From positions 620,001 through 684,000 of the forward strand of contig NC_089395.1 in NCBI RefSeq assembly GCF_003171515.1: a stretch of DNA of 64,000 nucleotides, read 5' to 3'. Below the pieces are notes generated by a model. It worked only from the letters and a program-made list of their open reading frames with translations. It ran no database searches and had not been told where the DNA came from. The position numbers were made by a program, and so were the translations under genes. The stretch comes from Pyrenophora tritici-repentis. Its lineage: Eukaryota > Ascomycota > Dothideomycetes > Pleosporales > Pleosporaceae. Below are positions 1 through 64,000 of the stretch, one piece after another (position 1 is the first letter of the stretch; every line of letters starts with the position of its first letter).

Positions 1-2267
1 TCCAACATGGGGGCGAAGACGCACAAGACTCAAGCAAAACCTCGACTTCCGAGGACAATAATTGGAGCGATTTCTTCAAATATATACCCAAGGCTCGATA
101 CGTCATGTTTATACCTCTATGGCATTACCAAAGAGAATCCTGCTACGCCACTTGTATAGCTTGGGTATCCGACACTGGAAAGACTCTAGACACTGGTGAT
201 CTCAACTCGTTGGTAGCTTTTGGCAACTCACTCATGGCCGAAATATTCCGCCTGGAGGCTTCAGCCAATACTCAGTCCAAGTCAGACTTTGTTTCTTCTA
301 TTAGTCATGAGCTGCGAAGTCCGCTGCACGGTATTCTGGCCAGTATCGAGCTCATACAGGAAAACACACACAAGGATTCCGAACTGCTCCCAGAAATCAC
401 CATGATTGAGTCATGCGCCTCTACCTTACTAGATACTTTCGACCATCTTTTGGAATACTCCAAGGTCAACAGCCGCGCTGGTGCTGCACAAAGAGGCGGA
501 ATGGTATCTAAGCATTCTGCTACCAACGCTCGTCCGAGCTCTGTGCCTGTCGACTTGGTTTCCATGGTCGAGGAAGTTCTTGAGACTGTCTCGCTGGGCC
601 ATGATTACGCTTCACGAATCGTATCCGGACTCGAACAAGAGCGGCAGCGCGGGCTGGACCCGCCGTCTGAAACGGTGTCACTCGAGCCTATTGTCGTTAC
701 TACACACGTCGAAAAGGGCCGGGACTGGGTGTTGCCTATTGAACAAGGTGCTTGGAAGCGCATCTTACTTAACGTCATCAGCAACGCATTGAAGTACACC
801 AAAAAAGGCTACATCGATGTGAGGTTGGCATACCTTGAGGCTGTAGACGGCGGCCTGCCGCACATATCATTGATTGTGACTGACACAGGAGTTGGTATGA
901 GCGAGCAGTTTCTCAAATATCACCTATTCACACCCTTTACACAAGAAGACGTTTTGAGTCCAGGCACTGGCCTAGGCTTAAGTTTAGTCAAGAGTATTGT
1001 GGAATCGCTCCAAGGCAAGATCCTTGTCGAAAGCACTCTGGGCAAGGGAACCCGTATCACAATCGAAATCCCGACCAGCCGAAGGCCCCTGAAAAATAGT
1101 CGTCCAGGAGCCGAAAACGATTCCATCCCCCTGGACATATTGCGGGGGAAGACTGTCGGCCTCCTTAGTCTATCTCGACACAGATCAACAAATGAAGGCT
1201 TTAGTACACGTGTAGTGTCTCCTCCAGAGGTTCTGGAGCATTCAATCCGCAACATTTGCGAGGATCGATTTGGGATGAAGTTTACAAATTCATTGGCGGA
1301 CGCGTCCTCAACAGATGTATTACTCATCGATGCGCATACGCTTGGTACGTTACCAACGCCCGACTTTGAAACATTGTTGACTGGATATACATCCAAGGAT
1401 GCCCCGCAGGTAGTGGTAGTGCTGGATAGTTTCAGTAAGATTGTAGCACACAAGGTTGGCTTCCGGAAAGCTACGCACATGACGATATTAGTCACTGGGA
1501 AGTCGCTACGGGCACTGCTCGTTTCCGCGCTAGATGAGGCAAACGAGAAGAAACTATCGCTATCGTCGCCATCACCGGCACCCTTGGCGCTCGAAAATGG
1601 CACAGAAAAAGAGAACACCTCGCCAACCGCAATCCCAGAAAACAACAATAACAACACCGAAGCGGCGACCCCAATCCTTAAACTCCAACAAGAAACCGTC
1701 CTCGCAATCCGAACCCGTCCTCCCCAACCAACCCAATCACAGCACACCTCGACGATACAAACCCTTCGCCTACCCCCCTCACAGCCACCACCCCCAAACT
1801 GCCGCTTCCACAACCTTCTCCTCGTAGACGACAACCTCATCAACCTCAAAATGCTCTCGGCCTTTGCAAAGCGCCTCAACGTCCGCTACTCCAGCGCCAC
1901 AAACGGTGCCGAAGCAGTCCAGCTGTACCAATCTGCTGCCGGTAGCCGCGACGCTTTTGACTGCGTTTTCATGGACATTAGTATGCCGGTCATGGATGGA
2001 TTTCAGGCTGTGGTTAATATTCGAAAGGTCGAGGATGAGGTGGCTAGACGGGTGGGCGGAGTAAATGGGGATGAGAATACAAATGAGGGTATTGACCATG
2101 GGGAGGAGAGGAGAAGACCTTTCAGAGCGTTTGTTTTTGCGCTGACGGGCTTGGGTAGTGATAAGGCGAGGAGAGAGGCGAGTGTTTGTGGGTTTGATGA
2201 GTTTTTACTTAAGCCGGTGAGGTTTAAGGATGTTATGCCGCTGTTGGGGCCGTTGGAAGATAAATGA
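1..2267 (+). CDS. Hybrid histidine kinase, C-terminal part (5' end outside window)
   Basis: This two-component sensor kinase passes phosphate from a histidine to an aspartate on its own receiver domain. The frame is open to the left edge, so the gene starts upstream; the first internal Met is at 105. Counting from that Met, the H-box SHELRSPLHG (His about residue 68) marks the HisKA domain. The N-box (VISNALKYTKKG) and G-boxes (DTGVGM, GTGLGLS) mark the HATPase. A long disordered Ser/Pro/Asn/Gln linker follows, then a receiver domain with LLVDDN, the acceptor Asp in MDISMPVMDG and the conserved Lys in LLKPV. The residues just before the H-box resemble the end of a GAF-type sensor region. No intron is needed in the visible part. 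All catalytic motifs are intact, so the protein is probably active. Its input signal cannot be read here, and I do not assign a fungal HHK group. Confidence 0.9.
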   Translation, partial: QHGGEDAQDSSKTSTSEDNNWSDFFKYIPKARYVMFIPLWHYQRESCYATCIAWVSDTGKTLDTGDLNSLVAFGNSLMAEIFRLEASANTQSKSDFVSSISHELRSPLHGILASIELIQENTHKDSELLPEITMIESCASTLLDTFDHLLEYSKVNSRAGAAQRGGMVSKHSATNARPSSVPVDLVSMVEEVLETVSLGHDYASRIVSGLEQERQRGLDPPSETVSLEPIVVTTHVEKGRDWVLPIEQGAWKRILLNVISNALKYTKKGYIDVRLAYLEAVDGGLPHISLIVTDTGVGMSEQFLKYHLFTPFTQEDVLSPGTGLGLSLVKSIVESLQGKILVESTLGKGTRITIEIPTSRRPLKNSRPGAENDSIPLDILRGKTVGLLSLSRHRSTNEGFSTRVVSPPEVLEHSIRNICEDRFGMKFTNSLADASSTDVLLIDAHTLGTLPTPDFETLLTGYTSKDAPQVVVVLDSFSKIVAHKVGFRKATHMTILVTGKSLRALLVSALDEANEKKLSLSSPSPAPLALENGTEKENTSPTAIPENNNNNTEAATPILKLQQETVLAIRTRPPQPTQSQHTSTIQTLRLPPSQPPPPNCRFHNLLLVDDNLINLKMLSAFAKRLNVRYSSATNGAEAVQLYQSAAGSRDAFDCVFMDISMPVMDGFQAVVNIRKVEDEVARRVGGVNGDENTNEGIDHGEERRRPFRAFVFALTGLGSDKARREASVCGFDEFLLKPVRFKDVMPLLGPLEDK

Positions 2268-2732
2268 TGGCGTTGTTTTGCATCTTGGGGTACGGGAGGC
2301 TTGTGTTTTTGGTGTTTTGGCTGGGTTATTTTTGTAAGATATGGGGCTTGAATTGCAAGCTTATAGGATAGACTTGACTGCGCTTTTTGTGTGGCTTAGT
2401 TGGATTTTATTTCCGCAACTGGTTGTGCGGATGGTGCGGATGGTGCGGATAGATGGCATAACGGCAGGTGTTTTGTGCTTGTATGCCCTCGGGCCCTGAC
2501 ATGTTTGACCCCCTTCTTATTTCTCTCACTCTGGCAATCCTGTTTGTCATAAAGCACATTGCTTGAATATGAAATTGTAGTATGTCATTGCCTAAGTCAT
2601 CAACCAGTTGAACAATGTATAGAATCGTTACTCTCATGTGTATGTACTCCTGTTCGTTTCCTTCATAGCCCCAGACTCGTGGGATGTCTTCGTGTTTATC
2701 GTAATTTCGTAATCCAACGTCCCATTTAGCTT
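2268..2732. other. Intergenic, convergent 3' ends
   Basis: This is the 3' flank shared by the histidine kinase (+) and the GH5 glucanase (-). It holds a micro-tandem of a GGATGGTGC-like unit near 2429-2450. The 110-codon minus-strand ORF here has no recognisable features and is probably 3' UTR. Confidence 0.5.
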
Positions 2733-4282
2733 CTAGCATGAGCCGCCGAACTTGTAGTTGACTTTTCCGTTTGAAATCGAAGGGAAGACGCCAGCGTCAA
2801 TGAGGCGGAATGCATCCCACTCGGCCGCACCCTCCGTCTTGAAGTTCCACCAGAACCAGCCCTGGGCCTTGTTCTCGAAAGCAGCGATTTGAGCTTCAAT
2901 GTAGCGCCTGCTGTCGTCCTTGTAGGAAGCGGGCCACTTGGAAAGATCGTTGCGCCAGCTGCAGTCGCCAATCTTGCTGCTTCCGGGGAAGGTACCATCG
3001 AAGCGAGCGCCGATTCCGTAGCCGTTGAGGTACTTTGCGCAGTCGGTCATGGCGGATGTCCATTCTCCAACTAGAAAGGTAAAGTTAGTCTAAATCCAAA
3101 CTAAACTGCGCCACAATAGAGACTTACTAATAGTCCATTTATCCGCACCGCTCCATGTGCCAGAGTTACTGCAGACGTAGCTGGTATGTTGCGCAGGTGA
3201 CATCTTGAGAAGCGTCTGGTCAAACACCTGGTACTCGTGGTGATCCATAACAACGTTGTAGGCGTTGTTATCTGATGGCGTGAGAAAGCCGTTCCAGGTG
3301 TTGGGGTTGTTGAATCCATCGTGGAGGATTACAGGTGTGTCGGAAACTGCTCGTGTTTGACCGTATCCGTCGCGGTAGAATTGCTTGAGTATATCGAGGT
3401 TGAGACCATTGTATAGGGCGGGCTCATTGAGTAGCTGGATACCCACAATGACGTCTTGGTAGGATTCCTGGGCGTACTTTTTCTGGATGGTGTTGAGAAC
3501 CTGGAGGGTCTGCTTGATGGTGTCTCCCTTTTGCCATTGTGGCGTGGGCATCTTTTGGCCAGAGTTGTCGAATCCGTTCTGGGATCCCGGAGCGCCGTGC
3601 AGGTCGATGATGATCTTTAGTCCCAAGCTTCGAGACCAGTCGACAGCAGCATCGATGTAGACACCGGCTCCAGATACATAAGGCGCGCCGAAAGTGTCGT
3701 ACGCCCATGATCCAATTGGGATACGGACAATGTTGAAGCCTGCTTGCTTGATCTTGTTGAAGTCATTCCATGTGACCCATGAGTCCCAGTGAGAGCGGAG
3801 TATGGAGCCCGCTGCCGCGCTGCCGAGTTTCTGCCCCAATGTGTACTCTGTATCGTATCAGTGCCAAGCCTTGAAGTGATTGAAAGAGATAGCTATGACC
3901 TACCATCAACAATGTCCTTCTGCCCACGGTTCGCATTCGCATTGTCAAAGATAGACGGTGTGATCCATCTGTACAGTGATGATCAATGATTTGCTCGCTT
4001 CGACATTTGGTTGAAATGCTTACGGCTCAAGTACTAGCCATCCGCCAATGTTCACACCACGGACTTTATCTGTGCCCCAATTAAAGGCAACACCACGCTT
4101 CTCACTTGGGTACGAGTCAGCAACATGTTCGCAAAATTTGGAAGGAATGCTCCAGGTGGTCGCGACCACTATATCTGGAATGTGAAGTGTGCATTCCACC
4201 ACCTCGTGTAAAACACTTACGTTGGGGCAGCAAGTGCAGCGACGGATAGCGATAACGCAATGATTGTGCGTGAGAAAATCAT
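2733..4282 (-). CDS. Exo-1,3-beta-glucanase (GH5), secreted
   Basis: The enzyme hydrolyses beta-1,3-glucan from non-reducing ends in the cell wall or medium. The gene model has five exons: 4221-4282, 4024-4104, 3904-3968, 3128-3847 and 2733-3070. All junctions are GT-AG and phase-consistent, giving 421 aa. The N-terminus is a signal peptide (about residues 1-19, ending AALAAP) followed by EKR, a Kex2-like site typical of the family. The core has RGVNIGGWLVLEPWITPS, then the acid/base glutamate in QLLNEP (about E211) and the nucleophile in IIGEWT (about E312). Length and motif order match fungal Exg1-type glucan 1,3-beta-glucosidases. The start at 4282 is preferred because it opens directly into the signal peptide. 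The product is probably used in wall remodelling. Confidence 0.93.
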
Positions 4283-5889
4283 GATGTCGCACTTGAAGTA
4301 GTATGAGATACTGTGGGTATGAGTGTAGACTGTAAGATGTGGTGACACTGGGCCCTATAAAAGGTTGTGCGATATCCGGGGAATGGGTAGCAGGGTCAAC
4401 GCATCAAGGTAAGCTGCCGGAACTAGAAAATAGTCCACGCGGGGCCCCTCTAAGGTTGGGCGCGTGAGTTACTTGCAGGTTCCGGTCCCTAACTGAGTTG
4501 CGACTGCAGTTGGTAAGGGCCATGGCAAGTGGGTAAGTTCTTGCCCAAACCCAACCTCGGGAGTCTAGCAACGAAGCGATGTTGATCTTCCGCACTGATT
4601 TACAATGTATAATCTATGTTTCGAACTATGAAGAGGTTACAAGTGTGCACAAGCATTGACTGAAAGCAACATGATACATCGATCGACCGGAAACACCAAA
4701 CAATGCCGAGCACCCCGGACGCGGTCAGAGCGCATGTGACGCATCATGCCCCGGATATGCCCTTAGGCCTGCCGTATACCCATAGTGCTTGGAGCGGTAA
4801 AAGAGTTTCTTGCGCCACTGGTGCTCTCCGAGCATCATGCAAAGGTGCGCTGGCTCTCGGCGTCATGTGATACCTGCGGAGAGAGCAAGTACTGTACATA
4901 CATGTACCGCCTAGTCGCGGAGATAGAAAACCACCGAGATTGCTTACCGGCTTGAAACACGTTAACAGGTGTCACACAGGACAAGCGGTCAAGCAGGTGA
5001 CTGCATGGAGTTTTTGCAAGTGACCATGGTAAACTTAGTACAGCGTATTAATGCACGGCAAATGACCCGTGCCTGACGATTATAGCGAGTAAGATGCAGG
5101 GTACGCAGATCGCCTGATCATAGTTTTGCGAGCTTGTTTAGCTACAGCCTACCAGGCCATTTAGTATGAAATCCCTAGCCGGTCGAGTTCGGCGTCGCGG
5201 TATAGTCGTTGGGCACGACCCCTCCAAGACGCGCTAGCGATAGCGTAATGTGGAGTAAGCGTGGGGATCGTCATCTGGTGGAAGAGTTCTCGATTGCTCT
5301 TCTCGTGGCGCCTGACATAGTGTGACGTCCGGTGTAGGGCTTAATGAGCCTTGGTTGGTGGAAGAGACGTGCATCGTGGCTTACATGCGATGTCACCTAC
5401 GGAAGGCACGTGTACAACGGAGTTCCCACACGATTCAGGAGTTGGACGACAGATTTGCGGGATATAGCTGCGCCCAGAACGGGTGGGGAGTGGCGGTGAT
5501 AGTTCAAGAACAGACCCGAGGCGAATCATGGAGGAGAAGAGGGTTTGACGAATCTGACCATGTCTCATTCTCACCAACCCAAAGCATGACAGCTTGCGGT
5601 TGTACATGTCATTATGAGTTTAGATCACTGGCATGGAAGGAAGATGCTGGCGACACACGTTGTGGGTTGGGATGAAAGGACGGGAGGATGCGACCACGAC
5701 GATGGTTAGGCTTGGAGGTGCGATTAAAGCGTGGCGCCTCGGTAGCGGCCGCGAACGGGACCACCGTGCAGCTGACATGTATACAACGTACCACAACATA
5801 TGGTACAACCCAGTAAGCATCGATATACGGAGCTGCTGACTCTGGGTAAAAGCAATCCTGGCCACTTCAATCCTAATGTCATGCTTTGA
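4283..5889. other. Intergenic, no gene seen
   Basis: This 1.6-kb region includes the promoter side of the glucanase gene and the 3' flank of the MFS gene. The overlapping ORFs near 5322-5865 lie in several frames on both strands, have no domain-like composition and are judged spurious. Confidence 0.5.
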
Positions 5890-7600
5890 CTAAGGTCTCA
5901 TCACCCAGCCACCTAACCAGAGAAAACCAGGCAATGCGGTGACGGCAGACAACGCGCCCAGCACTGCCGCCATGGTCGACCATCCACTGTCTTCAACGAT
6001 GAAACCAGCCAGTAAAGGACCAGCCATGCATCCTCCAGCGAAAGCCACATTGAACAGCGCGTAAGCTTGAGCAAAAGCTCCGCCTTTGCCAAATCCTGGG
6101 CGCCCACTCTCGAGCATCTTTCTCTCCTTGGCCTCGGTGACCGCCGAAATCTCTGCCATGACCGGCGCGAAAGTCATACCTATGAACAGACCCGTCAACG
6201 CCAGTAGCGCGCACAAAAGTACCTTGTCCTTGATGGTGTTTTCATTGACGAAGCGCAAACAGACGAGAGGGGGGCATGCACACAGGAAGCCGACCACGAC
6301 TAGATAGCGTCCGCCGTATTTGTCGCATATCCAACCCCATAGTGGCGCTAGGAAGCTTGGTATAACGATAGGGAGAAAGAGAAGTGCTGCGCCCGTCGAG
6401 TTCCAGTTAAATGTGTCTGCCGCGTGAATGGTGAGAACTGAGTCGAACGCTGTGACGAGAAGAGCTTGGATAAGAGCGCAGAAGAGTGAAGCGAGTAGAC
6501 GTCGAGAATATAGAAGTGAGATAACCGGGGGAAGGCGATCGCGTAGACGGCGTTGCGGGCGGATGTCTTGTTGCGCTTCCGCTGCACCCGGTTCTGATTC
6601 TGGGCCTTTGGTAGGCTCCAAGCTGGGGCTTTGGGTCGAGGCACCAACCTCTGGTCTCGCGGTTTCGTCCGAACGAATTTCAGCTTGTACTTCCAGACGC
6701 CCTACAACAGTAGGATCCCATCTAGCAGCTACTTTCTTTTCCACGAGCAGCAAGCGCAAAATCACGTCCAATCCGACTAAGCCATAACACATGGCGAAAA
6801 CAGCATTGTACCCAGCCTTGTCGTATACCAAGCCACCAAGCAGCGGAGATATTAGCAATCCAAGCGACATTCCTATACTCAGCCACCCCGTGGCTGTCGC
6901 CAGTCGGTCTTGCGGTACAGTATCCGCCAGCAAAGCGAGGCCAACGACCCATCTGCGCCATGTTAGTCAATGGATTTGTTTTCCAGGCTCCGGTAGTCTT
7001 ACACCACAGCAGCAGAGGCTCCCTGCAGCACTCTGCCGACGATGAGAACAGCGATGGAATTTCCCACATCAAGCAAAATAGTCGCACCTAGTAGGACGAG
7101 CAAGCCCAGAAGAAGCGGAGAGCGACGTGACGAACCACGATCCGCAAGCCAGCCACATACGGGTGAAAATGCCAACAGGGAAGCACCGTAGACAGCAACC
7201 AGGACCGATACCCAGTACTGCACTCGGTCCTGTTCAATGTGGCTTCGTGACCGTATCGCGAAAGGAATGACAGGCACAATCACACCGTACAGAAACATGT
7301 CCTACTTGAGTTAGCTCCACAATCTTGCGCGAACTGTACGAAGCAATGACCTACTGTGAAGACAGCCAACGACACCGTCCCAATGATGAAGCCATCTGAA
7401 CTTCTGAATTTCAGCATAAACGGAGGTTTCTCGCCATGCTGCGTCAACACAGCTAGCCATGTAGGCCGCGTCCTCTTTTTCGACGTCACTTCCTCGTCAC
7501 GTTCTGCAGCATCACTTTGTACACCGCTCGTCTCAGTACCGTTGATTTCTTGACTTTTGCCACGCTCCTGAGTCTGCTTAGTGTCGAAGTTGTCGTTCAT
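5890..7600 (-). CDS. MFS transporter (DHA1/VMAT-like)
   Basis: This is a proton-coupled membrane transporter of the major facilitator superfamily. Three exons (7355-7600, 7003-7301, 5890-6952) join in phase to give 535 aa. A hydrophilic acidic/basic N-terminus of about 60 residues precedes the membrane part. TM1 reads DMFLYGVIVPV, and the loop after TM2 carries the MFS signature GWLADRGSSRRSP. Five further helices follow, then a long cytoplasmic loop of about 90 residues rich in Pro/Glu, then six more helices (PLWGWICDKYGGR in the second half). Twelve helices and the DMFLYG start fit the drug:H+ antiporter / vesicular amine transporter-like branch. The substrate cannot be deduced. No biosynthetic cluster surrounds it, so a general efflux or polyamine/drug role is only a guess. 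Confidence 0.88.
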
Positions 7601-9057
7601 ATTCCTCCACTGTGGCTATTGTGCAGCAACACCCGAACTTCCAACTCTTTCTCTTCTTCTGACAAAGCCTGTATCCTGACGTGATTATGTAAGAGGGGGT
7701 GTGATGTCTTGAATGCCATCACCATTGTCTGCTAGAGATCTTCCTGACGCGATCTTCTTGGCTGTGGCGCCACGCAGTCCGCGGTTTCCGCGGCGCCGCG
7801 GTTCTCGCCAATTTCCGTAGAAGACCCACCAGGAGGAGATGACATCATCTCGAGACTGAAAACCTTTCATCAGAATGCGACATGTCTTCTATCTGGCTGA
7901 TTTACCATAAGAATAATGCGTGTTTTGATGACTCTGTGATATACGAAGATTTTCTCTTTCATTTCACGGCCAGATCAAAAGGGGAATAGCTTTCAATTGT
8001 TTCTTTCCAGCACTACGATTTACTAGAGAACTCCGCCTACGTCTACCAGGAGATGCAAAATGATAAGTCACTCAGGCAGGACAATTCAGTAAACGCGTGG
8101 CGAGCTAAGTGTCATGTTTCCTGTATGTCATTCGGTTCGGCTGTCATGAGGCTGCCCACTTCCCCCCATCAATATTCCTTTCATTTTCTTATTCCCACTA
8201 AATCGTACACGCCCAACATACCTTCAGAGCTGCCGATGTTTATATAGCTCGTATATATCACAGAGCGACGCATGTTTAATATAGTGTAAGGAGCTGCTGT
8301 CCGGCTTTTGTCTACGGGATAATCGAGGCATTCATTTCCTTTCTTGTCAAATCAATCTTTTCTGCTCAGCGCATACAAAGTTGCATCGCCTCTCGGACGT
8401 GGATTAAGTCATCGTTTGTCAGAACTAATATCCATTTCGATGAGCGTTACGTTGTCACCTAGACCATCTCATTGACGCGTACATATGCTTTGTACTGACT
8501 CGCACAGTCATGTGCTCGTTCATCTTCGCGTGTGTGCACAGGAATCGCCACACTTATGTCCAATACAAACGAACTGAAAGAATTTCAGGTTTCAATGCGC
8601 CCTAGCTTCTTTGACTATTTGAGAAGCAGGTGGAGATACGCAAGAGATGATCCGGTTTGGCTGATATGTCGCAGTACTTCGGAAGCAAACAATTTCATCT
8701 ATAGGGCGAATGTGACACATGCTCGATTTCCATTTTTACTGAGCCTTTTCACCCCCTAGTCACACCACTTAACTATATATCATCCGCCCGAATCGCACGT
8801 TTGCGCCCTGGACCAACAGAACTTTGCGCCCACCCAGGTGTCATAAGATACTTGACATACTAGTGTGCAAAGGCTACTGTAGTCGTTAGACACGCTTGGT
8901 AGGCGCTTACCCACATTGTTAAGTATTTATTGACACCCAGGTACGCCATAAAAACATTTTCTATTATACCATTGCCTTAGGCCACTCTCACTCTCTCTAC
9001 TCAGTGGCCCCAAGCAATCGCAAAGTGCGACAATCACTTCCGACTTTTACCTTTCAC
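7601..9057. other. Intergenic upstream of MFS gene
   Basis: The region contains the presumed promoter of the MFS gene. Short ORFs (7685-7870, 8053-8247, 8532-8759) lack recognisable features. It ends at the first MITE copy. Confidence 0.45.
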
Positions 9058-9219
9058 CACAGTCCGCAACAATCAATTAAGTGGGTCCTAGAAGGTTCAG
9101 ATTGGATTGATTGATTACCGCTTTAAGCCTAGTAGTTACCTATAGGAGTTTAAGCCCTACCTAGATAGGTAAGTGGGTCTAGGAGAGTGACCGGATTGAA
9201 TTGATTGTTGCGGAGTCTA
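9058..9219 (+). mobile_element. 162-bp hAT-type MITE, copy 1
   Basis: A short non-autonomous DNA transposon. Its terminal inverted repeats share a perfect 16-bp core, TCCGCAACAATCAATT; over 21 bp the two ends match at 18 positions, starting CACAG on one side and TAGAC on the other. It is flanked by the 8-bp duplication CCTTTCAC at 9050-9057 and 9220-9227. Internally the two halves are imperfect direct repeats, each beginning AAGTGGGTC. It has no coding capacity. An 8-bp target duplication with CA/TA-started ends fits the hAT superfamily. By eye the sequence is identical to the copies at 43007 (inverted) and 62551. It lies 195 bp upstream of the ATG at 9415, so it may sit in that gene's promoter. 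Confidence 0.93.
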
Positions 9220-9414
9220 CCTTTCACTCGCGGACTTTTACGTCATGACGCTTTGGCCTTGGCACTCACCTAGCAATCAAACCCGGGGCGACTAATCGCA
9301 AACGCTCTTACTTCCCATGTACTGAATCTTTCTACTTACGACTGTCGCGACCTTCGCCTCCCCACATTCGCAGAGACAGCAAATCGAAGCAAGCGAGCCT
9401 CACTTGAGCGCAAC

Positions 9415-10698
9415 ATGGCCAGAGTCTACAAGCCCGCACCCTACACTGCCCTCATGTGCGCATGCGTACATGGCTTACCTTCGTCTATTGCCCGCAAGCT
9501 TGACCAATGGATGAAGGTATGTCCTAACTGTGCGATAACGCGGCTAGTACACCAGCTCGAATTATTACAACGCATGATCGCCAGGCGCGGTGGCATATTC
9601 AAGCAAAAGGAAACACATCCAGGGATCCACTCACTCGCGAGGAAGGAATGGGTCACGACTAAACTGGAGATGCAAAACACCATTGATCGACTTGAAGACT
9701 TGCTCAAGGATGAGGAAATGGGAGAAGATGATATAGCAATGTTGAAAGAAGTGCTGCAAGTATGGGAGAAGAAATCGGACGAGCTGAAAGAGGTACCAGG
9801 CGTGCCATATGCAGACAAGGCAGAAGAGGAAGAACCGACCGAGGAAGAGAAGGAGTTCGCTCGGCTGTTGATGGTGTGGCTGAAGATGGTGTTGGAGAAG
9901 GAGATGTCGCAAGAAGAGCTGGAGGAAGCCGCCACATCAACACCATCGAAACTGCATCGGCAAGATGTACCTATCCGTCACCAAAAATCTCTTCTGTCAA
10001 CTACTCTGCCTGTAACTCCACCACAACAAGGCTCTTACGCCAAATCCCAGCAGCCATTGCCAGTAACCACATCCACATCGAATCCGACATTAGCGATGCT
10101 ATCCGAACCACACCAAGCCAAGTGTACGCCACCGATTACTCCAAAGACTCCTACTACGCCGCCGTCTGTAAAGACCCAGCAAGAGGTTGCGACGCCTAAA
10201 TCCAGTCTCAAGCGCCCGCGCGTCGATACTCCTGACACTCCACCCAGCTCAATGAACCATACATGTAAACGCGTCCGCATCGCAGATCGCGTGACTATAT
10301 CGCCCGAACACCTCAATGTTGTCAACCTGTCACCCTTCGAACCTCTCGCTCGCACCAAGATCAGCGTACCTCATGCCACACACACAGTTGCCGAACATCG
10401 TCGCCGAAGAGGAGAGTTTCATCGTGGGAGATACTATGTTCCCGGTGTATGGGCAGCCAAAGACTTGGATAGCCCAAAGGCTGATACCAGCTTCTTCCGT
10501 GTTAACCCCAGGATGATGGAAGCAATTGTTCGAGAAGACCTCCAACAAGCAGAGAGAGAGATGGGGTTTGTGAAGAAGCTGAAACTTGTTCCTGGCTGTT
10601 GGGTGGTGCTTTGGTGGGCGAAGTATGTGGTTCCGAAACTGGACTTGGAGAAATTGGTGGAAGAGATGAGGCAGATGAAGAAGAAAGAAGAGGCCTAA
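9415..10698 (+). CDS. Hypothetical acidic coiled-coil protein
   Basis: I do not recognise this 427-aa protein. Residues 1-60 are basic with a CPNC pair. Residues 60-180 are strongly charged with heptad-like Leu/Glu/Lys spacing, suggesting a coiled coil. Residues 180-310 are disordered and Ser/Thr/Pro-rich, with a basic KRPR cluster that could act as a nuclear signal. The C-terminal 110 residues are more ordered and end in a helical stretch with WVVLWWAKYVV. No signal peptide or membrane anchor is evident. It is a single uninterrupted ORF. The hAT-type MITE upstream and the decayed paralogue pair downstream suggest a fast-evolving locus. Confidence 0.65.
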   Translation: MARVYKPAPYTALMCACVHGLPSSIARKLDQWMKVCPNCAITRLVHQLELLQRMIARRGGIFKQKETHPGIHSLARKEWVTTKLEMQNTIDRLEDLLKDEEMGEDDIAMLKEVLQVWEKKSDELKEVPGVPYADKAEEEEPTEEEKEFARLLMVWLKMVLEKEMSQEELEEAATSTPSKLHRQDVPIRHQKSLLSTTLPVTPPQQGSYAKSQQPLPVTTSTSNPTLAMLSEPHQAKCTPPITPKTPTTPPSVKTQQEVATPKSSLKRPRVDTPDTPPSSMNHTCKRVRIADRVTISPEHLNVVNLSPFEPLARTKISVPHATHTVAEHRRRRGEFHRGRYYVPGVWAAKDLDSPKADTSFFRVNPRMMEAIVREDLQQAEREMGFVKKLKLVPGCWVVLWWAKYVVPKLDLEKLVEEMRQMKKKEEA

Positions 10699-11281
10699 AG
10701 GAGCATTGAAGAGGCTGACTGTACTCTGCGAGGATTTTTGAAGGAGTTCAGAGGGGATTGAGGACCAGGAAACGATAGCGCGGATCGACGAATCTACTTG
10801 CTGTATGTCAATGTCTGGGTTGATCTACGATGGTTTTCAGAGTTTTGCGTATATTGGGACTAATTAGGGCTATATGGCGATACCTGGGTTTGTCCACGAT
10901 GATTGAGAGGAGCTCTACATATAACATGGCGAAGCGTTTGCTCGTCTGGGATCAGCGGGGTGGTACAGATGCGACATGCGATCTGCGATTGTGCAGGTAC
11001 ACAGCACTATCATCCGCAAGAACATGGCCAACCAGCGAATAGGATATAATGGCAATAATGAAATCATGTTGATGAGTCGTGTAGTCTGCAGAAGCGAGAT
11101 GATGTTGTTCGACGAAGATACAGGGTTGTATATTTCGAGTGTAGCGTGACGTCACACGACTACGTCACGGCTTCGGACGTAAACACATGCGAATCGTTCG
11201 CCCTCCATGAATTGTGTACTCGTTTAATTTGCTTCCCAAACAGATAATCACAGCCATAAGTACCTATCCGCCAGAATCAAC
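10699..11281. other. Intergenic, nothing recognised
   Basis: This is the 3' flank of the 9415 gene and the upstream region of the pseudogene. No supported gene was seen. Confidence 0.4.
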
Positions 11282-12041
11282 ATGGATTCTGAACTGTTAG
11301 AACCGAATGATAGGTTTTTGAAGATTGTCTGGTTGTCAGCCTGGTCAGCTCACTCTTGCTAGAGCATCACGAGAAAGAAATCGCGACTGATCATAAGATT
11401 GAAGAAGAGATCGAAATGAAGGGATTCGTTGAGCGAGAAAAGGTCAGGCAAGCTGAGCAGGAAGAGCAAGCGAAAGAAGCTAGAGAAAAACTTGAGGTGG
11501 AGCTGGAGAACGATGGGAAAGTTCGATTGGACGATATTTGTGGGAAATAGAACCTCTACTCCTCAGAATACATCGATATATACACGTCACAACCGGACCA
11601 AGACCTCGACGATACCGAATGGGATGACGGAGTGGGAACCCTCCGGCTCGGCAAGCGTCTCCCACAATACAACTTCGGCATAGGCAAAGGAATGATGGGA
11701 GCAGTACTCGACATCTTCGGCGGGCCCGAAGAAGCCACTGCTATCAATATGAAAAGACCAAAGTACGCGTCTCTTGATGCTGTTAAGGTATCCTTCTACG
11801 ACGACGGAGAGGCAGAGAAGTTTACCACGAAGCTCACCTTCCTTAGGAATGGTCTGTTGGAGTTGGTTATTTCAAACAGACAGATGCGATCAACGGTGTC
11901 TACTTCGTCGGCATACACGACCAAGATATGAAAGCAGTAAAGTGCGAGGCGGAGAAGATGGATGAAGAATGGAGGAACTGTCGCTATACTGGTGGCTTGC
12001 ACCCAGAAAATAACAGGGAACCGAAGAATTTCATGGAATAG
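11282..12041 (+). pseudogene. Broken paralogue of the 12710 gene
   Basis: This is a remnant of the same unnamed family as the downstream gene. Shared landmarks are a Glu/Lys-rich N-terminal part, the start of the core domain (LYSSEY here, LYSSAY downstream) and the C-terminus (EEWRNCRYTGGLHP here, AEWANCRYTGHLHP downstream). At least two breaks are visible. TAG at 11548-11550 stands where the paralogue has Trp (GKW), a TGG-to-TAG transition. A frameshift near 11875-11890 moves the tail into another frame. The N-terminal join from the ATG at 11282 is also uncertain, because that frame stops after about 25 codons and would need an implausibly short intron. The function of the family is unknown. 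Confidence 0.65.
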
Positions 12042-12709
12042 TACGGGTTACAAAAGTAGCCACAGAGGCCCGGCACTGACAGTGGGCTTAATGACGATGA
12101 CTCTGGTACTGACGGGTTGCCAGCATGCGGGGACAAGAAATGAGAATGAACTTCAACCTTTCCCATATTTCAGAAAAGCCAATATACATTCTTCCGTGCT
12201 GTTCCTTTCATGCCCTCGAGTACCATGACACTCATTCACAAGCGACGCAAAATTTCCGTTTTTAAACGAAAACAAAGCGATTACAACTACAACTCATCCC
12301 TAATTCAAAATTGAACGCCTCCAACAGACATGTTGTTCCTTCTGTTTGAAGCTTTCTCGTGTGGACAGCTGACCCGCAGTGAGGCCGTCAGACCGGAGCA
12401 CACACCAGATGAATGTCTTCTGACGTCCAAGATATTATGTACTGCAACCTGTAGGCAATCCATAAAACCACTTCCGATATTTGGAAGAAGAACCAAATTC
12501 ATCTCCAAGCTCCAGGATAGGTACCTATCCACCCGTAACGTGTGCACGGCTCCGAACCAGGTAGACAGATATGGTTAGAGCGGAGGTGCCCCACCTGATA
12601 TGACCCTTGGAGATGACACAGTTCTAGAAGATTCTACGTATGTTATTCTAGTTGTCGTCAGAACATACGACGTATCTATCATTCGACAATCTGGAGAAGT
12701 TGATACACC
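12042..12709. other. Intergenic between paralogues
   Basis: No supported gene. The short ORFs at 12305-12578 overlap on both strands and look spurious. Confidence 0.4.
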
Positions 12710-13660
12710 ATGGTACATACCGCTGCGCGCGCGAGGCCTGCTAAGAGGATGGTTAATGAGAAGCTTGCGGACACGGACGAGGAGATGACGGATCTGACGA
12801 ATGAGTCTGAGTCTGAGTTGGAACCCATAACAGAAGGGGAGGATGAGACGGATGAGGATGATGAATCAGAAGAAGAAGCCATGACAGAAGAGGAAGATGC
12901 AACTGACGATGAGGAGATGACGGAGGTGTGAGATGCAACGGATGATGAAGAGATGACGGAGGTGGAAGAGGAAGATTCGACAGATGATTCTAGTGAGACG
13001 GACGAAGAAGACGACGAAAAACTCTTTGAGAAGCTCTTCACTAAAGCAAGGAAACACTACGTCAGACAGGAAGCAAATGCGGACCGGATCGAAGACTACC
13101 TCGATAGAAAACCGTGGAAGAAAGTACCGTTGGTCAGTCTTAAGGGAAAGTGGACCCTGTATTCGAGTGCGTACCTCGACTGCATGAAAAGAAAAATCCC
13201 GAAATGGGGTCCAAGAAAGCTCGAAGACTTCGACATTGGACCACTCCGCATGAGCAGATCAGACGATTCATATAGTACTATGGTGGGTGCAGACCTCTCC
13301 GGAGAGTCGGACTTTACTTTCTTCGTCTCAGAGCGGGTTGAGTTCGACTTCAAAGCACCCAAGTGGGCGTCCACAAGGCCCATGAAGATAGGTTGTCTTA
13401 TCGAGCTGGGATCTGCTCACAATATGGACGAGAAGTCTGTGAACATCAATGTCATGTTTCTGGGGCCCGACGTTTTTAAAATTACCTTCCGGAGCAAGGA
13501 CTTGCCCAGCTCGCGGTTTCAAGGCTACGATGAGATCACGTTTGTGGCACGGCGGATCCAGACGCAGGCGCAAGTCAGGGAGGAACAGCGCAAGGCTTCG
13601 GCGGAGTGGGCGAACTGTCGGTATACTGGTCATTTGCACCCCAGCAATTGGGGGTTCTAG
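12710..13660 (+). CDS. Hypothetical protein with acidic N-terminus, in-frame TGA
   Basis: The family is unrecognised. ATG 12710 opens a frame that runs to 13660 except for a single TGA at 12929-12931. The first 75 residues are extremely acidic (runs such as EGEDETDEDDESEEE). After the stop, the same frame continues with 235 codons: more acidic sequence, then an ordered domain of about 180 residues (GKWTLYSSAYLDC ... CRYTGHLHPSN). The stop falls inside a tandem 36-bp repeat. A 39-nt GTGTGA...GAG segment starting at about 12926 could be removed in frame, but it is very short for an intron. The gene may therefore be a weakly disrupted allele, use a downstream ATG (12953), or contain a very short intron. 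It is paralogous to the pseudogene at 11282. Confidence 0.55.
12896..12967 (+). repeat. Two 36-bp tandem units, one carrying TGA
   Basis: Units 12896-12931 and 12932-12967 both encode DATDDEEMTEV plus one codon. That codon is TGA in the first unit and GAA in the second. The units differ at a few other positions, so the duplication is not brand new. Confidence 0.8.
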
Positions 13661-14786
13661 TCTGTATCGTGTTACGCGTCTATTCGCTCACCTGTATCCC
13701 CTGACATGCTCAGAAACGAAAATAATCATGAAGTACCTAGGTAACAGTGAAGTGGCCTATCTTGCACCCACCCGCTAGATTGAAAAAACGCTCGCTTGCG
13801 GTAATTTCTCCCGTATGGCGATCATTGGAGTTGAAAAAGTAGATATCAATAATGCGAATAGATTACCGGCGTTAGTCGATATTTTGTGGCGTTGTTGTTT
13901 GAAGCGCACACTCTAGCGGTACTACAGTAGCATCATTCCACCCCAGCCGCCATGATGAGGTGGCTGGAAACAAGATGCGCAGATTATATACCGAGACGCG
14001 CAGCTTTGAATACGCCAACGGCCTAGCACCCCTGTCAATACGAACGCTTCGAAAGTTCTACGGCAGCAGACTGACCAGGGTCACGATGCGCGTTCCTATC
14101 AGTTCCCGTCAGCATTCAAAATCAATAAAGTGAGTGCTGCACGCCTTATCGTGGGAGTCAGCGGGAAACCCTTCTGCACAGATTCCTCGTTGGCAAGGTT
14201 GCACTGTTGTGAGCTGGAAACTTCAGTGCTGATACGAGCGAGACTATTGATTGTGCGGGAGAACTTCCCAAAGCGGTTGTTGAGCCTGATACGAATACGG
14301 GGCCCAGAAGGGTGTATTGATTCTGGCATTGCATACGCGCGAGGTGGGTCCAGGCCTGCACAGCAAGAGCTGGCGGACAGTTTTGCGTGAGACTTTCTGG
14401 TGGTTGCGCGATGTCGTGTTTGTGTGGCGGGGTCCGCGAATATTTTCCTACGACAGATGAAGTACGTCACGGTTGGCATGGAGGATAGTTGATGAAGAGA
14501 AATTGAAGGAGGGACGAAAGTTAGATATTTTATAGTTTTCCAGTTAAATTCAAATGTCCATCGTAAGATCTATATGCTATGAACCGAATATAAACATCTA
14601 AGCATTAGAGGGCTTGTCAGACATGACCGTGAATCACAAAAACGCCGTGGCTATCTAGGTGAAGGAGTGAATTCCCTGCTAAAAGAGGGGCTACAGCTAC
14701 CGCAGTTACTGTAACAAACACCTGTGCACCCTAAAATCGTTGCTCGGAAATGAAGGAAATCGTCTCGACTTGATCATCGACTACAT
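13661..14786. other. Intergenic, nothing supported
   Basis: A 126-codon ORF on the minus strand (14099-14479) starts with ATG but has no domain, signal peptide or homologue that I recognise, and is left unannotated. Confidence 0.4.
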
Positions 14787-16265
14787 TTAGTAGTTTCCGT
14801 ATCCGCCGTAGCCGCCTGGGTAAGCGGCTCCGTAACCGCTGGGCTGGGGAGTCGGCGAAGCGGAAGATGAAGGAGTGCTCGCAGGGTATGACTTGGTTTC
14901 CGTGGGCTTGACGTAAGTGGGCTTCACACTGGTAGATGATGGGATAGGGGTTGACGAGGAGCTAGGGGTGTGGACTGGGTACGGGGCGGACGAGGTCGCA
15001 TAGCTCATCGAGGTTCCAGATGAAGGCTTGACAGTAGGGTAGGGAGCAGATGAGGTCTCGTAGCTCATGGAAGTACCGGCAGATGGGGTAGCGGACTGGT
15101 GAGGCTTGGAGGTAGGGTATGGCGGTTGCGCTCCGTGGGAATTAGTCTTGGTGGAAGAAGCGGAGGGCTTGGGTCCCTCAGCGGTGGTGGTGGGCTTGGG
15201 CCCTGGGAGAGTGACCGTGTATGTCTGGGGATGTCCAGCCTCAGTGACGACGATGGTGGTGACCGGGCCTGTGGGAACAGGAGTGTAGCCATTGCCGACG
15301 GTTACGGTGTAAACCTCAGTCTTGGTGACGGTTTGAGGAGCCGGGCACCCAGAAACAGCGGAAGGCTGGGGCTTGGAGGACTCAGCGGGGTGGGGCACAT
15401 TGTCTGGGTAGACCGACTTGGTCTCAGCTGGGTAAGGGTGGCCAGGGGCAGGAGTCACATCGGTATGGACAGGCACAACGGTGGTTGGCTTTGGTACCTG
15501 GGGAGTAGGCGTGGGACACTTGTCTCCGCATCCATGGATGGTCGATGTAAGAGTTACGGTTGTGTAGCTTGCCGTCAAGTAGGTTGAGTAAACCGGGACC
15601 GAATGCTCGTTCTGTCCAACAGAAGTGCTGCAAGGAACGAAACCTGTCACGGTGGTTACGTAGGTAGTAGTAACATCAGAGTGAGGGTACTCAGTAGTTC
15701 CAGGCGCCGCGGGCGTCGTAGATGTAGGCTTGACTGGAATATAGCCAGTGCCGTAGGGCATCGTGGAGGAAGGCTGTACTGGAAGGTAGCCGTGGGGCAG
15801 GGTGGAGGAAGGCTTCACTGGAAGGTATCCAGTACCCTGGGGCATCGAAGAAGATGCCACCGGGTTAGGTACGGAAGAGGATGCTACTGGGTAAGGCACT
15901 GAAGAGGACGCCACTGGGTAAGGTACGGAAGAGGACGCCATCGGGTGAGGCACGGAAGAGGAGGGTCCGTGGGAGTACTCTGTCGAGCTGCTGCATGGTG
16001 TGCTGGATGAGGAGAGAACCACAACGCTTGAGCTTGGAGGTGAAGCATTGTAGGCTGAAGAGCTAACTGGTGCTGAGCTTGACGCTGGAGTTGACGCCGC
16101 GTAAGAGCTTGGTGTCTGCGTGCTGGTCGGGTAAGGTGGGCTGACTACGGGAGTCGATGATGCAGAGTAGCCGGAAGGCGTGACTGCAGGGTAATAGCCA
16201 TATTGAGCGACGGGACTGGCAAAGGTCGACCCGATGATGGCACCGGCGATGAAAGAATAACGCAT
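14787..16265 (-). CDS. Secreted Ser/Thr/Pro-rich cell-wall protein
   Basis: A 492-aa extracellular protein, probably heavily O-glycosylated. The N-terminus is a signal peptide (about residues 1-17, MRYSFIAGAIIGSTFAS). Residues 25-180 are low complexity, with repeats of the type SSSVPYPVAS and repeated PVKPSST/PVQPSST units. Residues 195-250 form the most conserved-looking part, with two cysteines (VPCSTS, HGCGDKC nearby) and TTTYVTTVTGFVPC, a pattern common in fungal wall proteins. A second cysteine-containing segment (SGCPAPQTVTKTEVYTV) lies near residue 310. The C-terminus is Gly/Tyr-rich (GYGAAYPGGYGGYGNY), with no clear GPI site. There is no intron. The repeats make length variation between strains likely. 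The role is probably structural or adhesive. Confidence 0.8.
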   Translation of the reverse strand: MRYSFIAGAIIGSTFASPVAQYGYYPAVTPSGYSASSTPVVSPPYPTSTQTPSSYAASTPASSSAPVSSSAYNASPPSSSVVVLSSSSTPCSSSTEYSHGPSSSVPHPMASSSVPYPVASSSVPYPVASSSVPNPVASSSMPQGTGYLPVKPSSTLPHGYLPVQPSSTMPYGTGYIPVKPTSTTPAAPGTTEYPHSDVTTTYVTTVTGFVPCSTSVGQNEHSVPVYSTYLTASYTTVTLTSTIHGCGDKCPTPTPQVPKPTTVVPVHTDVTPAPGHPYPAETKSVYPDNVPHPAESSKPQPSAVSGCPAPQTVTKTEVYTVTVGNGYTPVPTGPVTTIVVTEAGHPQTYTVTLPGPKPTTTAEGPKPSASSTKTNSHGAQPPYPTSKPHQSATPSAGTSMSYETSSAPYPTVKPSSGTSMSYATSSAPYPVHTPSSSSTPIPSSTSVKPTYVKPTETKSYPASTPSSSASPTPQPSGYGAAYPGGYGGYGNY

Positions 16266-18491
16266 CTTGTCAGTTTCGCTTTGTCGGTTCTTTGATTATA
16301 TTATGTAGAAGTTGGGTTGGGTTGAGATTAAGTATTATAGATTGTCTGAAGATGGCACTATAGCGAGTGTCGGCCTGAGGAAAGCGAAGGTGGATAGGTA
16401 GGAAAGTGTGTTTGCGGATGATGATGGGTATCAAGGACGAGATGAGAGCAAACTTATATACTACACTCACCCTAAGCGGCCACACATCGAGGACGGCTGA
16501 AATCGATGTAGTATCAGCCGCTCAACACGTCGTAGTCTCTCACCATCTGCAAAGCCCCACTACACGTACGAGCGATTGAAGTTGGATACGAGAGAGAACA
16601 TGCCAGACTACCTAGGTAGATTCATCAGCAGCAAGGATACAGCCCGGGACATGCAAGTAACGGCACAGCCCTACCACAACACCGTGACAGCGCTACTGGC
16701 GTTGCCGTTGAGACTTCTAAATTTGTCGAGAGCTTTGCCTGTTTTAGGCTTAGCTTCGAGCACGGACTCTTCGATATGTGCCGGTCCCTTCGGATCCCAA
16801 CCTCCCTCGTCACCCGCCATCTTTTTGACAGACAGCAGACGCTCGCTTAGTCGGAGACAGCTCCGAATCTGCTAAGCAATTTCTCTTTTCATCCCTGTTT
16901 CCACGCATGATATTAGCCAGGTTCCTGGAGATCCCAAGTACTAGCCCACACTGCCGGCCGTCCGAGCGTCGATTTTCCAGATCTGGTGCGCTATTCTAAA
17001 CTCGAAGACTAGGCTCTATCTGGCTTTTGATAGAAATCAACCTCGGTGAGCTATGTCCCGCGCTCCATCCTAATCCCAAAGTCAATGTTTTTCCGCTCCA
17101 CAACGAGCGACGCCACATATGCTGACCTGCAGTTATGAGATCCTCTCCTTGTCTTCTTTGGGGATCCCACGCGGTAAACAAGCTTCGCTGCTGTTCCATT
17201 ACAGCGGAAAAATCACCTAGTACGAGCATCACACCGCTGTTAGTGGTGCGTCTGGATGCAATAGTCAACAAAGTCATATCTGATGCCAGCCCTTCTTCGC
17301 GTAACAGTCCTGCAGAGGCACATTACGTGCCGCGAACATCAGAGTCAAGATTTTCTATGGCCAGTAGACCGTCGGCCGATACAGGGAGTTGTTTGCATTG
17401 ACGGGTCCACATTTCCCGTATCCGGCCACAATCACCTTCTCTCGCTGCACTAACCTCTACTAGTCTATCGCCTCGGCCACTTCGTACCTGCCTTGCCTGT
17501 ATTCTAGACGGTACTACAGGGCTGACAGCGCAGTGCAGGTGTTCTGCGATCATAAAATCCTGGCCATAGATTTCGACGACCAACCCTCGGGGCTGCTTTG
17601 CAATTGGCTATCTCTAGCACTAGCATAATAAACCGGATCTATTTACTAACTAAGATGATCAAACACAGCAAAGCCCTTGCGTAGCGGTATGATATTTCTA
17701 GTGAGTGTCTTGAAGTGTAGCCATGCGCTGAGAACAAACAATGTGCGCGAGCTAGAAACTAGTTTCGGTTAGCACTATATCCAAAATTCATAGAAAGGCA
17801 AGAAGAACAGCCTAAGGTTCCTATCAGGTCTACTAAAAAACTAGTGAACTACAATAGTGATGAAAGATATTGCATAATTTTAAGATTCTTGGAAGAAGCT
17901 ACCTATACTTTAAAATATAAAGCTGGCAAAATGCCATTATAAACACCATGTTATAAAAGTTTACTACTAAGTATTAATAATTTATCACTTACTTTGTATT
18001 TATAAAGTCGACAAAATATAAGTTCCCGCTAGCTGTCAGGCCTACACAATGCGAGGTGTACAATATATACTATTCTACCACGATGATCAGGAGTTCACTG
18101 ATCATACGTACCTTTTTGGTTGCATAGCGTAGTGGGCGTAGACCTACGTTCTGACACTAGCCCAACGTATTTCAAAAATGTGTAAACGAACAAGGAAAGA
18201 ACTTGTATTAAAAGGGGTATTCGGTGCTGCTGTAACAACAAGACTTTGGGAGTTATTAAGTAGCCGCGGTACTAATGTAGAGTTGAACCGTACTGTTCAG
18301 TATAAGTCAACAGCAATTTAGCGTATATAAAAACCTCTAGATTAACCATCTTATCTATTCCGCGATCACTGCCTGGCGTAAAAACAAGCAGATTCCACTA
18401 CGATGCCTCATTGTTGTGGTGGGTTTATTTGGTGAGGCAGGGTGAGCTTTGTGTTTGTGCGTATTTCGTGTCCACCCTCACTATAGCCCTA
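16266..18491. other. Accessory region, possible LINE remnant and AT-rich stretch
   Basis: No intact gene. Two minus-strand ORFs (16996-17277 and 17323-17583) could be pieces of a decayed LINE endonuclease: VVEIYGQDFMIAE, and further on VLGDFSAV and RRQGEDLI, in plausible order but different frames. The resemblance is weak. From about 17600 to 18360 the DNA becomes clearly AT-rich with many stops in all frames, as expected of old RIP-affected repeat DNA. Confidence 0.35.
16454..16460 (-). promoter_or_regulatory. TATA-like box of the cell-wall protein gene
   Basis: The minus strand reads TATATAA about 190 bp upstream of the ATG at 16265. Position and sequence suit a TATA element, but no other promoter evidence is available. 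Confidence 0.35.
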
Positions 18492-18883
18492 TTACTTCTC
18501 GCCCCCGACCGTGCGCCCTCGACACATGTTTGGTCCTGACCTGACTGTCTCAGTTTTCCCTCCAGGATGATAATAATGGTGGCACCTGTCCCAGAATTTA
18601 AGAGGATCCTTCACATTGTCAGGTAAACAACAGAATACCTACGCGTCTTAGTCAGTTGTATATTGCATATTTTGGATGAGAGACTCCTTACCTTCATGTT
18701 GTCAGAACCATCAGTATCAAGTCCAAGGCCTATGTATCCTTCGCCAACTACGTCCTCGCAGGCCTTTATAGTGTCTTGATCGCTATTAACGCAGCGCCAA
18801 GACTCCTCTTTAATCCAAACTTGAGCATAGCATAATTGGCTTAAGAAAGCGAGGAAAATCGCGGTTAGAGCAGATAAAAGCAT
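18492..18883 (-). CDS. Small secreted cysteine-rich protein (effector candidate)
   Basis: Two exons, 18692-18883 and 18492-18638, are joined by a 53-bp GT-AG intron containing a CTGAC branch-like site. The result is 112 aa. The first 20-21 residues are a clear signal peptide (MLLSALTAIFLAFLSQLCYA). The mature part has six cysteines: one in SWRC, one in KAC, an adjacent pair in FCC, one in DRC and one in NMC. An even number fits three disulfides. No domain is recognised. The gene sits alone at the edge of an AT-rich, gene-poor island, a common setting for effector genes in plant-associated Dothideomycetes. Without splicing, the frame reads through the intron and loses the last three cysteine positions, which supports the model. 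An effector role is inference only. Confidence 0.6.
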
Positions 18884-20446
18884 CTTGTTAAGTAGATAGA
18901 GTGTTTGAGATAGTCTGTACGTGAGAGGGACCGTCGCATGTATTTGTAGAAGAGCTTCTCTACGCTTATGAGCATGGGCAACGTGGCGTTGGCAATGGAC
19001 AGACAGGCAAAGTACAAAGTGGCCGAGAGAAGGTTTTTTTCCAGCCTGAATAGATGAATTTTCTGTTATTAAGCTTCTTACTGCCTATCTCGGCCGTAAT
19101 ATGGCTAATATGTATGAATGTTCTGTTGCCAGAAGTTGCTTTCCTACAGATCATCAGAAGATATCTCATGGGACGCATATAGGCTGATTTGATGATAGCG
19201 CTCTTAGGACGGACTTCAGATGTGTCTCTCGCCTTGCAGAACAATACCGGTTTGTTCACATAAACCTAAAGCTATGGGCCGTCGACCATGATCCAAGGAC
19301 TCTTTACACCATTGGCTAGTCTTGTGGGTTTGCCTTTTCCAAGGATAAGAGAGAATATAATATGGGCGCTCCAATCATACCATTGGGCAGATCCTTCTGG
19401 TGACATTCCGGTGACATTCTAGGGACATTCTAGGGACAAGTCTATCCACAACAAACATTGTGAAAACATGCACAATCGAACAACTTAGAGAGGCTAACAC
19501 ACGATCCTATAAGACATTTTCGTTTCCCAAACAAAGTCGCAATCATTGAATCTTTCACACGGGGCTTGGATAAGATTTTCCACCAGTCAGCTGGCGTTAT
19601 CTGGGCGAGCTTGTATCGACAGTAAGATGGCCCAACGAACCCGTGAAAGTGGAAATACATAATGTGTAAGCGCTGATAATGAGGCTTATTCTGACTGTGC
19701 ACATGTACCTAGGACCCTCATCGTCTACATAAGCGCATTGTCACAACCGACCAGCCAGCCAGTCAGTCAGCCAGTCGCGCTGACGCTAGCATCAGAAGGG
19801 TCTCGGCCCACGACCCATGTTTGCGTAAAACCTTATCACACGTGACCGACCTCCCTACGTACTTTGGAAAACACCTCAACCTCCACAACGTCCGGACGAC
19901 GTCTCCAAATCTCTTATTTCTCGGACGCTAAAAGTTTCTCCCGTCCGGCTACTAGGAAAAAGCAAAGAACAGCAATGCGCGACTAAAAATACCCGGCCTG
20001 TTCTGTCAGGGTTCCCTGTCCAGATGCAGCGGTCCGATCTCGTGTCTACCCGTTGCCAGGCGCACAGATCCTTGGTCTGAGCAAAGCTTTGCCCAGGATG
20101 ACCGACTCCAAATTGGCATTTCCCCGTCCGAGGTTGCAATCTCCGCTGGTCGTTCCAGAAGGTCGAGTGGGACCTTTTTTCGATCATAACGGCATTGGTA
20201 CCTGTTTCCTAATCACGTCATCATCATCACTTTCACCATGCTACCACAATTCTTGGTCTTGCAACATTTCCATTCTCCTACAAAAATATGAGCTAGATAC
20301 TTTTAGTCATCCTCCATTCTCCCAAAAACACCTGCTGAAGGGAGAAACACTTGATCCAAACCAGCTGAAACGCCGCCTATCCGCCACGCCACCAATGTTT
20401 ACTAAAAATTCATAAATACGAAAGGCTATATATGTGTGTGGGCTGG
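18884..20446. other. Intergenic, nothing supported
   Basis: Contains a short CCAG/TCAG-type simple repeat near 19747-19778. ORFs at 18966-19259, 19442-19702 and 19876-20415 show no coding character. Confidence 0.4.
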
Positions 20447-22786
20447 CTAAGAAGCGACGGAAGAAGCCACCATGCGCTCAACAAGAATCTCGACTGCAAG
20501 TCCCAAAGAGCCCAATAGCGTCATAGATGGGTACTCGGATGCGAGTGCGTTGAGCGCCCAGGTGAGGTCGTTGCTGAGCCCGGGTAGCTCATGCGAGCGC
20601 CTAGTGTTCAGACAATCGAAAATCAAGGCAAGATGGTTGTGGATCTCGGTTGCGAAGGCTTCGAGAACAGGGAGTGGGGGAAAATCGTGCTGTGACCATG
20701 ACGTGACTGGGACTATTGATGATGATGATGTGTGGCTGGGGTTAGTGAGTGCTAAATCTGGTGACATGGTCCAGATGGCATCAGCAAACATGTCCTCGTA
20801 TTGGCTGTCAGTGAGTGGTGGCTCAGTGGCCTGAGACGCAGGTGACGGCATAGACGACTCTGGTTCATCGTCGTCTAGAAAGTTGGCTCGGCGTGTGGCT
20901 AGTGTCTTGACAACGGTAAAGTGAGTGGTGAAATCCAGTGATTCGGCTGAGGAGACGGGGCTGAGACAGTCCTCTTCCTCTTTGTCCTCCTCGATATTGT
21001 ACAGTTGCTGAGGCTGGAGTACCAGCTGAACATTGCGACGTGATCGCATCGTAGACCGCTGATGACTAGAATACATCATATACGGCCCAACTTGACGGAA
21101 ACCTCGCAGCCTCCGCTCCTGTACAGGGGCTTTGCGCGGAGGTTGAGTTAGAGTCTCCACCTGCGGCGGTGGGGGGTCAATATCATCCAGCTTATCTAAC
21201 TCATCCTGTAGAAGCGCAGTGACTTCCTCAACAAGCTTGTCAAACAACTCATCAAAATCCCGGTGAACAAGCGGTGGCATCTGATCAGCGTCAATCGGCA
21301 AGATTTGGTCGAAAGCAGTGCATCCGGCGTCCTGTTGGCTGTCAGCATCAAAGTAGGGCAACTCAGACGGCTGGTTGGTCTGCAAAAGATGCTCGAGAGC
21401 CGTGTAGCCGATGTACTGCTGGGTGTCAGTATCGAAATAAGACCACTCGGAAGACTGAACCATGGAAACATCATCTGCATCTGAGTCCGACATGTCTGAG
21501 ACATGGTCTTCGTCCTCAGTGAGCTCGTAGCCTGGAGTCTGTGAGTCAGTAGATGCAATGAACGGGGGATACTCAGCGATAGAAGTAGTCGGGTATAACA
21601 GCTGGTCCAAAGCGAAATAAGATACCATGCCACTAGTCGCAGCATCGTAGAACACGCCTGCACGAGGTAAGTCGTCGTCGTCGTCGTCGAACTCATCGTC
21701 TGCATCAACAAAATCCTCCATATCCGCATCAACAGTCGCATCCAACAGCTCAAAGATATCCTCCGCCTGAGGCCGCGCAGCAGAAAACCCAAACACATCC
21801 TCGTTATTAACAAGGAGGTAGTTCTCGCCCGGTGAGTGGGGAGCAGCGGGTTTGCCATCCAAGCATGTGCACTCACCGTCGTAACGGTCCTTGACGAAAG
21901 ATGTGGTGGCTTGGTACAAGGCGTCGATGTCGGCGTTGTCGTACTGGGGGAACGCTGAATGAATAGAAATATCCGAAAAGTTGTCCAGGCCAGGGAGGAA
22001 GGTTTGGGAGGTGACGTAGCGGAGGACAGGGTCGTCTTCCAGTGTCCATGTAGAGTTTGTCTCCTGCACCTCTGTGTCAAGCACAGCCTCAGGTACAGAA
22101 ACAGTCACCTTAGAAATCAACGACCGACCCTCCCGCTTCACTACAACCTCCTCCTCACCACCAACCCACCACTCCTCAACAGGCAAAGCCTCAGCCTCTG
22201 CCCACGCAGCAACCGGATCACGAAAATCCCGCACAGCAACCGAAGGCAAAAGCTTCAACTCGCTCGTATCCACCAACGTCACCTCCTCTATCTCCTCCTC
22301 CTCTAGCAGCGGATCCAGCACAGCGCACGGCGCAGCAACAGGGTCAAACACGCTGCGAAGCCAAAGTTCCTCATCGCTTGCGAAAGGTGTTTCGGCATCG
22401 AAGAGACACTCGACTGAAACCTCGCCGCCGAAAAAAGACGAGCGAGGAACAGGGAGAGGGGCGCAGACCTGCTGCTCCTCCACATTCACCTCCGCGTCCT
22501 CGAAGACGCCAGCCAGTGGGTACAAACAACTCCACCGCTCCTCCACTTCCGCCATATCCATCTCCTCGGCTGCAACCTCATCCTCATCTTCCATACCCGT
22601 CAACATATCCGCATACGCGGACTCGTCGGTGCAGATGCGGTATGTGTGAGCTGAGCACCACACGGGCTGTAGAGCGGGAAACGTGGAAGGCAGGGTGAGA
22701 GAGCAAATGGTGGGGGGTGTGAGTTGGCGGGTTGACGCGGGGGTGGTGCTGGAGAACATTGTGGTGAAGTAGGGGAAAGATGGCAT
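20447..22786 (-). CDS. Large acidic hypothetical protein with internal repeats
   Basis: A single-exon ORF of 779 aa, family not recognised. It is rich in Asp/Glu throughout (for example DDEFDDDDDD) and largely disordered. The middle, coded by about 21270-21660, contains three diverged repeats of about 33 residues built around a Tyr-Phe-Asp core and a helix: VFYDAATSGMVSYFALDQLL, YFDTDTQQYIGYTALEHLL and YFDADSQQDAGCTAFDQIL. The last 75 residues are hydrophobic and helical (TLLGSLGLAVEILVERM) and may be the folded part. No signal peptide or membrane helix is convincing. The ATG at 22786 is first in frame, but a second Met ten residues in could also be used. The composition suggests a nuclear or regulatory scaffold; the function is unknown. 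Confidence 0.6.
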   Translation of the reverse strand: MPSFPYFTTMFSSTTPASTRQLTPPTICSLTLPSTFPALQPVWCSAHTYRICTDESAYADMLTGMEDEDEVAAEEMDMAEVEERWSCLYPLAGVFEDAEVNVEEQQVCAPLPVPRSSFFGGEVSVECLFDAETPFASDEELWLRSVFDPVAAPCAVLDPLLEEEEIEEVTLVDTSELKLLPSVAVRDFRDPVAAWAEAEALPVEEWWVGGEEEVVVKREGRSLISKVTVSVPEAVLDTEVQETNSTWTLEDDPVLRYVTSQTFLPGLDNFSDISIHSAFPQYDNADIDALYQATTSFVKDRYDGECTCLDGKPAAPHSPGENYLLVNNEDVFGFSAARPQAEDIFELLDATVDADMEDFVDADDEFDDDDDDLPRAGVFYDAATSGMVSYFALDQLLYPTTSIAEYPPFIASTDSQTPGYELTEDEDHVSDMSDSDADDVSMVQSSEWSYFDTDTQQYIGYTALEHLLQTNQPSELPYFDADSQQDAGCTAFDQILPIDADQMPPLVHRDFDELFDKLVEEVTALLQDELDKLDDIDPPPPQVETLTQPPRKAPVQERRLRGFRQVGPYMMYSSHQRSTMRSRRNVQLVLQPQQLYNIEEDKEEEDCLSPVSSAESLDFTTHFTVVKTLATRRANFLDDDEPESSMPSPASQATEPPLTDSQYEDMFADAIWTMSPDLALTNPSHTSSSSIVPVTSWSQHDFPPLPVLEAFATEIHNHLALIFDCLNTRRSHELPGLSNDLTWALNALASEYPSMTLLGSLGLAVEILVERMVASSVAS

Positions 22787-23388
22787 GATTGGTAATCGGT
22801 AACGGGTAACGGCGCAGCGTAGCTCAGCTTGTGTGTTGAGATGGATAGATAGGGGGATTGATCACCAGGATCACGATCTAAAAATATGCGACTCGAGAAG
22901 AGATGCTGAAAAAATGCTGATGCGATGCTAATGCTGATGCAGAGAAAAACAAAAGACGAGAAATGTTACCCGGACCTCACTTTATAATCTCCGGGAGTAT
23001 AGTCGTGAGTGAGATGAAGAAGAGAAGGGAATGGTGGTGGGGTAGGAATGGTTTCTTATACCAAGTTTGGGAGGTGGACATTGTGTGGGATGAATGGGGG
23101 CGTTGTGTGGGTGGTTTGGTGGGGATGGCCTTTGTTTGGGTGATGAGTGTTGAAAAGAGAGAGGAGAGAGACATTGTATATGTGTGGGTTGTTGTTGGAG
23201 GAGGGGTACAATGGAGTGAGTTGGTGTGGGATGGACAAAGGGATGATGGGTGTACACACTGTAGTGCCAGTGATATATCTGATTTAGCGTCGGATGTGGG
23301 AGAGAGCGAATGTACTTGATTGAAACCTGTTGAGCCTCTGTATGTAACCTACAATGTAATCACATACCCACATCCTACCCCCCATCAC
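22787..23388. other. Intergenic with strong strand asymmetry
   Basis: From about 22990 to 23310 the + strand is rich in G and T and nearly lacks C. Read in the direction of the 20447-22786 gene, this is a C/A-rich, G-poor leader or promoter. ORFs here are low-complexity shadows. Confidence 0.5.
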
Positions 23389-25322
23389 TCACCATTCGGC
23401 TACCTCGCCTTTCTTCGGCAGCGTCGCTCGAACAACTTTATCGCAGTTCAGCAAGCAAAGCGGGTCAAACGCCTTCTTGAGCTGCCTCATGGCATCGACG
23501 GTCGTTTGCCCAACTTCATGGGGTAAATAATCTCTCTTGACGAGGCCAACACCGTGTTCGCCCGTAGCAGTGCCTTCTAGTTCGATGGCGCGTTTGACCA
23601 TTTCGTGGACAAGGTGTGATGCCTTTGCATGGTCGCGGTTGCGATTGTAAAGGATGATTGCTATAGGTGGTGAGCTTGATGCATATACGCTAAAAGGGAA
23701 TCGAGGGGCTTACAGTGAAAGTTTCCGTCACCAACGTGGCCGACGATGCTGGCCAAGAGCCCGCTTTGCTTGATCTTCTCTTTTGTTTCTTCAATAATTT
23801 GGGGTAACTTTGATATGGGGACGGCGACATCGGTAGTCCAGACTCCCATGTCTGGATCACCCCCAGCCTTCGCCATGACACTCCATAGGGCTTCTTTCCT
23901 GGCCTGCCAGAGGTCTTCTTTTTCTTGTTCTGATTTTGCGAATTCAAAGCTCACAGACCCAGACTTCTTAGCTAGACCCTGGACTTGACTGATTTGCTCC
24001 TTGACGGAGCTTTGGGTACCGGCGAACTTGAAAAAGAGAGTCGGTGCGTTTTTCCATGTTTTGGAGGTTTGACCGGCGTCGTTGATGCATTGCATTTGAA
24101 CATCATCTAGAATCTCAATGGCTGCGATAGGTACGCCGGCGCCAACGACTTTGAACACGCAATCTGCTGCTGCACGAACGGATGGGAAGGCGCATACGGC
24201 TACGCTAGTGTGTTGTGGCTTGACAGTAACTTTGAGCGTCGCTTCTGTGACGAGACCTAATGTACCCTCGCTACCGATGAACATTCGCGTAAGGTCGTAT
24301 CCAGCCGATGACTTTCGTGGTCTTTTTCGTGTCTTAATAACAGTTCCGTCTGCTAGCACTACCGTGAGCGAGATGACCCAGTCCTTCATTGTGCCGTACC
24401 GATACGCATTCGTGCCTGAGCATCCTGTCCCAACCATGCCACCGATCATTGCGCCTGGACCTGGGTCAGGGGGAAAGAAAAGGCCGTCCTTGGAAAGTTC
24501 CTCGTTGAGCAGTTCCCACCCCACTGCCGGCTGCACAACAACGTCCATGTCCTCCTTGTGTAGCTTCAAAATCTTGTCCATGCGACTGAAGTCGATACAA
24601 ATGCCACCTCTTGTCGCCGCAAAATGTCCCTCCAGACTTGTGCCTCCACTGTATGGTGTAACGGGAATCTTGCGCTCGTGGCAGATCTTCATAATCGCGC
24701 TGACCTCCAAAGTGCTACCCGGCTTGACAACGCAAAACGGTACATCGCCTGGTTCAGCTGGATGCGACGACCACGAAGATCCACTGTGCGATTCCAGGTC
24801 GTTCTTGTCTATTGTAATGTTCTCCTCACCAACAATGTCGCGGAAGTCTACCCATGCTGCTTCCATGTTCGCTTCGGAGATGTTGTGTTTGGGAGGGTTG
24901 AAAGTTTCGAGCGGCGCGGTCGAGCTGTTGTCTGCTTTGGGTGGTATCATTTGGCCATAGTAGTAGCCTATGCCGGCGGTGAGAAGACATGCTGGTCACT
25001 TATGAGTACGCGTCGTCGTAAATAGGTGTTGTGGGTCGATACCGACGACTGTCGCAAAGAATTGCCCTCTGGCTGTTCTCTGCTGCATAGACTGAATTTG
25101 GATCTGCTCGGCCTTCTCTTTCTGCACACGCTCGTAGATACTCTCGTTCAACTGCAGGTAAAAAGGCTTCTCTTCGTCCTTGCCCATCTTCTTATCATTG
25201 CTTGCCCAGCGTCTCTGCATTATTCTTCCCACTCCCGCACCAGGTCCGCATTGTCGCGAGAACGCCCCTCCTCCAACGATCCTTGGCGCAATTGCGCCCC
25301 GGGGTAGGTTTCGTAGAGGCAT
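23389..25322 (-). CDS. DLD1: D-lactate dehydrogenase (cytochrome), mitochondrial
   Basis: An FAD enzyme that oxidises D-lactate to pyruvate and passes electrons to cytochrome c. Three exons (25043-25322, 23714-24967, 23389-23660) join in phase to give 601 aa. The N-terminus is Arg-rich and lacks acidic residues (MPLRNLPRGAIAPRIV), like a mitochondrial targeting peptide. A short hydrophobic GYYYG segment at the first junction fits an inner-membrane anchor. The FAD-binding half carries TPYSGGTSLEGH and GGMVGTGCSGTNAYRYGTMK. The C-terminal half has GHVGDGNFH across the second intron and GTATGEHGVGLVKRDYL, matching the family's catalytic and FAD-linked motifs. Length is as usual for fungal DLD1. 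The name rests on motif order; a close paralogue such as D-2-hydroxyglutarate dehydrogenase is less likely given the N-terminal anchor. Confidence 0.9.
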
Positions 25323-26150
25323 TGCGACTATACGAGAACAATATTCATGTCGTGCTTGTCCTGGCGATATGTGCGGGGAGAGTTCCGCGGATGAGGTGAT
25401 GCTGGTACTGCATGATGCGCATGTCTTGGCGGCAGCTTAAGTCCGACCCGATGCTGTGGACCGAAGTTTGTGTAGCGCATGCGCCCATTAGCTTCACAAG
25501 TCATCCATGCCGTGTGGAGAGGAGTTCATGCATGGTTTGTTTGGAAAAAGTAAAGATGACCAAACGACAGGTTATAACGTCACAGCCTATGCACGCCATC
25601 ACGCACCAATCGTTTGCACTGTAGCATTTCAAGATGAGATGGATATAAATGGAATATGCAATTGCTGGGCTCAATGGCCGAAGCCAGAGCAATGTATCAA
25701 GTTCAAACTAACCAAAATCCAATGCCAGTCTTACGCGCAGTGCAACCAGACACACGCTGCTGGCTAACAATGTCCCAAAAAGCACTTAACGCCTGTGCAT
25801 GTCGATGGAGAGACGTGTGACGTGTTGAAGGAAATTCCCAGCTTGAACCTTGCAGCGCCGTGGAAAAATACCAGATCCGTAACGGTGCCCTCGATATATG
25901 CATTGGGAAGCGACTGACATGATAGGCCGTGATCGTGGTCCAAACGCCGTGCTAAATACAAGAAAGAACAGATAATGATGACTCGGGGTATAACAAGGGA
26001 TAAGATGCAAAAGCCAATTGCTCGGTTCCCAGTAGGAGAGGATGAGAATATGTAGGGCTCGGGGTGGAGAAGGGTGTGTGGAGAAGCAAGACTACCTGCC
26101 ACGTATGTGTGTGGCGGTGTATGCACCTAAATGACACTCGTGATGAACAC
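25323..26150. other. Intergenic, nothing supported
   Basis: Upstream region of the D-lactate dehydrogenase gene and 3' flank of the 26151 gene. Small ORFs overlap on both strands without recognisable features. Confidence 0.4.
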
Positions 26151-27395
26151 CTACTTTCCTGACATGCGTAATAGCCTCGTCTTCAGCCATGTGACGAACC
26201 TCAGCCACCTTCCCTTGGCCGCGCGGCTCTTTGTGACCTTGGGTGTGGCGCCAAAGGGATTCGACTTTTCGGGGTCGACCGTCGTCACAAGTTTGGGTAG
26301 CGAGTGCGAGTGAGCCTGGCGGTGGTCAGAGTATTGACGCCCGCCAACGGATGGTCTCGGCGCCTTCTCCTGGTAGTCCTCGGATACAGTGCGCGCGCGC
26401 GTCATTTCAGTTCGATCGATCGTCTCGGATTTGCGGCGCTGTAAGTCTTCCTTTTTCAGCTGTTTCCGGTAGTCGCGCTCCTGCTGCTTGTGTGCAACCT
26501 TTTCATACTTGCGCTCCTTGGCCCGCTGCTCCTCCTCGAACTTGAGTCTTGCAGCGCGGATGGATGCAGCTCGTGAGGCAGGGTCGACGGGTGAGTCGCG
26601 ACCGCCGCGAATGAAGCGGTATGTCTGGTCGAACGAGGTGCGCGAGCTGGGCGAAGTCGTCGTGTCAATGGATTTGAGCGTGTCTCCCCGCGCCCTCGGC
26701 GGGTTGAGGGGTGAAGTGAGTGAAACAGAGGACTGAGAGTAGCTGCCCGCGAGTCGAGTAGACGAGTTGTTGGTGTGGAGGCGTAGGGATGTACCTTGGG
26801 CCGAGGAAATGGAACCTGATCGGCGCGCGGGATCGTACGAGTTTTGTTTCAGACGAACCTCGTCATCAGACATGATATCATCGCCCTCATGGTCACTTCC
26901 AAGTACTGATGGCGGTGAGGACCGTGCTATTGGCGGCGTGTAGGGTTGCGGGGTCTGGCGGAGGGTGGGCAAAGGCGTAGGACGCTGCAGGCCCGCAGAC
27001 GAGTTTGAAAACTGCGAGGTACTGGAGGTGGAGCGGTTGTGCCTGTGACGGGGGTTGACCGGCGTGAAGGTGACATCGGAAATGGATCGTGAGTAGGCGC
27101 CATATTCAGTAATACCCAGCCCAGACAAGTCGTTCTCGGCAGCCGGGCGCGAGAGATCAAGGCCGGTAGTCTCCTTGGAGGAGAGCTTGCGCAGGTAGGG
27201 CTTAATCTTAAGCTGGTGAGAAGGTGGTTGAGGCATGGGGTGGTGTGTCTCTATCCAGGACTCCTCGAGGACCTTTGGAGTATAAGAGCGGTCAAAGGTA
27301 AAGGCGCCGTAGTCAGCGACGGGGCTGAGGGGACTCGTCGCAGTAGAAGAGGCGGAGTTGCCTCGTTTGTGCAGACGCGCATGCCTGGCCGACAT
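26151..27395 (-). CDS. Basic, disordered hypothetical protein
   Basis: A 414-aa single-exon ORF, family not recognised. Residues 1-260 are disordered and rich in Ser, Pro, Thr and Arg, with a few conserved-looking motifs (VADYGAFTFDRSYTPKVLEE, ITEYGAYSRSISDVTFTP). Residues 275-330 form a predicted charged helix (AARLKFEEEQRAKERKYEKV and onward) that may be a coiled coil. The end is basic with hydrophobic residues (RWLRFVTWLKTRLLRMSGK), suggesting an amphipathic membrane- or nucleic-acid-binding helix. Many Ser-Pro and Arg-x-x-Ser sites make phosphorylation likely. The ATG at 27395 opens directly into a basic N-terminus. Function unknown. Confidence 0.7.
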   Translation of the reverse strand: MSARHARLHKRGNSASSTATSPLSPVADYGAFTFDRSYTPKVLEESWIETHHPMPQPPSHQLKIKPYLRKLSSKETTGLDLSRPAAENDLSGLGITEYGAYSRSISDVTFTPVNPRHRHNRSTSSTSQFSNSSAGLQRPTPLPTLRQTPQPYTPPIARSSPPSVLGSDHEGDDIMSDDEVRLKQNSYDPARRSGSISSAQGTSLRLHTNNSSTRLAGSYSQSSVSLTSPLNPPRARGDTLKSIDTTTSPSSRTSFDQTYRFIRGGRDSPVDPASRAASIRAARLKFEEEQRAKERKYEKVAHKQQERDYRKQLKKEDLQRRKSETIDRTEMTRARTVSEDYQEKAPRPSVGGRQYSDHRQAHSHSLPKLVTTVDPEKSNPFGATPKVTKSRAAKGRWLRFVTWLKTRLLRMSGK

Positions 27396-29768
27396 GATTG
27401 AGGAGCGGTCGGCGCGTGTTATCGGAGCATGTCCGTGTAAATAGGATTAAGAACAGACCAGGAGGGATCAGCAAACGACGGTTGCACCGTGTCAGTGTGG
27501 CATCACCAAGCCAACGTCAAGACTGAATTGTTCCGATGGTTCCGCGGCAGGGCAAAGTGCGCAACAGTGGTGACGAAACGACTGTGTCAGGCTTGCTGGA
27601 TGCTGAACCTGAGCACCTGAGAACCGGGCGGCTGGCGTTGATCCGGGGCAATTGCAGGCTTGGGCACATGCACGCCGGATCGCGCCTTTAGAGGACGGGA
27701 TCGTGGTTTTAGCGGTTCGCCTTGGTCGGCCTCGAGACGTGCCGCGGCTGCGAGTCAGCAAGTACCTAGACGATAGATGGGCGATTGTGGTGGGTGAACA
27801 TGGCCACTCGGGGCTGTTGCTGGGTAAGAGAAGGCGAGTGTGCTTATATGCTGCACCTGCACCTGCACTGCCGGCCCATTGTTAGTCGGTGTATGGCTGG
27901 GTGGATCGCGACAAGACAACTACGGCTGGAGCGGAGGCGCCGTCTACTTGGATCGAGATAAGCTGGCCTTTGTCGACACCGACACGACTGGACGTGAGAG
28001 CCTCACCGCTTACAGAGCCACAGCTGTGACATTCTGCTTTCGCGGCCGTGCCGTCCCCTCTCGCCTCTCTTCCCCTCTCTGTTCTGCCTCTACTCGGCGC
28101 GCACACGACGCAATCGAGTGGCACGGCGGTGGCAGAACTGAGGACGCGCAGCAGGTTTGGGCCCTGCGCCATCATGAGAGGTCAAGCCAGCCCAGCCCAA
28201 CCCACCTGCATCCCGGACCCCGACGCCCCATATCGTACGTCTTCGCGATTGCGATAGTGATAGCAACGGGTGGGTAGCTTGACGACAAACCCATGGCTTC
28301 TCTTCGGCCGGCCTTTACCCATGCTCTCACTAAGCCGCCACTACTCAGGATATCCCTCTTACCCCACCAAAAGCCCGCTCTTCCACCTGCGGCTGGTTGG
28401 TCCGAGATCCCAAGCCACGGCCCAGATCTCTGGCGTCTGCTCAACAGCCCAGGCAAAAAAGCATGATCCCATGGAAGAGGGGAAACGCTGAGAGCAGGAA
28501 CAATACTACCATGACCGGTCCCGAGCCAACTTTCGGCTACTCGCGCAAAACGCCTCACGTGCCTGCCATCTGCCTGAAACGTGAAACACGCTCATGTCTA
28601 CCCCACACTCAGACGGTGGTGCTCCGTCTCTCCGCTTTCTCTACTCAACAACTTCCCTGCTAACGCGCCTCCATCAGGCTGAACCCGCGCGGTCGAGACT
28701 CTTGCATTAAACGCGCCATCGACACCGTCTATGACGCGGCTTCCAGTACCGGCATCAAACAAACATATGCACGGTTGCCCGATTGCTCGATTCTACATGG
28801 ACATCACCAGTGGTACGCGTTCAATCATGCCATGTAACTCGATATGTCGCATACAGGGAACTGGGCTTGGTATGAGAGCAAACAACGGTACTGTTGACTT
28901 GTTTTCCTTATTAACATGTTGCAATAACTTTTGCCCAGCACACTCTGGTCACGATTTCTGGTCCTATTTGCCAACGACCACTTTTCTCTTCACCGGTCCT
29001 GTAGAACATACGCCACGTCCAAAGAACTTTCTAAAGAACAAACTGTATTGCTTTGGCTTGGGTATCACGTTAGCACCCTAGCTTCATGGCGGTGAAAAGA
29101 CTGACAACGGTCGTCAAGATCCATATTCCCCGTTTCTGAGTCCCACAATGACACGTGCGTGTATCCCGGCATCAGAATCTATCGAATTGTAGACTAGACT
29201 GCTTCATCATGATAAGGTTTGAAACATATGTCATGTCAATATGGCGCGAACGTACACGGGCCTTAACATCGTTGAGGGACACTAATGCACCTATATATGG
29301 CTGCAAGTATGATCAAAAGAAACGCTCGTCCGGGTACATAGACCGTGGGAAAGCTTGGATGGGAATATATTATAAAGTAGTCGGGTCCGATCACGTCCAT
29401 GACACATTACATTGCACTCACAAGCCGACTACATGATAAAGACACGTCGCTGCACCGGAAGGCGTACGTGTCGTGACAGTTGCCAAGATGAAACATGTCA
29501 ATGTCAAGAAGTTTCGGCAAAACAATGTTTTCGGTTTTGGAGTTATTGCCAAGTGCAGGAAGTGAAAAGTGAAAAGTCAAGAGTCCAATCCGTTGCTAGG
29601 CAGGCATTGGATGACTAAGGTGACGTCGAGCACGGGTCGCACCTTTCCCGACCATCAAAAACATCGTACCCTAGCACACAACCATCAACCACGCGTGTCT
29701 CATGGAGTTATAGCCCATTCCCCATTTCAGCCGCAACCATCACTTCTTGTCCCTGAGTGATCGCGACC
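27396..29768. other. Intergenic between divergent genes
   Basis: A 2.4-kb region between the 26151-27395 gene (-) and the nucleoporin gene (+), presumably holding both promoters. A pyrimidine-rich tract lies near 28040-28090. The many ORFs here are short, overlap in both directions and are judged spurious. No tRNA-like structure was noticed. Confidence 0.4.
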
Positions 29769-32700
29769 ATGTCGTCTAACAAGCGGGGCAACATTTTCGG
29801 CCAGGGCAGGCCTGAGCGCCCGTATGATGAACGCGACGAGCCTGCTGATGTTCCTCAAAAGGCGACGGCTGCACAGTTGGCTGCACGCAAGTAAGTGACT
29901 CTACACCTCCACCGGTGCCGAGGTTACGTCTGTGCCATCGTAACGCGCATCCCCTTTCACTTCACACGCTGACTCTTTGTTCCAGAATCAAGACCGCCAA
30001 AGCTCGACGACCAGCCGGCGCCTCCCCCGTAAGTATTTCACCCACCACATCACGAGCGCTCTCAACCGCCATCACAACTGCATCCACTGTGCAGCCATGC
30101 AACCACAGCGCTACACTGTTGCTGGCCGGCGCAAGATGCGTCTCCGCGATCAGGCGTTTGCTAACGCGCACGCGCAGAACTTAGCACAGAGCGCGAACTT
30201 TGGCGCAGCACCGTCGAACAACTTCAACTTCGGCGCCTCTGCGCCCGCCCCCGCGAGCAATGGCGCGAATAGCTTCGGCGGTTTTGGAGCAGGCGGCGCT
30301 TTCGGTGGTAGCACCACCAGCAGTTTCCCGCCCGCCCAACCCGCGGCCCCAAGCAACACCTTTAGCAACTCTTCCTTCCCTGCCTTCGGCGCGAGTAACG
30401 AGAGCTCGGCTTTCCAACCGCCGTCATCCTCGGGCTTCAACTTCACTGCGGGAGGCGCCAACCCCATATCCAACCCTTTCACAAATGCAAACTCTGCCCC
30501 CGCGACCAATGGCAGCACACCAGCGCCGGCGTTTGGCGGGTCCTCCATATTCAACAGCGCCCCATCGCAAAGCAATCCATTTGGCGGGCTAAGCCAGCCC
30601 AACACTACAAGTTCGGCGTCCTCAGGTGGCATGTTCGGTACTTCCAGCACAGCACCGGGCGGAATGTTTGGTGCCTCAAGTGCAGCGCCTTCAAGTAACA
30701 GCATGTTTGGAGCTTCGAGTGCAGCACCTTCAGGTGGTGGCATGTTCGGCACTTCTAGTGCTACAACTTCAGGTGGAATGTTCGGAGCTTCCAGTGGTGC
30801 ACCTTCAGGGGGCATGTTTGGGGCTTCGAGCGCTGCTCCTTCAGGCAGCATGTTCGGTACCACTAGTGGTACTTCCAACGCCACGAGCACGCCTGCCCCA
30901 GCAACGACGCCCTTCACCTTCGGGGCTGTCAGTACGTCTGCCCAAAACACCGAGAGCACTCCAGCAACGAGTGGCTTCTTCGGTAAGCCCGCACAGTCGC
31001 TAGCGCCAGCAGCAGCGAATAGCATATTTTCCGGCTTCGGTGCAAGTACTCAACAGAGTGAAACCCCCAAGGCCCCCGCTGCACCACAGAACATGTTTAG
31101 TGGCTTTGGTTCAAACGCTCAGAAGAGCGAGAGTAGCATAGAGACTCCCAAACAAAACAAGTTATTCGGGGAGATTGGTACAGGCGCCCAAGGCACGCCA
31201 AATGGAACGAGCACACCCGCGACGGGCCTGTTCAACTTCACCGCGTCCACACCAAAGGCAGACAATGCGATCTCAACTCCATCCTCTAGCAATCCGTTTG
31301 CGTCCCTCCCGGCCCCAGCAACCCCGTCAACACCCTTTAGCGGATTTGGCGCGACGTCGAACACGCCTCAAGCACAGGAGAAGGAACCAGCCACTTCAAC
31401 GAACCTATTTGGCAGTCTCAAGACACCCAAGGCATCTGACAGCACTGAGGCACCTAAGTCGAACCCATTCGGGGGACTTGCTCAGCCATCGTCGACACCA
31501 GCAGTCAGCAGTTCGAGCTTCGGTCTTTTTGGGACAACACAAGACAAGCAGGATGCAGGTGCCGCAACAGCGAAGGCTCCAGAGGCACCAAAGTCAACCC
31601 TCTTCCAGCCCTTCAGTACACCACAACCTGCAAAGAAGGCCGAGACAGAGAAGTCGCAGGGTGGGATGTTCAGTGCTGCTCAGCCCAAGACCAGCTCAGG
31701 CATGTTCTCGCAGTCATTCCAGCCGGAGACCAACAACTCGAGCGACTTGTTCCAGAAGCCCCAGTCAAGTTTTCCATCCTTTACACCGACAAACACTTCA
31801 TCGACAGAAGCGCCAAAGGCTGCAGCGGCACCAACACCCGCGTCCAAGGATTCCTCCAATCCTTTCGCCTCTTTGTCAACGCCTTCCACGGACCGCCCCA
31901 ATCTCTTCGGTACACCAAAGGAGCCTGCTCAAGCCTCCCCAGCGCCAGCAATGCCAAATCTCACTGGCGATGCTGCAATGTCAAACGGGGAGTCGCAGGC
32001 ATCTGAATTGCCGAAAGTTCCCAAGGTGCATGTTCCCAAGGAATGGGCTGTCCCAGGCGCGGTTCGTGTGCAGACCAGCGATGCATTGCTCAAGCAGATT
32101 TCGGACTTGACTGCCCAACTTCAGGTCTTGAACGAGAAGTACCGGCAGCAATTGATCACCCTTCCTCCGACAGCAGATTGGTCAAGTGTATCACTCTGGC
32201 ACTATCAGCACGCTACGGATATCAAGAAGAAGATTGACACCGCGAAGAAGCAACGCGCGGTGGCCAGGGGTGTCACTGGCTACGAGTCCAGCCTGTCCAC
32301 CAAGCGTAAGGTTGATGATGAGAGCCCAGAGATCCGAGACCCCTCTCCATCCAAGCGAGCTCGTGAAGCACCTGCTAGTCCGACGCCGCAGAAGTCCAAC
32401 CCTACAGCAACAGCCACGGCAAATATGTTTGCAAAGGCTATTGGCAATAAACCATCTACACCCGCGGCACAGTCATCCACAAGCCTGTTTGCTCCCAAGC
32501 CTACTGCCGAGCCTGCCAGTGCGACCAGTGGAGGGAATGCGTTTGGTTTCACACCCTCAGCACCGACTACTAACGGTGACAAGACCCCAGCTACATCGTC
32601 TGGTTTCAAGCCAAGCTTTGGAGGTGACTCTTCAAGCAAGTCAGATTCTACTGGCTTCAAACCAAGCTTTGGTAGCGGGTCTACGAGCGCATCAGGCAGC

Positions 32701-34164
32701 GGTGGCTTCAAGCCTAACTTTGGTGCTCCTCCAACATCTGGTGGAGGCTTCATGGCTCAATTCCAAAAGACAGCGAAGACCTACGAGCAACTTGCTGCCG
32801 AGCGCAAGAAGAAGGCCATGGATGAGGACTATGATTCGGACGACGAAACTAAGGAAGAGTGGTCAGCTAGATACGACAAGGCTGAGGCAGAGCGCCTCGC
32901 CGAGGAAAAGAAGAAGATCGCTGCCGCCCCTACCTTTAAAGTTCCGGATGCCACTGCTCCCAGTGCTGCCAAGCCAACTGCTCCTGCACCCGGTAGTACT
33001 TCTCCAAAGGCGAACCCATTCTCTGGTCTTCTGAAACCGACGAGCGGCACTTCAACGCCAGGTCTTTCGACGCCTAAAGCTGCTAGTCCTGCACCATCGA
33101 CCGGTAGTCAGTCAATTTTCAAGGCTCCCAGCTCCTCCCAAACTCCGACTCCTAACATATTCGGACACTTGTCTCCCGCCCCTTCATCGAACCATCAAGA
33201 CGAGTCCGATGAGGATGACAATGAGGATGCGGGTTCTGCGGAGCCGACAACGCCACCGAAAGCCAAATTCGGCGAGTCGGAGACGGAATCTGAAGACACC
33301 CAGGAGCCCAAGCAAGACGAAGCCCCCAAGGGAAGCCTTTTTTCAAGGATCACTCGGGACAACGACTCGGGATCCGAAAAGGGTAGCACCGGTAGCACGT
33401 CTATCTTCGGAAACACCAACGGAACTACGACCCCTACCAACAAGCCCTTCACGTTCTTCAATTTCGACGCTGCGTCTAAGACGGCCCCTCCCAAGTCCGA
33501 CACATTTGTCGGGGATCAAACGTTCAAAGCTGGCACTCCCATCAAGTTCGGCCAAGCTCCTGCTACTGAGAAGAAGGGCGGCCTGCCGCAATTCTCATTC
33601 TCACCTTCTACGCCGTCACCTGCTGAGTTTTCAACGACACCAGCCAAAGCACCACCTTCGCTCTTCAACTTTTCTAGTGCCAACTCCGTAAACTCGTCTG
33701 TATTCTCCTCTCGCGCTGGTACGCCCTTGTCTGAAGCCGGCGAAACTAGTGCAGCGTCGGCAGCAGAAGATGAGGAGGAAGGTGGCAAGCAAGAGCAAAT
33801 CGACTTGTCGCAACTCACCGAAGAAGAGATCAAGGCCTTTGACATTGTCTTTCACACCGAGGTCGCACTAGCCAAGCACCAGGTTAACAACGCTTGGACC
33901 AACCTTGCAAAAGGACCAATGTGGATCCTCAAGGACAAGGAGACGGGCAAGTGCTGTGTGCGCGTACGCCTTGCCAGCGGTGCTACACCCCTGAACTATC
34001 AGATTCTACCCTCCCTGCCGGCTACTGTTACTGGTGGCAGCAAGAAGATGGTCATGGCCACCAGGCCTGCAAAGGAAGGCGGCTTGCAATCACTCTTGTT
34101 TGCAGTCAAGACTCCTGAGATTGCAGCGGAGCTGGCGGCCAAGTACACGGAGTCACTACCTTGA
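29769..34164 (+). CDS. FG-repeat nucleoporin with C-terminal Ran-binding domain (Nup2/Nup50-like)
   Basis: A mobile nuclear-basket nucleoporin that binds Ran-GTP and importins. Exons 29769-29890, 29986-30028 and 30109-34164 give about 1406 aa. The start of exon 3 is chosen by phase: the nearer AG at 30091-30094 leads to an early stop, and one further downstream is also possible. The N-terminus (SSNKRGNIFGQGRPERP ... ATAAQLAARKIKTAKARR) is basic with NLS-like character. The long middle is built of FG, FGxF and GMFG repeats, including near-perfect GMFGASSAAPSG units at 30620-30860. A short helical part around DALLKQISDLTAQLQVLNEK follows, then further FxPSFG repeats. The last 120 residues form a Ran-binding domain (WTNLAKGPMWILKD, CCVRVRLASGATPLNYQI). 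The length exceeds yeast Nup2 because of the repeats. No close partner genes are adjacent. Confidence 0.88.
30620..30860 (+). repeat. GMFG-encoding tandem repeats
   Basis: About six units of 36-48 bp encode variations of GMFG(A/T)SSAAPSG inside the nucleoporin gene. Differences between units lie mostly at third codon positions. Confidence 0.75.
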
Positions 34165-34857
34165 TTGTATTTCATTATATCCTAGAACAACCTTCCCGGT
34201 TGTTCTAGGCTGAGCACTTGTGCTTATTATACCCTTATCCCGCGACCCCGATACACCTTTCAACATTTTTCAATACACCTATCCCACCACATCCCCTTCT
34301 TCGATCTACACGTAAGTCCCGAACCCCCTGCCCACAAAATCTGGCGTAATTGTTTTTGTATCAACCTGAGCGAAAGCTCCTCATATTGTGTGTTTTTGAA
34401 GGATAAAGGAAATTAGCATTGCATGGCACGGAGTTTGTTGTTTCTTGTTTTCAAGCTGGGATAGGGGAAGGAGGGCCCCCAAACGAAGTGTAGGATCGAA
34501 TGTCTGGCGACGATAATTCAGCGATGAGTAAGAGGGACACGCACGCATATCTGTATGTGTGCCTTTGTTCTCCCGACGTGTAGTATATTTATGAGCCCCT
34601 TGTTTGTTTTGCTCTCTTCGATTACGTTGAGCGTGTTCGGGTCGCGCAGACACCTTTCTAATAGACTATTTTGAAGTTTTCCACCATTTGTTCGTATTCT
34701 TTGATGTGATTATTATTACCTAACTAGTTCTTTTCCATCGATCTTTTCTCAGTCTTCCATGTCATTACTAATAATACCTTTCCAAATTACATCGGCGCGT
34801 TCATTTCATTACTATTATTATTGCCATCTCCTGGTCCTTGTCCTTGTCCTGTTTTCC
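34165..34857. other. 3' flank of nucleoporin, intergenic
   Basis: Contains the inverted repeat at 34181-34209 and then AT-rich sequence. No supported gene; the minus-strand ORF at 34381-34653 has no recognisable features. Confidence 0.45.
34181..34209 (+). other. Perfect 12-bp hairpin in nucleoporin 3' UTR
   Basis: CCTAGAACAACC (34181-34192) and GGTTGTTCTAGG (34198-34209) are exact reverse complements around a 5-nt loop. The hairpin starts 17 nt after the stop codon and would form a stable stem in the mRNA. It may aid 3'-end formation or mRNA stability, or be the remnant of a palindrome; which of these is unknown. Confidence 0.6.
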
Positions 34858-35282
34858 TCAAACACAGCTAAACGAACTGGCAACATGTTCGAACTCAAAA
34901 TCCGTAAGATTCACCGGCCCAGGACCTAGCACGTTTCCATTATTCTTCGCAACGTAGAGGTTTTTGCCTGTGCAGTTTGCTTTCCTAATCACCTTATTAG
35001 CCTTTTCTCCTTCCCTCCAATCCCCCTACAACACGTGACCCAACTGGAAATTCAGACTTACTCGTACAAAACACACCCATTCGCCAAGCCACTTGCTACA
35101 AAGGCCCAACTGGTGTTCTTGTCCATGGGGGCGACGAGTGTGTCGCATTGCCAGCGGTTGACCATGTAGGATTTTGAGAGGCCGAGACCGCCGGGTTGGG
35201 TGCTTAGGAGGAAGAGGACGGATGCGGAAGTGGGGGTGAGAAGGAGGGGAAGGAGGATGAGAGAAGAGGAGAGAATGTGCAT
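34858..35282 (-). CDS. Small secreted protein with four cysteines
   Basis: A two-exon model, 35062-35282 and 34858-35014, with a 47-bp GT-AG intron; 125 aa. The ATG at 35282 opens a hydrophobic signal peptide (MHILSSSLILLPLLLTPTSA). The mature part has four cysteines (WQC, NGC, ANC, FSC), one in each quarter of the chain, enough for two disulfides. The second exon has an N-glycosylation-type NCT and a compact end (FEFEHVASSFSCV). An in-frame start upstream exists but would hide the signal peptide. A TATATAT element lies about 107 bp upstream of the ATG. The acceptor (ATTGGAG) lacks a strong polypyrimidine tract, but it is the only one that opens the downstream frame. No family recognised; a secreted or effector-like role is inferred. 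Confidence 0.6.
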
Positions 35283-36260
35283 GGTCGGACTTGGGGGTTG
35301 GATGTGGAGGTTGAGATGAATTAGAAATATGGCTGAGTTGGATTTGACAAACAGGATAGATAGATATGATGCGTGCGTATGCGGCTGAATATATACTAAA
35401 CACCCCATCTCACACCTCTATCCAATCCCAGACTAGACATGCATACTTACCAAATAACCCACCCCCCAAAAAAACGCCGCTAGAATATTTTCCGCATCGC
35501 CCTAATAACTACAGTCAGTCATGCCAGGCTACCCACTACGCATCCAGGGCTGAAATGATAGTGCGTTAGGTGGGAGCTAGGCAAATATCGGAAATATCGG
35601 CAATGCAGTATATTTAGAAGTCTGTGATATAGCCTACCTAACCATCGCCCCGGAGCTTGTTATTTGTCTGGTTTCTGAGTGAGGTGAGCGAGGTTGGCTG
35701 GATGCGGATTAGATGCTACGTGTGGGTGCAACGTGGACTATTGGATTTGGAGGAGGGGAAAGGCGTAGTGGGCTACTAAGGGTGATGGGTGAAGGTGGTG
35801 TGTGGGAAGGGAGGGATTGCTGGAGACGATGAAGATGCTTTGGGATAATGGGAGGGAGGGGAAGGTGATGTCGTGGCGAGAGGAGATGGCCATCGGTGAG
35901 GGTTGATTGATGCAAATGATGCTATCTTCTCGTCGCACCACCGAGGCCTCCTCCAACATTAGAATATTGGTGTAAAATCAAACGATGCCATCATCGCCGC
36001 GATCCACTACTCGGGTGTGGCTTTTCTGCCCGCTTCCAGTCTTTCCCTTGCCGACCGTGCGTCATCGACCATGGGAATTTCCCCAGCCATGGCACTAGCG
36101 CCACAGCGCCATCCATCGCATCGGCCACCGCCTGACGCTTCGCGCGCCATGTTGCCCTGAAATGCGCGCACGCCCGGCGCAACTCATCTAGCGCAACCAT
36201 TCAGATCAGCGCGGAAAGAAATACATTCATCGATAATAAATATCAAAAAGACATCGAATT
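35283..36260. other. Intergenic, divergent promoters
   Basis: Lies between the secreted-protein gene (-) and the MBL-fold gene (+). It contains a TATATAT element at 35389-35395 serving the minus gene. The remaining ORFs are low complexity. Confidence 0.4.
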
Positions 36261-37452
36261 ATGGATGACCCCTCGGCACAACTCCACCTCGAGATTCGCG
36301 ATGCCGTCGTTCGCGCTCTCGCTACGCGCCGCCCTATCCTTCATCACTTGAACGCCGATACCTCGTGGTTGCTGCAAATACCGCGGCCCGCTAATGCAGT
36401 CAAGCACGGAAGCCGGATATACTATAATGTATTGATTGACCCGTGGTTTGTGGGTGGCCAAAGCGATGTCGCAAAGTGGTTCAGTCAGCAATTCCACGCG
36501 ACGGAGAGCGCAGTGAAGAGCGTAGCTGAAGTGGATGAGCTGGCGCGGCAAGTTGAGATTCTAGCGGGAGGGTTGAGATTAGGGAAGAACAGGAAGAGGA
36601 AGATGGAGGATACGGTGGAGGAGGAGAGTTTTATCGATTGTGTGGCTATTAGCCATGAATTCACGGATCATTGTCATAAAGAGACGTTATTGGAAGTTCA
36701 CGGCGACGTGCCTGTTTTCGCAACAGAGGTATGCAGACTTACCACCATCATTCCATCCCATGCCAGCAGCCCTCAGAACTAACACGACCACCCCAGCAAG
36801 CAGCCAAACTAATAACCTCGTGGTCCCACTTCCGCACCGTAACAACAACCCCCCACCTTCGTCGACGACTCCGACTGGCACGACTACAGTCTCTCCCCCT
36901 TGCCCTCCTGGCTCAGCATATCGCGGCTAACCGCTGCCGCCGACGCCCTCTTCTACCACTCCGCCCTTCTCATAACGTTCGCCACGCACCCCTTCCTCTC
37001 CAACACAACACCAAAGAAACGCCTCTCATCCCTCAGCATAAACGGCGACGGCGCCGAAGACCTCGCCCCACACCTCAACGGCGAAGCAGCCGAATGTCTC
37101 ATTTACACACCCCATGGTATACCGCATACGGCGCTTACCCCCGATAACGACGGCGGACCCGCCGCTGCATACCCTCGCTTTCCTGCATGGACTTCACGAT
37201 ATATCCATTTCTAATGCTAGTCAGCTTAATCTCGGCGCGAAGAATGGGGTCCTTGCGCAGAGAATGCTGAGGGCCAAGTATTGGGTTGCGACGCATGATG
37301 AGGTGAAGAGGGGAGGTGGGTTTATCAGTTGGTTTATACGGAGGAAGGTTTGGACGTTGGAGGAGGCGTTGAAGGAAGCTGGAGGGGACACGGAGTTTGA
37401 GGATGTTAGGTTTCAGGATATGGGGAATGGGGAGAGTAGGGTGCTGGAGTGA
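36261..37452 (+). CDS. Metallo-beta-lactamase-fold protein with two apparent frameshifts
   Basis: Exon 1 is 36261-36728; a 68-bp intron (36729-36796) joins it in phase to the rest. The order of blocks fits a fungal MBL-fold hydrolase: substrate-side strand NADTSWLLQIP, DPWFVGGQSD, and a metal-site-like ISHEFTDHCH in place of HxHxDH. Further on are FVDDSDWHDYSL and AECLIYTPHGI, then HTLAFLHGLHDI and a helical C-terminus. The frame changes twice. Between ITSWSHFRTVTTTP and TFVDDSDW a run of six C (36846-36851) has one C too many. Between YTPHGIPHTALT and the HTLAFLHG block a run of five C (37138-37142) has one too many. Both are +1 changes in C homopolymers, so a base-calling error is as likely as real decay. 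No catalytic activity can be assigned. Confidence 0.6.
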
Positions 37453-38004
37453 TGGGTGGACGGAGGATGGAGGGAAGTTTGTTTTTTTGGCTATTGCTGT
37501 TGTTGCTGTATGGAATGGACGTACGCTATTTGTTGTGTGATGTGATGTGATGGATGTATATACCCCCGTGAGCGAGGTTTGGTAGTTTAGGATATGTAAT
37601 AGGAGAGGGGCCCCTGGTTTGTGGAGGACATGGACGTGGTGAACGAAATTGTTGTACACAAGTAGTGTCTCGACGTCGTAATTCAGATTAAGTCAAGGCT
37701 ACATTCGTTCGATTTAGCCGCTTATCTATATCTAGTAACAGACCTGTCAAAGGGTTTCAAGTACGAATGTCACTTGTCTCATTTGAACTACAGCACAGGG
37801 TGGACAGCTCGTTTATTGCGAGGAATCATGAGATCGTCTAGTGCGTGGGTGAGGGGCGGGGATGTGTCCTTATGTAGTGATGTCAGAGATATGCTAGGTA
37901 AGGTTGGGGCTAGGAAAGAAGAGGGGAGGTATAGGTTTATGTACTGTCTCTTTTTTCTCTAGGTGTAGAAGAGATTGGTCACTTCCATCTTCCTATTCGT
38001 CTCA
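37453..38004. other. Intergenic, nothing supported
   Basis: 3' flank of the MBL-fold gene. The 62-codon ORF at 37774-37962 has no recognisable features. Confidence 0.4.
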
Positions 38005-38330
38005 CTACCTTCCAAGGTTCTTTACAGGGAGTCCTGGGTCTAGCCACGCAGCTTTCTCACTATCCCGAAACTCAGGGTAACAGTTTGCTCGGAGTTTGTC
38101 GAAAGAATAGAGTTTCCGGGGGTTATGGCATTGCACTGTGTGGCTCATGGGGTGCTGAGCAAGGGAATTGAAGTAGTTGGCTAGAATCGCTTGGTAAGAG
38201 CATTGGGAATTGGGCGTTAGAATTCTTTGTTCAGGTTCCGGCAAGTGTTGCTGCAGGGGTGAGGTATGCGGGGAAGGAGGGGTGAGGGGGATGTTGTAGG
38301 TTGTGGCTTTGAATAGGTTATCATATCCTA
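38005..38330 (-). CDS. Coding-like exon, gene incomplete
   Basis: An open frame of about 105 codons ends at a stop at 38005. Its composition looks like real protein (GYDNLFKATTYNIPLTPPSP at the upstream end; CHNPRKLYSFDKLRANCYP and RDSEKAAWLDPGLP further on). It has no in-frame ATG near its upstream end; the only Met is well inside. It may therefore be a terminal exon, with an upstream exon in 38340-38500 where a possible donor (GTTTGT near 38376) and coding-like stretches occur. I could not build a complete model that starts with ATG. The region is tightly spaced against the SPRY gene at 38646, so the gene may be truncated. Function unknown. Confidence 0.35.
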
Positions 38331-38645
38331 TAGGCCTAGTATGTATCTAGAGGTCTTATATAGCGCTATTCTAACAAACTTGATTGTAACAGATGTGGCA
38401 CAGAGTGTTGGAGTCGGGCGCAGCGATGGAAGGGTACTGCCAAGCCTCTATGACGCAGTCGGCTATGGCAACCAACATACCTGTGCACAGCCACGACCGG
38501 TCACCTGTCCTACATCATCACTGTGCTGCGCCTACTTATTGGCAGTTTAGTGAATGGTTTGCCTGATTCAATCCACCTCAAAGTAACTGCAGGTCGCCAC
38601 TTTTCTACACTACTGTTCCCAACTATCACCACTCCATAAGCCACC

Positions 38646-39839
38646 ATGCAGGTGTTCAAGAAATTAAAGGACAAGATCAAGGGAGACGAAAGTTCTTCGA
38701 AGCCCTCCTACGGAACAGATCAGCATAATCTCATGTCGAACAATCCCTACTATCAACATTCTCAGCAGCAACAGCCGCAGCAGCATAATATCGCACCGAC
38801 GGAGAAGTATCAGGCTCCTCCTGGTCCGCCCCCAAATCAGGGGTCATCTTCTTCAAATACTCAGTATACTGCCCCTCCCGGACCTCCACCGAGTCTTCAG
38901 TCTTCAGGGTACGCGCCTCCTTCAGGTCCGCCTCCTTCTTACCCACAGCAACCGCCTCCGAGCTGGGAACCTCCACCATATCACGACTGGACAGTGATTC
39001 CCGATACGGCACTTCTACCTCCTCCGCCATCAATGGGTTATGATAGTTCGCCAACTGCAAACGCGACTGCAGAAGAGGGCGACCGTGCGTTGGAGTGGAC
39101 AAACACGTATCCTCTCTGGCCGCCGCAAAATCTCCAACCTAGCACCCACGCTGCAATCCAAAACGGTCAACTTGCTCTGCTGAAACCACCGTTTTGCGCC
39201 GGTGACATCCGTCCGCAGCCACAAGCAGGCCACTGGACATGCCGTACCCACGCCAAATGCCGTGACTCAAGCATTCTTACCAATCTTCCGATGTACAGTG
39301 TGTTTTGGGACTCACCGCTCAACACCCAGCGGTCCAAGACCATCTACTTCGAACTCAAGGTCCTCAACATTGGAAGAGGCGGCTTTTCTCTGTCGGAAGC
39401 AGACGCCGGCATCGCTATTGGCTTTGTCGCGCCCCCGTATCCCACATTTCGTCTTCCGGGCTGGGAGCGCGCCAGTCTTGGTGTTCATGGCGATGACGGC
39501 CGAAAGTACGTCAATGACGCATGGGGCGGCAATGATTTCACCACTGCGTTTAAGCCGGGTGAAACTGTTGGTATCGGCATTACCTTCTCTGTTCCGAGGA
39601 ATCCTCCGTCATATGAACAGTCGCAGCAGGGTGTAATGCTGGATATCGATGTGTTCTTCACGCGTAACGGAGTCAAAGAGGGTGGCTGGGATGGCAATGA
39701 GGAGCTTGATACGAGGAGTGTGGGTGGTAACACTGGGCTGAGAGGAGAGTGTGACTTGTTTCCTGCGATTGGTGTGTTCGGCGGGGTGGATTTTGATGTC
39801 TACTTCCACCCATCTCAGTGGCTTTACAAGCCTTATTGA
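38646..39839 (+). CDS. SPRY-domain protein with PPxY motif
   Basis: A 397-aa single-exon gene. Residues 1-30 are basic (MQVFKKLKDKIKGDESSSKP). Residues 30-130 form a low-complexity tract of Pro, Gln, Tyr and Gly with repeated PPGPPP units and a PPPY motif that fits PPxY, the binding site for WW domains of Rsp5/Nedd4 ubiquitin ligases. Residues 190-395 form a SPRY domain (YSVFWDSPL, IYFELKVLNIGRGGFSLSE, GIAIGFVAPPYP, LGVHGDDGRKYVN, VGIGITFSV, DIDVFFTRNG, LFPAIGVFGG). Yeast Ssh4 and Ear1 combine SPRY and PPxY to recruit Rsp5 to membrane cargo, but they also have a membrane anchor that is not visible here. An adaptor role in ubiquitination is inference. No intron or disruption was seen. Confidence 0.8.
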   Translation: MQVFKKLKDKIKGDESSSKPSYGTDQHNLMSNNPYYQHSQQQQPQQHNIAPTEKYQAPPGPPPNQGSSSSNTQYTAPPGPPPSLQSSGYAPPSGPPPSYPQQPPPSWEPPPYHDWTVIPDTALLPPPPSMGYDSSPTANATAEEGDRALEWTNTYPLWPPQNLQPSTHAAIQNGQLALLKPPFCAGDIRPQPQAGHWTCRTHAKCRDSSILTNLPMYSVFWDSPLNTQRSKTIYFELKVLNIGRGGFSLSEADAGIAIGFVAPPYPTFRLPGWERASLGVHGDDGRKYVNDAWGGNDFTTAFKPGETVGIGITFSVPRNPPSYEQSQQGVMLDIDVFFTRNGVKEGGWDGNEELDTRSVGGNTGLRGECDLFPAIGVFGGVDFDVYFHPSQWLYKPY

Positions 39840-40069
39840 GCCAGGTGATAAATTAACAGGGAGTTTGACAAACAAGTAAAGGCGTGGGTGAGACATGTCG
39901 TGGTGAAAGAAGGACGCCTAGATAAGCACTCTTACTTCGTATATATATCGCTATTCGGACACTCTCTTCTTCTGAGTCCTTAGCTACTTATCTTCATAAC
40001 AACTTTGCAACCCCAAGCACTGCCACTGATATCTTACCACCAATCTCATCCTCCACGACCACACCAACA

Positions 40070-40853
40070 ATGTCTTCCACCTCGCCCCAAGACTTCGGCT
40101 ACCCCCTCATCCTCGAAGACTACACCCCCGTCCCCTCCCCCACAACCACCCCCAACCTCTGCGCAACCTGCCACACCCCGACCCCCCGAAAATGCAGCAC
40201 CTGCAAAAACATCCGCTACTGCTCCGCCACCTGCCAAACCACCGACTGGCCCTTGCACAAACCCGTTTGCAAACGCTACCTCGCCTCTCTCACCCAGCGC
40301 CCAGAGAAAACAACAACCAGACGCATCCTCTTCTTCCCGCTCTCGGCCACAAAACCCACATTCCACTACCTCACCTTGTCCACCAACAACGCCACACCAA
40401 CACCAACACGCACGCCAAACTTGTCCTCCTTCTTCCCCGCCGTGCCCCTCACCGAAACAAAGAAACTGTCTTTCCACAACCGCTACCTTCCCTTCTTCGT
40501 GCAACTCACATACGATACCAATCCCGCTGGCACACGCGCGTTAGCCTTGAACAAAGCGCTGGGAGCGCCGTTCCGCGGGCCGGTGGTAGCGATGGTGTTT
40601 GATGCTGAAGAGGGTGTTGGTGGGTTGCCGTTGGATATTGATACTACTGTTTTGCGGGCGCTGAGTGAGTATGTGGGGGTGTGGAGGGAGTATCAGGGAC
40701 CGGTATTTATTGAGGTATGTGTGTTTGGTGAGAAAGGGGGATTAAGTAGAGAATTGAGCTAACAGTGTTTTGTAGCAGCCGCAGGAGAAGTATGAGGAAA
40801 AGGAGTTGAGGAGAATTTTGGGGAAGGATTGGAAGGGTGGGGCGGTGGGATAG
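40070..40853 (+). CDS. MYND-type zinc-finger protein
   Basis: Two exons, 40070-40714 and 40776-40853, with a 61-bp intron carrying a GCTAAC branch site. The result is 240 aa. Residues 31-67 hold a MYND zinc finger (CATCHTPTPRKCSTCKNIRY, then CSATCQTTDW and HKPVCK), a protein-protein interaction module that coordinates two zinc ions through seven Cys and one His. The remaining 170 residues look like a small alpha/beta domain found in fungal MYND proteins (FHNRYLPFFVQLTYDTNPAG, GPVVAMVFDAEEG). The role is probably regulatory; the target is unknown. It sits 230 bp downstream of the SPRY gene on the same strand. Confidence 0.82.
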
Positions 40854-41169
40854 GTGGATGGGATGGAGCTCTGGGGATGGTGGGGAAGACGTTGGGGATG
40901 GGTAGGTTGATTTATGGGTGGAGATAGGATTTACAATTTTATATCCATGTTTAGGTCAAGTGTAAGCGGGAGAAGAAGATAATTTGAGACTAAGCTGATA
41001 ACGGCACAAAAATGATGCCTCTAAAAACGTTCTTTGCTCTAAGCCCTGCCTGTACCCTCGTCGACCTTCACAGACAGTGCACCACACTAACCGTCCTGGA
41101 CCGACTGCCTAGATTTTCGATTCGCCAAAGTTGACACATAGTCGTTGCTACGCATCGACCTAAGAGTCT
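40854..41169. other. Intergenic, nothing supported
   Basis: 3' flank of the MYND gene and of the minus-strand pseudogene. No further gene seen. Confidence 0.4.
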
Positions 41170-42440
41170 AGCTCGTAGGCGACGCCGGCTCAGACACACG
41201 CTCTAACGAACGAATCAGCTCAAAGTACTTCTCATCTGGCAACTGCAGCTCCAACATGGTAGCAATATCATGCTCCAGCAGGACCTCCTAATGAGGCAAT
41301 CCACGACCCAAAACAATGAGATATTCAGTCACAGGAATGCGATGCACTAGAGGAATTGACTGTAGAAGCTTGGTGGCAAAGTCCTTTACATCTCCACCGC
41401 CCAAGTCCCCAGCTCATTCATGGCACGGGCCAAAGAGCGTAGAAAGTTGAAATGCTTGTTTTCAGCCTCTGGGGATGGATTGTCACCGTTGAATATGGCG
41501 GCTCGAACATCATATTATTTATCATCAGAGAACCGAGAGCGTAGGCCGAGGGGCCGCTGATATGAGCCTCTACAATATAAGGCATGCCTAGGTCATTGCA
41601 AAGGGTCGGTTCGTAATCGGAAGTTTCTGCAATAGGCGTATTGGTGTGACGATTGAATGTAACGCACCATATCCGTCTCGCGCTCCAACATGTGTTCGTC
41701 TTCTTGGGACCACAGCTGTGGGGTAACCACGAGCTTGAACACGAACGATACAGTCCTCAACTTTGGAATTGCGGAAAATATGAACGAGAGTGGCGCGATG
41801 GAATGAGCTTTCGCGATGGGCAGTGACTGCGATGTCACTAAGCTTCATCTTGCGTAAAAGAGTGGGTGCCATTAGAACAAGCTTACAGTACTGCGCGTCT
41901 GGAATAACACGGACTTGCTCCCACTTGCTGTCATCATCTTCGTCATCGCTGTGGCTGTGGCTGCTGTGGCTGTTACTGCTGCTGCTATGCACATCCTCAT
42001 CGTCGTTTCTAGTGGCAGCAATTTCGGTAGCAACGCTGGAGTGTGGGGTAGGAGATTCCAACGAGGCAGTCGGGTTCAAATCCCAAGACGATGTCAAGTT
42101 AGAAGAATTTGAGACATCGGCTCCAATATCGTTATGACTAGATGGCAACTAACGGTATCCTAACAACTCTGGTGTAGATGACGTATGGATCGACGAGAAG
42201 GGCGACAATATTCCCGACTGCGTGATGTCTAAAATGGACTCGTTATTCTTCTTTCAAAAAATTTAGTTGACTGTGCAATAGAAAAGCGCCTTGAAGGCAC
42301 GCTTAGTCCGAGAGTCAAGCCCCTTCGGCTGTCCTACCGTATCTTTCGAGAACGAGTGTGAAGCTTGAGATGAAAGCGGTGGCTCCGATGGCTTAGTCCT
42401 GACTCCTAATAGTATGAATTGGAGCCGTTATATTTGGGGT
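41170..42440 (-). pseudogene. Decayed kinase/phosphotransferase-like gene with RIP-like stops
   Basis: Pieces of one protein can be followed on the minus strand. From upstream to downstream these are a Ser/Pro-rich N-terminal part (KPSEPPLSSQASHSFSKDTV), an acidic Ser/His stretch, then a core that looks like an APH/protein-kinase fold. The core has LLRKMKLSDIAVTAHRESSF, VEDCIVRVQARGY, EDEHMLERETDMVRYIQ, NDLGMPYIVEAHISGPSAY and finally LPDEKYFELIRSLERVSEP. The order fits fungal phosphotransferase-family proteins, but the assignment is weak. Breaks include stops TAA and TGA near 42260-42270, TAG near 42150 and several frame changes between 41720 and 41170. The stops stand where CAA, CGA and CAG would restore the frame, that is C-to-T changes. 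No intact start is present. Confidence 0.5.
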
Positions 42441-43006
42441 CATAGTGTAAGCATTGATCGAGCACTAAACAACATGTTGAAGCTAGTAATCAAGTCTAGT
42501 GGGTTTTGTGTAATGAGATGGATTGTGATTTGTTGAATAGATATTATGAGGAAGGAAGTGGTCTCTTATACACTTAGGCGTAACCCGGTGATATAATTGG
42601 AAAATGTCAGCCGGGTTGCCGTAGCGAGCTGTTTTGACCCGACAGTGATTCTCTACGGGGGTTTGATGAGGAGTAGAGATTTATGATCTAAAAGAATGTC
42701 TGCAAGTCCTTTGGCTGCCATTTAGAAGTGATTTGCTACCTATCGAGCGTCAGTATATCTTGTACTAACAATGAGAATGCAAAATGCTCTTGCCCTGAAC
42801 CATATTGAAATCACTGTAGTGAAACCCCTGGACTTACACCAAATAGGAGCCTGATACATGATACCATCACTAACCCAGAGGGTTTCACCTTCTTTTCCGA
42901 AGTAAGGGAGTTGTATATGAGAGGCATTCATGCCCAACGAAATCAGGCGGAAGACATCATGCTCTGAGCCCCTGGCATTAACATGAATATAAGACACTCC
43001 CACAAG
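42441..43006. other. Non-coding flank of MITE copy 2
   Basis: Between the pseudogene and the second MITE. A minus-strand frame at 42740-43000 stays open next to the MITE and is described as a finding; no gene model could be completed. Confidence 0.35.
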
Positions 43007-43168
43007 TAGACTCCGCAACAATCAATTCAATCCGGTCACTCTCCTAGACCCACTTACCTATCTAGGTAGGGCTTAAACTCCTATAGGTAACTACTAGGCT
43101 TAAAGCGGTAATCAATCAATCCAATCTGAACCTTCTAGGACCCACTTAATTGATTGTTGCGGACTGTG
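43007..43168 (-). mobile_element. 162-bp hAT-type MITE, copy 2 (inverted)
   Basis: By eye identical to copies 1 and 3 when reverse-complemented. It is flanked by the 8-bp duplication CCCACAAG at 42999-43006 and 43169-43176. It lies about 110 bp upstream of the ATG at 43280 and interrupts a minus-strand frame that is open on both sides. Confidence 0.93.
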
Positions 43169-43279
43169 CCCACAAGATATATATTTCGCCTTGACCGTGG
43201 ACCTTGTAGTTCACTAATTCCATCAACGTGACATAACAACACAAACCTCCTTCTCATCAAATTTAAATCGAGCCTGAGA

Positions 43280-43910
43280 ATGAAGCGGACTAAACACCGT
43301 ATGCGTGACCAGACTGGTACACATGTTTACCATATCTTTGAGGATGACGAAATCATAGACGGCCAGAACATCAAGAAGTTTGACCGTCTTGTCCATGGTC
43401 CCAATGTCGACGCTGACGATTGGGGACCTAACGTCACAAACATCCGTAAAGGCACTACTACCAAAGTGCTTCATCATTGCGATAGTCATGTAAGAACAGC
43501 TAGTTGCTTTGGTCAAGGCCTACATCAGAAATACTGTCCTTGCTGGGACTATTTATATCAAGAATATTGGTTGGGTCCGATGTGGCATGGAGATAAAAGT
43601 AATGTCAGTTGGCTGCAGCAGACATCAAAATGACGAGATGAAGAGGGTCTATGATAAGCTCCGAAGGAAAATTCCGGTATACGGTAGAGAACTCAACAAC
43701 CCAAATATTGCTTTGACAGAAGACCCCGCCCAAGGACCTGTAGACCTAAAGGAGGTGGCTCGGAAAGCTGTTGAAGAGATGGAAGAGGAGCTGGCAAGTG
43801 GCCGCGAAGTAGATGACAGCATGTATCCGCATCAGAAAATTAAGGAACAAAAGCGCAAGGATTGTTATAGACAAAAAGACATAAAAGAAGCTAATCGTCA
43901 ACAGAAATAG
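43280..43910 (+). CDS. Hypothetical gene, possibly spliced or decayed
   Basis: The ATG at 43280 opens a frame of about 72 coding-like residues (HVYHIFEDDEIIDGQNIKKF, VDADDWGPNVTNIRKGTTTK). A second frame from about 43490 to 43910 carries a convincing C-terminus (AYIRNTVLAGTIYIKNIGW, DEMKRVYDKLRRKIPVYGRE, then a charged helical tail ending KEANRQQK). A donor (CAT, then GTAAGA at 43490) and acceptor (GTCAAG, before GCC TAC) join the two frames in phase, but the intron would be only 28 bp. A one-base frameshift is the alternative. No domain recognised and no signal peptide. It may be a decayed gene in this broken island. Confidence 0.35.
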
Positions 43911-44793
43911 GTAGCTCAGGGTGTTGTTTCTTGTCATCGAGACATCTGTCTTCCTCAGGCAGGAAACGAGAGTTTGAGAGACGCAGCACGACTGCTATGT
44001 TCCAGTGTTGATCTGGTACAGGAGAGTCACTGTCTGGCGCTAACTACTTCCGGCTAGCTGCGGAACACCTGCTGTCATAACTTTGTAATTTACAAATCGT
44101 TCGTAGAGCTACTCCGTCGCCTGGCAGGTGCAACTTAGTCGTATCTCAATGATTGCCCAAATTGATAAGGCCATGCACAGACAGTCAATCGGCCTGTGTG
44201 TTGCCATTGTGGCCTGTTATTCTACCACAGCCACTGCGAAATCTGCCATCGAGTCTTAGAGTGTTGGGGGCGTTTTGGATACTTGCAGGAATGATTTTCT
44301 CTCAAGGGATAGATAACAGCGTCTAGACCATTTACTTTCGTAGCATGGCGCTTAAAATGATAAGACTGAAAAAAAGATCAACATCTACTCACTCCCGAAT
44401 TTGATTACAACAACAACTAACTGATATTTGTCAAACATCGTGTGTGCTGTTATCCAAACCCAAGTCCTCGGAACCATGGAAAAGAATAGGTTCAGGTATC
44501 GATGAAAAAGAAGAATATGATGCTTCAGAGTTTTCCATTGTATAGCCACAGGGCTGGAGAATCGCAAGAAATTTGTTCGTATGCGCCCCCTTTGTGCCTC
44601 ATGCAAGTCGCCGAACACGAAAGTTAAGGTTTTAATTTTCTTGCCGCATGGGGAGCTGGGGGTGAAGGATGTCGAGGGTTCGTGCAGAAAGGTCTAGACC
44701 ATCTATGACCATGACGCTCAGTATCACATCGTCTCGGATTGGCCTCGTATGGAATAGTAAGCGGAATATAGTGTCGCCCAGCTTCGAAATTGG
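43911..44793. other. Intergenic, nothing supported
   Basis: No supported gene. The minus ORF at 44385-44618 has no recognisable features. Confidence 0.4.
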
Positions 44794-45328
44794 CTACTCA
44801 AGAAATGTTTTCGGCATGGCTAATGAGACAATCTGCCTCATTTTAGTTTGTGCTGATGATGAATTTCCGCAAACAGCAATCCCCAGAATTTCCGTTCTTT
44901 GCGGCTCTGGGATATCCTTGATGATGCCGGCGAAATCTGATGGAAAAGTAGCACTGTGAGTATGTAGATTATTTCGAGTTCTTGGGGCATAATCCGGCTT
45001 CCCACAAGGAGGATGTTGCTCGATTCACAGAAGACGGGAGTGTCAACACGGATGATACAGCACAGGTGACAGGCCGCTAGGAAGTGTTGTCTGGTGCGTT
45101 GGCTGCCGTACCCACGCAGCATGTACTTACTTGATGGATTCCTGACTCTGGCGACAAGGATAGACTGCCCTTGGGTGTCATTCAACAGCAAGAACAGGGC
45201 GCCTTGGGAGCAAGGCCACGGCACGCGACGCCCGTCCTCGAAGCTGGTGGGGCATTGCGCACTGTGCAGCGGTGCATGGTTAATGTGGAGAGAGATCAGC
45301 TTGCATGTCGTGATAGCTGCCGACAAGA
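44794..45328 (-). CDS. Unrecognised spliced gene, 5' end not found
   Basis: Two coding-like exons. Exon A (about 45127-45328) contains SAQCPTSFEDGRRVPWPC and GALFLLLNDTQGQSILVARV. Exon C (44794-44953) is 52 codons and contains FPSDFAGIIKDIPEPQRTE, ILGIAVCGNSSSAQTKMRQI and the end LAMPKTFLE. The donor at 45126 (GTACAT) is in phase with exon C. The better consensus donor four bases upstream (GTAAGT at 45130) is not in phase unless a small exon lies between. Exon A has no in-frame ATG before a stop, and an acceptor (GAAAGCAG) precedes it, so a further 5' exon is expected but was not found. Whether the gene is intact is unclear. Confidence 0.4.
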
Positions 45329-45948
45329 CTGCTTTCGCACGAGTACGTCAAGAAACGAAAGCTCAAACAGGGTCTTGGGCGATCTGTATCATGAGTATAA
45401 TGGTATAATCTAAGACGGAAAGGCGGTATAGAATGCCCAACCGCGGTAAGGCCCAAGGGCGTGGTCCAAGGTCATGGTTCCCTGCGTCGGCATGCTGGAG
45501 ATCGGTCGATGATCAGGAAGCGACTAAGCGCTTGTGGCGTCGGATGGTTCGCCCCGCCTACGCATGCTCTGTTTTGCTGCTGTTTGACGACTTTGTACTT
45601 GAACAGCCAGGTGCTAATTGCCATGTACAGCGCGTGGCCTCAACAGAGTTCACACGAGCGGCAGGGCGAGGCGGCTCAAACGTGGTCATGTGAGGCGTGG
45701 CGCATCGGAAACTGGCAGATCGTGATATTTTGCATTGGCGTCCCAGTCCCGTGCCCCCTCTGCAGCCCCGACGCACGCCTGGACAGGCGCCGAGAGAAGC
45801 ACCGTCGCTGTCAGTACTAAAAACGATGGCATGGCAATAACTTAACCGGGTCCCTTGTCTCATGGCCGCAAACCTCGATTCCTTTTGAGAATGCAGTTGC
45901 CACTTCTTGTCCCTCCTGCGATCGTCTCCTATATGCTGCTGCGGCTCC
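45329..45948. other. Intergenic, upstream of kinase gene
   Basis: The presumed promoter of the second hybrid histidine kinase. The overlapping ORFs between 45433 and 45829 on both strands are unsupported. Confidence 0.4.
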
Positions 45949-48900
45949 ATGCAGATGCTTACCCCACCACCTGAAGATGGAGGTATCAGCCTTCGCAACC
46001 ACACTCCTGACCAAGACTGCGCCTGGACCCATGGCTTGCCCCAAACCGACCATGTGCGCTTCTTCCAGACGACAGATTGGTCGTGTACCGCCCTGGGACC
46101 ACTGGAGAGCTGGAGTTCCAACCTGAGGCTATTCGCAACCTTTGTGCTTTCAGATTCCCGACCCGCATGTCTCTGGTGGGGAGATATCTCAAACCTCACT
46201 GCCATATACAACGAACAGTATGCGCAACTAGCCGCTGGCGTCCACCCAAAACTCATGGGCTCTCTCTTCCAAGATGGCTACCCAGATCTATGGCCGTCCA
46301 TCCGCGCCTACTTTGACCAGGCCACGAGGACTGGCACTGGTGTCAACTATAGTTCTGCCACCTCCACCATCGTAGAGCGCAAGGGATATCGCGAAGAGGC
46401 CTTCTTTTCAGGCGGCTTCAGCCCTGTGGGCATGCCAGGTGCACCCGAGGGCTTCATCAACACCGTGTGAGTTTTTGTGGACCCTGGGTTTTCAGTCTCG
46501 TGACGAGCATGACAAATTTTAAACAGCACTGACACCAGCACTAGCTATGAAGTCACAAGTCAGAAACTGGCCGAGCGGCGCACAAATTGCTTGAACAAGC
46601 TCGCTTCAGTTCCCTGCCAGTCCGTCGACGCGGTTTGTTCCCACATTCTCGCTACGCTCGAGACGAATGCCTACGATGTACCCATGGCTATGCTCTACAA
46701 AATGGAGGAGAGTGCGGGATCTAACATGTTGAAACTGCATGGATACAGGGGTTTGCCAGAAGGCCACAGACTCTTAGTTGATACAGCGACCATTGACAGC
46801 GAGGAAGGGCTGGTGCCGGATATGCGCCGAGCTGGTACGGACCCCGTGGTCATCGATCGCGACGAGCGATTCGCGTCTACCTGTTGGAAGGGCTGGGGCG
46901 CGCCTTCTAAGAAGATTGTCATCTTACCCATCATGTGCGGTTCGCGTCTTTTCGGCTATCTCGTTTTCGGCACCAATCCTTATCGCCCACACGACGAGAT
47001 ATGCGAGCAATTCATCCGAGACCTGAGTCGCATGGTCTCTAGCGTTGTATCCCACGCAACCGACGCCGAATCGAACAAGAGGCGTCAGGAGCAACTTGAA
47101 GCGGATCTTGCTTTTAGCGATCTTAAGCTACGGCATCTTATCGATCATGCGTCAGTAGGCATGTGCCATGTTTCTCTGGATGGATACATGCTCTGGGCGA
47201 ACGACCACTACTATCAATTAGCTGGGAGGTCCCCCTCAGATCATTCAGTTGACCTCGCTTTCCTCGATGCGTTTCACGACGACGACCGCGCCAAAGCAGA
47301 AGAGATGTGGGAACGTCTGCTAAAGGGCGCGGACCACATCACGGCCGATCTACGCTTGAAGCGACTATACACGCCTCCCACAGGCGAGCCTGAGCCCGCG
47401 CAGCTCCAGGTTCTTGCCTTTCCATACCGCGATGAACATGGCAATGTGGCGAGTGTAATGGCTTGCACCACAGACATTAGTCGACTGTGCTGGGCGCAGA
47501 AATTCCAAGCTCGATTAGCCGCCGAGGCCAGAGAAGCGAAACGACAACAGGAAGCCTTTATTGATGTGGTATCGCATGAGATGCGGAATCCGCTGAGTGC
47601 CATTGTACACTGTGCAGATGCCATCACGAACACGGTTGAAGAATGCCGGGCACAGCTGGCCGATGCACCCAGGCCCGTTCTCGATACTTTGGATGACAAC
47701 TTACAAAGCGCAAAAATCATCATGCAGTGTGCGAACCACCAGAAGCGCATCATCGACGACGTTCTCACCCTGAGTAAACTCGACTCCATGCTCCTATCGA
47801 TAACGCCCGTGGCCGTCAAACCCGCAAAGCTCGTTGATTCCATCCTCAGCATCTTCCATGCTGAGCTCAAGACGAACAAGATCACCTGTAGCGTCACACA
47901 AGACCCGTCTCTCTCGGAGCTGGATATCGACTACCTATGTTTCGACCCATCTCGAGTGACGCAAATCTTCATCAACCTCCTAACCAACGCCATCAAATTC
48001 GTCAAGCCGTCGAAAGAGCCCGCCATCTCCATCCGCTTCGGCGTCAGTAAATCGCAACCACGCAGTCTCTTCCCCGACAACATGTTCTGGGCCACAGACG
48101 GCAAGCAAGATAGCGACGTAACCAGCAACCCGGACTGGGGCACTGGCGAAGAACTGTATCTAACCTTTAGTGTAAAAGATTCAGGTATCGGCCTCCAAGA
48201 AAAAGATATTTACAAAATCTTCGAACGATTCCGTCAAGCAAACGTGAAAACACATGTCAAATACGGCGGCAGCGGCCTCGGCCTCTTCATCTCCAAGGAG
48301 CTCACCGAGAAACAAGGCGGCGAAATTGGTGTATCCTCCATCCTCGGCCACGGCTCCACATTCGGCTTCTACGTAAAGACGCGACGCGTACAACGCCAGC
48401 CCAAGACGATAAAAGAGATGTTCCAACAAGCTGGTAAACACGAAGCTGCGGCTCGCCAACTCCACGTCCTACTTGTCGAAGACAACATTATCAATCAACA
48501 GGTCTTAGGCCGCCAGCTCAGAAAAGCCGGCTGTCACGTCTCCGTCGCAAACCATGGGCTGGAAGCTCTCGACGCCCTAGAACGCCAACGCTTCGACATC
48601 GTACTCATGGATCTAGAGATGCCTGTCCTAGACGGCCTGGGCGCTATGCGTCGGATCCGCCAGAGAGAAGCTGTATTGCACACGTCTACGGTTCGTTTGC
48701 CTATCATCGCCGTTACGGCGAATGTACGCAAGGAACAGATTGATACCGCTATTGCAGCTGGTGCAGTGAGTTTTTTTTCCACTTTGCTATGTAGGGAAGG
48801 AGAGAAGTAAACTAACACCCACCCACAGGACCGCGTCATGCAAAAACCATTCAAAGCCGCAGATCTAGTCTACATGATGAAATCCCTCATGCCGCAATTA

Positions 48901-48969
48901 GAACAACCCCTCCGTATCGATCCGCCCACGCCAGGCGTGGAAATGCATTCCAGCGCCTTAATCCCCTGA
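45949..48969 (+). CDS. Hybrid histidine kinase with PAS and receiver domains
   Basis: Three exons, 45949-46466, 46527-48765 and 48829-48969, join in phase to give 965 aa. The ATG at 45949 is preferred; the open frame further upstream begins with a TTG only. Order: an N-terminal region with a PAS-like fold (PACLWWGDISNLTAIYNEQY), a GAF-like region (about 200-345), and a PAS domain (about 375-495; HASVGMCHVSLDGYMLWAND). Next come HisKA with SHEMRNPLSAI (His about 523), the HATPase (NLLTNAIKF, DSGIGL, GSGLGL), and a receiver domain with LLVEDN and acceptor Asp in MDLEMPVLDG. The conserved Lys (MQKPF) is coded by the last exon; without splicing at 48766-48828 it would be lost. All key residues are present. 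It should signal through an HPt protein to a response regulator; the stimulus is unknown. Confidence 0.92.
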
Positions 48970-50291
48970 ACACCACCGTCAATTCCCAACCGAAATTTTC
49001 TTTGCATCACACATGCAGTATTTCTCCGCTGCCCGACGACGACGACAAACATGTCGTAACCCCAGCGTAATGCGCGCTTTCCGGTAAACAGGAATTCTCC
49101 AGCGGTCGACTGATCGGCTCGCTCGGCAGCGTTAGTGCATAGCGTGACTGCCTTGAGCAGTAAGGATCTGTATATGGAGTGGAACGATCAATAATTGCTA
49201 CTTTAGCTTTGGGGTCGGTCGGTCGCGTTTGCGTTGGAAGCGGTCGCGGAGCCGAACCAATCCCAAGTTGACGGTGGGGCGGGGATGATCCCGACTCCGG
49301 GGTTAATTAACTGGGGAGGCGGGAATGTGAGGAGAAGAGGGGGTTTGTTTGTGATAGAGTGGGAGTTGTTGGGGAGAAGCAATGGCATATGTCAGACTGA
49401 GTGGTTTTATAGGTATAGGCCAGGGGAAGAGGGAGAAGGTTGTTACCGTCACGAATGAATGAAACCCCCATATGCAAAAGCAATATTTGAGATGCAGAAA
49501 TACGGTTGGTTGAGTAGAAGCTCGGGTTAGCTTCATACACCACGTATACTGGTGACCCGGGCTTCCAATCGATCCAAACATTCTTCTGCATCTCAAATGC
49601 GGTTCTTCTCCATCTACAATTATAACTCTTATCCCGTCGCGTGAGAAGCAAGTGAATGACAGCAGTGCATAAAGAATATTATTCAAAGAATTTTCATTGA
49701 TACTTCAAGATTTACTGACTAACGCCCATCACATGTCGCAATCCCACATGTGGCCCAAAAACACCCCAGCACGCAAAAGACCAGCGCACCACTGGAACCA
49801 AGTAAAAAGAACCAGTTCAAAAACTCCCTCGAAAAAAAGACCCAAGACTGAGCCCGGTTGTCATCTCTCTTCCTTTCCCAAGATATCGTAAAAAGTCATG
49901 AACTTTGCCATTGTCCATAGGATGCTCAGAAGGCCAGTTATTGTTAATTTCAACGCCTTTGTGTAAATGCTTCCGAGACGCCTCGCTTGCTAAGATGTGT
50001 TGGACAAGAAAAATCCATTTGGGAAAACCAAACCCAGCCCATCATTGTTGACAGTTGTTTCCGAGGGTAGATGTGGAAGGTCCTGATTTAGGATCGCGTC
50101 ACATACCCTTAAACCGAGATGTGATACTTACCAACTTACCGTTGCGCGTAGAGTCGGATGATTTGATACCAGCTCCATTGCGCAAGCCGGTAGTTGGAAA
50201 TGTCCATAGACATTTGTGACTGATACTGAGCCAAATGCTCCTCTCAGGGTTGCACTAGATTGTGCAAGCTCTTCACTCAACCGCAGTGGAC
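48970..50291. other. Intergenic between convergent genes
   Basis: 3' flanks of the kinase (+) and CDC20 (-). ORFs in 49200-49900 have no recognisable features. Confidence 0.45.
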
Positions 50292-52091
50292 TTAACGGAT
50301 GGTCATCTGCTTGGTGGCGCTGGGCTTCATGGAAGCAGAGCCAGCAGCGGCGACGGAAGGCTGGCCGGGCTTCTTCTCGAAGATCTTCCAGAACTTGAGA
50401 GACTCATCGGCAGCAGCGGTAGCGAGCATCTGACCATCAGGGCTGAGGCAGCTGTGAAGGACACGGGACTCGTGGGCGGGAACCTCCATGTTCTTGACGC
50501 CGGAGGGGTAGCTCCAGATGCTCAAGCTGTTGTCGGGGAAGCCACCGGTGCTGACAATCTCCTTGTAGTGGGTGCTCCATCGAAGGGAGGTGACCTGGGA
50601 GTCGGTGGGGATGTGGTTGATACGCGCACCGGTGGTGGTGTTCCAGAAGTAGATCTGACGATCGTTGGATCCACCGCCAGTGGCCAGGAGGTTGGATTGC
50701 CAAGGGCACCATGAGACGGCCTTGACGGCAGCACGGTGGTTGGTCTTGGTGAACTTGGGGGCAGCAAGGGCGCGAGCGTCCCAGATGTTGACCATGTTGT
50801 CGTTGGCACCAGTGGCGAGCTGGGCACCGTCGGCGCGCCACTCAAGGCCGCAGACCTCTCCAGTGTGAGAGACGAGCTCAGCGATCTTGTGTTGAGCGAT
50901 GCGGACATCGTGGTTGTAGACCAGTCCTGAGCGAGCACCAGTCGAGAGAATGTGCTTGTTCCATCCCATAACACCAACACGGGTCTCGTGACCGAACATG
51001 CTACGAAGCTTGGTCTGCTCCTCGACATCCCAGATCTGAACCTCACCCGTGCCGAGACCGACACCAACGTAGGCACCGTCACCGGACCACTTGACGGAAG
51101 AGATGTAGGTATCCGCAGGGCACTCAAGAAGAGAAGCTACGGAACCGGAGTCGGCTGACCAGACGTAGACGGAGCGCTCGAGACCAATGGCGACTTGGTT
51201 GCCAGAGGACCAGTCGAGAAGGTTCAGGTAGTAGTCATCGACCAGACCGGGAGCATCGAGGACACGCTCGGGTGCTGACGGAATGCGACGACGGCTCTGT
51301 GCGTTCGCGGCGGTGGAGGGCTTGAGGGGACGGTTGTACTGGGTGCGAAGGTCGATGGGCTTGGATGACTCTGGAGGCGCAGGCTTGAATGCAAGAATGC
51401 GGGTGTTGGTGTTGATATCGCATGCTGAAGCGAGTGTGGACTGGTATGCAGCTTGGCCAGGAGCAGGCTTCGCGCGTGACCGGCCCTCCTCCTCTTCGTC
51501 GTCGAGGCTGAGGCCCTCAAGAGATAGTGTGATATCCTCCTCTGAACCGCGGCCACCAAGGTCGAATGCGCTCGCAGCGTTGGCCAGCACAGCTGAGCCC
51601 TCAGCCTTGGAGCTAGACTTGGGACGCTGCTCAACATCGAGCTTGCCTGCGCCAGTGCTGCGGATGGCCTCGCTTGCAGTCCGGTTGGGGATGAAACGGT
51701 CGGCAGCGTTGTATGTGATGCGGGTCTTGGTAGGGCGAGCACGGATGACACCTTCCTTTTTCTCCTTCTTTGCCTTGGTAGCTGCCTTTGATGAGGCGTT
51801 GGTACCAGTTCCGGTGAGCGACCATTCTGATACACCGAGCTCTAGCTTGCGGGGAGTGTGGTTGCGAGCAATGTTGGACTTGGGGGAGTCGCGGGTTGTC
51901 TTGGAGACGGAGCGCTGGATGCGAGCCATGAAGTTGCCGCCATGGATCGACTCGTGTGCCTGCACATCGGGAGTCTGTGTCCGGGGGGTGCGGGGAGAGG
52001 GCGTCAATGGTATCCGACCGCCAGCGGTACGAGTGTTGAAGACGGAGGAGCGGTTCTTGACCGGAGTCAGGCAGACTGCTGAGCTTGCCAT
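50292..52091 (-). CDS. CDC20: APC/C co-activator CDC20 (WD40)
   Basis: Activator and substrate receptor of the anaphase-promoting complex, needed for mitotic exit from metaphase. A single-exon ORF of 599 aa. The N-terminal 290 residues are basic and disordered and carry the C-box DRFIPNR (residues 131-137), which docks on the APC/C. The link to the propeller reads RRRIPSAPERVLDAPGLVDD, the hallmark of the Cdc20/Cdh1 family. Seven WD40 repeats follow (LLDWSSGNQVAIGLERSVYV, SSVKWSGDGAYVGVGLGTGE, GEVCGLEWRADGAQLATGAN, AVSWCPWQSNLLATGGGSND and others). The protein ends in Ile-Arg, the IR tail that binds APC3. These features and the DAPGLVDDYYLNLLDW block favour Cdc20 over Cdh1. The start at 52091 is the first ATG in frame. 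Confidence 0.93.
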   Translation of the reverse strand: MASSAVCLTPVKNRSSVFNTRTAGGRIPLTPSPRTPRTQTPDVQAHESIHGGNFMARIQRSVSKTTRDSPKSNIARNHTPRKLELGVSEWSLTGTGTNASSKAATKAKKEKKEGVIRARPTKTRITYNAADRFIPNRTASEAIRSTGAGKLDVEQRPKSSSKAEGSAVLANAASAFDLGGRGSEEDITLSLEGLSLDDEEEEGRSRAKPAPGQAAYQSTLASACDINTNTRILAFKPAPPESSKPIDLRTQYNRPLKPSTAANAQSRRRIPSAPERVLDAPGLVDDYYLNLLDWSSGNQVAIGLERSVYVWSADSGSVASLLECPADTYISSVKWSGDGAYVGVGLGTGEVQIWDVEEQTKLRSMFGHETRVGVMGWNKHILSTGARSGLVYNHDVRIAQHKIAELVSHTGEVCGLEWRADGAQLATGANDNMVNIWDARALAAPKFTKTNHRAAVKAVSWCPWQSNLLATGGGSNDRQIYFWNTTTGARINHIPTDSQVTSLRWSTHYKEIVSTGGFPDNSLSIWSYPSGVKNMEVPAHESRVLHSCLSPDGQMLATAAADESLKFWKIFEKKPGQPSVAAAGSASMKPSATKQMTIR

Positions 52092-52920
52092 GACTTGAAT
52101 AGTCGTCTGCTGAAGTGGTATTAGTTACGAGCTCAACGCATTGTCGCTGGGTAGTCATACAGTATGGGGGCTGTAAGTTGTAAAGATTAGTATTAGACAA
52201 TGCTGTAATCGATGCTCTAAAGTATTGATTCGAAAGTAATTGATTGGTTTGTGATCTGGAGATGGAGATGCAAGGAAGTGCGGATGGTGTGGAGAGAGTG
52301 GTAATGAGCATGTAGATGGGCAGGTATGGGGGCGTTTAAGTATTCTTTGTTTACGCTTGGGTTGGCCGGGCAACGAACCCGAGGCCGTGGGCGCTGCGCT
52401 GGCAGGACAATGACATCACATGACTGGGCGCGATCGAGCCGAGATGAGAGCCTGCTGCGTCCGGCTTATGAAGGCCGCCTGCAGTAATCGCTGCATCAGA
52501 TGCCATGATGCCACATTATAATGGGTATCGTTGATGAATACCGGCTTTCCTAGTAGACCTGCTCAAAGACGTCGTCCAGCGCAACTTCCGTTATATCCCT
52601 ATACTCTTGCGATCCCTTTGCACCGCCACATGTGCGTCGCCTGTTCCTATTCGCATTATTCGGAGCTGTTTCAGGGCGTTGATTACTTGATTCACATAGC
52701 GGCGTCGCTCCTTTCCGAGTCGGTTGCAGGGCTTAGTCGTGCGCAGTGACAGCGGTGTGGTCGGCGCTTCCGTTTCCAGCCTGGGCGGTGACGGGCGGCA
52801 ATATGCACGTCCAGCCCAACTCGACTTCAAACATTCTACTAGCCTAAGACAAAGGCACATCCTGCCCACCTGGGCTTTGACGACAAACCTACCCCACGCT
52901 GTTTACCGACTACCATCTCA
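52092..52920. other. Intergenic, divergent promoters
   Basis: Shared upstream region of CDC20 (-) and the Kelch/BTB gene (+). No supported gene. Confidence 0.45.
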
Positions 52921-55240
52921 ATGGCACATCCACCTCCGCGATCCGCCTTCCCGTCCAACATCCTCAACCCCGCCGTCACCTCGACACCCTCGCCCGCCCT
53001 CTCCCACCATTCCACTACGCCTGGATCGGCCGGATCGAATAACAACACGTTCCTCATGTCCGCGAGTCCCGTCCGAAGTCGCAGATCGGCCGCTGAAGGC
53101 TACAAACCGAAAATGATATCCACAATTGGTGCCAAGCCCGCCTGCCTTGTGAACGCCTCGGTCACGTACGTTGGAGATGACCAGATATACGCTTTTGGTG
53201 GTTTTGATCAGTACACAGACGAGGGTACGTCGATATAGTCGCCTTGTGCGAGTGTCGCGGCTTGTCTCAGGGAAAGCTACGAACATGTGACAGAGCCTGT
53301 GCTGACTAGACTAGTATATAACCATGTACTTCGCCTCAACCTTGTCACACGGCAATGGAATCTCGTTGACAACTATGGAGATATCCCAGGAGTACGGATG
53401 GGTATGCATACCGCGTGTTTTCCGCTGGTTCCGGCACTAACACACCCTAGGACACACTGCATGTCTTTGGCAAGGCAATAAACTCCTAGTATTTGGCGGA
53501 GAGAACGAGCACCGACAACATCTTGCCGATGTAATCGTCTTTGACCTAAAGACTGCCCACTGGACACAGCCTGAACTACACGGACCTATTCCACGCGGTC
53601 GCGCACGCCATTCCGCAGTAATCTACGATGACAAATTATACATCAGCGGTGGTCAGACGGGGCACGACAGCGTTCTAGACGACATCTGCTACCTCGATCT
53701 AAAGACATGGACATGGTCGCGGACATGGCGATTCGTCCCTCGTTACGACCATGCCAGCTGGATCTGGAACGGTCGCATCTGGATCTTTGGAGGTATCAAC
53801 GACGACATGGAAAAGAGCAACGAGATATGGTGGCTGGATCTTCGCGGCAGCCCCGAATTTGAGCATGCTATGAAGTATGGAACCGCCGACCGACAACTAA
53901 CTTCATCCCGTCACCGCTACCCTATGCCAGCATCAGGTCAACTAGCCACCGGGAGCACTGGTTATACCGCTAATTCCAGTGTTCAATCATACCATGGAAT
54001 GAGTTCCAGTCGTTCACCTTATGTTGCACCTGGATCCATCTCGTCGCTCAAATTCCACTCAAGTCCCAATCTACCCTCTCAGGCCGCGGGTACCCACTTT
54101 CACATCTTCTCATCCGGTTGCATGCTAGATTTCGTTACGCCTGCAGAATTAAGTTGCGAGACAAGTCTGTCGAGCTTGGAGCTTGATTCGTTGCGATGGC
54201 AGAAGCTAGCAGAAGGAAAGGACCTGTATAGCCCCAACTACCGCTGGCACTACTGCACCACCAACCCCGAAGGAACACATGCCTGGTTACTGGGCAGTCC
54301 AATCGAGTCGGCGAATGACGGGAACCATAACGGCGAGTATCTTAGCGATGTACTGGCGATTGACCTGCGCAAATACGGAATCCTGGGTAACGAGTTAGCC
54401 TCGGATACACGCTCGAAGATGATGCCCTCTTCCGACGCAAACGTGTCGTCACATCTTACTGGTATCGGCGCGGATTTATCCTTGACGTTTGATCAACCAC
54501 CAGAGAGCGGCAGCGGTGCAGACTTTATCATCACCGCAGATCCAGATGACGACGACTACGTTGATGTTGCTACACCCGATGCGAACGGCGCATCAACAGT
54601 CGTAACTCCAGTCTCGCGCCCAATTCATGTTCACAAGCTAATCCTTCACGCTCGTTGGCCTCATTTCGCCCGCCTTTGGAGTGCCCAAATGGCCGAATTC
54701 CACTCCAAGAAGATGCACATACCTGAGCCGTACTCTGCGGTGCGCGCCTTCCTGTTCTACTTATACACCGACAGTATTGCGCCCAACCCACAAAACGGAC
54801 CTTCACTGAGCGACGTAGCAGGCATGCTCGTCATGTCCAACATCTACGATATGCCTCGTCTCCGCCTCCTTTGCGTAAACCGTTTAGGCAGGGAGCTGGA
54901 CATTGAGCACGCAGCGATAATATGGGAGCGTGCCGCCACCGCTGGCGAGGACTGGCTCAAGCAACGCGCAGCTACGTTCTGCATGGACAACTTCGGTCGT
55001 ATCGTCCGCACCGCAGGCTACCGCAACCTCAGTCCCGCCAGTCTCATCGAACTTAGCTGTGAAGCCGCCCCAGAAGCACGCATCATCGGTGGCGAGGACC
55101 TCGATCTCCTGACTCAAGTCACCGGTCGTTCTTTTCACGGAAGCAGTCGCAAGCGCAGTCTAGGCAGTACAGGTGTCTTGACTGGTGGTGAAGACGACGA
55201 GATTGAAGAGGCTGAAGACGATGGTATGGACGTCAACTAG
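52921..55240 (+). CDS. Kelch-repeat / BTB-domain protein (Ral2/LZTR1-like)
   Basis: Exons 52921-53224, 53315-53401 and 53451-55240 join in phase to give 726 aa. After a disordered Ser/Pro-rich N-terminus, Kelch blades follow: YVGDDQIYAFGGFDQYTDE, LNLVTRQWNLVDNYGDIPG, NKLLVFGGENEHRQHLADV, DDKLYISGGQTGHDSVLDDI and GRIWIFGGINDDMEKSNEIW. A linker of about 250 residues is followed by a BTB/POZ domain (about 535-610; VHKLILHARWPHFARLWSAQ, RAFLFYLYTDSI) and a helical BACK-like region. The end is acidic (EIEEAEDDGMDVN). Kelch-then-BTB order occurs in the Ras regulator Ral2 of fission yeast and in LZTR1. A role in Ras signalling or as a cullin-3 adaptor is therefore plausible, but not shown. Confidence 0.87.
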
Positions 55241-55833
55241 AGGCCACTTACGAGAGCGGGACTTCTTTGACTTGCAGTGAAACTCTTTGAATCGTATTTC
55301 CCACGTCCCGAATCAGTTTTGTTTTCCTTCACAAGCATATTTGCGCGGCGCTGGTGTTTTCTTTTTGTTTTCCTCCAACGGTGGGTTAATTGGGTGATAG
55401 TGGCGGCGTTTTTGGCTCGATCTGGTTCATTGCATTGCGCGGGTGCAAGGGACTTTTTTTTTCGTGTGTGCCTTGGATCCTCTAGGTCTCACTTTTTGGG
55501 GTAACGGCGGCTGGTGCTGACGAAAATATGAACTGTACACTGATAGTGTGTGCTCGTTGGTAGATGGTATCAACGTTTCTCTTTGCTCTGGTGTAGACGT
55601 GTCTTGTTTCCCTTGCTGTTGTGATGGATTGTGCTTGTGTTGTTAATGATGCTGAATGGATGTGAGGCTAATGTTGATACCGACGGGTTTTGATGTGGTA
55701 ATGTAGCAACAATATAAGCAAGTAGTCGACACGACATGCTCTCATTCTTGACTCGATAATAACATAGTATTAACAGTCACTAGCTTTAGATCAATATTGA
55801 TAACCCTCTCCCCATCCCCTCTCCTTCAGACCA
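55241..55833. other. Intergenic, convergent 3' ends
   Basis: A T-rich 3' flank of the Kelch/BTB gene (+) and the F-box gene (-). No gene seen. Confidence 0.5.
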
Positions 55834-57601
55834 CTACATCCGAATCTTCCGTCCACCCTTGTGCTCATTCATACGGTAATCAACACGAACACCGCGACGA
55901 GCCGCATACTCAATCGCCTCGCGGCTACTAATTTTCCTACAATCATGTACCTTGATGCTTTCGAGCGTCGGTACCTTGTCAGCCAGCATGACAATTGCAG
56001 CGCCCGTAATCTGTGTACAGGAGAGATCAATGTCCTTCAACCCCGTTTTACACCTAACCAGTGCCTCTATATCATCGTCGGTGCACTTCATACCCGGCAT
56101 AGTGAGGTGTTGCAGTGCGGGAGTGAGAACCCGCCTTGAAAATGACAATGTGGTTCCAAGGTCTATGTCGTCGCCGTCCTCTACAGTTACGCCAAGCTTC
56201 AATGAGACTAATGGCTTATTAGACAGCAGAGCTTCTGGGCCATCGTCCAATTGGGCGATTCCGTCGAGGAGGAGATGCAAGAAGTCTGCGGGTACGTTTT
56301 CGTAGCCTGAGAGGCTGAGGTGCGTGAGTTCGGGAAATTTGGATAGTAACAACTCGTTAACGGCCAGACTATCGCGGAAGCCTAGGCTGTGTATTTCGAG
56401 AGATTGGAGAGTGGGGGGGAGGTGGTTGACGCGTATTCTTCCCGAGTCTTTTATAGAGAGACTTGTTAATGGGGGAAGGAGTGATATGTCAGTTGGCCAG
56501 GTGTTGAGAGGGTTGTTTCCGTTAGTGAGGCCTTTAAGTGAGAAGGATCGTAGTGATGGTGTACGGCTGAAGAACCTGGTGAAGTCAAAGCGCTCGTCGT
56601 ACATCCCGCCGCTGACGTGCATAGTGAATGATTGCAGATTGTTTAGTGTTACGGGCCATTGTCCAGTTCGATCTCTCGATGCCATGGGATCCGAGGCGTT
56701 GAAGAGGACATGCTCGAGTAAAGGTCGCGCTTCAAGTATGCTTTCAACATGGCTGAGTGTGATTGTCTCGTGTATGATACACCTCTTGAGATTCTTTGCG
56801 GCTCGCACAATCTCAAGGAGCGCCGGAGAGGATTTGTGCGGCAGCGAAATCAACTCCATGTCGGTGAGATACTTGGCGGCTATAGCAAGGTTGTGGAGCA
56901 CATCCATATGCTCGAAGCGATGGATCGTTATGCGCGACATGCGGTACTCTGACCGCTTGAACATCGTGTTGACGAATGCACGTGGAACAGGCCTCCGGGC
57001 GCCAGAGAGGTCAAGGTGTAGCCACAGCTTCGGCAACTTGGAGAGGTAGTCGCGCCAGCCTTTACTGACGCGCATGCAGTTTACTTTTTGCCGGAAGGTG
57101 AGATACTCAAAGACCATTTCCGCGAGCTCACTGGGCAGCACGGTGAAGGGATCCATAGCTGCTGGCGGTGATAGAGTGCGTGTAAGTTTGTCATGGAGTT
57201 GTTGGAGAAGCTGAAATCGTACGTCAACGAACTATTGCACATTCATGTGCACGACGACGCAATACCTTGAAATTTTTGTCATCGACAGGAACGTTCTTCA
57301 TGCCGTACTTGTAGATACCAAGTGCGGTTTCTGGCTTGTTCATCTTCTCTAGCACGCTTGCTGTGCGCAGATAGCCCTTTACGTCTTTCTTGTTCAGCCT
57401 GATCATCTCTCTACCATCCTTGACAGAAGCGTTGAAGTTATCTAGCTTTTCGTAGGTAGCAGCGCGGTAATCGTAAAGACTAGCGGTTGGACACGCCTCA
57501 ATGCCAGTCGTAAACGTATCTATGGCCTTGTCGTACTGCTTGAGCTTATAGTACTCGCGCCCGAGTGCTTGGTACTCTTCTGCCGACATCTTACGAGCCA
57601 T
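55834..57601 (-). CDS. TPR, F-box and LRR protein (Dia2/Pof3-like SCF subunit)
   Basis: Two exons, 57266-57601 and 55834-57210, separated by a 55-bp intron; 570 aa. Residues 1-110 form TPR repeats (EEYQALGREYYKLKQYDKAI, TASLYDYRAATYEKLDNFNA, KGYLRTASVLEKMNKPETAL). An F-box follows at about 131-175 (FTVLPSELAEMVFEYLTFRQ), then leucine-rich repeats to the C-terminus, such as HLSLSGYENVPADFLHLLL and LKDIDLSCTQITGAAIVML. TPR-F-box-LRR is the layout of yeast Dia2 and fission-yeast Pof3, SCF ubiquitin-ligase receptors acting at replication origins and in genome stability. The TPR and F-box halves come from separate exons but fit in phase (NFK joined to LLQQLHDKL). The start at 57601 is the ATG closest to the first TPR. 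Confidence 0.9.
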
Positions 57602-57943
57602 GGTGAATAGTGGAAGGTGTACGGGTGTTTCGCAGAACCACAAGGTTGAAGTGTGGTGCGTTGAAGTAGTCTCTAAGTGCTACATGAGGAAGGGGCTAAT
57701 CGACCCGCTCGACGCGTCGAATTACAAGCGTGACGCGCTAGTGGGGGATAGCGGGGCACCTGCCACCCGAGCAACGCCAGTAACAGTACATGTGAGGAAC
57801 GAAACGAGATATAAAAAGGTAAGTGCGGACTTGATGAATTTGTTCATTCACAATATGGTATCTTGCATCAAACGAAGCGCCAAATCGACTTAACACCAAA
57901 AAAGTCATTCTCTACATGCTGTTTCGGAAACCCAAGCTAGATC

Positions 57944-60218
57944 CTACCCCTTCATCTTCTCAGACACGGCTTCGGGAGGCGTATCCGTGCCTTCGCCCTC
58001 AGTAACCTCCATAGCCTTATTCGGCTTCTTCTTTCCCGTGATGTCCCAGTAAATCGACTTGAATGTCCGTACACTGGTCTTCCTGCCTTCCCAAAGCGGA
58101 TACAGCCCTACAGCGAAGCAGGAGCAGAACATCCAGAGAATACCGATAACGACCCATCCGGTAAAGAATTTCTTGCTGAAAATGTATGATGAGCCGTACA
58201 TGGGCATGGGCCAGAGCACGAGGAACGATACAGCCATGAAAAGGGTCAACCAGCGAGCAATGCGGGACGCTTTGAGAAGCTTGGCTTGCTCTTCCTCTTC
58301 GGCGTCAATGGCGCGTCGTTGTTCGCCTGGAACGCGCTCTAGATCAACGTTTGCAGCGAGAGCAAGGTCGTGGTCATCGCCTTTTCGGATCGCCTTCATG
58401 CTGACCCAATCATAGTTTTGCGGTCCAAACGAGTATGTCAGCATGGGAACGAAGATCAGTGGCGAGAGTAGTGCGACCACGTTTCCTGCCAACATGGGGT
58501 TGTTGGCGCCTGTTGAAGCAACTGTGAGCTCTCCACTCTCTTTCTGGGCTGTAACAAGCCATGCGATCAACGAGCATGCGAAGCCGAGTGGTGGTGTGAA
58601 TGTAGCAGCAGCCCAGTTCATTTTCGACCACATGAGCGTTAGGGTTGCGGGGAGAACGGCGGAGGAGATTATAACGCCCATAAGAAGATACAGGTAGCCC
58701 ATGGAGATGCCGATATAGAACAAGCCGGTTGACCATGCTGCCATCGCGACAGCGAAGCCAACAACCATGGTATGCGACATGTAGATGAGCTGTCTTCCAG
58801 TAGCAGCGGGGTTGATGTATGTCTGAAAACTGTTAGTTCCCTTTCAATCATGAAAGTGAGGAAGATGCTTACCTGGTAGAAATCATAGGTAAAGATGGAT
58901 GAAACAGCGATGAGTTCTGCAGCTGGTTTAGAGTTAGTAAAGACCCTATTTCTACATCATTGGGTTGCACCTACACATCGCAGAAGTCACTGCCATGAAA
59001 ACTAGGAGCAAAACAGCAGCAGCCCCTCCTGATCCCATCAAGGCGACAGCGGCTGTAGGCAGCACGAGCCCAGCAGTCACGTCAGCGTCGGCCATGCGGT
59101 TCGGGTATCCAGGAAATACAGGGTTACTCTCCAGTGCAAGAGCACTGAGACCCATAGTCGTAGCCGCGAGCCACGGAATTGCGAACCAGGAGAGACCGCC
59201 GATGATGTAACCTGGTAGGGCGTCTACAGGACTAGCGGCAATGGCCTTGTTATAGTAACCGTTGTCGCAAAAGACGGTTCCAAAGTTGCCTACAATATTG
59301 ATCACGAAGAAGATAGCTCCCTCTTTTGAGCGCATAGTCATATACGAGCCACCTGCGTTTCCTTCAACCGGGTGATCCGCAGCGGCTTGAACCAATAAAT
59401 CGAAGACTTTGCCAGGACTTCCGAGGTGCTCGTTAGTGGCGTATGCGGTGAATGCAAACATCAAAAGAATGACCAAGATGACGACAGTGTGTGCTGAGAT
59501 CGTGTCAGTGGCTTTGAGCTACGATTTGGACATAAGAGCATACCATAGTCCGTCAGAAATGTCGCTTTGATACCTCCGAACATAGTGTACAAGACCACAC
59601 CAACAGGCAGCAAGAAGCATGCAGCAGCAGTGGGCATACCGGTGAGCTTGACGAGTTAGTGTGCGGCTATGAAGTAATTCTTGTCCACGTACCGATGTCA
59701 CAACAGCGGAGCCTCCAGTCAACAGCATGGAAGTGACGAGAATATTGGTGAAGAGACCAAATACCATGAACACTATGTGTGTCACGGTACCGTATCTAGC
59801 GCGAATAACCTCAAGAAAGGTATGGGCGTTAGGAGCTCTTCGCTTCAGCTCAATAGCAATTGTAGCAAACAAGATGATCTGTACAGTCGCACCCGAAGCG
59901 TACCAGAACGGTCCAGATACACCATATCGATATGCGACGGCGCTGGATTGGAGTAGCGTTGCTGCCCAAGTCCACGACGAAACTACTGCTGAGGCGACAA
60001 GTCCAGACTTGACTGTACGTCCAGCCGTGGAAAACATCTCTGAAGTTTGAAGTTCATAGTTGTATCTCTTGAGAACGAATGTCGTCAAGATCATTCCAAA
60101 ACTAGACTGGTAAGTAAATATTTTGGTGGAAAGTAAGCCCAACTTACGAGAAGGCAAAACCAAGACCAATGACAATGCCATAGCCGAAGCCTTGGCTGAG
60201 CGGCGGAGTAGTACTCAT
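57944..60218 (-). CDS. DUR3: Urea/proton symporter (DUR3-like)
   Basis: Sodium:solute-symporter family carrier for high-affinity urea uptake (and polyamines in yeast). Six exons join in phase to give 676 aa: 60148-60218, 59693-60101, 59544-59646, 58975-59493, 58873-58922 and 57944-58822. N-terminus [15 protein letters not shown]; then [73 protein letters not shown] and [20 protein letters not shown], all family landmarks. About 15 hydrophobic helices precede a charged C-terminal tail (residues about 630-676). The first acceptor is chosen by phase (TCTAG, then TTTTGG), not the nearer CAG. Two GATA sites upstream would fit nitrogen control. Upstream neighbours do not suggest a urea pathway cluster. 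Confidence 0.92.
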
Positions 60219-60558
60219 ACTGGACAAAACTCGAAGTTCTTCGAGAATGAAAAGTCCAGTTGGCGATCTGACCCTGTGCTGAAGCGCAAGAGAAGGCCTT
60301 TGTCAAGATATAGCAAAAAACGGAGGGCGACCTTGAAGATAAAGCCAGCGCCGATCCATTTTCCAAAGGGCCGCACGAGGCAGCCGCAGCGAGCCATAGG
60401 GCTAGCGTACATTTCGGCCATTAACGACCGACGACGACAGTAAATATTATTATCCCAGCATTGTGCATTATGCATGGTTGAGAACGGCTTTCGTGGGGTT
60501 GGAGCAGCAAAGGTCCACACCCCCGAGTGGAAGCGATTCGCGCGCCCTGGTACGCTGC

Positions 60559-60564
60559 TGATAA
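60559..60564 (+). promoter_or_regulatory. GATA site (TGATAA) upstream of DUR3
   Basis: TGATAA fits HGATAR, the binding site of AreA/NIT2-type nitrogen regulators. It lies about 340 bp upstream of the DUR3 start and 16 bp from a second site at 60580. Single sites are common by chance; the close pair ahead of a urea transporter is what makes it notable. Confidence 0.3.
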
Positions 60565-60579
60565 CGCAACAGATTACAT

Positions 60580-60585
60580 AGATAA
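60580..60585 (+). promoter_or_regulatory. GATA site (AGATAA) upstream of DUR3
   Basis: The second HGATAR match of the pair. The sites share orientation and are 21 bp apart start to start, a spacing that could allow cooperative binding. Confidence 0.3.
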
Positions 60586-62265
60586 GATGCAAATTTCTGA
60601 GTTACGAAACTTACACACAGTGTATTCGTATCCAATCATACGAGCGCACGGCATACGGTAATCGCCAGGCTCGACAGCTTGCTGGCTGACCGTTCCAGCT
60701 GGGCTTTTAGCAAGAGCAAATAGGCACACTCTTGAAAAGCAAAACATGCACATGCGACAAGCCACGACAGCAAGCTGAAAGGTATCTTGACTTGGATGGG
60801 CTTGGCTAGATAGGCGGGGCGTAGGAAGCACGTTGGAGCGCGGAAAAGCTTGAGAACGGGTCGGTTCCGGTCAAGCTTCGAGCGGCAATCTTAGCGCCTT
60901 CGCTTAGCTAACGATTGTGACTGCTTATTGGGTGTCATGGAATTCTTATCTTTTGGTGGGATTGGCGACGAGTCTGGGCTAGATGACACCGGTATCGGGC
61001 TCAATGGGTTTGATGGGTCCGGGTACTTTGAGGGGTAAGTGGTCCATTGTATGTTAGGCAGAGGTAAGGATGACCAAAAGATCAAGACCGAGAACAAGAG
61101 ACGATGGGATTTTTGCTAACGATCGATAGGGCGAATACAGCTTATATCATAATCGCGAATATGGTGGCTCCAATGGTGCTATCTATTGAGTGGTTTTTTC
61201 CCAGTTGTATGTGCGTGAAGCAGGAGCCAACAACATTACAGGTTAGGTCAGCTCACAAAATTTTCGGGGTTCGCGCCACATCGTCTCCAATACGCAGAAC
61301 ACATGATGGGCCAGCTACTCACTTCAATTATCACTTGTGATGATGTACTGGTCGGGAAATCGTGTACTCACACTCTTTCTTACCCTTCAGGTATGACTTG
61401 CCAAGTTTAGATACATTGTGTAAGAGCACAAGCACGAGCACGAGCCACCGCGCATATGCGTGCATAATTCTCCACTTTCCGAAGATCGCCTACGGCCGTA
61501 AGTTCAGCAGCGTGTCGATGTCTTGGCCTCATCGCAAGGATGACCATTAGAAGAGTGATGATTGAAAGTAAACGACAAAGACATGGCAAGGCTCAAATGA
61601 CTCTTACACTTAGCCTTTATTACGGCGGAGAGGGGCGCCGAGCGCTAATAATATAAGAGAACGACCAATCTTGCGTGATTTCGAAGTGAGAAGCGCGAAG
61701 AAATTGAAAGAATCACGTGGATGATATTGGACTGTTGCAGAATGCCTTTTCTGACGACTGTATTAAGCATAAAACAATTTAGTGTACCAATAATAATCTT
61801 TGTAAGACACTACATGTTCCTGATGATCGATATAGAAAGGAGAATGTCAGAGCGGATGCTCAGGTTGGGATATCGTGTAGGGATGTGGGGGGTCATATGG
61901 AGACAACGGTATAAGAACAGGTGTTCGTAAGCTTGAAAAGTCCATAGTCAGAGCTTATAGGTGTAATTCGGGAGTTGATTGATTGTTTGAGTCTGATGAT
62001 GATGACGATAGCAAGTAATGTGTAATTCATCTAATCTCGATAAAACTGCTCCCTCAGATAGATACAGCGTATGCAAGAACCAACTGATCATCTATGATTC
62101 CCTAGAAACAATTCCAACACTCCCCAGTGCTGGCCAGCACGCAATGCCGATACTAGATGATACTATTCAGGCGCTTTGTACCTCACTGCTGAGTTTTATG
62201 GTAACCACAGCCAAAGAAACAATATGGATATTTCAAAAGGATCAGAACCAAAGCCTTAACGATGC

Positions 62266-62811
62266 TCAATCCATGTTCTTGCAATAGCAGTGACAAGTGT
62301 TTCCACCGTTCCTGTAAACGAAGTAAGCCTCTTCCTCTATAAATTTGGTGGTGCAAGACATACACTCGGGCTATGGCGACGGCAGTCGATCCGGGAAAAC
62401 AACTTGATGCGCACAAGGAGGTTTGGCCTAGAAAATGTTAGCATTTGTCCGTGCCAGCAAACCAAAAACCAAAAATCGAAAGCTAAAACAGAACATTTAA
62501 CTACTTACAAGCTTTATTATCTACAGCCTTGCAGTTGACCTTGTCAAACGCACAGTCCGCAACAATCAATTAAGTGGGTCCTAGAAGGTTCAGATTGGAT
62601 TGATTGATTACCGCTTTAAGCCTAGTAGTTACCTATAGGAGTTTAAGCCCTACCTAGATAGGTAAGTGGGTCTAGGAGAGTGACCGGATTGAATTGATTG
62701 TTGCGGAGTCTAGTCAAACGGCAGGGGTTCATGGTCTCCTAGGCACCAAGTTTGGACATCGGCGATGGCGAGAGACACGAACAGTGTCGTAATGAGGATA
62801 GCTGACTTCAT
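62266..62811 (-). pseudogene. Small secreted Cys-rich (defensin-like) gene split by a MITE
   Basis: The minus strand reads a signal peptide from ATG 62811 (MKSAILITTLFVSLAIA), then a short mature segment to 62713. At that point MITE copy 3 (62551-62712) interrupts the frame and its first three bases give TAG. Beyond the MITE the frame resumes in phase through 62509-62542, 62364-62427 and 62266-62311. The two introns are GT-AG: 81 bp with a perfect GCTAAC branch site, and 52 bp. Ignoring the MITE the gene would code 80 aa with eight cysteines after the signal, including a CxxxC (CASSC) and a CHCYC cluster as in CS-alpha-beta peptides. A TATTTAAG element lies about 100 bp upstream. As it stands only a 33-codon truncated peptide can be made. 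Defensin-like fold and antimicrobial or effector role are inference; joined sequence is not given. Confidence 0.6.
62551..62712 (+). mobile_element. 162-bp hAT-type MITE, copy 3
   Basis: By eye identical to copy 1 (9058-9219) and in the same orientation. The 8-bp duplication GTCAAACG flanks it at 62543-62550 and 62713-62720. It lies within the coding part of a small secreted protein gene on the opposite strand. Confidence 0.94.
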
Positions 62812-63342
62812 GGTGAATAATCACAAGGTCGGGAGGGCTTTGTGATGGATAGAGAGTAGATTGTAGAGTAGAATGATTGATGATACTCTGGTAAAGGGTA
62901 ATGGGCAGCCTTAAATACTTGAGAAAGTACACATTGTCGCCCTCTCCCCTTACAGTACAAGGATATTGACTAACTCGTTCGACTGAATTGGCAAAGTGAA
63001 GACTTCCGTCTCGTCCCTACCGGCACCCCTTCTGCAAGAAGCACGGATCATGGTCTGAGTATCACAGGTTTCGTCTTGTCGAAACCTACCCACTTGTAGT
63101 GTTTTCGTATACCAGTCCGCAAATGCCACCCAGAGGGTGCACTAAGTGGCACCTACCCATTAATACCCAGAATAATCCTCGTAACCTTTATTTTTACTTC
63201 CAATGGAGTCCCTTTGCATGAGTCATCGCCGATAATATCGTCTGGTGTCTTTACGCCGCCTCGTTCGGCTCGTCGCGGACCAGTCGTCTGCTCTCGTGTC
63301 TCGGCGTCTGACGATGATCGGCGACCCCCTCGGCACTCCCGG
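62812..63342. other. Intergenic, promoter of the split gene
   Basis: Contains TATTTAAG at 62910-62917 on the minus strand, about 100 bp upstream of ATG 62811. Otherwise no gene is seen. Confidence 0.4.
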
Positions 63343-63738
63343 CCTGTCATCCATTGCCTTGGTAATGCCCAGACCTATTAGTATACTCGCACGGATGGCG
63401 CTTTTACACTCGCTGACATGGGCGCTCTGACCTACACATGGTATAAATAAACCCCCACAGCTTACCCACCCCCTTTTGGTCATCTCGGGGGAGCATCCGT
63501 CCTTCTCGTACCCGATCCCGATCACCCTTACTCGATCTTTCCTGTCTTCAATTGCCTTGGTGATATCGAGACCGTCTCGTACATTCGTACGGACAGGATT
63601 GTTTCAGTTGCCGACATGGGCATTCTGTATGGCACAAATTAGCCCGCAACGATCTACTATACCAGCACCTTTTTTGGCAGCCTCGCGTAAACATCCGTCC
63701 TTCCCGCACCGACATCCCGCCAATTTTTCCCCTACATC
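63343..63738 (+). repeat. Two decayed direct repeats with 198-bp period
   Basis: Unit 1 starts at 63343 (CCTGTCATCCATTGCCTTGG) and unit 2 at 63541 (CCTGTCTTCAATTGCCTTGG). Further anchors keep the same spacing: GACATGGGC...CTCTG / GACATGGGC...TTCTG and CATCCGTCCTTC twice, the last 199 bp apart. The units are perhaps 65-70% alike by eye, so they are old. They could be a decayed LTR or minisatellite. No coding potential; the repeat may extend beyond these limits. Confidence 0.6.
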
Positions 63739-64000
63739 GTCTGATTGTCTGCCCATTCTATCCCCGGATTATCCGGGTAGCTCAACAAGGCGATATTCAC
63801 ATCCGTTGTCCCCTCTCATCCTGATTGTATCGCTTGTATTCAGTTATCAAAAAGGTTGTGTAAAATCTCAGCTATTATCAGTCTATGTAGAGAAACCCAA
63901 GTATTGTAGACACAAACCGTGCAGTCTATCTACCACACCGCCATCGAATTGCTCGAAGGTGATACTCTGTAGTCCCGTGCATCTTAGGCACAGGCGCATA
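63739..64000. other. Window end, nothing recognised
   Basis: No gene. It may continue the decayed repeat region seen just upstream. Confidence 0.35.

What the first reader, a model, noticed from the sequence alone, without database searches (positions are those of the whole stretch)
62266..62811. MITE insertion splits a defensin-like secreted gene
MITE copy 3 sits exactly in a coding frame that resumes in phase on its other side, through two well-formed introns, into a cluster of cysteines (CASSC, CHCYC). The element begins with TAG and stops translation at once. This looks like a recent loss of a secreted antimicrobial- or effector-like peptide by transposition. Such losses can be selected in host or microbe interactions.
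Basis: partly seen in the sequence, partly recalled or inferred. Interest (0 to 1): 0.9.

Follow-up and report, generated by a model that had tools for sequence, protein, structure and literature searches.

The report
Mobile element breaks secreted peptide gene
In what is very probably the wheat tan spot fungus, a small mobile DNA element with several hundred identical copies has landed inside what looks like a gene for a small secreted cysteine-rich protein, cutting it off after 33 residues; this is a new example of a familiar kind of gene loss.

Summary
A 162-bp element (62551-62712) with an 8-bp target-site duplication sits in the reading frame of a minus-strand gene model. The upstream piece starts at 62811 with a signal-peptide-like N-terminus. 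On the other side the same codon phase continues through two canonical introns into seven more cysteines. The element supplies an immediate in-frame TAG. In simulated DNA such a phase-matched pair of pieces arises at 7 of 1,974,000 points. The element belongs to a young family: its 152-bp core occurs 435 times without mismatch in the same genome, and 35 of 39 copies examined have perfect 8-bp duplications, as for a hAT-type MITE. Assembly size and relatives point to Pyrenophora tritici-repentis, probably isolate M4 (inferred). 'Secreted cysteine-rich' is well supported. 'Defensin' is not: profile scores lie far below cutoff, and the score fell when the splice was corrected. No paralogue and no database homologue was found, so an intact allele elsewhere, recency in the population and any selective benefit remain unshown. 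It is a new member of a known kind: transposon inactivation of a small secreted protein gene.

The parts
62713..62811 (-). First coding piece: ATG, signal-peptide-like N-terminus, 33 codons, one cysteine; its last 8 bases are one target-site copy
   Evidence: protein search of the own genome finds only itself (1 candidate)
62551..62712 (.). hAT-type MITE, 162 bp, 16-bp perfect inverted repeat five bases in from each end; its end gives TAG in frame
62543..62550 (.). Target-site duplication, copy GTCAAACG
62713..62720 (.). Target-site duplication, copy GTCAAACG
62509..62542 (-). Second coding piece, continuation in the same phase up to the first intron
62428..62508 (-). Predicted intron, 81 nt, GTAAGT donor, CTAAC branch motif, TAG acceptor
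   Evidence: sequence
62364..62427 (-). Predicted exon with CxxxC cysteine pair
62312..62363 (-). Predicted intron, 52 nt, GTATGT donor, CTTAC branch motif, CAG acceptor
   Evidence: sequence
62266..62311 (-). Predicted last exon with three alternating cysteines and stop TGA at 62268-62266
62812..62917 (-). Likely promoter and leader: TATTTAA at 62917-62911, about 105 bp before the ATG, then a pyrimidine-rich leader
   Evidence: sequence; role inferred

Best explanation
A non-autonomous hAT-type MITE of a recently amplified family transposed into the first coding exon of a single-copy gene for a small secreted, eight-cysteine protein. The 8-bp target was duplicated. The element's terminal TAG falls in the reading frame, so translation from the original start ends after 33 residues (signal peptide plus a tail of about 16 residues with one cysteine). 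Because two introns lie after the stop, the transcript is also a likely target of nonsense-mediated decay (inferred). The protein is therefore lost in this isolate. What it did (effector, antimicrobial or other) is inferred only from size, secretion signal and cysteines. Shown: element, duplication, frame, stop. Inferred: that the gene was expressed and functional, the splicing, and that the loss is recent.
For: Target-site duplication perfect here and in 35 of 39 copies examined, this one included. 435 exact cores in the genome. The downstream piece is open only in the phase of the upstream piece. 7 of 1,974,000 simulated points match; random downstream pieces with 7 or more Cys, 463 of 369,000. 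Both introns have donor, branch and acceptor signals. Promoter-like TATTTAA and good start context. No stop other than the element's in either piece.
Against: No homologue of the downstream piece among about 5.8 billion database proteins (candidates of 27-84 aa by the tool's length rule, with a query lacking one residue, the middle exon's frame, 46-147 aa), so there is no independent proof that the model is a gene. No paralogue. No transcript data. Criteria in the simulation were set after seeing the locus, and once a signal-like start is given, chance alone yields a whole model with 8 or more Cys for 75 of 18,106 starts.
Confidence: 0.78

Rival explanations
1. Chance: the open pieces, introns and cysteines are random intergenic sequence and the MITE broke nothing.
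For: No homologue or paralogue; the model was found after the fact.
Against: Rate of 7 of 1,974,000 points, which for 435 copies in two orientations would give about 0.003 such cases genome-wide; start context, signal-like N-terminus, two intron signals and phase agreement all coincide.
Confidence: 0.12
2. The gene was real but already useless or dispensable before the MITE arrived, so the insertion had no effect and was never selected (compatible with the best explanation; differs on consequence).
For: No intact relative is known; MITE insertions at genes are common in this species: another MITE, PtrHp1, is associated with 41 further genes (PMC6209302, part 2 of the text).
Against: No other stop and no lost splice motif in either piece; earlier frameshifts cannot be judged without a relative.
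Confidence: 0.35
3. The element is spliced out as part of an intron and the protein is still made.
For: The element contains branch- and acceptor-like stretches on the minus strand (sequence).
Against: None of the seven GTs in the first coding piece begins the usual donor pattern GTRNG (read by eye).
Confidence: 0.04
4. Loss of this protein was favoured, for example because a wheat receptor or a microbial neighbour recognised it.
For: Precedent: AVR1 of a Fusarium oxysporum isolate was truncated by the hAT element Hormin and the truncated gene was shown not to work (PMC3428301, abstract).
Against: Nothing here measures selection or frequency.
Confidence: 0.12

Closest known systems
Hormin (hAT) insertion in AVR1, Fusarium oxysporum f. 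sp. lycopersici KoChi-1 (PMC3428301, abstract seen)
   Same: hAT-family element truncates a small secreted protein gene of a plant pathogen
   Different: There the gene, the host resistance gene and the effect on pathogenicity were tested; here none is known
PtrHp1 hairpin element of Pyrenophora tritici-repentis (PMC6209302; abstract, section 7 and part 2 of 5 of the text seen)
   Same: Short, many perfect copies, same species (inferred), similar length
   Different: 166 bp with a perfect 59-bp hairpin and 105 identical copies in M4; the present element is 162 bp, has a 16-bp perfect repeat and 435 identical cores; the PtrHp1-associated genes had no predicted effector or secretion properties. 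The paper also mentions another inverted repeat near ToxA (a 165-bp region was folded) with a different fold; whether that is the present element was not tested
Highly conserved MITE family with more than 200 members reported for P. tritici-repentis (PMC3538342, passages seen)
   Same: Abundance, conservation and spread fit; probably the same family
   Different: No sequence was seen, so identity is not tested
Small secreted cysteine-rich proteins of P. tritici-repentis (PMC3538342: 317 small secreted proteins predicted, 69 of them cysteine-rich; passages seen)
   Same: Size, signal-like N-terminus, cysteine content
   Different: This one is interrupted and shows no paralogue

Membership tests
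hAT-type MITE | 8-bp target-site duplication | tested here: met
   Perfect here and in 35 of 39 copies; the other four matched at 7, 5, 2 and 2 of 8 bases. The sample is the window's three, the best matches and the first 30 listed (all on contig C1), not a random one
hAT-type MITE | Short, non-coding, terminal inverted repeats, many near-identical copies | tested here: met
   162 bp; 16-bp perfect inverted repeat five bases in from each end; 435 exact cores
hAT-type MITE | Mobilised by a hAT transposase sharing the termini | not tested
   913 exact 16-base ends against 870 from 435 copies leave 43 others, not examined
PtrHp1 | Perfect 59-bp hairpin | tested here: not met
   Fold and repeat search give a 16-bp perfect terminal stem
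Defensin (cysteine-stabilised alpha-beta) | Match to a defensin profile | tested here: not met
   Downstream piece only: 11.1 bits, cutoff 25.1; 14.1 bits with a query lacking one residue; best PDB match E 0.38, a scorpion alpha-like toxin, not significant
Defensin (cysteine-stabilised alpha-beta) | CxxxC ... C ... CxC order (recalled) | tested here: inconclusive
   CxxxC and CxCxC present, but the cysteine that should stand apart between them is only two residues before the last pair (sequence)
Defensin (cysteine-stabilised alpha-beta) | Fold | not tested
   Would need the two sides of the insertion joined; left out
Small secreted cysteine-rich protein of a plant pathogen | Signal peptide, under 200 aa, cysteine-rich | tested here: met
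   By a home-made hydrophobicity and cleavage rule, not SignalP; 33 plus 47 residues, 8 Cys, counted on the separate pieces
Small secreted cysteine-rich protein of a plant pathogen | Expressed during infection, acts on host | not testable with these tools
   No transcript or plant data

The most novel reading that the evidence does not exclude
A MITE with hundreds of perfect copies in the tan spot fungus has removed an orphan secreted cysteine-rich protein from this isolate, the site is polymorphic, and presence or absence of the protein matters for host or microbial competition, so this MITE family is an unnoticed generator of effector-repertoire differences between isolates.
Probability: 0.13. 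Interest if true: 0.62.

Novelty: new member of a known kind. Interest (0 to 1): 0.33.

Why it matters
Gene loss by a MITE is easily missed by annotation: searches found no annotated relative of this gene. If the site is polymorphic it would add a missing secreted protein to the species' repertoire and show that a family with hundreds of perfect copies can switch such genes off. If not, it is one more neutral insertion.

Tried and rejected
Defensin membership: rejected, profile score below cutoff and lower after the splice was corrected. NCBIfam: no family (its models are for bacteria and archaea). Identity with PtrHp1: rejected on hairpin length and copy number. Paralogues elsewhere in the genome: none for either piece by protein; the DNA search scored only 40 of 461 candidates, which the MITE dominated, so it says little about the flanks. 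Repeated surroundings: 62830-64000 and 60620-62540 match only themselves in the genome. Structure prediction was not attempted, because the intact protein would need the two sides of the insertion joined. A ribosomal RNA (Rfam) search of the own genome to place the species was tried twice and not answered, so the species rests on the lactate dehydrogenase ORF and assembly size. Literature: the lists of searches (9 of 9 papers listed; 20 of 620; 8 of 39; 1 of 1; 12 of 137; 15 of 24; 12 of 19) show no paper whose title or abstract start describes this gene or this insertion; nine papers were opened, in abstract, sections or passages only, and the pangenome paper PMC9594970 and the ToxhAT paper PMC6737239 contain no word beginning with 'mite'.

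Full report
Source. The window is C6:620001-684000 of an unnamed assembly of 40,899,269 bases in 41 contigs. A D-lactate dehydrogenase ORF in it is 91-92% identical to its three best database relatives, two named as Alternaria and one unnamed; the named hits among the 120 listed (of 7999 scored) are Dothideomycetes, mostly Pleosporales (the classification is recalled). The published M4 assembly of Pyrenophora tritici-repentis has 41 scaffolds and 40.92 Mb (PMC7507622, passages); other long-read assemblies of the species seen in passages have 33, 28 and 60 contigs. I infer P. tritici-repentis, probably M4. No call names the genome, and the total differs from the printed one by about 0.02 Mb. 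Because this is a crop pathogen and the gene may encode an effector, the two sides of the insertion were examined apart.

The element. It spans 62551-62712 and is bounded by GTCAAACG on both sides. The inverted repeat is 16 bp perfect, five bases in from each end. The single strand, with DNA parameters, folds at -25.2 kcal/mol against a mean of -11.1 for 200 shuffles. The 152-bp core occurs 435 times without a mismatch in the genome, 0 for the reversed control. Of 39 distinct copies with flanks in hand (the window's three, the best and the first 30 listed, so mostly contig C1), 35 have a perfect 8-bp duplication; four do not, with 7, 5, 2 and 2 of 8 bases matching. Eight bases is the hAT pattern (established knowledge, recalled). 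Two further copies lie in the window at 9058-9219 and 43007-43168. The exact 16-base end occurs 913 times, against 870 from the 435 copies; the 43 others were not examined.

Comparison with described elements. PtrHp1, known from the 3' UTR of ToxA in some isolates, is 166 bp with a perfect 59-bp hairpin and 105 identical copies in M4 (PMC6209302, abstract and part 2 of the text). The present element differs in hairpin and copy number. An earlier genome paper reports one highly conserved MITE family of more than 200 well-spread members (PMC3538342, passages); that is probably this one, but I saw no sequence of it.

The gene. On the minus strand the first piece runs 62811-62713 with 33 open codons, a lysine-plus-hydrophobic start, an A-x-A-type cleavage site and one cysteine. 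TATTTAA lies about 105 bp before the ATG, with a pyrimidine-rich leader between. The element's TAG follows the piece at once. Beyond the element, 62542-62266 contains three coding stretches and two introns of 81 and 52 nt with donor, branch and acceptor motifs. It gives 47 residues with seven cysteines, and only in the phase of the first piece. None of the seven GTs in the first piece fits the usual donor pattern, so removal of the element by splicing is unlikely (read).

Is it more than chance? In first-order Markov DNA of the window's composition, 8,360 of 1,974,000 points have a signal-like ORF open up to them, and 7 of 1,974,000 also have a phase-matched downstream model with seven or more cysteines. 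A random downstream piece reaches seven cysteines in 463 of 369,000 trials; of 18,106 signal-like starts in 246 Mb of simulated DNA, 75 lead by chance to a whole model with eight or more cysteines and 202 to one with seven or more. So the cysteines alone are not overwhelming genome-wide; it is their coincidence with this insertion point and phase that is rare. Among the copies in hand, 77 site-orientations could be tested; 3 have a signal-like upstream ORF and 1, this one, also has a downstream model. A scan of 180,807 real bases (window plus 37 loci, both strands) for uninterrupted whole models of this type found none among 64 signal-like starts, and three shuffles found none. The criteria were set after seeing the gene.

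Relatives. Neither piece matches anything else in the genome at the protein level. The downstream piece shares no three short words with any database protein of suitable length, and the middle exon's open frame gave one candidate and no match at E 10 or better. The database is clustered, and I could not show that every Pyrenophora proteome is in it. Absence of an annotated relative therefore fits three cases: an orphan gene broken in every annotated isolate, an orphan gene missed by annotation, or no gene. With the correct splice, Pfam gives Resistin 12.1 bits and Defensin_like 11.1 bits, cutoffs 25 and 25.1; the first query, which lacked one residue, gave 14.1 for Defensin_like. Solved structures give nothing significant. 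'Defensin-like' is therefore a resemblance of cysteine pattern only.

Reading. The best account is loss of a small secreted cysteine-rich protein by a young hAT-type MITE. The loss of the protein follows from sequence if the model is right. Recency is suggested by the perfect duplication, the identical family and the absence of other stops, but not by population data. Selection is untested. The precedent, AVR1 of Fusarium oxysporum truncated by the hAT element Hormin, is experimental (PMC3428301, abstract). The case is therefore a new member of a known kind.

Noticed in passing
window 63343-63429 and 63541-63627; 63474-63512 and 63672-63710: Two diverged direct repeats with the same 198-base spacing (71% and 74% identical), upstream of the broken gene; the stretch 62830-64000 matches only itself in the genome. 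Perhaps an old tandem duplication.
   Followed up: partly
window 9058-9219 and 43007-43168: Two more copies of the same MITE, each with a perfect 8-bp duplication; the first ends about 55 bp before a stop-to-stop frame of 474 codons with no Pfam match at E 0.001.
   Followed up: no
whole genome (G000): 43 exact element ends beyond those of the 435 identical cores, possibly older copies, shorter variants or a transposase-bearing relative.
   Followed up: no
G000 C1:4557601-4558057 (L035, L036), C1:6788842-6789275, C4:2615037-2616405: MITE copies within a few hundred bases of each other: two pairs in opposite orientation on C1 and four in the same orientation about 400 bases apart on C4, suggesting close or tandemly amplified insertions.
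   Followed up: no
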